Positions 1 to 39,119 of a stretch of DNA of 39,119 bases are shown here, one piece after another (the first letter of the stretch is position 1; each line of letters starts with the position of its first letter). The DNA is from Nitrospirota bacterium (GTDB lineage: Bacteria > Nitrospirota > Nitrospiria > Nitrospirales > UBA8639). The stretch is from positions 1 through 39,119 of the forward strand of contig JAQBUF010000029.1 of the NCBI GenBank assembly GCA_027623995.1. The letters are read 5' to 3'. The notes under the pieces are model-generated. The model did not search any database and had not been told where the DNA came from. It saw only the letters and a program-made list of their open reading frames with translations. The position numbers were made by a program, and so were the translations under genes.

Positions 1-52
1 TGATGGAGAAAAGAAAGCCAGGAAGGCCGCCTAGTCACGGCATCCCCAACAT

Positions 53-1071
53 TTGACAAAAGCTCCGCTCACGGTTGGGGTGTTCGTCAGTGGGATTACC
101 ATCTCACAGGCTCAAATGGAACTTCAGCTCGATCTCCCTCTGGGCTTGGAAAAAGAAAGCCTTGTGATTCCTGAAGACAATCCCTTGACCAGGGAAAAAG
201 TTGAACTGGGCAAACTGTTATTCTTTGACAAACGCCTGTCGGCCAATAACACCATTGCCTGTGCCAGCTGCCATATCCCAGCCTTAGCCTTTACCGATGG
301 ACAACCCGTTTCCACAGGCATTCATCGACAACAAGGGGGCGGGGGGCACCAACGGCCATTAACCGGGCCTTCAGCTCAGCTCAATTTTGGGACGGCCGCG
401 CAGCCACGTTGGAAGAACAGTCGGTAGGACCTTTTGCGAATCCTATTGAACATGGATTTGCCAATCATGACGAACTCGTGGCAAAGGTGAAAAGTATCGC
501 CGGGTATCAACCTCTCTTTGAACAGGCGTTTGGTGCAGGGAACACCACAATTGAATTGATCGCCAAGGCCATCGCTAGCTTTCAACGCACGCTGCTCTCA
601 GGCAATAGCGCCTATGACCAGTTTGGGATTGGAGGAAACGAAATGGCTTTATCAGCCAATGCACAAAATGGATTTCGCGTCTTTGTAGGAAAAGGACAAT
701 GTCTCCGCTGCCATTTCGGATTCAATTTTACAGACGAACGATTCCATAATTTAGGCGTAGATTGGGACAACGACCATATCGATGTCGGTCGGTACGGTGT
801 CACGAAAAACCCGAAGGACTTAGGCGCCTTTAAAACCCCAACCCTCCGCGAGGTCGCTCGAACAGCGCCCTACATGCACGATGGCCGGTTTGCTACCTTG
901 CGACAGGTGGTTGACTTTTATGATCAGGGAGGAATTCCCAATCCTCACATTGACCCAGTCATCAAGCCACTCAATTTGACGGATCTATAAAAAGACGACC
1001 TAGTAAAATTCTTACACGCCTTGAACGGCGAAGGGTGGGAGGTCACACCACCGACGGCATTTCCCCAGTAA
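53..1071 (+). pseudogene. Di-haem cytochrome c peroxidase / MauG-type gene, frameshifted and nonsense-mutated
   Basis: This is a remnant of a periplasmic di-haem peroxidase of the CcpA/MauG family, which moves electrons from cytochromes to peroxide or a protein substrate. Two c-type haem sites are visible, CASCH at about 259-273 and CLRCH at about 700-714, together with the family motif TAPYMHDGRFATLRQVVDFY. The first part (53-~343, TTG start) and the second part (~346-990) are in different frames. The switch lies in the G-rich run around 335-346, where loss of one G would explain it: the second frame reads APTAINRAF, as expected after the first haem region. A second lesion is an in-frame TAA at 988-990, after which the same frame continues with the normal family C-terminus (KDDLVKFLHALNGEGW) to TAA at 1069-1071. 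The N-terminus is also suspect: the residues after the TTG look like the end of a signal peptide, and the frame is closed by TAG at 32-34. One lesion could be a sequencing error; several together favour real decay. Confidence 0.85.
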
Positions 1072-1157
1072 CGACAAAGTCGAATGAAAATTGCCCTAGT
1101 TTATTAAGAGGGGCAAACGTAGCGATGCGGCATTGCATCAGTATCCGTCACGATTGC

Positions 1158-2027
1158 CTACTTCTTGGCAAGAAGAAACCCAGGATGGAGTTGGCCTTGA
1201 TACACCTCAGCCACCGGACCTTTCATCGTCAGGTGGTATTGAGAATCGACCGTAATAAGTAGGCTTCCTCCTGGTGCTTTCACGGTCACCGGGCTCTTGA
1301 TCAACCCTAAACGCACCCCAGCGCTTGCCGCGGCACAAGAAGAGGAACCTGACGCTTGGGTTTCTCCGGCTCCACGCTCCCAAATAAGAATATACAAAGA
1401 GTTTGGCCCGGTAGGGACGGCCAGTTGGACATTGGTGCGCTTGGGGAAAATCGGATGATGTTCTAATTCTGGACCCATATGGAGCAAATCCTCACGCGTC
1501 CACTTCCCGCCTTTATCCTTAAACAGCACACAATGCGGGTTGCCAACACTCACTCCCGTGAACCGCAACGATTGCCCCACCGCCTTGATCGGCTGAAGAA
1601 TAAGCTCCGGAGCACGAATCGTGCAGGGTAAGGCACTGGGCTGAAATGACGCCCGTCCCATATCGACCGTGGCCCCGATGACTTGACCGCCTTGATCGAA
1701 CTCTAAATCCACATGCACAAGTCCGCCCTTGGTTTCGACGCTAAATGATCGTCGCTTCGTCCTCTTCGTCGCGTACAAATAGCAGCCAAAAATTCGCAAT
1801 CCATTTCCTGACTTCTCGGCTTCACTGCCATCGGGATTGTAAATTCGGAGCCCAAAGTCTGCCTTCTTGGACGAAGTTAACGCCAAAATCCCGTCACTTC
1901 CCACGCCCCAATGACGGTCACAAATGGCCCGAATGAATTTTGGTGTCAGCTTAAAATCTAATTCTTTGGGATCGAGGGCAATATAGTCATTCCCCAATCC
2001 ATGACCCTTAAAAAATGCATTCTTCAT
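1158..2027 (-). CDS. dapF: Diaminopimelate epimerase family protein with both catalytic Cys replaced by Ser
   Basis: DapF converts L,L- to meso-diaminopimelate for lysine and peptidoglycan synthesis in the cytoplasm. The protein is 289 aa, slightly longer than usual. I chose the ATG at 2027 because the protein then begins MKNAFFKGHGLGNDY, the canonical N-terminus, with AGGGG a few bases upstream; a longer frame reaches 2129 but its extra residues are not family-like. Family motifs are GHGLGNDY (8-15), GNG (74-76), GNPHC (162-166), WERGAGETQ (217-225) and PGGSL (252-256). In the well-studied enzymes the two acid/base residues are Cys73 and Cys217 (H. influenzae numbering), in QCGNG and QACGSG. 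Here the matching positions are Ser73 (KSGNG) and Ser226 (QASGSS). Binding loops look intact, so the fold is kept but the classic two-thiol mechanism is not possible. It may be a divergent epimerase or another DapF-fold isomerase. The gene stands alone and converges on the decayed peroxidase gene. Confidence 0.85.
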   Translation of the reverse strand: MKNAFFKGHGLGNDYIALDPKELDFKLTPKFIRAICDRHWGVGSDGILALTSSKKADFGLRIYNPDGSEAEKSGNGLRIFGCYLYATKRTKRRSFSVETKGGLVHVDLEFDQGGQVIGATVDMGRASFQPSALPCTIRAPELILQPIKAVGQSLRFTGVSVGNPHCVLFKDKGGKWTREDLLHMGPELEHHPIFPKRTNVQLAVPTGPNSLYILIWERGAGETQASGSSSCAAASAGVRLGLIKSPVTVKAPGGSLLITVDSQYHLTMKGPVAEVYQGQLHPGFLLAKK

Positions 2028-2259
2028 GACCGCCCCTGTAAAAATGGTTGATCTAAAATACCCAGATTCAAATACACACACCAACACGTTTGCAAGCCAT
2101 ACAGGCCATAAGTCACGATGAATCACCATGCCGGCATTTATGGTGACTGGGTAAAGATAAATAAAATCGATAGGAAATTACAACGGAGGATAAAAAATTG
2201 GAGAAAATTATTAATGGCGGGGGTGATGCAGAGGCCTAACCCTTGTCAGGCCCCCCAGA

Positions 2260-3216
2260 TTATTGGTCAATGGCTTGAGCACGAGTCTGACCATAGGCGT
2301 TACGGACTGCGGCATATAAATCTAGGGTACTATCTTCAATTCCTTCAAAAGAATCCACGTTCTGGGCACGAGTGTTCACCGTTTCACAGACTCGTTTCGA
2401 GGCCTGGGCGACAAATGGCAGGACATAATTTAAGGGATCCAAGGCTAAGTCGGCCAATGTCCCAACCCCATCCCGAATCGTCGTGGGTGGAAGCAGTGGC
2501 AACACTAAATATGGCCCTGTTCCCACACCAAGTTTCGCCAGCGTTTGCCCAGCATCTTCCTCAACAGGTGCCGTGAGACCAAACTGCGCTTCAGCAACAT
2601 CGAAAAACCCTGCCAGCCCGATAGTGCTGTTGATCAAAAATCGGCTGACCACCACACCAGCTTCCGATACCTTCCCCTGAAGCAAATTGTTGGTCAAGCG
2701 AGGCACGATACGAATATTGGAAAACGCCTTTCCCAAGGCTTCTTCTGCCACATCGGGCATAATGGCATGATAGCCTCTGGCTACTGGCCGGATAACTCGC
2801 CGATCTAAACCCAGATTAAAATCAAACACGGTAGAATTGAAATTTTCCCATGGGTCCTGCACAACCTTTGACGGATTTTCATCAAAAGGGTCTAGATATA
2901 TATCCTCCACCATATATTCATCGAGCATAGAGATATCATCATTCTTGTGGCCAATCGGGTCAGAGTGACTTCGGTCTACGGAGCGAGCAACAATTTTGTG
3001 TGAGACTTTTGTTGGAGAAGGCCGACCTTGAACCTCGAGAATCATTTTTTCAACTAGGCCAATCTGTTGATCAAGCTGCCCTTGTTGTTGAAGAAGAGCC
3101 AGGATGGTCGAACCTTCGGCGTTTGATTCCGCCATAACAGCCGTTGCGCTCAGGTTTAGCCCAAAGACAAGTAGGGAAAGAGAAGCGAATGTGTGAATTT
3201 TTGATCTTGCTTGCAT
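2260..3216 (-). CDS. mlaA: MlaA (VacJ)-family outer-membrane lipid-asymmetry protein, apparently not a lipoprotein
   Basis: MlaA sits at the outer membrane and removes mislocalised phospholipids from its outer leaflet, passing them to the Mla transport system. The 318-aa product has an N-terminal signal peptide with a probable type I cleavage site after AVMA (about residue 29). A glutamine-rich, probably helical linker follows. The MlaA domain starts at about residue 120 with DPWENFNSTVFDFN and contains LDRRVIRPVARGY, NNLLQGK, RFLINSTIGLAGFFDVA, GPYLVLPLLPP and DPLNYVLPF, all family hallmarks. The E. coli protein is a lipoprotein; no lipobox cysteine is seen here. AGGAG lies 6-7 nt before the ATG. 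MlaE, MlaF and MlaD homologues are encoded about 14 kb away on the other strand, so the pathway is split in two loci. Family assignment is firm; partner specificity is inferred. Confidence 0.9.
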   Translation of the reverse strand: MQARSKIHTFASLSLLVFGLNLSATAVMAESNAEGSTILALLQQQGQLDQQIGLVEKMILEVQGRPSPTKVSHKIVARSVDRSHSDPIGHKNDDISMLDEYMVEDIYLDPFDENPSKVVQDPWENFNSTVFDFNLGLDRRVIRPVARGYHAIMPDVAEEALGKAFSNIRIVPRLTNNLLQGKVSEAGVVVSRFLINSTIGLAGFFDVAEAQFGLTAPVEEDAGQTLAKLGVGTGPYLVLPLLPPTTIRDGVGTLADLALDPLNYVLPFVAQASKRVCETVNTRAQNVDSFEGIEDSTLDLYAAVRNAYGQTRAQAIDQ

Positions 3217-3553
3217 CAGACTCTCCTTAAAAAACCATTTGAAACACTATTGGCTATTACCGCTTGCCAACAATATTGCAGAGTTGATGCCAAAGAAGAA
3301 TACTGCCATCAAAGGTAAATTTTCATTTATTTTTCAATGAGTTTTGATTACACACCTTCAGAGATTAATACATTTTTACATTCACTAGACCACGCTATTT
3401 CATGGCTAAACGATATATCGTGGCCTATCACTTCTAGATTTTGGACAAATCGAGGAGGCGTCACACATGAATCCCATCGCAGAGAGGAGTTCTTTCCCCG
3501 TCCCTTCAGATTGTGCTACATCCTTGGCACACCTTTTTCATAGAAAATAAAAA
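3217..3553. other. Intergenic region between mlaA and polA (divergent)
   Basis: This AT-rich gap lies between two divergently transcribed genes, so it must hold both promoters, but I see no convincing -35/-10 pair. A 68-codon frame at 3337-3543 runs through it. It lacks a clear ribosome binding site, resembles no family and ends inside the polA leader, so I do not call it. Confidence 0.5.
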
Positions 3554-3579
3554 TGCAGAGCCAACCAATCGGCTCTGCA
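3554..3579 (-). terminator. Perfect 9-bp hairpin just upstream of polA, terminator-like on the minus strand
   Basis: TGCAGAGCC (3554-3562) and GGCTCTGCA (3571-3579) pair perfectly around an 8-nt loop. Read on the minus strand the stem is followed by a T-rich tract (TTTTTATTTTC), which is the layout of an intrinsic terminator. No minus-strand gene lies upstream of it. It could stop antisense transcription leaving polA, or act as a structure in the polA leader, since it ends only 11 nt before the likely start codon. Confidence 0.45.
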
Positions 3580-3590
3580 CACACCACGAT

Positions 3591-6428
3591 ATGATGATGA
3601 CCCCAAAAAACCAGGACGCCACTGAGAAGCATCTTTGCCTAGTCGATGGCTCAAGCTTCATATTTCGAGCTTTTCACGCCCTGCCAATCCTCACCCGACC
3701 AGACGGAACTCCAGTCAATGCCGTCATGGGCTTTTCTAACATGTTGCTAAAACTACTCGATGACCTCCACGCCACACATTTAGCCGTGATCTTCGATTCA
3801 GCCCGGAAAACCTTTCGTAATGACATCTCCGCTGATTACAAAGCGAACCGTCCCGAGCCACCGGACGAATTGATCCCTCAATTTTCTTTAGTGCGGGATG
3901 CCACCCGCGCATTCAATGTGGAATGTATTGAGGCACCAGGATTTGAGGCAGATGACCTGATTGCGACCTATGCCAAGCAAGCAGAAGCTGAGGGCGTAGA
4001 AGTGATTATTGTGTCGTCGGACAAAGACCTCATGCAATTGGTCACGGATCGCGTGAGCATGTTCGACGCCATTAAAAACAAGAAAATCGGCCCCAAGGAA
4101 GTGCAAGAAAAATTTGGCGTCGGACCAGACAAAGTGGTGGATGTCCAAGCCTTGGCAGGGGATGCGACAGACAATGTCCCCGGCGTCCCAGGCATTGGCA
4201 TAAAAACCGCGGCACAACTCATCCAAGAATATGGAGATCTGGATTCAGTATTGGCGCGAGCCGGTGAAATCAAACAACCGAAACGACGCCAAAGCCTTAT
4301 CGACTTTGCCGATCAAGCCAGGATGTCTCGAGAACTTGTGCGCCTTCGGAATGACGTGCCGACTGGAATAACAGTAGACCAATTGCAGCGCAAAAACCCT
4401 GATCCGCAACAACTACTCAGCTTCCTGAACGAACAAGGCTTCAAAGGTCTCGTCGCCAAAATTCAAAGCCGCCTGAAGGCTTCTGGGGAAAAGGTTCCTG
4501 ACATTGAAGGAGCACCGCCAACCAAACCAAGGACTTCGGTCACCTCACATTATGAACTGGTGCAATCCACGGCCGTCCTGCAAGATTGGGTCACCCAAGC
4601 GCGCTATGCTGGAGCATTCGCCGTCGATACTGAAACCACGTCCTTGGATGAAAGCCGCGCGGAATTGGTGGGCATTTCGCTCTGTGTAAAGCCCGGCCAT
4701 GCCTGCTACATCCCACTCGCTCACCGACATCCTGAACCATCATCGGAATTAGACTTTTCCGAGACACCGATCCAAAAGGAAGCCTCTCACCAGAATGAAC
4801 CATTGGTGCAAATTCCCATCGATGAAGCACTTGATATCCTGCGTCCGCTCTTAGCCGACCCGTCCGTACTCAAAATCGGGCATAATTTAAAATACGACAT
4901 CGTGGTGCTTCAGCGATATGGTGTCACCATCTCACCAGTCGACGACACGATGTTGATGTCCTATATCCTGGACGGCGGCAGTCATGGCCACAGCATGGAT
5001 GAATTGGCCGGCCTGCATTTTGGGCATACCACGATCAAGTTTAAGGAAGTTGCCGGTGCGGGGAAATCACAAATCACCTTCGATCTCGTTCCCCTCGAGA
5101 AAGCCTTAACCTATGCCGCCGAAGATGCAGACGTCACACTCCAATTTCACCAATTGCTCAAACCTCGCTTGTTGGCCGAACGCATGGTCACGCCCTATGA
5201 AACTTTAGAACGGCCCCTCATCCCCGTGCTTGTCGACATGGAAACCGAGGGAATCAAAGTGGATCGCGAACAACTCGAAGCCCTCAGCAAGGACTTCGAA
5301 GCACGCCAAGCCATATTAGAAAAGAACATTCACGAACTGGCCGGGCATGAATTTAACGTGGGATCGCCCAAGCAACTAGGCACCGTGATGTTTGAGGAAA
5401 TGCAACTCGGCAGTGGACAAAAAGGTAAATCCGGGGCCTTCTCCACCGGAGCCGATGTATTGGAAGCCTTAGCCGCAGAAGGACATGAGCTACCAGCCAA
5501 AATGTTAGCGTGGCGGCAGCTCGACAAATTGAAAAGTACCTATAGTGATGCCTTAGTCGAACAGATCAATCCACGGACCGGCCGCGTCCACACCTCCTAT
5601 GCCATGGCCGGCGCTTCCACGGGCCGTCTATCCTCAACCAATCCCAATCTTCAAAATATTCCCATCCGTACCGAAGATGGTCGAAAGATTCGCCATGCCT
5701 TTGTGGCCAATCCCGGATGGACATTGCTGTCCTTGGATTATTCTCAAATTGAACTTCGTCTACTCGCGCACATTGCCGACATCGAAGTCTTGAAACAGGC
5801 ATTCCACGAAGGGCAAGACATTCATGCCCTCACCGCCAGCCAAATTTTTGGAGTTGAAGCCAAGGATTTAGATCCGGCCATGCGCCGTAAAGCCAAGGCG
5901 ATTAACTTTGGCATCATTTACGGCATCAGCGCATTCGGACTCAGTCGGCAACTTAGCATTTCCAACGAAGAAGCCGCCGCCTACATGAAAGCCTATTTCG
6001 AACGCTACCCCGGCATTCACGAGTACATGGACAGCATTAAACAATTCTGCCGCGAACATGGATACGTCGAAACACTCTTCGGTCGTCGCGTCCATGTGCC
6101 AGGCATTCACGAACGTAACGCCGCCCGGAGAAATTTCTCCGAACGCGCCGCCATCAATGCCCCCATCCAAGGCACCGCTGCTGACATTCTCAAACGCGCC
6201 ATGATTCGCGTACCAGCAGCATTGGCACAACACAATCTCACCACCAAAGCCAAAATGCTCCTCACCGTCCACGATGAATTGCTCTTTGAAGTTGAAGAAA
6301 GTGCGGTTGATCAAACAAGCGAGGTGGTGAAGAAAGTTATGGAATCAGCATCGCTGCCAGTACTCCAACTATCCATACCCCTCACCGTCGATGTCGGGCA
6401 AGGCACTTCCTGGGGCGAAGCGCATTAA
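3591..6428 (+). CDS. polA: DNA polymerase I
   Basis: DNA polymerase I fills gaps and removes RNA primers during replication and repair. With the ATG at 3591 the product is 945 aa, a normal length. There are three successive ATG codons (3591, 3594, 3597) and no strong Shine-Dalgarno sequence; a longer frame from 3513 would add 26 residues that do not look like the family. Domains in order are: an N-terminal 5'-3' flap exonuclease (about 15-290, with LVDGSSFIFRAFHALP and DKDLMQLV); a 3'-5' proofreading exonuclease of DnaQ type (about 320-520), which looks active because it keeps the DTET motif in FAVDTETTSLD; and a family A polymerase (about 540-945). The polymerase has motif A DYSQIELRLLAHI, motif B RRKAKAINFGIIYG and motif C TVHDELLFEV. 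The hairpin at 3554-3579 lies directly upstream. Nothing in the domains looks broken. Confidence 0.97.
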   Translation: MMMTPKNQDATEKHLCLVDGSSFIFRAFHALPILTRPDGTPVNAVMGFSNMLLKLLDDLHATHLAVIFDSARKTFRNDISADYKANRPEPPDELIPQFSLVRDATRAFNVECIEAPGFEADDLIATYAKQAEAEGVEVIIVSSDKDLMQLVTDRVSMFDAIKNKKIGPKEVQEKFGVGPDKVVDVQALAGDATDNVPGVPGIGIKTAAQLIQEYGDLDSVLARAGEIKQPKRRQSLIDFADQARMSRELVRLRNDVPTGITVDQLQRKNPDPQQLLSFLNEQGFKGLVAKIQSRLKASGEKVPDIEGAPPTKPRTSVTSHYELVQSTAVLQDWVTQARYAGAFAVDTETTSLDESRAELVGISLCVKPGHACYIPLAHRHPEPSSELDFSETPIQKEASHQNEPLVQIPIDEALDILRPLLADPSVLKIGHNLKYDIVVLQRYGVTISPVDDTMLMSYILDGGSHGHSMDELAGLHFGHTTIKFKEVAGAGKSQITFDLVPLEKALTYAAEDADVTLQFHQLLKPRLLAERMVTPYETLERPLIPVLVDMETEGIKVDREQLEALSKDFEARQAILEKNIHELAGHEFNVGSPKQLGTVMFEEMQLGSGQKGKSGAFSTGADVLEALAAEGHELPAKMLAWRQLDKLKSTYSDALVEQINPRTGRVHTSYAMAGASTGRLSSTNPNLQNIPIRTEDGRKIRHAFVANPGWTLLSLDYSQIELRLLAHIADIEVLKQAFHEGQDIHALTASQIFGVEAKDLDPAMRRKAKAINFGIIYGISAFGLSRQLSISNEEAAAYMKAYFERYPGIHEYMDSIKQFCREHGYVETLFGRRVHVPGIHERNAARRNFSERAAINAPIQGTAADILKRAMIRVPAALAQHNLTTKAKMLLTVHDELLFEVEESAVDQTSEVVKKVMESASLPVLQLSIPLTVDVGQGTSWGEAH

Positions 6429-6606
6429 ATATGACCCAGCGGAATCGGAATTCACCTCGATAGTACTTAGCTCGAAACCCTGAGCCTTTCTCTAATTCTC
6501 CGTTACCTTTTTCCAAACGTTTCACTGGAGTCAATTTCATAATTCTTTTATAATTACTGAATTATCGAGGTGAAAAGCCCGCAAATGAAATCGAGAAGAA
6601 TGCATC

Positions 6607-6843
6607 GTGCCAACTGTTCGTGACATTGAAGGTCCCTATCGAGTTTTCTTCTATAGTTTTGACTGTAACGAACCTAAGCATGTACATGTACAACGCGAGC
6701 GAAAGATTTGTAAGTTTTGGCTAAACCCATTGACCTTAGCTGGCAATGATGGATTTCGGCCACGAGAATTGAACCAAATTCGCCAATTGATTCACCAACA
6801 CCTGGGGAAAATTGTAGAAGCTTGGGAGGAACATTGTGGATAA
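6607..6843 (+). CDS. DUF4160 family small protein
   Basis: This is a 78-aa cytoplasmic protein with the DUF4160 pattern: an N-terminal GPYRVFFYSFD, then the HVHVQRE segment, and the C-terminal LNQIRQLIHQHLGKIVEAWEEH helix. The likely start is GTG at 6607. It overlaps the next gene by 8 nt, so the two are translationally coupled. DUF4160 and DUF2442 genes are often found side by side in bacteria and have been suggested to be toxin-antitoxin-like or to belong to mobile gene cassettes; no biochemical role is established that I know of. A TATAAT hexamer at 6549-6554 could be its -10 box, but no good -35 box is at the right distance. The pair sits between two housekeeping DNA repair genes and looks like a small inserted cassette. 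Confidence 0.75.
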   Translation: MPTVRDIEGPYRVFFYSFDCNEPKHVHVQRERKICKFWLNPLTLAGNDGFRPRELNQIRQLIHQHLGKIVEAWEEHCG

Positions 6844-7093
6844 ACACGAACCAAAAATTACTTCAATAGAAGTTTCCGATGAATCCATCACCGCGCAATT
6901 GACAGATGGACGCGCCATCTCCGTACCTCTGGTCTGGTCATGGCGTCTGGCCAATGCGACACCTGAGCAACGTAACCATTTCGAAATCATTGGTAGTGGA
7001 CAAGGCGTCCACTGGCCAGATATTGATGAAGACCTCAGTGCAAGAGGCATGCTTGAAGGCATTCCCGCACACCCAGCGAAACAACCAGCCTGA
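6836..7093 (+). CDS. DUF2442 family small protein
   Basis: This is an 85-aa protein matching the DUF2442 pattern: an N-terminal beta strand segment (ITSIEVSDESITAQLTDGR), the core ISVPLVWSWRLANATPEQR, and the signature HFEIIGSGQGVHWPDIDEDLS. The C-terminal tail after SARGML is the usual place where the domain ends. The GTG start at 6836 lies within the end of the DUF4160 gene (8-nt overlap), and a Shine-Dalgarno-like GGGAGGA lies about 6-7 nt before it. The pair probably forms one transcript and perhaps one complex. The function is unknown; a DNA-binding or antitoxin-like role is only a guess from neighbourhoods in other genomes. Confidence 0.8.
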   Translation: MDKHEPKITSIEVSDESITAQLTDGRAISVPLVWSWRLANATPEQRNHFEIIGSGQGVHWPDIDEDLSARGMLEGIPAHPAKQPA

Positions 7094-7196
7094 TTTCCCA
7101 TTAAAGATTTTTTGATTTGTCCAGCTTGCAGATCAAGCAGCCCTCCTTGCGGCAATAGTTTGTCACAACCCAATCGAACCCTTTAGAATCTCTGTT

Positions 7197-7970
7197 ATGA
7201 AAATCGCGACCTGGAATGTGAACTCCATTAAATCACGGCTCCCGCATGTCATGGATTACCTGAAAGAGGTGAGCCCTGATGTGTTGTTGCTCCAAGAGTT
7301 GAAATGTCTGGAAGAAAATTTCCCGGGAAGCGAGATTGAAGACCTGGGGTATAATTTCGCCGTCGTGGGACAAAAAACCTATAACGGCGTAGCCATCATT
7401 GCGAAACAACCTATCGAGGTCGAACAGCGAGCGTTGCCAGGCGATTCAACTGACGAGCAAGCGCGGTATGTCGAAGCTATTATTGGAAAAGTCCGCGTGG
7501 CGTCGATTTACCTTCCCAATGGCAACCCCATCGACACGGAAAAGTTTCCGTACAAATTGGCTTGGATGGATCGGCTCATTGCCCATGTCCGAACTCTCCT
7601 TACCTACGAGGAAACGTTGGTTTTGGGTGGCGATTACAATGTCTGTCCTACGGATGATGATGTGTATGACCCCGATGGATTCGCTGGTGATGCTCTCTGC
7701 CACCCGGAAACCCGTGCCCGGTTTCGAACATTGTGTTTTCTGGGACTGACTGATGCGCTTCGAGCGCAACACCCACAATTAGGCTTGTACACCTTTTGGG
7801 ATTACCAGGCTGGATGCTGGAATAAGGATCAGGGGTTACGCATTGACCATTTGTTACTGTCTCCCCAAGCTACGGATCGACTCATAGCCACTGGTGTCGA
7901 CAAAGATCCACGTGGGAAAGAGAAGCCATCCGACCATACGCCGGTGTGGTGTGAGTTAGCTGCTAGTTAA
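7197..7970 (+). CDS. xth: Exodeoxyribonuclease III (AP endonuclease)
   Basis: Exonuclease III cleaves the backbone at abasic sites and removes 3' blocking groups in base excision repair. The 257-aa protein is of normal length and starts with MKIATWNVNSIKSRL, the classic N-terminus. Catalytic and metal-binding elements of the endonuclease/exonuclease/phosphatase fold are present: QELK with the metal-binding Glu (about residue 34), the GGDYNVCP motif (Asp and Asn of the active site, about 145-152), RIDHLLLS, and the C-terminal KPSDHTPVW with the catalytic Asp-His pair. It is on the same strand as the DUF4160/DUF2442 pair but 103 nt away, so co-transcription is uncertain. Confidence 0.95.
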   Translation: MKIATWNVNSIKSRLPHVMDYLKEVSPDVLLLQELKCLEENFPGSEIEDLGYNFAVVGQKTYNGVAIIAKQPIEVEQRALPGDSTDEQARYVEAIIGKVRVASIYLPNGNPIDTEKFPYKLAWMDRLIAHVRTLLTYEETLVLGGDYNVCPTDDDVYDPDGFAGDALCHPETRARFRTLCFLGLTDALRAQHPQLGLYTFWDYQAGCWNKDQGLRIDHLLLSPQATDRLIATGVDKDPRGKEKPSDHTPVWCELAAS

Positions 7971-8031
7971 TTCCGAACTGAGCCCTTTGGCTATGCTCAG
8001 GCCAGGCTTGTCGACAAGTGGAGTAGATCTA

Positions 8032-8388
8032 TTAGCCCAATCTCTTCCGATCTAAAATTCCTAGAGCTCCCGTAAAGATCAATAGGACCAACGGAACCGG
8101 CACTGCCGCCATCTCACCAGCCTGAAAATGAGTCAAGGCTGCGACAACCATCGTCACACCTAGCACCATTACGCCAACCAGCCTCAAGCGTCGGACAAGC
8201 AACAGCCCAGCTCCAGCCACCTCTATCACTCCCGTGAAATACACAAACCACGAGGGATAGCCCCACCGAACGAAATTTTCCATTTGGATTTCTGGCTGTA
8301 AGAGTTTTGAAAATCCAGCCGCAAAAAAGAATACCGCCAGCAGCAGAGCAAAACCGAGGATGCCCCATTCTTTCCATGTATTGCGCAT
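8032..8388 (-). CDS. DoxX-family inner-membrane protein
   Basis: This 118-aa protein is mostly hydrophobic, with about four predicted membrane helices (roughly residues 9-25, 45-62, 67-86 and 93-110). The pattern LLLAVFFFAAGFSKLLQPE followed by FTGVIEVAGAGLLLV is typical of the DoxX family, which includes subunits of terminal oxidase or thiosulfate:quinone oxidoreductase complexes and many uncharacterised membrane proteins. I prefer the ATG at 8388; a GTG directly before it (8391) would add one residue. There is no operon partner; the next gene on this strand is separated by a short inverted-repeat element. The specific role is unknown. Confidence 0.8.
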   Translation of the reverse strand: MRNTWKEWGILGFALLLAVFFFAAGFSKLLQPEIQMENFVRWGYPSWFVYFTGVIEVAGAGLLLVRRLRLVGVMVLGVTMVVAALTHFQAGEMAAVPVPLVLLIFTGALGILDRKRLG

Positions 8389-8436
8389 CACAACAATAGA
8401 CCTCTCCCCAACTTACTTTCGCGACTTAAACTCTTC

Positions 8437-8560
8437 AGGGAATGTTGAAAAAAGCCGCCAGCGGCGTTCTCGCCATTTTGCCGTGCTCACGTACTGAAAG
8501 TACACTCCGCGCGTCAAAATGGCTGCGGCCTTGCTGGACGAACTTTTTTGAACATTCCCT
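8437..8560. repeat. MITE/REP-like element with 18-bp terminal inverted repeats (copy 1)
   Basis: The 124-bp element begins AGGGAATGTTGAAAAAAG and ends with the reverse complement of AGGGAATGTTCAAAAAAG, one mismatch in 18 bp. Inside, a core contains CTGCGGCCTTGCTGGAC (8523-8539), present in reverse orientation in the element at 32062-32260. No transposase gene is seen. It lies between the DoxX gene and the small lipoprotein gene. Confidence 0.8.
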
Positions 8561-8704
8561 CTCACTGCTGTTAGCCGTCTGTCCTGGAGCATTTACGGCT
8601 CCTCGACATGAAATATTCAACAGGCCCCTTCACAAAAACGACCTCTATGAACCGTATGATTAAAAAACTCGTGTTCCAAGATTCCTGGGCAAAGAGGTGG
8701 GGAC

Positions 8705-9211
8705 CTAACGTGGTTGATGGGTCAGAGGATTATTCATCCCATAAGACATGTGCCGTGGCTGATTTCCAGATATATTTTTCTGAGATAGATCAAGATCAAA
8801 AGATTGGAACTCACGAATACCAATGCCCTCGACAGTCCCCTCTGGAGAAAAACTAATGGCAAAGGAATCTCGGGGGATTTCCTTGGAAAGGGCCAACACC
8901 CCAAATCCCAGGAAATATTGCCATGGATTAATTTTCGGATGGGTGCTCGCATACGCCCAAGACTCGCGTGTCAATCCGCCAGCCGAAGAGACCTGTAAAT
9001 CGGTAGGAGCACCAAAAAGGTGACGAACATCTTCTTTGGTTGTCACCCCTATCTGTACAGTCTCTAGTTGCTCAGGATAGGCGATGCCCGGACTCTTATG
9101 CGTTGCTCCAGCCACCCAATCACCAAATGCCGTACACCCCGTCAAAAACCATAAAAGAATAAAGACACCTAGATGACTCCTGCTTGATATAGATCGAAAA
9201 AAACTTTGCAT
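8705..9211 (-). CDS. Small lipoprotein with BamE/SmpA-like domain
   Basis: The 168-aa protein has a lipoprotein signal peptide with lipobox LTGC (Cys26), so it should be membrane-anchored in the envelope. The segment ETVQIGVTTKEDVRHLFGAPTD (about 50-71) is the typical first helix-turn of the SmpA/OmlA (BamE-like) fold, and WAYAS followed by SFAISFSPEGTVEGIGI matches its beta strands. BamE itself stabilises the outer-membrane protein insertase; many proteins with this fold have other or unknown roles. The C-terminal 30 residues are polar and not family-like. It lies on the same strand as the RND operon, 54 nt downstream of it, and could be its last gene. Confidence 0.75.
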   Translation of the reverse strand: MQSFFRSISSRSHLGVFILLWFLTGCTAFGDWVAGATHKSPGIAYPEQLETVQIGVTTKEDVRHLFGAPTDLQVSSAGGLTRESWAYASTHPKINPWQYFLGFGVLALSKEIPRDSFAISFSPEGTVEGIGIREFQSFDLDLSQKNISGNQPRHMSYGMNNPLTHQPR

Positions 9212-9265
9212 ACATGCCTCATGGTCAAATCTACGTTGAGCTCCATGTTTTAAGCTCCATTCAAA

Positions 9266-12200
9266 TCAATATTGAAATTCTTTGAAGTTGACCCTGAAAA
9301 ATAATGAATATAGCACCGGCACGACACCCAAGGTTAAGAGAGTGGCAAAAAACAGACCCGACATGATCGCGATGGCCATGGGTTCCCACATGGGACCACC
9401 TCCTGTGTACAGCGGAAGAAGTCCACCCACTGTCGTTATCGTCGTCAAGAGAATTGGTCGAAGACGATGTTGGGCTGAGACAATAATCGCTCGGGCGGGC
9501 TCAAGCCCATTGTCTTGGATTTCTGTATTGATTCGATCAATCAACACAATCGCATTGTTAATGATAATGCCAGCCAACGACAGAATACCCAGCATGGTCA
9601 TAAACCCAAAGTACAAGTTGGTCGCATGAAGCCCAATAACGACACCAATGAGCCCTAAGGGAATGGTCAGGAGAATAATCACCGGTTTTCGAATAGAGTT
9701 GAATTGGGCCACCAACAGTAAAAGAATAATCAACCCTGCCACCGGTAACTTTTCGCCGATAGAACTGTTCCCTTTCCCAGACGCTTCCGCTTCACCCCCA
9801 AACTCCCAAAAGTACCCCAACCCCCACGTTTCACTCTCTTGCTTCAGCCAGGGCCCTAACAGCGCATTCACCTCCGTCGCCGTTGTACCTTCATGCAACG
9901 CCGCTTCGATCGACACTGATCGTAACCGATCCCGTCGATGGACAGTAGAAGGCTGCCATTCAATTTCAATATCCGCCACTTGTTTAAGGGGTACGGATTG
10001 TCCCGTAGCTTGGGCATACACATTAATACTTTCCAATTTGGCGATATCATCACGGACGGCACCAACGGACCGAAGGGTCACAGGAATTAATTTATCTTCC
10101 TCACGATATTGCGTAATATCCAATCCCGTCAGATAGGCTTGGAGTGAGGTGGCAACATCCTGGCTGGTCACCCCAGCACGAAGGGCTCGCGGCTGATTCA
10201 CTTGTACGATCAATTTTTTTGATCGACTCCCCCAATCATCGTCGATAAGTTTGGTCCCAGGTATGGATCGAAGTTGAGCTTTCACTTGATCCATAATTTC
10301 AAACAGCTTATCGGTTTCACGACCACTGACTCTCACCACTATAGGGGGATACGTCGGCGGGCCCGTTTCCAATGGTCGAATAATTGCCTTAAGGTCAGGA
10401 TATCGTTCCTGACAGAACAGCTCTAGACGCGAAATCACGAAAGGGAAATCTTCTCGAGAGGTTGTGTTGACGAGCAGGTACGCGAAGTTAGGGCTCGCTT
10501 GCACAGGATTAAACGGGAGGTCAAATCGCGGCGCACTTTCTCCAACAAACGCCCCCCAATTGACGATACCCCCTTTTCGTTCGTCATTCACCATCAGGTG
10601 CTGTCGAATAAAGGTTTCAACATCAGCTACCATCGCATCAGTTTTTTCGATGGGTGTACCATTTGGAAATTCCAGTTTTGCTGTGAATGTGGGTTTATCA
10701 TTGGCCGGAAAAAAATACACGGGCAACTTCCCGAATCCAATCATGGCCAGAAAAAAAATGAATCCTGTAGCTGCCAGGCTCAGCCAGGGATGCCGAACGC
10801 CCAACAACAGAACGCCTCTGTACCGGCGATAAAATGGGCTACTAAAAGGCTCTTCCTCACCAGAAGGCTTCACTCGTAAAAAGAGCACACAAAACAAAGG
10901 AATCATGGTAATAGCCAGAACCCACGAACACAGGAGAGTCAGGGCCACGATGGTAAAGATGGGCGCGGTATATTCTCCAACATTCGACTCGGCCAGATAA
11001 ATTGGTAAGAATGCCGCAGCGGTCGTTAAGGAAGAAGTCAGAAGTGGAATTTTCAGTTCATTGGCGGATTCAATCGCCGCATCCAAGGCACGCTCCCCCG
11101 CACTCATTCGCACCATCGCGGCTTCGGCCATGACAATGGCATTGTCCACCAGAAGACCCAGAGAGATGATCAAGGCCGCCAGAGACATCTGATCAAGCCC
11201 AATCCCAAGTACCGACATACACAAGATGCTCATCACAATCGCCATGGGAATGAGGCTCGCCACAATCAAGCCGGTGCGCAAACCCAAAAAAGCCAGCATG
11301 ACGGCAGTCACAATAATGACGGCCTGAAACAAGCTACTGGTAAAATTTTTGATTTTTTTATCCACGACCTGTGGCTGAAATTGAATCTCATCAAATTCAA
11401 TACCAATGGGAAACTCCTGTTGAGCCTGAGCAATGACACGACGAACTTGTTGCCCCAGCTTGGTAATGTTGCCTCCCTTTTGCATGGAAATGCCCAACCC
11501 TAAGGCTGGCTCAGCATTGGACCGCATGAGTGTATCCGGAGGATCAATGTATCCTCGATACACGTCGACCAGATCCTCGAGAAACAGCACCTCTCGACTA
11601 CCCGGCAAACTCACCACCGTCCGGCGAATTTCTTCCACCGATTCAAAATTACCAGAAGGCTCCAAGCCAATTTTTTCATCTGCGGTTTGGATATCGCCAC
11701 CAGGCAACACGATATTTTGTGCTTCCAACAATTGTTGCAGCTGCCCAGGAGAAATCCCCAGCTCCGATAACCGTGAGTTGTTATAGTCCAAAAAAATTCG
11801 TTCTTCTTGGTCCCCGTATATATCGACTTTAGCCACTTCACTCTGGCGCAGCAGTTCATCACGCACATCATCAGCGACATTTTTAATGTCGCGATAGTTA
11901 AATCCATCGCCCGTCACCGTCAGGACAATGCCAAACACATCACCAAACTCATCATTCACAAAAGGGCCTCGAACTCCGTCAGGCAAATCTTGCGCGGCCT
12001 TATCAACTTTGCGCCGCAAATTATCCCAAATCGGGCGCATGTTCCGGTGGCTTTCAAGGATGTTCACGTAGATCATCGAAACTCCGGTCTTGGACTCACT
12101 CCGCACAAAGTCTAGCTCCGTGATTTCCTGAATAGCTTTTTCGAGCTTATCCGTCACTAATTGTTCCACCCGCTCGGGACTGGCCCCCGGAAAATACGTC

Positions 12201-12343
12201 ATCACCAAGGCCACACGAATAATAAAACCAGGATCTTCGTTTCGAGGAAGTTTTTGGTAGGAGGAAATACCCGCAAGGAAAATGATTAATAGTGCAATCG
12301 CTGTAATCCGATTGTTATCAATCGCGAACTTTGTGATATTCAT
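9266..12343 (-). CDS. RND-family efflux transporter permease
   Basis: This 1025-aa inner-membrane proton-driven exporter has the duplicated RND layout: TM1 near residue 10, a large periplasmic loop, TM2-6 (about 335-490), a second loop, and TM7-12 (about 530-550 and 860-1015). The N-terminus with PRNEDPGFIIRVALV and FPGASPERVEQLV is typical of the AcrB/ACR_tran family. In AcrB the proton relay uses Asp407/Asp408 in TM4 and Lys940 in TM10. Here the TM4 motif reads LLVDNAIVMAEA and the TM10 motif GIIINNAIVLID, so only one Asp is kept and Lys is replaced by Asn, as in one subgroup of RND pumps; the substrate cannot be predicted. It overlaps the upstream adaptor gene by 4 nt, so the two are coupled, and it forms the third gene of the operon channel-adaptor-pump. 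Confidence 0.93.
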   Translation of the reverse strand: MNITKFAIDNNRITAIALLIIFLAGISSYQKLPRNEDPGFIIRVALVMTYFPGASPERVEQLVTDKLEKAIQEITELDFVRSESKTGVSMIYVNILESHRNMRPIWDNLRRKVDKAAQDLPDGVRGPFVNDEFGDVFGIVLTVTGDGFNYRDIKNVADDVRDELLRQSEVAKVDIYGDQEERIFLDYNNSRLSELGISPGQLQQLLEAQNIVLPGGDIQTADEKIGLEPSGNFESVEEIRRTVVSLPGSREVLFLEDLVDVYRGYIDPPDTLMRSNAEPALGLGISMQKGGNITKLGQQVRRVIAQAQQEFPIGIEFDEIQFQPQVVDKKIKNFTSSLFQAVIIVTAVMLAFLGLRTGLIVASLIPMAIVMSILCMSVLGIGLDQMSLAALIISLGLLVDNAIVMAEAAMVRMSAGERALDAAIESANELKIPLLTSSLTTAAAFLPIYLAESNVGEYTAPIFTIVALTLLCSWVLAITMIPLFCVLFLRVKPSGEEEPFSSPFYRRYRGVLLLGVRHPWLSLAATGFIFFLAMIGFGKLPVYFFPANDKPTFTAKLEFPNGTPIEKTDAMVADVETFIRQHLMVNDERKGGIVNWGAFVGESAPRFDLPFNPVQASPNFAYLLVNTTSREDFPFVISRLELFCQERYPDLKAIIRPLETGPPTYPPIVVRVSGRETDKLFEIMDQVKAQLRSIPGTKLIDDDWGSRSKKLIVQVNQPRALRAGVTSQDVATSLQAYLTGLDITQYREEDKLIPVTLRSVGAVRDDIAKLESINVYAQATGQSVPLKQVADIEIEWQPSTVHRRDRLRSVSIEAALHEGTTATEVNALLGPWLKQESETWGLGYFWEFGGEAEASGKGNSSIGEKLPVAGLIILLLLVAQFNSIRKPVIILLTIPLGLIGVVIGLHATNLYFGFMTMLGILSLAGIIINNAIVLIDRINTEIQDNGLEPARAIIVSAQHRLRPILLTTITTVGGLLPLYTGGGPMWEPMAIAIMSGLFFATLLTLGVVPVLYSLFFRVNFKEFQY

Positions 12344-13467
12344 AATTTGTTCGCCACGTCATCCATCAACCGCACCTGTTGCCCGTCATGAATACGCCGG
12401 ACCCCAGCCGTCACAATGCGCGTCCCATCTGGCAGACCATCAATAATTTCTAACCCTTCCGCACTTAATTCTCCGATCTCAACCGCCCTCCGCTTGACCC
12501 TGGCCCGTCCATCCACGATGTCTTCAATCACGAAGACATAGCGACCGTCACGATCTTCCCCCACCGCCACTGACGGAACAAGAATTCGTGCCTCCCCTTT
12601 CCGACCCTCAAATCGAAAAGTTACTTCAGCGGCCAGACCTGATCGAAACCCTGGCACTAATTGTTGTAATTGTACCGTGACTGGAAAGGTCGTCCCGGTT
12701 TGACCAGACGCGACGCCCACCTTGGTCACCAAGGCCGGAAATTGAAGACCAGGAATAGCATCAAACGTCGCGGTCACGGGACTGCCATTTTTAACCCGCG
12801 CAATGAACACTTCCGGGATCCCCACCTCGACTTCCAAGCGAGACCCACACACAACTTCTAAGATTATTTTTCCCGCCTGGACATTTTCATTTACCTCCAC
12901 CGGAACTGACGCCACATAACACGCCGCCGGGGCAGCCAACCGGGTATAGCCGAGTTGAAATTTGGCCAGCTCTAAATCCTTTGAACTCGATGACACTTCC
13001 GCCCGTGAAGATTCAGCCGCAGCCCGAGCTTGATCCAAATCGTTCCGGGAGGCATTACGATTTTCATACAATGCCCGGACCCGCGAATAATCTGCCGACG
13101 TACTTCGAGCCGAGGCTTTTGCGCGTGCCAGGGCTGCTTCTGATCGTTGCACTTGCAATTGGTAATCCTGTGGATCCAAGGCTGCCAATACTTGGCCTTG
13201 ACTCACTTTATCCCCCACGTTCACAAACACCCGCTGGATGGTCCCCGCCACCTTAAAACTTAATTTGGCTTCCAAGCCCGCTTGGGCTTTCCCAGAAAAT
13301 GTTCGCACTTGGTCGCTTCCCGACAGAAACACCTGCTCCGACCGAACAAGCCGAAGCGTCACTTCGTTCTCTGTTGGTAGTTGCTCGCTACAAGCGCCAA
13401 GCAGCGCGGCCAGGACCAATAATCCAAGGGGCACCATACCGCGATAAGAATTTTTCATTCCTAACAT
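12340..13467 (-). CDS. RND efflux periplasmic adaptor (membrane fusion) lipoprotein
   Basis: The protein bridges the inner-membrane pump and outer-membrane channel. With the ATG at 13467 it is 375 aa; I chose this start because AGAAGG lies 8 nt upstream, while the frame extends to 13488. A lipoprotein signal with lipobox LLGAC (Cys26) anchors it. The order is typical of HlyD/AcrA adaptors: first half lipoyl motif (VAGTIQRVFVNVGDKVSQGQVLAALDPQDYQLQV), a long alpha-hairpin rich in Ala, Arg and Glu with SRNDLDQARAAAESSRAEV, second lipoyl half (APAACYVASVPVEVNENVQAG), a beta barrel, and a membrane-proximal domain ending DGLPDGTRIVTAGVRRIHDGQQVRL. It overlaps the pump gene by 4 nt and follows the PBP-TolC gene by about 85 nt. 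Confidence 0.92.
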   Translation of the reverse strand: MLGMKNSYRGMVPLGLLVLAALLGACSEQLPTENEVTLRLVRSEQVFLSGSDQVRTFSGKAQAGLEAKLSFKVAGTIQRVFVNVGDKVSQGQVLAALDPQDYQLQVQRSEAALARAKASARSTSADYSRVRALYENRNASRNDLDQARAAAESSRAEVSSSSKDLELAKFQLGYTRLAAPAACYVASVPVEVNENVQAGKIILEVVCGSRLEVEVGIPEVFIARVKNGSPVTATFDAIPGLQFPALVTKVGVASGQTGTTFPVTVQLQQLVPGFRSGLAAEVTFRFEGRKGEARILVPSVAVGEDRDGRYVFVIEDIVDGRARVKRRAVEIGELSAEGLEIIDGLPDGTRIVTAGVRRIHDGQQVRLMDDVANKL

Positions 13468-13552
13468 CTCAGAAACCTTCTTCATCAAAGATTAGGGATC
13501 ACAAAAGCACAAACCATGGAGCCTTGGCTTTTGGCCCATTACTCGGTTTTTT

Positions 13553-15985
13553 TTAAAATGGGCTATTCGTCATGGCATGTGACGGTGTCACTCCAGCCTG
13601 TTCAAAAAATTCCGTCAGTCGCGTAAACCACATCCCACGTTCTTCTTCATACAAAAAATAATCGAATCGTCCGACGGCTCGTTCAATATTCATGAAATCA
13701 ATCAGGAAATCGTAGACCGCATTCGCGGCGGCTTCATTGGCATTCAATGCCGCATTTTGACTATTGAGTAATTTAATAATATCGACAGCGCCTCGCGAGT
13801 ATTGGTCCACAACTAATTCCAAATTCTTTCCAGACGCATCCGAGGCTTCGCGTGAAAGACGAATCCCAGGAAACGAGGCCGAAGCCTGAAACATCGCAGA
13901 CCGAATACGTTCTTCGACGCGCCCTATGGTCGCTTCACGTTCCAACCGAAGTCGTCGTAAATCCTCTAACGCTTTACTCTCAGTGGCTTCCTTACTTCCA
14001 CCACTAAAGAGAGGAAAGGTTAACCCCAGACCCACCGACCATTGCGTGTTGTCCTGCCCTGACCCCAAAGCTGGAGGAGGGCCAGCTTGTCCTACCCCAT
14101 CGGTTGCAAAGCGTTGATCCACATCAGCCTGCAGTGACAGATCCGGCGCCCAATACGCGCGTTGAGTATTGAGCACGATGCGTTCCTGTCCAGCGATCAC
14201 GGCATTGAACCGTTGGATTTCTGGTGAAATGTTGAGACCTTCCTGCACCTGAAAATTTCGGAACAGCCCAAAGTGCATGGGATTACCAATGAAGGTAAAC
14301 AAACGATTGAGATCGCCGAACAACAGTGGATCATGCAAACTCGCTTCATCCGTCAAAAACGGTTCTTCAAGAGGACGATGCAAGGTCCGATTTAAGGCTA
14401 CATTCGCTTGCTTTAATTGGGCTTGGGCCTCAAGGACGGCGATCCGGCCATTCGCAATTTCACTTTCCCATCGATAGACTTCATCTCGCCCAGCAGAACC
14501 CACGGACTCTCGAACGCGTGCGAGTTCAAGGTTGGATCGAGTCAATTTCAGGTTGTCCTTTTGAACCCGCAGGGACGTTTTGGCTCGCAGCACATTCAAA
14601 TACCCGATTGCAGCCTCCAGGAGAATATCCAATCGTAATTCGCCACGTTCGGCTTCCCGAGACAACTGAGTCTTTTCCTGAACCGTGAAATCACTCCAGG
14701 CTTTGTCAGAGTACAACAATTGGGAGAGCGAGCCTGTGGCCCGCATGGTGCGTTCCGGGTTCGCGCCAAAGCCTGAACTGGCTCGATCCTGATCAATCAT
14801 CGTCGCCCGGCTCCCCATGGCGATTTGCGGCAACAGCGCTGATCGTGCATTTCGAATATCCGCTTGTCCGGCCGATACCCGTCGATCCGCAGCAGCCAGA
14901 TCAAGATTCACCGATACGGCTTCTCTTACGACGGCATACAACGACAGTCGTCGTTTCACAAATTCCACATCTTCATTAATGAGATCTGCTTCCGTCAGGA
15001 CTCGAAAGGTGGGCCAGGCTTCCACCGCTCGGGCCGTCGCCATGTTGATGGTCAAACGCTCGGCTTCTGGCAGAGACACTAAAAAACTTCCCGCATCTTC
15101 CCCAAGTAAAATCCGATGAACATTGAGCGCCACTCGACGAGCCAGGCGAAGAGTATTCGTCTCCGGCGCAATCGACGCCAGCAATCCATACTCGACTTCC
15201 TCTCGTCCAAACAACGAAAAACTCGGAAGTTTTCTGTCCACCAATCCTTGGGTCAGCGCTTTAAATTCAGGCAACGGCAGACGTAGGAGGGGTGTGACCA
15301 ATACCGCTTCGGTATCATCGGGAATGGATGCCATGGTCGGCTGAATGTATCTCCCCACTGGCACCGGCGTGATCTCTAATTGACTGGCCTTTGCCGCTCG
15401 TTGGATTTTCACCCCCAATTGTGGCAAGGCTTCGATCACCGCTTGGTCCACAAAGAGTGCCATTTTGGTAAAGGGAAATATTTCTCGATAGGCCTTGACC
15501 GCTCGTTCAAAGGAATGAGGTAAGGACAGATAACTGAGATTTCGGACACCTGATGTGCCTCGACGAAACGGGAGTTCTTGCAACTCAACATCTATCACAA
15601 AGGGTGCCACTGCGGGTTTGGGTAAAAACGGACGGCGCGCGATATCATGAGACGCCAGCACACCCAAGGCTAACACGAGATCGATACTTGGATCGGCCAA
15701 TAAATAATCAACGGCTTTCTTGATGCCTTTGACCGACCAATTCCCGTGGACGAACCTATCTTTTGGAAAGGTCACGTCATACTCGCCTCGTGTCAGCTCA
15801 AGAATTTATTTCAGAAATAATTTGCTTTTCACGACCTTGCCCCACCCATAATCTTGGTAGGGTCCATCGGCTACGATCCCGATTCGGACTTTGGGTAATC
15901 CAGATTTGGCAAAGGACGGCGGCGAACTACAGAGGCCCACTAACAAGACCAGAAAAAGCAGGTAAACCCAAGGACGGTTTAACAT
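13553..15985 (-). pseudogene. Fusion of ABC_sub_bind-type periplasmic binding domain and TolC-type channel, split by one in-frame TAA
   Basis: The uninterrupted gene would encode about 810 aa and be the first gene of the RND operon. The first piece (start at 15985) has a signal peptide, MLNRPWVYLLFLVLLVGLC then SFA, and the first strand of a binding-protein fold, VRIGIVADGPY. TAA at 15806-15808 stops it, but the same frame continues without a gap (ILELTRGEYDVTFPKD), so a single GAA-to-TAA change would explain the break. The second piece (an open frame from GTG 15775, 740 aa) completes the binding domain; its end, RLTINMATARAVEAWPTF then LTEADLI, resembles the C-terminus of the ABC substrate-binding family PF04392. 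From about residue 290 of that piece it becomes an outer-membrane efflux protein (SALLPQIAMGSR, FPLFSGGSKEA). The downstream piece alone has no signal peptide and could not be exported. It may be a recent pseudogene, a sequencing error or a read-through gene. Confidence 0.8.
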
Positions 15986-16548
15986 GTGGTTGGTATCATG
16001 GCGTGAAAAAAGAACAATGGAGCCCCCATGGCAACACAACATTTGGTAGAGGTTCACCGAGGAGGATACTACAAATTGGTGGTCACCATACCATGAGGGT
16101 ATAAATCCAGCAAACGGATTCTGGCCACAATACTGACATTAATAAATAATTTCTTGGAGAAGAACATGGTGGAACCCAGTCCCCTGGAATCATGAAAATG
16201 ATACTTGCTCGCCTGCCTGGGTTCGACTCCTAACACGCACATCAAAAATAAGTGCTTTCAAGTAATATCGCTCACCGAATGAAATAGATTCCCCCACCAT
16301 CCAAGACTGACCATCCCTTTCTTGCAAAAATTGTTGAACAGGTTACACTTCAACTGTGGAGCAAAAAGGGAAATCTGCTTGCCATCCACTTTCACGTTTT
16401 ACACATGTATGCTCCCAAACAATTAACGGACCAATCGCAATTTTTGTGGAGCAAGGGTACCATCCTGCATATTCTTAGCCGTAAATTTTCGCGAGGCGGT
16501 AGAGGAAAAAGGACCAGTCGCAAATTTGGTGGAGGTAGCACCTCTTGT
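15986..16548. other. Gene-less region between the RND and mla operons
   Basis: I see no credible gene here, although an open frame spans 16405-16803. Three things stand out. First, GAACCCAG (16172-16179) pairs with CTGGGTTC (16217-16224), enclosing an inner hairpin ATCAT-GAAA-ATGAT (16189-16202) with a GNRA-type loop. Second, an imperfect direct repeat of about 33 bp starts GGACCAATCGCAA at 16428 and GGACCAGTCGCAA at 16511. Third, the region leads into the REPIN-like element at 16549. The promoters of both divergent operons should lie here, but I could not pick them out. Confidence 0.5.
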
Positions 16549-16655
16549 GGGCTTTCTTGTGTAGCTGCACGATCTCATCGTGCCTCTTTCTACGTACCAT
16601 GGGCCGCTGACGTCTGGAAGAGGCAGCATAAGATGCTGCAGCTACAGGAAAGCCT
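16549..16655. repeat. REPIN-like element: two inverted palindromic units
   Basis: Two units of about 40 bp face each other. The left one contains GTAG (16561-16564) followed by the perfect hairpin GCACGAT-CTC-ATCGTGC (16567-16583). The right one, on the opposite strand, contains GTAG (complement of 16642-16645) followed by GCAGCAT-CTT-ATGCTGC (complement of 16623-16639). The outer ends GGCTTTC (16550-16556) and GAAAGCC (16648-16654) also pair. The hairpin stems differ between units by paired C/G swaps that keep pairing. A GTAG tetranucleotide before a palindrome is the layout of REP sequences mobilised by RAYT (Y1 transposase-like) proteins, and two inverted REPs form a REPIN. No RAYT gene is in the window. 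Confidence 0.65.
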
Positions 16656-16805
16656 TGACGACGCGATGGGTGCGAACGAGGAGGAGTGGTGCCATGATCT
16701 GGAGGACCCCGTCACAGGAATAACCAAGCAAAGGGTTCACCTCATTCCACCAAAATTGCGATTGATCCCAATTAACCAGCCAACCCTTCCACGCATGTGT
16801 TGATT

Positions 16806-17930
16806 ATGACCGAACTCAGAGTAACCCGACCCCTTGAACATACGATACTTGTCGAGTTGATCGGACATTGGCGGCTGCAAGAACATCCTCCATTGATGCA
16901 AGACCTTGTTCGGGAATTTCGCTCCAATCCACCTGCACAATTTTTTCGATTCAATGCCCAGGCCTTGGAAAGCTGGGACACGGGGCTCATTACGTTTCTC
17001 CTGAGATTGCAACGTATTTGTCACCGAAAACACATGACCATCGACTTTTCGGGTTTGCCCCAGGGTGCACAACGACTCATTCATCTGGCCACAGTCATCC
17101 CTGAACGCCAAGAGAACATGAGATTGCGTGCCAAGGAGGGACGAGTGTTCCGCCTAGTGACCAAGGCGATCAGCACAACCGACGGAGCCCAGGATATGGT
17201 GGCCTTTGTTGGTGAGACGTTTATAACATTTTTCAGATTCCTTCGAGGCAGAGCCCAATATCGCCAATCTGATTTAGCCTTAGCCATTCAGGAATGTGGA
17301 GCCAAGGCATTGCCAATTGTCACACTAATCAGCGTCCTCGTCGGTCTGATTTTGGCCTTTGTCGGGGCCGTGCAATTGAAGCAATTCGGGGCTCAGATTT
17401 ATGTGGCCAATTTGGTTGGTCTCGGCATGGCCAGAGAAATGGGCGCCATGATGACGGCCGTGATCATGGCCGGACGTACTGGAGCCGCCTTCGCGGCTCA
17501 GCTGGGAACGATGCGAGTGAATCAGGAGATTGATGCGTTCATCACCATGGGCATTTCTCCCATGGAGTTTCTTGTGCTCCCTCGGATGCTGGCCCTCATG
17601 CTCATGATGCCGCTGCTCTGCATCTATTCCGACATTCTAGGAATTCTGGGAGGAGCCATCGTCGGGGTCACGATGCTGGACTTGGGGGCAGCTCAATATT
17701 TTTATCAAACACAAGAGGCCTTAACATTCACGGACTTTTCGGTTGGGATAGTAAAAAGTGTGGTGTTTGGAGTACTCGTCGCTATTGCAGGATGCTTACG
17801 CGGCATGCAATGTGGATCCAGTTCCGCCGCTGTTGGATTGGCCACGACTTCAGCTGTCGTCACAGGCATTGTGTTTATTGTGGTATCAGATGCTATTCTC
17901 ACTGTGATGTACGATATTCTGGGAGTATAA
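16806..17930 (+). CDS. mlaE: MlaE-family ABC transporter permease with N-terminal STAS-like domain
   Basis: MlaE is the inner-membrane permease of the phospholipid transport complex MlaFEDB. The 374-aa protein carries an N-terminal STAS-like domain of about 110 residues (FRFNAQALESWDTGLITFLL, then IDFSGLPQGAQRLI) followed by the MlaE permease domain with the hallmark segment GLGMAREMGAMMTAVIMAGR and five or six membrane helices ending near the C-terminus. In E. coli the STAS protein MlaB is separate; here it seems fused to the permease, a known variant. GTG 16797 and TTG 16800 are alternative starts in the same frame; no good Shine-Dalgarno sequence is visible for any of them. It is the first gene of an operon with mlaF, mlaD and a PqiC-like gene. 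Confidence 0.93.
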   Translation: MTELRVTRPLEHTILVELIGHWRLQEHPPLMQDLVREFRSNPPAQFFRFNAQALESWDTGLITFLLRLQRICHRKHMTIDFSGLPQGAQRLIHLATVIPERQENMRLRAKEGRVFRLVTKAISTTDGAQDMVAFVGETFITFFRFLRGRAQYRQSDLALAIQECGAKALPIVTLISVLVGLILAFVGAVQLKQFGAQIYVANLVGLGMAREMGAMMTAVIMAGRTGAAFAAQLGTMRVNQEIDAFITMGISPMEFLVLPRMLALMLMMPLLCIYSDILGILGGAIVGVTMLDLGAAQYFYQTQEALTFTDFSVGIVKSVVFGVLVAIAGCLRGMQCGSSSAAVGLATTSAVVTGIVFIVVSDAILTVMYDILGV

Positions 17931-17931
17931 A

Positions 17932-18045
17932 TTCGTGAAGCGTATCTCGTATTTCGTATCTCGTGAAAGAGTTTTCGGAGGGTCCTCGATGGGATGTTTG
18001 CCTTTCTTTGCACGAAATACGCTTCACGAGATACGAGATACGTTT
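17932..18045. repeat. Hairpin-forming degenerate CGTGAAGCGTATCTCGT repeat between mlaE and mlaF
   Basis: The mlaE-mlaF gap is filled by copies of the words CGTGAAGCGTAT and TCGTATCTCGT in both orientations. TCGTATCTCGTGAA (17954-17967) pairs perfectly with TTCACGAGATACGA (18023-18036). Related words occur at 22893-22981, 23889-23960, 28183-28215 and 38620-38705. In mRNA it would form a strong stem inside the mla operon. Confidence 0.75.
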
Positions 18046-18079
18046 TTCAAGATACGCATCAGGGACGAAGGAATGTTTC

Positions 18080-18844
18080 ATGACTGAGCCTGACATCACC
18101 GTTCGCGATCTGACAATGGCCTACGGGGACGTGGTGATCCAACGCGACCTCACCTTTACCGTGAACCAGGGTGATATTTTCATTATTATGGGCGGGAGTG
18201 GATGCGGCAAAAGCACGTTGCTTCGACATATGATCGGGCTGAAAGAGCCTGCGCACGGGGATATCCACTTTTCAGGGGAAAGTTTTTGGCAAGCCGATGA
18301 CGAGACTCGTGTCCGTTTGATGCGACGCTGTGGAGTGCTCTTCCAAAGTGGCGCATTGTGGAGTTCGATGTCCTTAGCAGAAAATGTCGGCCTCCCCCTC
18401 CATGAATATACGGAACTGAACGATAAGCAAATTCAAGAAGTAGTCTCCTTCAAACTTGCGCTCGTAGGGTTGGCTGGCTTTGGAGACTATTACCCCAGTG
18501 AACTAAGTGGCGGGATGCAGAAGCGTGCAGGCTTGGCCAGGGCCATGGCCCTCGATCCTGACATCTTATTTTTTGATGAACCCTCCGCCGGGCTAGACCC
18601 GATTAGTTCTCGTCATCTTGATGATTTGATTCTCGAACTGCGCGATAGTTTAGGGGCAACGATTGTCGTCGTCACTCACGAATTAGCCAGTATTTTTGCG
18701 ATTGGGAACAATTCAGTGTTCCTGGACGCCGACACCAAAACCATGCTGGCCTCAGGCCCTCCGCATGCAATGCTGGCTGATTGTGGCATTCCTGTTATCC
18801 AACAATTTCTCAGACGTGGTGAAGTGGCCTCCGTCGCCCCTTAA
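18080..18844 (+). CDS. mlaF: MlaF-family ABC transporter ATPase
   Basis: This is the cytoplasmic ATPase that powers Mla-type lipid transport. With the ATG at 18080 the product is 254 aa; AAGGA lies 8 nt upstream, and the frame extension back to 17963 is made only of translated repeat DNA, so I reject it. The motifs are Walker A GGSGCGKST (about 38-46), Q-loop LFQSGALWSSMSLAENV, signature LSGGMQKRAGLARA, Walker B ILFFDEPSAGLDP, and H-loop VVVTHELASIF. The GALWSSMSLAENV segment after the Q-loop and the GMQKR signature are specific to the MlaF/Ttg2A family. It is separated from mlaE by the hairpin repeat and is followed 9 nt later by mlaD. Confidence 0.95.
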   Translation: MTEPDITVRDLTMAYGDVVIQRDLTFTVNQGDIFIIMGGSGCGKSTLLRHMIGLKEPAHGDIHFSGESFWQADDETRVRLMRRCGVLFQSGALWSSMSLAENVGLPLHEYTELNDKQIQEVVSFKLALVGLAGFGDYYPSELSGGMQKRAGLARAMALDPDILFFDEPSAGLDPISSRHLDDLILELRDSLGATIVVVTHELASIFAIGNNSVFLDADTKTMLASGPPHAMLADCGIPVIQQFLRRGEVASVAP

Positions 18845-18853
18845 CGAACCGAT

Positions 18854-20011
18854 ATGAGTCGAAAAGCTAACCCCACAACTATTGGTGTGTTCGTCATTGG
18901 AGCCCTTTTACTGCTCATCATTGGCGTCATGATTTTTGGCTCCGGGAAACTGCTCTCAAGAAAAATACCATGGGTGTTGCACTTCGATGAATCCATTAAA
19001 GGATTGAAAATTGGCGCGGCCGTTAATTTTCGTGGTGTCAAAATCGGATCGGTGAACGACATCAAAGTCACATTTGACATCAAGGACAATTCGATTCGAA
19101 CCCCGGTCCATATTGAAATCGAACCAGACCGCATTACCGAGATAGGAACCTTGCCGGTCAAAGAAAAACTCACCGACCGAATTCTCGATACTATTTTTGA
19201 AATGGAACTCACGACCGGAGATGATCGACGTCACGCCATGGATCTCATCCAGCGTGGGTTGCGGGCAAGACTAGAGATGCAAAGTTTTGTGACAGGGCAA
19301 CTGGCCATTGGTCTGGATTTTCACCCAGACACCCCCATCACCTTGCACCATTATGACGACCCCTATCCCGAATTTCCCACCATTCCCACAAGCTTTGAAG
19401 AAATTACCGCAAGGCTCGAAGATATTCCTTTAGAGGACTTAGTCAATGGAGTCCTCCGTGCCGTTCAAGGTATCGAACGCTTAGTCAACGCACCGGAATT
19501 ACTTGAAACGATTCGAACATTGAAGGGAACCATGGAACATGTTCAAGGGCTCAGCAAAACCTTGGACACGAGGGTCGCCTCATTAGCCGATAGCCTAGAG
19601 AAAACATTAGAGGCCGCTCAGGGGGCGTTGAATCAAGCAGAAACGACCCTCGCGATGAAGGAAGGGCCATCGGGAGAGTTGGCTGAGGAGCTTCGCGATA
19701 CCCTAAAAGCCACTCAAGCCGCCATGGATCAAGCCAACGCGACCCTTACCTTACAAGAAGGGCCAGCAGCCCAATTGGTGAAAGATTTACGCACCACGGC
19801 CAAAACCATTGACCAAACTTTTGAGCAAACGAAAGAGGCAATCTCTACGGCCAAAGGCATCGTTGATGAAAATTCTGACTTGCGATATGAGTTAGGCAAT
19901 ACCCTGGATGAACTGTCAGCGGCGGCACGCTCCATCCGAAATATGGCGGAATACTTGGAACGACACCCGGAAGCATTAATCCATGGCAAAGGGGAATCCA
20001 AGGAGAAGTGA
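18854..20011 (+). CDS. mlaD: MlaD-family MCE-domain substrate-binding protein
   Basis: MlaD is a membrane-anchored hexameric ring that holds lipid on the periplasmic face of the Mla complex. The 385-aa protein has one N-terminal membrane helix (about 8-28, IGVFVIGALLLLIIGVMIFG) and the MCE domain (about 38-115), with the signature IKGLKIGAAVNFRGVKIGSV. A second conserved stretch, RGLRARLEMQSFVTGQLAIGLDF, follows. The rest (about 190-370) is alpha-helical with repeated units that read like coiled coil (TTLAMKEGPSGELAEELRDT and ATLTLQEGPAAQLVKDLRTT), more like PqiB/YebT-type or long MCE proteins than the short E. coli MlaD of 183 aa. It lies between mlaF and a PqiC-like lipoprotein gene, with gaps of 9 nt and 1 nt. 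Confidence 0.93.
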   Translation: MSRKANPTTIGVFVIGALLLLIIGVMIFGSGKLLSRKIPWVLHFDESIKGLKIGAAVNFRGVKIGSVNDIKVTFDIKDNSIRTPVHIEIEPDRITEIGTLPVKEKLTDRILDTIFEMELTTGDDRRHAMDLIQRGLRARLEMQSFVTGQLAIGLDFHPDTPITLHHYDDPYPEFPTIPTSFEEITARLEDIPLEDLVNGVLRAVQGIERLVNAPELLETIRTLKGTMEHVQGLSKTLDTRVASLADSLEKTLEAAQGALNQAETTLAMKEGPSGELAEELRDTLKATQAAMDQANATLTLQEGPAAQLVKDLRTTAKTIDQTFEQTKEAISTAKGIVDENSDLRYELGNTLDELSAAARSIRNMAEYLERHPEALIHGKGESKEK

Positions 20012-20012
20012 T

Positions 20013-20639
20013 ATGAGAACACTTACGAATCTTTTGACCTGGCTGACCGCGCTTCTTTGCTGTCTCAGTCTTGCCGGCTGTGGAGCCACCTCTCAGCCTG
20101 CCAAGTTTTATTTACTCAATTCAATTCCGTCAACGGAATCAGCTGAGACCAAAGTCCCATCGGGTCTAGCCCTTGGCATCGGGCCTATCACTATTCCTGA
20201 ATATGTGGATCGACCACAAATCGTTACCAGAATCAGCACCAATGAACTCAGCTTGGCCGAGTTCCATAAATGGGCCGAGCCTCTCAAAGATAATATTCCT
20301 CAAGTCCTGGCTGACAATATGTCGGTCTTGCTGAACACCGAACATGTGGCGACGTACCCATGGAAACGTCACACACCCATTGATTATCAAGTCACTATCA
20401 ATATTACCAGACTTGACACCATCGCTGAAAAGGAAGCTCATCTCGTGGCGCGGTGGCATATTTTCGGAGAGGACACGCAGACTATCCTCGACACACAGAC
20501 GTCTCACTTCAAAACCACGCTTCCAAGCTCAGATTACGCAGCCATCGTCTCTGCCTTAAATCACACCATCAACGACCTCAGCCGGGAAATCGCCAAATCA
20601 CTGGTTCGTGTTCATTCAAACACAACAAAAACGAAATAG
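20013..20639 (+). CDS. PqiC-like (DUF330) ABC-type transport auxiliary lipoprotein
   Basis: This 208-aa lipoprotein has a lipobox LAGC (Cys23). PqiC-type proteins sit at the inner face of the outer membrane and help MCE tunnels such as PqiB dock there. The motifs are FYLLNSIP (about 32-39), LGIGPITIPEYVDRPQIVTR (about 56-75) and a WAEPLKDNIPQVLADNMSVLL segment (about 88-108), all typical of DUF330. I chose ATG 20013 because AAGGAG lies 8 nt before it and the signal peptide starts there; the frame runs back to 19983, inside mlaD. It starts 1 nt after the mlaD stop, so it is co-translated. Together with the long MlaD this suggests that the system bridges the periplasm without a shuttle; no MlaC is seen. 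Confidence 0.9.
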   Translation: MRTLTNLLTWLTALLCCLSLAGCGATSQPAKFYLLNSIPSTESAETKVPSGLALGIGPITIPEYVDRPQIVTRISTNELSLAEFHKWAEPLKDNIPQVLADNMSVLLNTEHVATYPWKRHTPIDYQVTINITRLDTIAEKEAHLVARWHIFGEDTQTILDTQTSHFKTTLPSSDYAAIVSALNHTINDLSREIAKSLVRVHSNTTKTK

Positions 20640-20881
20640 AGATGTAGCAATGAGGCCTCAACCGTGTTCCTTGGGAACGACATGAGCGAGGCAGTATCCG
20701 TGAAGCGTAGAGAAAAAAGAGCCTTACGGCTTCTCCCGCCTTCCAAGTATGACGCTTCATGAACCAGATCTTTGCTCACGTACCCCGCTTGCCAAAACAC
20801 CACAAATACTCCCTCTATTTCATGGCCATCCCTAACATCTCATACTATGTAATTCTTCCACGTTATGGTACATTTACATAG

Positions 20882-22066
20882 ATGATTGAGCGAAATATCC
20901 AATCCAGAATCCAGGGCTTGCTAAAACGAAACCCGGCGGTGGCTCTCATAGGCCCACGACAAGTCGGGAAAACAACAGTGGCCCTGAGTATCGCAGGCCA
21001 TTGCCCATCGACCTACCTGGATCTGGAAAATCCTCGAGATTTGGCCAAAGTCAGCGATATTGAAGCCTTTCATGTAGAGAACAGGGAAAAGCTTATCATT
21101 ATCGATGAGATTCAACGTCTCCCTGAAATTTTTGCCACCCTTCGTGGAATCATTGATAAGGAACGCAGACGTGGTGCCAAAGTCGGGCAATTCCTGTTTC
21201 TCGGATCGGCCTCACTTGAGCTGCTCAAACAAACGAGTGAATCGCTTGCTGGAAGACTCGCATATGTTGAATTGTGTCCCGTCGATAGCCTTGAATGGCT
21301 CGAATACCAAAAGGGAACAACGCTGCAATCCCAGCTCAACCGACTATGGCTCCGTGGGGGCTTTCCTGAAAGTCTACTCACCAAATCCGATGAGGACAGT
21401 CTTGCCTGGCGAGAAGATTTTCTCCGAACCTACCTTGAACGTGACATTCCACAACTCGGCCCACGTATTCCCACTGAAACCTTACGCCGCTTTTGGACGA
21501 TGCTGGCACACCATCAAGGCGCCATGATCAATGCCGCACACCTTGCGAGAAATCTTGGAGTGAGCGGACAGTCTGTGACCCGGTACTTGGATCTCTTCGT
21601 GGATCTGTTGTTAATTCGCCGTCTCCAACCGTGGACGAGCAATATCGGTAAACGTCTGATCCGAGCTCCTAAAATCTATGTGCGAGATAGTGGGATCACT
21701 CATGCCTTGCTCAATATTCAGACTTTCAACGATTTGATGGGACATCCTGTCATTGGCGGAAGTTGGGAAGGCTTTGTCATTGAAAATATTCTTGCTGTCA
21801 CCTCCTCACGAATAAAGGCCTACTTTTATCGAACTTCAGGTGGAGCAGAAATTGATTTATTGCTTGAGCTGACGAGTAGAGAAAAATGGGCGATTGAGAT
21901 TAAGCGTAGCAGTGCGCCAGCACTATCTAGAGGATTTTATACGGCATGTGAAGATGTGCAGGCTACCAAGCGTTTTGTGGTCTATGCGGGAGAAGACACC
22001 TTTCCGCTCAGTCAAAAAACCCGTGCCATTTCGCTCACCGATCTTATGAAGGAACTCAACCAATAA
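20882..22066 (+). CDS. AAA_14 / DUF4143 ATPase
   Basis: This 394-aa protein combines an N-terminal AAA_14 P-loop ATPase and a C-terminal DUF4143 domain. Walker A is GPRQVGKTT (24-32), Walker B is LIIIDEIQRLP (about 71-81), and a sensor-like FLFLGSASLELLKQTSESLAGR follows. The middle has a winged-helix-like part (HLARNLGVSGQSVTRYLDLFVDLLLIRRL). The DUF4143 end has SWEGFVIEN and GGAEIDLLLE plus WAIEIKRS, which look like a PD-(D/E)XK nuclease-like core (E/D...EIK). The family is widespread, often horizontally transferred and of unknown function. It is monocistronic, 242 nt after the mla operon; that gap holds nothing I recognise. No Shine-Dalgarno sequence is visible before the ATG. Confidence 0.9.
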   Translation: MIERNIQSRIQGLLKRNPAVALIGPRQVGKTTVALSIAGHCPSTYLDLENPRDLAKVSDIEAFHVENREKLIIIDEIQRLPEIFATLRGIIDKERRRGAKVGQFLFLGSASLELLKQTSESLAGRLAYVELCPVDSLEWLEYQKGTTLQSQLNRLWLRGGFPESLLTKSDEDSLAWREDFLRTYLERDIPQLGPRIPTETLRRFWTMLAHHQGAMINAAHLARNLGVSGQSVTRYLDLFVDLLLIRRLQPWTSNIGKRLIRAPKIYVRDSGITHALLNIQTFNDLMGHPVIGGSWEGFVIENILAVTSSRIKAYFYRTSGGAEIDLLLELTSREKWAIEIKRSSAPALSRGFYTACEDVQATKRFVVYAGEDTFPLSQKTRAISLTDLMKELNQ

Positions 22067-22242
22067 ATTCTAGGCAGGTGAAAAGAAATGGGTAACGATT
22101 GCAAAAAATACTTCCTGGCTCTTGTTGTCACGATCCCACCTTCCACCTGCCTCGGGGACCCACCCACAACACTGACCGTGTGAAATATTTTTGATAGTTG
22201 GTTTAAAAAAATAGACGGAAACGATGTGAGAAATAAAGAAGC

Positions 22243-22881
22243 CTAGGCCGGAATTCCAAGATCTACTGAATTCGCCACCAACGCTCCAGCTGCTTGCATC
22301 TCTTGAAAAGCCTTTTGAGAGTCCCCTGGCTGAGCTTCGATTCCACGAACACCATCTTCGAGAACCACCACTCGAAACCCTCGTTGACACGCCTCTAAGA
22401 CCGTGTGTTTGACAAAACGATCTGTCGCAAGCCCAAGAACAAACACCGTCTGCGCTTCAAGATCTTCCAACCGGTCCTCTAGCGAGGTACCATCGAAACC
22501 CGACATGGCGACCTTTCGAGGGTTCGTGGCACCCGAGACGATCAACGTTCCTGGAGGCATTTTCAAATCTGGATGGAATTGGGAACCTCGTGACCCTTGC
22601 ACGCAATGCGCAGGAGAATCCCCACCTTGCTCTTTGAAGGAACCGTGATTTTCTGGATGCCATGCCCGAGTCGCCACAATCGAAAATCCCTCACGGGCAA
22701 AGAACCGAATACAAGCATTGGCAACAGGAATGATTTGGTCCCCCTCGATTACTGGTAGGGCTCCGCCAGGGAAAAAGTCATTTTGAAAATGTACCAATAA
22801 AAGAACCGACTTACGATCTGGCTGAGGAATAGCCGAACGGTTCTTACTTTCAACCCCGGTTGGTGTTTTTGCGAATTTCAT
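22243..22881 (-). CDS. Nicotinamidase/isochorismatase-fold protein lacking the catalytic triad
   Basis: The 212-aa protein aligns by eye along its full length with nicotinamidases (PncA), which hydrolyse nicotinamide to nicotinate. Conserved segments are LLLVHFQNDFFPGG (27-40), TRAWHPENHGSF (71-82), GGDSPAHCVQG (86-96), and GLATDRFVKHTVLEA (150-164). The three PncA catalytic residues are Asp8, Lys96 and Cys138. They correspond here to His31, Ser116 and Phe156, so all three are lost, and the metal ligand Asp49 corresponds to Ala73, while the three metal-ligand His (75, 79, 92) are kept. The frame is fully open and the fold motifs are well kept, so it looks like a maintained pseudoenzyme and not a random pseudogene. 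Its role is unknown. Confidence 0.85.
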   Translation of the reverse strand: MKFAKTPTGVESKNRSAIPQPDRKSVLLLVHFQNDFFPGGALPVIEGDQIIPVANACIRFFAREGFSIVATRAWHPENHGSFKEQGGDSPAHCVQGSRGSQFHPDLKMPPGTLIVSGATNPRKVAMSGFDGTSLEDRLEDLEAQTVFVLGLATDRFVKHTVLEACQRGFRVVVLEDGVRGIEAQPGDSQKAFQEMQAAGALVANSVDLGIPA

Positions 22882-22892
22882 TTGTTTGATTT

Positions 22893-22981
22893 CGTGATGG
22901 GTAATCCGTGATGGGTCGTGCGTGGAAGAAAATTTCTTAATATCCGATTTGTTCGCATCACGCCTTACGGATCACGCATGA
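22893..22981. repeat. Degenerate CGTGATGGGT/ATCACGC inverted repeat
   Basis: Between the argB stop and the amidohydrolase-like gene there is a partly palindromic stretch containing CGTGATGGGTAATCCGTGAT on the left and ATCACGCCTTACGGATCACG on the right. It belongs to the same degenerate repeat family as 17932-18045 and 23889-23960. It could act as a transcript barrier downstream of the amidohydrolase-like gene. Confidence 0.6.
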
Positions 22982-22985
22982 CGTC

Positions 22986-23879
22986 CTAAGCCACAATTTC
23001 CGTACCAATTCCCTTGTCCGTGAAAATCTCCAAGAGAATGGCGTGGGGAACTCGCCCATCAATGATATGCGCTTTATGCACACCTGCCGCAATGCCCGTT
23101 AAACACGCGCGCACTTTAGGCAACATCCCTTCGGTGATCGTGCCTTTTTTCACCATGCGTTCAACATCTTTTTTCGAGAGGGTAGAGACATGTCGATTCG
23201 CGGCATCGCGAATACCTTTCACATCGGTCAGGACCAACAATTTCTCAGCTTTTAATGCCCCAGCCACCGCACCAGCCACGATATCGGCATTAATATTATA
23301 GGGCTTCCATTTTCGATCCACCCCTATGGGGGCAATCACCGGAATAAAATTATCCTGTTGAAGTTTGATCAAAATCTCTGGATCAATCTTATCCACTTCA
23401 CCGACAAACCCATATTCATCATCGGAATGACTGTCTGCCTCCTGACTGAGCCCTTGAGCCCAGGCTTTCGCTGAAAAAGGTTTACACAGAATAAGACCAG
23501 CATCTTTTCCGGTGATTCCGACGGCCTTCCCTCCATGTTGATTGAGCATGGCCACGATTTCTTTATTGATCTTTCCACCTAAGACCATTTCAACCACATC
23601 CATCGTCGCTTGATCTGTGACTCGCACCCCGCGCTTAAAGGTGGATTTGATGCCAAGACGAGACAACATGTCATTAATTTGTGGCCCGCCTCCATGCACG
23701 ATCACCGGATTGAGCCCAACATACTTCATTAACATGACATCTTCAGCAAAACCATCTTTGAGATCTTCCTGAATCATGGCGTTCCCACCGTACTTAATCA
23801 CGATGGTCTTTCCGGCAAACGTCCGAATATATGGCAATGCCTCAATGAGGACATCGGCTTTTTTAATTAATTTTTCCAT
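22986..23879 (-). CDS. argB: Acetylglutamate kinase
   Basis: ArgB phosphorylates N-acetylglutamate, the second step of arginine synthesis. The protein is 297 aa, normal for the longer, arginine-sensitive type. Amino acid kinase motifs are IVIKYGGNAM (about 26-35), VIVHGGGPQINDML (about 59-72, substrate-binding glycines), MDVVEMVLGGKINKEIV, NINADIVAGAVAGAL (about 197-211) and LVLTDVKGI. The N-terminal helix MEKLIKKADVLIEALPYI matches the extension that carries the arginine-sensing site in inhibited ArgB enzymes, so feedback inhibition is likely. It is the last gene of the leftward block, 92 nt after hslU, with a hairpin in between. Confidence 0.95.
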   Translation of the reverse strand: MEKLIKKADVLIEALPYIRTFAGKTIVIKYGGNAMIQEDLKDGFAEDVMLMKYVGLNPVIVHGGGPQINDMLSRLGIKSTFKRGVRVTDQATMDVVEMVLGGKINKEIVAMLNQHGGKAVGITGKDAGLILCKPFSAKAWAQGLSQEADSHSDDEYGFVGEVDKIDPEILIKLQQDNFIPVIAPIGVDRKWKPYNINADIVAGAVAGALKAEKLLVLTDVKGIRDAANRHVSTLSKKDVERMVKKGTITEGMLPKVRACLTGIAAGVHKAHIIDGRVPHAILLEIFTDKGIGTEIVA

Positions 23880-23903
23880 AGTTTTTACAATCGTGAAGCC
23901 TTA

Positions 23904-23960
23904 TTCGTGAAGCGTGAAGCGCAAAAACATTTTTTTGACTTACGTTTCACGCTTCACGAA
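23904..23960. repeat. Perfect 15-bp hairpin of the CGTGAAGCGT repeat family between hslU and argB
   Basis: TTCGTGAAGCGTGAA (23904-23918) and TTCACGCTTCACGAA (23946-23960) pair perfectly around a 27-nt loop. It lies in the hslU-argB gap of a leftward gene block, so it may attenuate or process the transcript. On the minus strand there is no T-run directly after the stem, so it is not a classical terminator. Confidence 0.75.
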
Positions 23961-23970
23961 ACACGTCCCC

Positions 23971-25374
23971 TTAAAGGATATACCGACTCAGATCCTGATC
24001 CTTGACGATGTCTTTTAAATGATCGTTGACATAGGCTGCATCAACCACGACTTTTTTCTCGGCCAGTTCTTGCGCTTGAAAGGATACGTCTTCCAATAGT
24101 CGCTCAACAATGGTAAATAACCGTCGCGCGCCGATATTTTCCGTTCGATCATTCACTTCAACCGCCGTGGCGGCAATTTCCTCAATCCCATCTTTGGTAA
24201 ACTCAAGCGTGATGCCTTCCGTGCCCAGCAACGCCTGATACTGTTTGACCAATGCGCTTCTAGGTTCAGTTAAAATCCGAACGAGATCTTCTTTGGTCAG
24301 CGCATTCAATTCCACTCGAATAGGAAACCGGCCTTGCAACTCTGGAATCAAATCCGACGGCTTCGCCACATGAAACGCACCCGCTGCCACAAAAAGAATA
24401 TGATCGGTCTTCACCGGGCCATACTTCGTATTCACCGTCGATCCTTCGACAATAGGCAGAAGGTCTCGTTGTACTCCTTCACGCGACACATCCGGTCCCG
24501 TATTTTTTTCTCTGCCCGCGATCTTGTCGATTTCATCGAGAAAGACAATGCCTGACTCTTCGACACGATGGACGGCCTCACGATTGATTTCCTCCATATC
24601 CAAAAGTTTTTGAGCTTCTTCTTGGGTAAAGTATTTTAGGGCTTCTGGAATCTTCATGACCCGGTTTTTCCTTTTCCCCGGCATCATGCCACCCAACATT
24701 TCCCGAAGATTGTTTTCGATGTCTTCCATTCCCCCTACATTGGAAATAATGCCAACCGGAAGCGTGCGCTCCTTCACTTCGATTTCGACCGTCCGTTTAT
24801 CCAACGTTCCTTCGCGTAGTTGCTTGCGAAGTTTTTGCCGCGTGGAATCGGGTGGCTCCACCGAGGCTTTGCCATTGGATTCTTCATCGTCATCATGACT
24901 CGTGGGTTTCCGCGAGGGAGTCGGGGGAAGCAACAAATCCAACACGCGATCTTCGGCCCGATCTTCCGCTTTTCGATTAACTCGTTCCAGCGAAGAACTC
25001 TTCACCATGTTGACCGACTGTTCAGTGAGATCCCGGATAATGGATTCGACATCTCGACCCACATAGCCGACTTCGGTGAATTTGGACGCCTCGACCTTAA
25101 TGAATGGCGCATCCGCGAGCTTCGCAATGCGTCGAGAGATTTCCGTTTTCCCAACACCTGTGGGCCCAATCATAATAATATTTTTGGGAAAGATTTCTTC
25201 TCGAAGCTCAGGACCTAATTGTTGCCGACGCCAGCGGCTTCGCAGAGCAATCGCCACCATGCGCTTCGCGTCGCTCTGGCCAATCACATAGCGATCTAAC
25301 TCTTCGACGATTTGTCGCGGAGTCATCGCATCAAGTTTGATAGGTGGGGATGGGGTCTCTGATTTCATATTCAT
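23971..25374 (-). CDS. hslU: ATP-dependent protease ATPase subunit HslU
   Basis: HslU is the AAA+ unfoldase of the cytoplasmic HslUV protease. It is 467 aa, close to the usual 440-470. Walker A is GPTGVGKTE with the family start [17 protein letters not shown]-like ([17 protein letters not shown]), the pore loop [14 protein letters not shown] is present (GYVG), and Walker B is [10 protein letters not shown]. The acidic I-domain spans about 120-240 and includes a variable charged stretch with DDDEESNGK. The C-terminus DLSRYIL is the tail that inserts into HslV. The ATG overlaps the hslV stop by 4 nt; a second in-frame ATG two codons later could be used instead. Confidence 0.97.
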
Positions 25375-25907
25375 AGGTGCAACTCTTCGATGATAATTTC
25401 CTTGTTCGTGTAAATATCGATGCCGCCAGCAATACCCATGGCTTCTTGAACAATGGCCCTTGGCTCTAACGCGGTATTCGCGATTAACGCTCTCGCTGCT
25501 GCCAACGCATAGGGTCCACCTGAGCCAATCGCCAAAATACCATCCTCCGGCTCAATCACATCCCCGGTACCGGAAAGAATAAACGACTGCGTGTCATCCG
25601 CCACCGCCAGCAACGCTTCCAAACGACGCAGAGCCCGATCGGTGCGCCAATCTTTGGCCAACTCCACGGCAGCTCTCGTGAGGTTGCCATGATATTCTTC
25701 CAGCTTCGCATCGAACTTTTCAAATAAGGTAAAGGCATCAGCGGTGGATCCCGCAAATCCAGCAAGAATTTTGTCATGATACAAACGCCGAACTTTGCGA
25801 GCATTCGCTTTCATAATGGTGGTGCCCACGGTGACTTGCCCATCGGAAGCCATCGCCACGGTGCCATTTCGTCGAACAGAGAGGATCGTCGTTGATCGTA
25901 TTTTCAT
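25371..25907 (-). CDS. hslV: ATP-dependent protease proteolytic subunit HslV
   Basis: HslV is the N-terminal-nucleophile threonine peptidase of HslUV. The 178-aa protein begins MKIRS and then TTILSVRR, so five residues must be removed to expose the catalytic Thr6; the usual processing removes one to a few residues. Further motifs are DGQVTVG, the [11 protein letters not shown] segment (the Lys of the active site, about residue 38) and [14 protein letters not shown]. It starts 4 nt inside the end of xerC and ends 4 nt inside hslU, giving strong translational coupling in this block. Confidence 0.97.
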
Positions 25908-26887
25908 GCGTGCTTTCCTTTGTAACCCTTTGGAACCGTAGGCGCATTGCCCGCTCGCGGATGCGCCTGGTCATACACTTCCATCAAACGATCGGTCGCC
26001 AGGTGCGTATATTTTTGCGTAGTCCCTAATGAGACATGCCCTAACAACTCTTGAATCACTCGAAGGTCCGCCCCCTCATCAAGCAAATGCGTGGCAAACG
26101 AATGTCGCAAGGTATGGGGAGTCACGGACCCAACCTGGAGCTGCCCTGCGTATTGTTGCACCACTCGTTCTACTGTTCTGACCGACAATCGGCCCTTACG
26201 ATTGTTTTGAAACACCGGATGGTTTTCAGGAAATACCTGAGATCCCGTCACGGTAGCTTCATCCGCCACCTTGTCAGCCGAAAGTTTAGCCGAACCGACG
26301 GCCACATAATCGTGAATCGCATCGATCGCCACTTGACCTATGGGGACCAGACGCTCCTTCTTCCCTTTTCCTCGAAGCCGGACCATGCCATCGTCTAGAT
26401 TGACATCGCCCCAATTCATGCCAACCAATTCACTCACCCGCGCCCCGGTAGAATACAGCGTCTCAAGAATCGCTCGATCTCTCGCGGTTTTCGCCCCTGT
26501 GTTTTCGTCGGGTGATTCCATCAACCGCTCAGCGTCGTCTTTGGACAACACGCGCGGTAAATGCTGGCCAAGTCGCGGCGCTCGGATATGTGCGGTTGGA
26601 TTCGTCGTGACCAGTTCTCGTAGATTCAAAAACCTATAAAAACTTTTCAGGCATGCCAACTTTCGGGCTTGTGAAGTTTTTTTCTCCTGCTTGTCCGTTA
26701 ACCAAATTAAAAATTGACGTATCATCGTAGGGTCAATGTCGCCTGGACCCAGCACCGTATCTCCACCGCCACTTTTTAAAAACCCGACAAATTGCCGAAG
26801 GTCCGACTGGTAACTACGCAGGGTTTCGCGGGAGGCACCCCGCTCAAGATCTAGATGGGTTAGGAAAGCGCGGATTGCGTCTTCCAT
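25904..26887 (-). CDS. xerC: Tyrosine recombinase XerC/XerD type
   Basis: Xer recombinases resolve chromosome dimers at dif. The 327-aa protein has an N-terminal SAM-like core-binding domain (about 1-95, with [20 protein letters not shown]) and a C-terminal catalytic domain. The catalytic set is complete: Arg150 ([10 protein letters not shown]), Lys174 ([10 protein letters not shown]), His258 and Arg261 (TPHTLRHS), His284 ([15 protein letters not shown]), and Tyr293. A polar insertion of about 25 residues lies around 198-225, so the protein is longer than the usual 295-305. It is placed between trmFO (28-nt overlap) and hslV (4-nt overlap), as in the Firmicutes codV locus, hence the name xerC; XerD cannot be excluded without a tree. 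Confidence 0.92.
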
Positions 26888-28176
26888 GCCTGAAACTCTT
26901 CCATCGCTCGTTGCTGGATCATTCGCCGCTTCTGTTCTTTGTCACGAATCTTTGTGGGCAGTGGCGGAAACAATCCAAAGTTGGTATTCATCGGCTGAAA
27001 ATGCTTGGCCTCACTCGTCGTAATATAATTGATCAACGCCCCATGCGCTGTAGCCACTGGTGGAGTGATTAAGGGCAAATCCGCGAGCGCACGGGCCGCA
27101 TTGATGCCGGCTAATCCCCCACTCGCAGCGGATTCAGTATATCCCTCAACCCCGATAATGCATCCTGCCAAAAATGTCGTCCCTCGCATCTTCACCTGCA
27201 ACGTATTTCGCAAGATTTCTGGTGAATTCACAAAGGTATTTCGATGAATACTCCCGAGTCGCAAAAACTCCGCCTTTTCCAACCCGGGGATCATACGAAA
27301 CACGCGCTGCTGATCAGGATACTTTAACTTCGTTTGAAACCCCACCATGTTATAACACGAACCGTACTGATTTTCTGCCCGCAATTGGAGGACGGCATGC
27401 GGACGCCGTCCCGTCTTCGGATCCGTCAACCCTACGGGTTTCATTGGTCCAAAGGTTAACGTCTGTTTCCCACGTTCCGCCATCACTTCGATGGGAATAC
27501 ATCCTTCAAAATATGGGACTTGTTCAAAATCCTTGGCTTGGACTTTTTCTCCGGCCATCAAGGCATCATAAAACGCCGTATAGGTTTCCTCATCCATCGG
27601 ACAATTCAAATAATCGGCGCCACCTTTATCATAGCGTGACGCGCGGAACACTTTGTCCATATCAATGGACTCGGCATCAATGATCGGGGAAATCGCATCA
27701 AAAAATGCCAAGTTATTTTTACTCGTGAGGGTCGCCAAGGCCTTGGATAAACTCTCTGAAGTCAATGGCCCCGTGGCCACAATGCAGAGGGCATCACTCG
27801 GAATCTCTTGAATCTCTTCCCGAATGATCTTGATATTCGGATGCGCTTCCAACGTTCGGGTAATTTCTTGTGCGAAAATATCGCGATCCACCGCTAGCGC
27901 CGACCCAGCCGGCACCCGAGCCAACTCAGCGGCACGAATCACGAGCGAGTTCAACAGCCGCATCTCTTCTTTCAAGATACCAGGCGCGCTCATGGGATCG
28001 GCAGAGCCTAGAGAGTTTGAACACACAATCTCAGCCAAATTGCTAGTCTTATGCGCCGCCGTCTCCTTCTTAGGCCGCATCTCGTACAGCGTAACCTTCG
28101 CCCCCCGCTCCGCCGCCTGCCAAGCCGCCTCGGACCCCGCTAAACCGCCCCCAATTATAACCACATCATCACGCAT
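26860..28176 (-). CDS. trmFO: Folate-dependent tRNA (uracil-5-)-methyltransferase TrmFO
   Basis: TrmFO makes ribothymidine at tRNA position 54, using methylene-tetrahydrofolate and FAD. At 438 aa it matches the family. The N-terminus has the FAD-binding VIIGGGLAGSEAA (about 6-18) and the TrmFO-specific ETAAHKTSNLAEIVCSNSLG, with a conserved Cys near residue 53. Later motifs are YFEGCIPIEVMAERG with the second conserved Cys, FGPMKPVGL, QLRAENQYGSCYNMVGFQTKL and FLAGCIIGVEGYTESAASG. It is the first gene of the leftward block and overlaps xerC by 28 nt. Most proteobacteria use the SAM-dependent TrmA instead, so this gene is one hint that the organism is not a proteobacterium. Confidence 0.97.
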   Translation of the reverse strand: MRDDVVIIGGGLAGSEAAWQAAERGAKVTLYEMRPKKETAAHKTSNLAEIVCSNSLGSADPMSAPGILKEEMRLLNSLVIRAAELARVPAGSALAVDRDIFAQEITRTLEAHPNIKIIREEIQEIPSDALCIVATGPLTSESLSKALATLTSKNNLAFFDAISPIIDAESIDMDKVFRASRYDKGGADYLNCPMDEETYTAFYDALMAGEKVQAKDFEQVPYFEGCIPIEVMAERGKQTLTFGPMKPVGLTDPKTGRRPHAVLQLRAENQYGSCYNMVGFQTKLKYPDQQRVFRMIPGLEKAEFLRLGSIHRNTFVNSPEILRNTLQVKMRGTTFLAGCIIGVEGYTESAASGGLAGINAARALADLPLITPPVATAHGALINYITTSEAKHFQPMNTNFGLFPPLPTKIRDKEQKRRMIQQRAMEEFQAWKTQSALS

Positions 28177-28398
28177 GAATTCGTCGCTCGTTTCTAGTCG
28201 CTCGTCGCTCGAAAAAAACTTAGGGCAGATGGCCCGGTCAGAACCAATTCCACAATGAGTTCAATAGGTTACCCATTGAAAAATGGCAAGAGAGGCATTC
28301 TAGGGAGTGGGGGAAAATAGTGTCAAGGAAAGGGGGAGGGATTACAAATGCGTTTGTATTCTAGGTTCTAATTCTGGGTTCACTTCTGGAAGTTAATT

Positions 28399-28490
28399 AT
28401 GCAGGGTTTCGCCCCTGCATCTTGAACTCCTACGTCCCCTTTTCCCGCCAGTCGAATTCGGCACCGCAGCTCCGCCGCGTCCAACGCATA
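28399..28490 (-). repeat. Structured accessory repeat, copy C (internally deleted, reverse orientation)
   Basis: On the minus strand it contains GACGCGGCGGAGCTGCGG and GTGCCGAATTCGACT, which are also found at the start of copy B (30811-31007), and ends with the hairpin TGCAGGG-GCGAAA-CCCTGCA, which is identical to the end of copy A (29813-30055). The middle part is missing. It lies 150 nt before the FRG gene, in the 465-nt gap after trmFO. The rest of that gap shows nothing I recognise. Confidence 0.75.
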
Positions 28491-28572
28491 AGACAAACTG
28501 AACACCTAACTTAGTAGCAGGTGTAGGAATTTGGGAATTGGAGCGCCCTATTATTTACGCAAAAATGTAGTT

Positions 28573-28606
28573 TTGCTTCATCAAAGATGGAAAAGTGTAA
28601 TATAAT
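28573..28606 (+). promoter_or_regulatory. Possible promoter of the FRG-domain gene
   Basis: A perfect TATAAT lies at 28601-28606, 35 nt before the start codon. The best -35-like word, TTGCTT at 28573-28578, is 22 nt away, longer than ideal. A weaker TTCATC at 28577-28582 would give an 18-nt spacer. Confidence 0.35.
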
Positions 28607-28641
28607 CCAGCATAAAGAGATCTTTACCAAGAAAGGCCATT

Positions 28642-29502
28642 TTGCCGATGCCGGATACTCAAGAGATTTCTGTAGAAACCTGGGAACAGTTCCTGGACCA
28701 ACTTAAAGAACTAGACCATAAACGACAGGCACTCAAAGATAGGAAAGGGCTTTATGCATCCCCTTTTATTTTCCGCGGCCAGGCGAGTTCTGAGTGGAAG
28801 TTAACAACGACTTTAGATCGCTATTTTCAAAAACGATTTAGCCTAGAGGACTATTTCGGATTAATTCTGAAGGTAGAACCGGAAATATATTCTTTTACTC
28901 AAAGGACTTTGGATGTTCCTGAATATGAAAGATTCCTACAGTGGTTAAAAGATTGGAAACCACTGCGATTGGCGAATTTTTTGGGCATGGAATACATGAT
29001 TTATTTGCGGCATCACGGTTTTCCTTCACCGCTACTCGATTGGACGAGGTCCGCATCACTCGCAGCTTGGTTTGCATTTGCCACAATTTCCTCTGGCAAC
29101 GCAGCGGTTTCTGTGTATGCTTACATTGAATATGCCGGAAACGCCAAAAGCCATTATGGAAGTGACCCGTGTATCACCAATCTTCCCTCAAATGTTCATG
29201 CCCATAAGAGACACTTCCTTCAACAGAGCGAATATACAATCTGCACCAAACACGAGGATGACACATACTATTATGCCTGTCATCAAGATTTACTTTTCCA
29301 ATCAAGGAAAGAGGCAGGGCAAGATCTGCTGTGGAAGATCAACATCCCAGTGAACGAAAGGCTTAAAGCCTTGAAATATCTAAACACAGTTAATATCAAT
29401 TCCTTCTCACTCTTCGGTTCAGAGGAAAGTCTCCTGGCAACTTTAGCCCTACGTGAACTTCATGAGAAATACTGGGACCGCTTACCGGACATTCCAATCT
29501 GA
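28642..29502 (+). CDS. FRG-domain protein
   Basis: The 286-aa protein carries the FRG domain, named for the motif seen here as FIFRGQASSEW (42-52). Other family features are the buried aromatic core around LRHHGFPSPLLDWTRSASLA (about 128-147), typical of the domain (HHG.PT.LLDWT), and a C-terminal LKALKYLNTVNINSFSLFGSEESL, the normal end of FRG proteins. The biochemical activity is unknown; FRG genes are often found in phage or defence islands, so a stress or defence role is possible but not shown. The start may be TTG 28642 (GAAAGG 5 nt upstream) or ATG 28648. The gene is more AT-rich to the eye than its neighbours and stands alone among repeats, which suggests transfer. Confidence 0.88.
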   Translation: MPMPDTQEISVETWEQFLDQLKELDHKRQALKDRKGLYASPFIFRGQASSEWKLTTTLDRYFQKRFSLEDYFGLILKVEPEIYSFTQRTLDVPEYERFLQWLKDWKPLRLANFLGMEYMIYLRHHGFPSPLLDWTRSASLAAWFAFATISSGNAAVSVYAYIEYAGNAKSHYGSDPCITNLPSNVHAHKRHFLQQSEYTICTKHEDDTYYYACHQDLLFQSRKEAGQDLLWKINIPVNERLKALKYLNTVNINSFSLFGSEESLLATLALRELHEKYWDRLPDIPI

Positions 29503-29558
29503 GCATTTGAGGTTATAAAAGGGAGATTTTAGTGAACCTCTAATATGTGACTTTCCTT

Positions 29559-29735
29559 AGCGTTGTTTACATCTTTCTTGGAACCGTAACAGGAACTTAC
29601 AGAGGTTTGTCGTACTCAAACCAACGCAAAGGACGAACGAATCATCAAGCCACTCTTGGAGTATTGAATTTTTCGGCCATGTTCACTCCAGGCCATGGAA
29701 GAAAGTTTGGTCTGGTCAGAATTGTAAACAACGCT
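29559..29735. mobile_element. Possible MITE bounded by perfect 13-bp inverted repeats
   Basis: AGCGTTGTTTACA (29559-29571) and TGTAAACAACGCT (29723-29735) are perfect inverted copies 177 bp apart end to end. A small hairpin (GGTTTG/CAAACC) lies inside at about 29603-29622. I see no target-site duplication. An open frame of 68 codons (29547-29753) crosses it but resembles nothing known. The 280-nt gap after the FRG gene contains nothing else I recognise. Confidence 0.4.
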
Positions 29736-29812
29736 GCTAATTCTCACATCTAATACTAATAAGAGAACGTTACCCTTTTTTATTATCTGGATTTATGCCT
29801 TTTGTGTTTTCC

Positions 29813-30055
29813 CGCGTTGGGTGCGGCGGAACTGGAGCCCCGAATCGACTTCTTTGGTGAAGACTGTTTGAGTCCTTCGGGAAGGACCCAGGATAAACTT
29901 CGCGAGTTTCTGAGCCCTCTTATTCGGGGCGGAAGCGGAGGGACCCTGGAGAACCTGTTCTTACAGGATCGGAGGGGCCGCGCACGGGCGGAAATGGTTT
30001 TGGTCACTTTTGCCGAAACAAAAGTGACTCGCCTGCAGGGGCGAAACCCTGCATA
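29813..30055 (+). repeat. Structured accessory repeat, copy A
   Basis: This repeat of about 240 bp shares blocks with copy B (30811-31007): GGTGAAGACTGTTTGAG (here) against GGTGAGGACTGTTTGAG, CGCGAGTTTCTGAGCC against AGCGAGTTTCCGAGCC, and GGGCGGAAATGGTTTTGG in both. It ends with two hairpins: GTCACTTTTG-CCGAAA-CAAAAGTGAC (30003-30028) and TGCAGGG-GCGAAA-CCCTGCA (30034-30053). An 84-codon frame (29802-30056) runs through it; similar small frames are translated in such repeats in many genomes, and I do not think it is a gene. It ends 6 nt from the vapC stop codon. Confidence 0.8.
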
Positions 30056-30061
30056 AAAAAA

Positions 30062-30472
30062 TTAACCCGGACTCCACTCGGATAAACGAGTAATACCCGG
30101 GAAGGCATCAAAGCCTGTATCGAAACTGAGGATTCGCTTGATCCCATGATGTTCCATGACCGCAAGATGGAGCGCGTCTCTCGCAGATAATCGTTCGGTT
30201 GAGAGCACTATATCCTTGGCACGTTCCACATCTCGTCGATCGACCGGGAACACTTCGTCCACAATTCCAAGCAGGGCTTCAAAGGCTGGTGGAATCGCCT
30301 CGCGTCTGGCGATGGCTACATACCGGTGGAGAATTTCTTGCAGCACCTCCACGTCGGTGACGAGTCGCTCATCATGAGCAATGCAGGCTTCCAGCACCTG
30401 TTGAGCAAGGACTTTATTTGGATGGGCCGCTCCAACCACATACATCGGAATGTTGGAGTCAATGAAAATCAT
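30062..30472 (-). CDS. vapC: PIN-domain toxin VapC
   Basis: VapC toxins are PIN-domain ribonucleases that cut tRNA or rRNA. At 136 aa the length is usual. The start [11 protein letters not shown] carries Asp5, and the further acidic residues are Glu46 (VLQEILHRY), Asp99 ([12 protein letters not shown]) and Asp118 or Asp122 (ILSFDTGFD), so the active site is complete. The ATG overlaps the end of vapB by 4 nt; antitoxin-first order is normal for this family. It is bracketed by repeats A and B. The target is unknown. Confidence 0.92.
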
Positions 30473-30726
30473 GAAGGGATCTTGACCTGATATCCTTGGT
30501 CAATCTCATGAAGCATTTGATCAATGTCGCCGGTCGGGAAGGCATGCTGCGCCGCAGCACGAACGACTCCAAGTTTCTTTTTCGTATCAGTCACCGGAAC
30601 TTGCCGTCGAGCACCACGCAAGGCTTGCCGAACCCATTCGGCCACAGTCATCTGCTGCCGTTGAGCCGTCCGTTGAATCTCCCGCATTTCCTTATCATCG
30701 AGGATGACTTGCAATCTTTTACTCAT
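30469..30726 (-). CDS. vapB: Ribbon-helix-helix antitoxin VapB
   Basis: The 85-aa protein begins [13 protein letters not shown], the beta-ribbon of a ribbon-helix-helix DNA-binding domain, followed by helix [17 protein letters not shown]. The C-terminal part, rich in charged residues and ending with [14 protein letters not shown], should bind and block VapC. The frame extends to 30762, but I chose the ATG at 30726: the ribbon starts here, and the predicted promoter places the transcription start at about the first base of this codon. There is no Shine-Dalgarno sequence, which fits a leaderless mRNA. Confidence 0.88.
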
Positions 30727-30737
30727 AGCTATGAGTA
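30720..30737. promoter_or_regulatory. Perfect 18-bp palindrome, probable VapBC operator
   Basis: TACTCATAGCTATGAGTA is its own reverse complement. It overlaps both the -10 box (30734-30739) and the vapB start codon (30724-30726). A dimeric ribbon-helix-helix antitoxin bound here would block RNA polymerase, the usual autoregulation of vapBC. Confidence 0.75.
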
Positions 30738-30762
30738 TAATTAGCTTCTTATATTGAGTCAA
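30734..30762 (-). promoter_or_regulatory. vapBC promoter
   Basis: Read on the minus strand, TTGACT (30762-30757) and TATACT (30739-30734) are separated by exactly 17 nt, close to the sigma-70 consensus. The expected transcription start is about 30727-30726, that is, at the vapB ATG. Confidence 0.75.
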
Positions 30763-30810
30763 TAAAAATTAGGGCGCAGAGAATTTCTTAGCTTATGGTT
30801 CTTCAACGTT

Positions 30811-31007
30811 TCTCTGCCTTCGGACGCGGCGGAGCCGCGGTGCCGAATTCGACTCTTCGGTGAGGACTGTTTGAGCGGAGCGAGTTTCCGAGCCATATAA
30901 TTCGGTACCGTGGCGGAGTTTACCCGTAGGGACGCGAACGGGCGGAAATGGTTTTGGGTCCTTTTGCCGAAACAAAAGGACCTCGTCGGCGGGGGCGAAA
31001 CCCCGCT
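30811..31007 (+). repeat. Structured accessory repeat, copy B
   Basis: It is in the same orientation as copy A, on the other side of vapBC. Its terminal hairpins are GGTCCTTTTG-CCGAAA-CAAAAGGACC (30957-30982) and GCGGGG-GCGAAA-CCCCGC (30989-31006). Compared with copy A, the stems differ on both sides while the loops CCGAAA and GCGAAA are unchanged. This and the next terminator fill the 376-nt gap between the vapB start and cysQ. Confidence 0.8.
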
Positions 31008-31045
31008 TTAAATTTTCTATATTATTTTGGATTAAGAAAACAAAA

Positions 31046-31081
31046 CGGCCTGAGTGAAAAACATTCGTTTCACTCAGGCCG
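31046..31081 (-). terminator. Rho-independent terminator of cysQ
   Basis: CGGCCTGAGTGAAA (31046-31059) and TTTCACTCAGGCCG (31068-31081) form a perfect 14-bp stem with an 8-nt loop. On the minus strand it is followed by TTTTGTTTTC. It lies 21 nt after the cysQ stop codon. Confidence 0.9.
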
Positions 31082-31102
31082 ATTGCATTTTAGGACTTGC
31101 TG

Positions 31103-31948
31103 TTATGCAAGCTGCGGCGTCAACCCCAATTCTTTTGCGACAGGCTCCAATGCTTCAATAACTTTTTTATGATAGGTGCCATTGGTGGCAACCAACCCAT
31201 GGGTATTTTTCAATTGCGTAAGCCCATAGTGCAACTGTTCCCCAAGGATATTCGTAAACTGTCCGCCAGCGGCTCGAAGAATGGCTTCGGGTCCACACCC
31301 ATCCCAAAGCTTGGTATACGGTCCTGGTTCCATATAGACATCGGCGATACCTCGGGCAATCAACCCAATTTTCAAACCCACGCTACCGGAAGGTACTTCT
31401 TTTCCTACTCCAATATCTTTTCCAATTTGTTCCAGCATAGGATTCCTATGCGAGCGCGACACTGCCAACGTAATAGAAGCCGAGGGCTCTGGCGCGGTGA
31501 CAGCTATTGGTGTTCGTTCACCATTCGTTTCCATCCAAGCTTCCTGATCCACCACTCCGGCGTACAACACATCCCCATCGGGCTTGAACACCACACCGAC
31601 TTTGGCTTGGCCATTGACGGCCAGTCCAATCATCACGGAGAACTCCCCATTCTTGTTAATAAACTCCTTGGTTCCATCCACCGGATCGACGTACCAAATC
31701 CGATTGCCTGTTTGCGTATCGTCGGGCTTTTCGCTTTCTTCGGCGACAATGATATCGTCGGGAAAGGCTTGGCGAAGGCCATCCACTATAAGCTCGTTTC
31801 CCCGTTTGTCCGCGTCAGTCACTGGATCGTTTTTCCCTTTATAAGCCACAGAAAAATCCGTGGCATACACTTCCATGATGGCCACTCCAGCTTTTCTCGC
31901 TAATTCCACCGCCACAGTCAGTTCTCGTGCAAAATCTGTCATTCTCAA
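31103..31948 (-). CDS. cysQ: 3'(2'),5'-bisphosphate nucleotidase / inositol monophosphatase family (CysQ-like)
   Basis: The 281-aa protein belongs to the lithium-sensitive, magnesium-dependent phosphatases. The CysQ branch removes the 3' phosphate from PAP, a by-product of sulfate assimilation. Metal-binding motifs are IVAEESEKP (about 66-74), WYVDPVDGTKEFINKNGEF (about 85-103; DPVDGT is the family signature, and TKEFI is typical of CysQ-type proteins) and LWDGCGPEAIL (the usual WDxxAxxxI). A possible start is the first ATG, or the ATG two codons later. The gene is alone, with its own terminator; substrate within the family (PAP, inositol phosphate or fructose bisphosphate) is inferred from the motif only. 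Confidence 0.88.
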   Translation of the reverse strand: MRMTDFARELTVAVELARKAGVAIMEVYATDFSVAYKGKNDPVTDADKRGNELIVDGLRQAFPDDIIVAEESEKPDDTQTGNRIWYVDPVDGTKEFINKNGEFSVMIGLAVNGQAKVGVVFKPDGDVLYAGVVDQEAWMETNGERTPIAVTAPEPSASITLAVSRSHRNPMLEQIGKDIGVGKEVPSGSVGLKIGLIARGIADVYMEPGPYTKLWDGCGPEAILRAAGGQFTNILGEQLHYGLTQLKNTHGLVATNGTYHKKVIEALEPVAKELGLTPQLA

Positions 31949-32061
31949 ACCTCTATTCTGTTAATGAATGTTATGTAGATATTTTCGGTTGGAAACGGAA
32001 GGAAATTAAGCAAACCCAATGAATTAAAAGAGTAAATGACTAATGAATGCCACTGAAAATA

Positions 32062-32260
32062 AAGGGGTTGTTGAAAAAGGTTGTCCAGCAAGGCCGCAGG
32101 GAATTTGGCGCCCGCAGCGTACAGCAGTACGTGATAGCGAACGGCGCGAGTAGCGCCAAGTCTATGAACGCGAAGCTAGGTAAAGGCCCGACTACCTGCC
32201 TGGGCAAGACGCTTCGGCAAAGCCAGGGAACGCAGCTGGCGACATTTTCCAACAACCCTT
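32062..32260. repeat. MITE/REP-like element, copy 2 (longer variant)
   Basis: It has inverted ends AAGGGGTTGTTGAAAAAGG and the complement of AAGGGTTGTTGGAAAATGTC. It shares with copy 1 the word GTCCAGCAAGGCCGCAG (32083-32099) and a following GTAC..CAGTACGTGA core, but is about 75 bp longer. Its right end overlaps the last two bases of the yhaN stop codon. It fills most of the 310-nt gap between cysQ and yhaN. Confidence 0.75.
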
Positions 32261-35200
32261 ATGCTGATTTGGGAATGGTCCTGATGGAAACCCCCTCAAG
32301 GGTTTCCTCAAACCATCGGCTGACATGGGGATGGCAGGTAAACACCAGCACTTGATGAGTCACGGCAATTTGTCCCAACACCGCAATCGTAGCTTTGGCT
32401 CGCTCTGGATCAAAGTTCACCAAAATATCATCGATGACTAACGGCAAGGGACCAGCATGTTTGGCATACTCACAGATGAAGGCCAGTCGCATCGCTAAAT
32501 ACAGTTGCTCGGCGGTCCCTCGGCTTAAAATATCCGTGGGCGAGGACTTGCCATCTTCGGCTTCAACTTCTAGGCGCATTTCTCCCAAGGGCACTTTGAC
32601 TCGCACATACCGACCACTGGTCATGGAGGCAAAGAATTTCGACGCTTCACGCAGGACCGCAGGCTGTCGCTCTCGTTCATACACTTGCCGGGCTTGGTCT
32701 AACAGATTTTGGCAGACTGCCCGAATAGCCCAGCGATTGGCATATTGTTTCAACTGAGCCAATAACGCTTGGCGTTCCAACATCACGAACGACAATTGTT
32801 CATTGCGTTCGAGATCCTGCAGTCGCTGCTCCACACGCCCTTTCTCTTGCAATTTTTTTGTCAGCACTTCGACTAATCGTTGTTGGCCTTCTCGTTTGGC
32901 TTCACTCCATTCCCGTTCCAGCTCAGCACGCGATTTGTTGGCTAAGCTGCTTTCCATTTCCTGATACCGTTCCGCTGTGCCCGCATGAACTTTGAGGGAA
33001 AATTCCAATTGCCGTTGCTGCCGCTCCAGTTCCACCTGTCGAGTGTACAGGTCCGCTCGCTGTCGAAATGTCTCGTTGTCCGATGCCCCTCCGGCTTGTA
33101 ATAAGGTGTGAAGTTGGTCGGCATATCGAACTTTTTCGGATTCCGTGGCCTCAAGTTCCACTTGCCGCTCGCCTATGAGCTCCGTTAATCGTGCCAACTC
33201 TTGATGACTCGCCACGCTCTGTTGAAGAGCTTTTCCTAACGTCGTCAATGCACTGGGGGAATGCTCTACGGCTACAGGTTCCCAACCGCATTGCTCTAGA
33301 ACCTGATTGAGTTGGGTGGCTGTTTCTTCGACAAATTGTCCCACATGTTGACATTCCCTTGTGAGTTCACGCCATTCCCGTAATTGCCCTTGTGCTCGTT
33401 CGGCCCCAGCAATCACTTCAAGGGCACCATCCGGGGTCAGATCATTGGCTAGCCCAAGGCTTGTTAAAAATTCTTGCCATGCCTGCTTCGCGGTATCCTG
33501 AGTCGCTTCAATTTCCTGACGAATCTTGGAAGCCGCTTCCTCTTGTTCAAGAAAATTCACCAGAGCTTCTTCTGCGTCCTGGACGCGAACATTAATATCA
33601 TCGCGACGCTCGGCTAATCGCCCCTCCGCTTCAAGTGCGCGTCTGGCGGATTCGGCATCGTCCAGAGAGTTCCAGGCTAATCCCAAGACCTCTTGGCTCA
33701 AACGAGTCATCTCTTCTATGAGAGCGTGCTCTTCTGTCTCTGCTCGCCCAGCTTCGCCTTGAAATTCTTCCCACTGTTGCGTGACCGCCTGAAGGTGGCC
33801 TTGCAACTCACGGATTCTCGCTCGACGTTGCTCGCGAATTTCATTCCGCCACCAAGTTAACATTCCCACGGCGAGGATTCCGGCGGTTCCCAGAACCACG
33901 GCTAAAGAAAACTCTTGGAGCACCCCTGCGTACACCCCCAACCCCACAAACATGGCACTGACACCGATCAACGCCCACCACGATCGGTCTCGACGTGCCT
34001 CAACGGTAGTCAATTCATTGGTGACAACTTGGACCTGATCCTCAATGGCGGTGATTTGCACTTGCAGATCCTGTCGATGCTGTTGGGTCAACGCGCGCTG
34101 ATGATGCAGTTGGACCCATTGCCGGATCCCACGTTCTCGTTCCTCCAGCGAGACGCCGGTCTGACTCTCTGGAGCGGCCAGTTGCTCCAATTTTTCCTGA
34201 AGCCGTTCTAGCTCTCCATCCTTTTCCTTTTTGAGTCGTTGGGCATCTTGCTGCGTACGATGCGCTTCAATGACATCCTGGCGACAGGCTTCGAGCCGAT
34301 CTCGTAAGCCACGCACTCGTTCACGGATCGGAATTGAGGCTTCAAAATGTTCGAGTCTTGAATCATCCCATGCCGGGCCGAGGCGTCCCAACATTTCATC
34401 TAAGACTTTTCGCCTCACCGCTTCACGTGACCGCAAGTCCCCTAATGCTTCAAGGGAACCCTTATACTGACCTCGCAAGTCTTCCAGGGTCTCAATCTCA
34501 TTTTGATGTTTGAGAATTCGTGGGTCAGGACGTAAATTCACTCGTCGTTCGAGCGCCTTGCGAATAGTCGATCGAATTTCATCCAAACGCGTTTCCACAA
34601 TTCCCATGGCCCGCTCGACTTGCTCAAGGCGCTCGATTCCACCAGCTGGGAAACTTTCAATCGTGGGCAGTTCTTGTAATTCTTGTCGCACCACTTGCAA
34701 TTGCTCCCAATCTGTTCTGGCTTTCACTAGCGATTCCAACCAATCACAACGACCCTTGGTCTCTTCCAGCTCATTCTGATCTTCAAGGATTTCTTGGTCC
34801 AAGACAGACAATCGATTTCGTAAGGTGTCGTATTCATCAGGAAGGGTTTGCAAGTCACGAATGGTGCCCTGGGCTTCTTCTAAGCCTTGTAACAATTGAT
34901 TGATCAGAGGCTTTCGGCCTCCCGGCCTGAAGAGTAGCGCCTGCTCCGCCTCCAAACCACTTTGCACCATCGTGAGTGGCATTAACCCAGTTCCCATCCC
35001 GACGGTATAAATGTGATGACTGACTTCCTCGGCTTGCAGCGTATCTAACCGTTCCAATTCTCCAATGCCAAAGGCAAACACATTTTGATACAACAACTTT
35101 GATGTGCCGTAGAGCAATTGGTGCAGGACGACTTCATCAGACCGAGCAGTGTCTGGTTCTGCCACGGTTTGTTGAAAGGGAAACGTGGCGGAAACTTTTA

Positions 35201-35486
35201 CTCGACCTCTCGCTCCTGAATCAAAACGTTCAATGCGGAATCGTCGACCATCATCGGTATCCACCACCAACGCACCGCCGTGCCGGCCTCCTCGCGCGGG
35301 TTCGTAACGATTGGCGCCATTTCGTCTGCCCTCGAACCCAAACAGGATCGCACGGATATACGACATGAGTGTTGTTTTGCCTGCTTCATTATGTCCCTCA
35401 AACAGGGTCACCTTGGGATCGATATCACGCACCACGACTTCACGGAATACCCCAAACCCATCGATACCCATTTCAGCGATGCGCAT
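32259..35486 (-). CDS. yhaN: YhaN-type AAA ATPase (SbcC/Rad50-like) with two membrane helices
   Basis: This is a 1075-aa SMC-like ATPase, partner of the YhaO nuclease. The N-terminal half of the ATPase has Walker A EGHNEAGKTTLMSYI (about 31-45) and YhaN-specific FGFEGRRNGANRYEP. Long coiled-coil arms rich in Glu, Gln, Arg and Leu fill about 190-900. Unlike SbcC, two adjacent membrane helices lie in the middle (WWALIGVSAMFVGLGVYAG and then FSLAVVLGTAGILAVGML, about 490-530), as is known for B. subtilis YhaN. The C-terminal half has signature ILSRGTAEQLYLAMRLAF and Walker B LPLVIDDILVNFD. It starts 4 nt after yhaO. The last base pairs of the gene touch the repeat copy 2, but all ATPase motifs are upstream, so the protein looks complete. 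Confidence 0.92.
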   Translation of the reverse strand: MRIAEMGIDGFGVFREVVVRDIDPKVTLFEGHNEAGKTTLMSYIRAILFGFEGRRNGANRYEPARGGRHGGALVVDTDDGRRFRIERFDSGARGRVKVSATFPFQQTVAEPDTARSDEVVLHQLLYGTSKLLYQNVFAFGIGELERLDTLQAEEVSHHIYTVGMGTGLMPLTMVQSGLEAEQALLFRPGGRKPLINQLLQGLEEAQGTIRDLQTLPDEYDTLRNRLSVLDQEILEDQNELEETKGRCDWLESLVKARTDWEQLQVVRQELQELPTIESFPAGGIERLEQVERAMGIVETRLDEIRSTIRKALERRVNLRPDPRILKHQNEIETLEDLRGQYKGSLEALGDLRSREAVRRKVLDEMLGRLGPAWDDSRLEHFEASIPIRERVRGLRDRLEACRQDVIEAHRTQQDAQRLKKEKDGELERLQEKLEQLAAPESQTGVSLEERERGIRQWVQLHHQRALTQQHRQDLQVQITAIEDQVQVVTNELTTVEARRDRSWWALIGVSAMFVGLGVYAGVLQEFSLAVVLGTAGILAVGMLTWWRNEIREQRRARIRELQGHLQAVTQQWEEFQGEAGRAETEEHALIEEMTRLSQEVLGLAWNSLDDAESARRALEAEGRLAERRDDINVRVQDAEEALVNFLEQEEAASKIRQEIEATQDTAKQAWQEFLTSLGLANDLTPDGALEVIAGAERAQGQLREWRELTRECQHVGQFVEETATQLNQVLEQCGWEPVAVEHSPSALTTLGKALQQSVASHQELARLTELIGERQVELEATESEKVRYADQLHTLLQAGGASDNETFRQRADLYTRQVELERQQRQLEFSLKVHAGTAERYQEMESSLANKSRAELEREWSEAKREGQQRLVEVLTKKLQEKGRVEQRLQDLERNEQLSFVMLERQALLAQLKQYANRWAIRAVCQNLLDQARQVYERERQPAVLREASKFFASMTSGRYVRVKVPLGEMRLEVEAEDGKSSPTDILSRGTAEQLYLAMRLAFICEYAKHAGPLPLVIDDILVNFDPERAKATIAVLGQIAVTHQVLVFTCHPHVSRWFEETLEGVSIRTIPKSA

Positions 35487-35490
35487 GACG

Positions 35491-36750
35491 TTATTCGTCC
35501 CCCGTCAACAACCGGTCAATTCCTAGGTGCTGAGCCGCATGGGCCCACTCTTTCAACTGTTCATCAGAGGGGGAACCCAGGTGGCGATACACTCTCGGGT
35601 CATCAAAGAGTGGCTCAACCATGCGACGTAATTCCTGCAAGCGATCTTCATCTCCCACTTCCGCCAATCGCAGAAAATCGCCAAGGAGATTTTCTTCCTG
35701 CCGGATGGTTTCAATATCAACCTCTCGCCCCGTTCGATCCTGAATAGATTCGGACCAGACGAATTGAGTGCCCAGCCCCCATTTTTCCCGCAGGGTGACC
35801 AGAAGGTCTTCCAAGCGCCCTGGTCGAATGATTTCTCGATGTAACACCCCTCGTCCAACAAATTTCCACCGGATGATGACCCCTCGGCCTTCGCTCTTTT
35901 GACGCATGGCGTTGATGCGGTCATCGAGGCGAGTCAATAATTCATCAAAATCTACGAGATTTTCAATGGAAATATGTTCTTCGTACCAACGAACCACATC
36001 AACGGGAACAAACTCTGGATTCGCACCACCATGCGAATCAACCTCAACGAGATAGCACCCCCGTGGTCCGGGTTCCCGAACATGTCGTCCTTGTGGATTG
36101 CCAGGATAGATAATTAGCGGATCCTGGGCTCGAAGAATGCGATGGGTGTGAACATGGCCTAGAGCCCAGTAATTCATCTTCGCTCGAAGGAGGTCATCAA
36201 GATGACAGGGAGCATAATTTCCATGATTGAGATCATTCCCAACATTGGTGTGCAAAAGACCAATTGACCACGGAACATCGAGTTCTGCATGAAATTGCTG
36301 CGCAAGATTGTCTGTGACTTTTTCCATGCCGAAACTTAACCCATAAATTCTGGCAATTTCGGTACCCTGAACCACGACCGGCCTCGCGGTCACTTCCTTG
36401 GTATCAAATACCCACACATTGTCGGGCCATGAGAATTTCTCGCTCCACCCCGTCAATGGGTCATGATTCCCATGACACATAAAAACCGGAATGTGATGTT
36501 CCGCCAGCCGATCGAATCCTTGCCGCAAACGGGTAAGCGCTCGCAGGCTTCGATCGGCTTCATCATGAATATCCCCTGCAATAAGGAGGAAATTTACTTG
36601 CCGATCGATGCAGAGATTGATGATGTTTTCGAAGGCTTGAAATGTGGCTTCTCGTAACACCGACTGAAGCGTTGGAGCTACTTCAGACAATCCGTGGAAC
36701 GGGCTATCTAAATGCAGGTCTGCCGTATGAACGAATTGAAATGGAGACAT
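35491..36750 (-). CDS. yhaO: YhaO-type metallophosphoesterase (SbcD-like nuclease)
   Basis: The 419-aa protein is a calcineurin-like nuclease of the SbcD/Mre11 group and is likely the nuclease half of a YhaO-YhaN complex acting in DNA repair. Metal-binding motifs are HTADLHLDSPF (about 8-18), IAGDIHDE (about 56-63), MCHGNHDPLTGW (about 91-102), GLLHTNVG (about 162-169) and WALGHVHTHRIL (about 190-201). The C-terminal region with LLGDFLRLAEVGDED is also seen in YhaO proteins. It is the first gene of a two-gene operon, with a 4-nt gap to yhaN. Confidence 0.93.
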   Translation of the reverse strand: MSPFQFVHTADLHLDSPFHGLSEVAPTLQSVLREATFQAFENIINLCIDRQVNFLLIAGDIHDEADRSLRALTRLRQGFDRLAEHHIPVFMCHGNHDPLTGWSEKFSWPDNVWVFDTKEVTARPVVVQGTEIARIYGLSFGMEKVTDNLAQQFHAELDVPWSIGLLHTNVGNDLNHGNYAPCHLDDLLRAKMNYWALGHVHTHRILRAQDPLIIYPGNPQGRHVREPGPRGCYLVEVDSHGGANPEFVPVDVVRWYEEHISIENLVDFDELLTRLDDRINAMRQKSEGRGVIIRWKFVGRGVLHREIIRPGRLEDLLVTLREKWGLGTQFVWSESIQDRTGREVDIETIRQEENLLGDFLRLAEVGDEDRLQELRRMVEPLFDDPRVYRHLGSPSDEQLKEWAHAAQHLGIDRLLTGDE

Positions 36751-36894
36751 GATCGTAGCCTATGATTAGGAATCTAATAGAAGAACATGTGGGAAATATT
36801 TTTTGAACAATCGCATTAACGACTTCCCTCATCCTTGAAGGAAAAATGCCGCATGGACTTAGAAGAGGAAATTCCCCATCGACGAATCCTTGTC

Positions 36895-38319
36895 TTAGGA
36901 AATACCGTTTAGAAGCTTGCGACCCGCTATGATGAGTTCTTGTAACCGTTCTTGTGAAGGGGCCTCCCCATAGCACCGAACCAACGGTTCCGTTCCAGAG
37001 GGCCTTAATAAAAACCAACTGCCATCAGCCATCTGAAGTTTGCAGCCATCAAGTCTGTTAACGGATTGAACCGGTTGCCCAGCAAAATTTTCCGGGGGAT
37101 TCGCTTGGACCTGGGCCAAATTTTCCTGCATCGCTTCTGTTAACGTGACATCTTCTCGCTGAAAATATAGCGGCTCGATCCGTTCAAGAAGGTTGGCAAC
37201 TAACTCCTTGATACTCTTTCCCGTCCTTGCCACCATTTCTGCCACCAATAGGCAGGCAAGGATGCCATCTTTCTCAGGCACATGGCCGGTTATGGACATT
37301 CCTGCACTTTCCTCGCCACCCATCATGACTTTTCCTTTGGCGAGAAGGTCCCCAATATATTTAAATCCCACTGGAGTTTCTTCAGTCGCCAACCCATGTA
37401 ACGCCGCAACCCGATCAATTTGGTGGGTCGTGGCCACTGACCGGGCCACACTTCCATGCCACTGTCGTGTGGTGGCTAGATAGTCCACCAAAAGCGGAAG
37501 GACTTGATTCGCTTCCAGGAAATCCCCATCCTGATCAATGATTCCAAAACGATCGGCATCACCATCCGTTGCCAAACCCAAATGAGCTTTTTCCTGTCTC
37601 ACCGTTTCTTGTAATTCCATGGTAGTTACTTGAGTAGGCTCCGGACGAAGGCCTCCAAAATAAGGATCTCGCCAGTAATGTAAGACCGCCACCTTTGCCC
37701 CCGCTTTCCTCAGAAAATCATCAAGGTACCCTCGAGATGTCCCATAAAGTGGGTCAACGACAATTCTAATGCCACCCTGACGAATGGCTTCAACGTCCAC
37801 ATGTTTTTCTAAAATTGCCAAGTAATCAGGTTTGGGGTCAAAAATTATTATCAAACCATCTTTTTGAGCTTTTTCAAATTTGAGCCATTTGACATGTTCC
37901 CCGTGCATCAGTGGAAGGATTCGCTGTTCAATCGCTTGGGTGGTTTCTGGAAGAGCAGTGCCGCCCCAGGCAGCAGTAAATTTTATTCCATTCCATTCCG
38001 GCGGGTTGTGACTGGCAGAGATATTAATTCCACCAGCCAACTTGTGATGCAGGATATGATAAGAAATTGCAGGGGTTGGCGTCTCACGATCACACAATAA
38101 AACAGGAATCCCATGAGCGGCAAAGACTTCAGCAGCGGCTCTAGCAAATTGCTCGCCCATAAATCTTGCATCATACCCAACAATGACTCCATGTTGAGCA
38201 ATTTTTTCATTCCGCAAAAACTGGGCAATGCCTTGACACACAATCCGAACATGACGAAAGTTAAATTCCTCGCCCAATATAGCTCGCCAACCTGATGTCC
38301 CAAATTTTATTGTCGCCAT
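36895..38319 (-). CDS. Phosphoglucomutase/phosphomannomutase (alpha-D-phosphohexomutase)
   Basis: The enzyme moves phosphate between C1 and C6 of a hexose phosphate. At 474 aa it has all four domains: an N-terminal MATIKFGTSGWRAILGEEF, the active-site loop GGINISASHNPPEWNGIK with the phosphoserine (about residue 97-105), the metal loop TDGDADRFGI (about 238-247), the sugar-binding loop GGEESAGMS (about 330-338) and the phosphate-binding RPSGTEPLVRCYGE near the C-terminus. GEESAG favours glucose or mannose phosphates over glucosamine phosphate (GlmM has GEQSGH), so a glucomutase or dual enzyme for glycogen or surface polysaccharide is likely. It is monocistronic. Confidence 0.92.
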   Translation of the reverse strand: MATIKFGTSGWRAILGEEFNFRHVRIVCQGIAQFLRNEKIAQHGVIVGYDARFMGEQFARAAAEVFAAHGIPVLLCDRETPTPAISYHILHHKLAGGINISASHNPPEWNGIKFTAAWGGTALPETTQAIEQRILPLMHGEHVKWLKFEKAQKDGLIIIFDPKPDYLAILEKHVDVEAIRQGGIRIVVDPLYGTSRGYLDDFLRKAGAKVAVLHYWRDPYFGGLRPEPTQVTTMELQETVRQEKAHLGLATDGDADRFGIIDQDGDFLEANQVLPLLVDYLATTRQWHGSVARSVATTHQIDRVAALHGLATEETPVGFKYIGDLLAKGKVMMGGEESAGMSITGHVPEKDGILACLLVAEMVARTGKSIKELVANLLERIEPLYFQREDVTLTEAMQENLAQVQANPPENFAGQPVQSVNRLDGCKLQMADGSWFLLRPSGTEPLVRCYGEAPSQERLQELIIAGRKLLNGIS

Positions 38320-38456
38320 GTTAGTACAATGAATTTTTTAAATTAGAAAATTACGAAAAGCTTGTTAAGGGTAACAAACATTACAAAAGAAGGCTACACC
38401 TATTCCCTTAAATAGGAACCACAAAGGCTAAGGTTAAAACTAATAAATGAGGAAAT

Positions 38457-38492
38457 AAAAAAAAAGCCCATCGACCTTTCGATCGATGGGCT
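38457..38492 (-). terminator. Rho-independent terminator of the rRNA operon
   Basis: AGCCCATCGA (38465-38474) and TCGATGGGCT (38483-38492) form a perfect stem; on the minus strand it is followed by a run of T (complement of the A-run at 38457-38464). It lies 9 nt after the 3' end of the 5S gene. Confidence 0.93.
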
Positions 38493-38500
38493 GTAAGGAA

Positions 38501-38616
<116 letters not shown>

Positions 38617-38740
38617 AATTCGTTCGTGAGTGGTAATGTGCGTGTGCAAAATGAATGGTTTCTCTTTTCCATTCGATTCACCATTCACGCATTACGCTTC
38701 ACGGTATTTCGTTAGATCATGTCTATCAGAAGTAAAATGA
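38617..38740. other. 23S-5S internal spacer
   Basis: The 124-nt spacer contains no tRNA. It includes a partly palindromic stretch with TTCACCATTCACGCATTACG and CGTTCGTGAGTGGTAATGTGC, a member of the degenerate CGTGAAGCGT family found elsewhere in this window; it can fold into the kind of processing stalk seen in rRNA spacers. Confidence 0.6.

Positions 38741-39119
<379 letters not shown>

Follow-up and report, generated by a model that had tools for sequence, protein, structure and literature searches.

A clade of TolC-type outer-membrane channels with a PF04392-type domain at the N-terminus, retained through exchanges of RND and ABC pumps

A gene in a draft genome of a Nitrospirota bacterium (GCA_027623995.1; the window, that is, the whole stretch analysed here, is 39,119 nucleotides of contig JAQBUF010000029.1) joins, in this order, a signal peptide, a domain of the PF04392 group of binding proteins and a TolC-type channel. 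It belongs to a widespread clade in which the channel has a complete binding-protein domain of its own and has kept it through exchanges of the whole pump. TolC-type channels are usually described as passive ducts, with their opening set by adaptor and pump. The gene codes for the outer-membrane part of a tripartite exporter, from a subfamily that carries the PF04392 domain on the channel N-terminus, and a binding or bracing function would thus be placed on the outer-membrane component itself. Taken as a whole, the explanation that we favour, at about an even chance of being right, is that the added domain forms a collar by which the channel is stabilised or gated, perhaps in response to a ligand. 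The features of the locus are as follows.

13553..15985, minus strand: fusion gene for a signal peptide, a PF04392-type domain and a TolC-type channel (from the translation and from uninterrupted homologues)
15908..15985, minus strand: Sec-type signal peptide, residues ~1-26, without a lipobox (read from the sequence)
15806..15808, minus strand: in-frame TAA at codon 60, a sense codon here in 7/7 close relatives
14975..15895, minus strand: N-domain, residues ~31-337, predicted to be a complete PF04392-type domain with the type I periplasmic-binding fold (from family-level Pfam matches, profile matches in the PDB, and an AlphaFold2 model with structure search)
13649..14947, minus strand: TolC-type outer-membrane channel, residues ~347-779, with two OEP repeats (PF02321; alignment with TolC)
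12340..13488, minus strand: RND-type periplasmic adaptor (membrane fusion protein) with a lipoprotein-like N-terminus (HlyD_3/HlyD_D23; TIGR01730)
9266..12343, minus strand: RND inner-membrane pump, 1025 aa (ACR_tran; RND_permease models)
8705..9211, minus strand: small predicted lipoprotein after the pump, weakly BamE-like (BamE at 17.3 bits, below the cut-off)

The fusion gene spans 811 codons including its stop and yields 810 residues when the single in-frame TAA is read through; an earlier note on this DNA had placed it at these coordinates, and the gene was verified there, on the minus strand. The note had also put the gene at the head of an RND operon. This is borne out by the adaptor, which scores 235 bits against TIGR01730 RND_mfp (cut-off 94.9), and by the pump that follows, which matches ACR_tran with an E-value of 1.4e-166 and 556 bits. 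Both of these genes are intact, and they overlap by 4 bases. The small BamE-like lipoprotein also occurs in L021 and L024 but is not kept in most loci, and it probably lies outside the operon core. Clustering of all open reading frames brought out no conserved neighbours other than channel, adaptor and pump. A divergent MCE/Mla-type lipid-transport operon (MlaE-ABC-MlaD-auxiliary lipoprotein, 16797-20639, plus strand) starts ~0.8 kb away from the fusion gene and is itself adjoined by a gene for an AAA_14/DUF4143 ATPase (20882-22066, plus strand), and Pqi/MCE genes likewise adjoin the fusion in L020, L023 and L024. Such lipid-transport neighbours were considered as functional evidence and dropped, as they are seen only beside Nitrospirales loci.

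The first 362 residues of the window protein, which contain the N-domain, gave no PF04392 match in Pfam even at an E-value of 10, and phmmer found no solved relative of the domain among PDB sequences. The PF04392 domain that the earlier note had read in these residues is therefore not recovered from the window sequence itself. It is recovered through the relatives: 38/74 of their N-domains match PF04392 at an E-value of 0.01 or better (best, 7e-11) and match no other family. Full fused proteins from L029 (40.1 bits) and from Sulfuricurvum kujiense (38.6 bits) lie above the PF04392 gathering score, while one from Splendidivirga barely exceeds it (26.0 versus 25.9 bits). A profile built from the N-domain family finds 3LKV in the PDB with an E-value of 7.6e-12, along with 3LFT and 6HNI. 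These same three are the nearest solved structures, by Foldseek, to an AlphaFold2 model of the domain (pLDDT 90.1; E-values of ~1e-15), and they align with it at Z-scores of 25-26 over ~290 residues; for 3LKV, the Z-score is 26.1 over 290 residues. Other binding-protein families begin at Z-scores of 16-17, with the exception of a substrate-binding protein from Rhodothermus that is matched in part (17-19 over ~150 residues). The proteins of 3LKV, 3LFT and 6HNI carry Phe, Trp and Tyr (PMC6816091). The N-domain family thus matches PF04392 and the modelled fold matches that of its solved members; together, these indicate that the N-domain is complete and of the PF04392 group. Modelling thus recovers the complete binding-protein fold that had been claimed.

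The channel half requires no such detour. In the restored protein, PF02321 is matched with an E-value of 7.5e-35 and 120.9 bits (cut-off 22) over two repeats, in agreement with the earlier call. In a full-length AlphaFold2 model (pLDDT 87.9), residues 320-752 align with residues 1-414 of mature TolC (1EK9) with a Z-score of 29.3 over 400 residues at 3.1 Å, such that the TolC fold is present at full length, with its beta strands and long helices. The channel is also genetically linked to adaptor and inner-membrane pump genes.

The fusion recurs well beyond the window. Seven close relatives (G001, G002, G021, G013, G025, G027 and G031) carry it uninterrupted, in frames of 821-885 codons. Scanning a single genome for each species gave 99 loci, of which 80 were kept; two short peptide patterns had served to pre-select them, which biases conservation within the patterns and makes the counts lower bounds. 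The loci are found in Nitrospirota, Thermodesulfobacteriota, Acidobacteriota, Gemmatimonadota, Gammaproteobacteria, Bacteroidota, candidate division KSB1 and Chlamydiota, among others. N-domain and channel share one frame in 75 of the 80; the exceptions comprise two loci that end with their contig and three in which a stop or frameshift divides the gene (L026, L075 and L082). A later frameshift, within the channel, occurs in L028 and L036. In L026, located on the complete MAG chromosome CP070692.1, the fused gene has an in-frame TAA at 11003-11005, where the binding domain gives way to the channel, apparently either a sequence error or a split version. A 955-residue OEP frame in G037 was tried as another fusion and rejected, as Pfam shows OEP only. 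That the window copy has no Pfam match for its N-domain might suggest that faulty annotation or assembly had by chance put a piece of sequence next to a channel gene. This is refuted by the 75 continuous fusions in independent assemblies from many phyla, and by a further fusion on the complete plasmid pSULKU01 of cultured Sulfuricurvum kujiense; we give it next to no probability. Rather, the fusion is old and conserved. The same fusion beside RND genes, for which the earlier note had suggested looking, is found in many genomes; the note was right in its two domain calls, in taking the N-domain as complete and in the RND operon, and the fusion is real and widespread. Current annotation hides the architecture. 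For instance, the fused channel of S. kujiense (WP_041667226.1) is labelled only 'ABC transporter substrate binding protein'.

Partner genes differ among the loci. Layout A, channel-adaptor-RND, accounts for 37 of the 80, layout B, adaptor-RND-channel, for 15, and layout C, in which the channel follows a YhiI-RbbA-YhhJ ABC exporter, for 13. Most of the other 15 lie at contig ends, but four of them (L026, L029, L033 and L039) have long flanks with no recognised partner on the same strand. Layout D, channel-YhiI-RbbA-YhhJ, was found in L213-L216, from a different family within the window's order, and on pSULKU01 (L217, 110308-117564). On the plasmid, the operon is flanked on either side by a TetR-type regulator gene and has phospholipase genes nearby. 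Identity of the channel to that of the window has a median of ~43% in each of A, B and C. The RND pump is 53% identical to the window's in A and 33% in B, and the adaptor is 46% identical in A, 29% in B and 25% in C.

In a tree of 97 channels, which contains long branches and a limited sample of unfused sequences, the fused channels split from 27 unfused Nitrospirota channels with an SH-aLRT of 91. A tree of 62 fused proteins resolves B, C and D each as one clade (support 100). Layout D falls among relatives of the window, and there are two changes of pump class. Forcing all ABC-linked channels into a single clade costs 182 log-likelihood units and is rejected (AU p 7.4e-6). Across 296 Nitrospirota genomes, fused channels match with E-values of 1e-106 or better, except that the one in G324 is cut off by its contig end; the next in line are unfused and 23-29% identical, and no unfused close relative of the channel was found in this set. 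On this sequence evidence, the fused channels form one clade, within which the channel has been kept while adaptor and pump were replaced, by members of two RND families and, at least twice, by RbbA-type ABC exporters. Repeated pump changes under one fused-channel clade imply that the N-domain goes with the channel and not with the pump. The earlier note's view of the fusion as part of an RND pump is accordingly too narrow, since in two lineages or more the same fused channel serves ABC exporters of the RbbA type. As the domain was kept through the exchange of two unrelated pump classes, it probably serves the channel itself.

Where the domain sits on the channel bears on how it might do so. 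Residue 320 of the model corresponds to residue 1 of 1EK9, and the N-domain ends near residue 310, leaving a link of ~9 residues; the helix turns that make up the channel entrance lie near residues 470 and 706. The equatorial domain of TolC is described as holding helix H1 and as belting the middle of the periplasmic barrel (PMC8277102). The coiled coils of TolC pivot at this domain on opening, and YbjP binds TolC there in a 3:3 complex (PMC13095208). The modelled N-domain would therefore attach at the equatorial belt, away from the periplasmic entrance. The earlier note had seated it on that entrance, a placement that attachment at TolC residue 1 does not support. The full-length structure is a monomer model, from which we infer the trimeric collar: three binding domains would surround the channel at its equatorial belt, between the outer membrane and the entrance, at the same height as the YbjP clamp on E. 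coli TolC. Such a collar would stabilise the channel and tune its assembly or opening, perhaps by closure of the two lobes on a periplasmic ligand, and it probably would not feed substrate into the pump.

This geometry also weighs on the idea of loading at the channel, raised in the earlier note. In this view, the N-domain would capture the export substrate and pass it to the channel or pump, and so raise export efficiency. PF04392 proteins do bind the substrates of ABC importers, as CD0873 binds tyrosine (PMC6816091), and the fusion shares its operons with exporters. The attachment at the equator, however, is away from both pump and entrance, and the N-domain was kept while pumps of unrelated class, probably with different substrates, were swapped. 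Because of the geometry and these swaps, loading of substrate into the channel is the less likely role, and we regard it as improbable. Substrate sensing, which the earlier note had also suggested, may still apply.

Whether a ligand is bound at all was approached by comparing the N-domain signature of the fused family with 25 standalone PF04392 proteins. Common to both sets are G81, P97, D105, N122, G240 and N287; near-invariant or strongly preferred in the fused set only are D13, E33, W56, K96, P101, Y125 and A255. Position 206 is Asp in 14/25 of the standalone proteins versus Leu in 68/74 of the fused ones, a replacement implying that the fused family has at the least an altered version of the importers' ligand site. 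The strand ends that face the cleft are no more conserved than the rest of the domain (p 0.79), a result that would argue against one shared ligand. It is also what would be expected if the N-domain had lost ligand binding and served purely as a structural collar, bracing the equator of a non-lipidated channel in the way that E. coli TolC is braced by the lipoprotein YbjP. The modelled attachment at the equatorial domain, to which YbjP also binds (PMC13095208), is in keeping with such bracing. A hydrophobic segment precedes the N-domain in 76/76 testable relatives and a lipobox is lacking in 74/76, so an extra brace could help. A brace of this kind would not, however, readily account for an entire two-lobe fold kept at high model confidence in very divergent members, or for D13, G14, G81 and D105, which lie just past the cleft-lining strands and stay nearly invariant. 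We treat bracing without a ligand as a tentative possibility.

The PF04392 fold is also joined to PAS and histidine-kinase domains in Nitrospirota (L201, L202, L203, L205 and L207; in L205, the PF04392-PAS frame runs off the contig after PAS). These proteins are apparently periplasmic sensor kinases; they point to a use of the fold in sensing as well and offer a precedent for a sensory role. The N-domain may likewise respond to a ligand, although ligand binding is here putative. In its fullest form, the ligand-responsive version of the collar would have the N-domain close on a small molecule in the periplasm and so open or shut the channel, or recruit it, whichever pump drives export. We hold this specific form to be somewhat doubtful; were it true, export would be controlled at the outer-membrane end, independently of an RND or ABC pump. 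With the fused clade in hand, a response of an exit duct to a ligand can be tested for.

The TAA at codon 60 of the window gene concerns this copy and not the family. It is either recent or a sequence error in a draft of 110 contigs. If real, it would leave a fragment of ~59 residues, signal peptide included, and no exported channel would be made from the gene, because the next start lies past the signal peptide. The gene could then be a decaying pseudogene and the system without function here, and both the absence of the TAA from all relatives and the patchy occurrence of the fusion system in the family (8/60 genomes) are compatible with this. Yet 750 further codons remain open after the TAA, dN/dS against relatives is ~0.06 (with synonymous sites near saturation), private amino-acid changes show no excess (34 in the window lineage versus 46 in its sister), the pump and adaptor genes are intact, and an error in the draft is equally possible. 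By these measures, the window copy is otherwise under purifying selection, and we put decay at somewhat less than an even chance.

PF04392 and PF02321 are both known families; what appears new, relative to the open-access literature, is their fusion, its breadth and its independence of the pump. A search of that literature found none of the three described, although the architecture may be listed in domain databases, and the one open-licence paper that names both Pfam numbers does so for different proteins. Like TolC and OprM (PF02321), the fused channels have a Sec signal peptide, two OEP repeats, the TolC fold over 400 residues (Z-score of 29) and adjoining adaptor and pump genes; they differ in ~310 additional N-terminal residues, placed right after the signal peptide. 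The unfused channels of Nitrospirota stand apart from the fused clade. With the PF04392 binding proteins CD0873, SP1069 and VC_1101 (6HNI, 3LFT and 3LKV), the N-domain shares the two-lobe fold (Z-scores of 25-26) and family-level sequence similarity. Those, however, are lipoproteins of ABC importers, whereas among the fused proteins only 2/76 have a lipobox-like signal, and their neighbours are genes for exporters and not for a cognate ABC importer. The PF04392-PAS-histidine kinases of Nitrospirota carry the domain too, apparently as a periplasmic sensing module, but their output is a kinase and not a channel. YbjP on TolC offers a parallel in position, with a folded domain in the periplasm set at the equatorial belt; this is demonstrated for YbjP (PMC13095208) and predicted here for the N-domain, which differs in being covalently fused, in belonging to an unrelated family and in accompanying RND and ABC pumps alike. 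Finally, layouts C and D contain the same adaptor, ABC and permease genes as the YhiI-RbbA-YhhJ operon (rbbA, NF033858). To our knowledge, the E. coli version of that operon has no channel gene; layouts C and D include a fused outer-membrane channel of their own, which would be a dedicated channel for RbbA-type ABC exporters.
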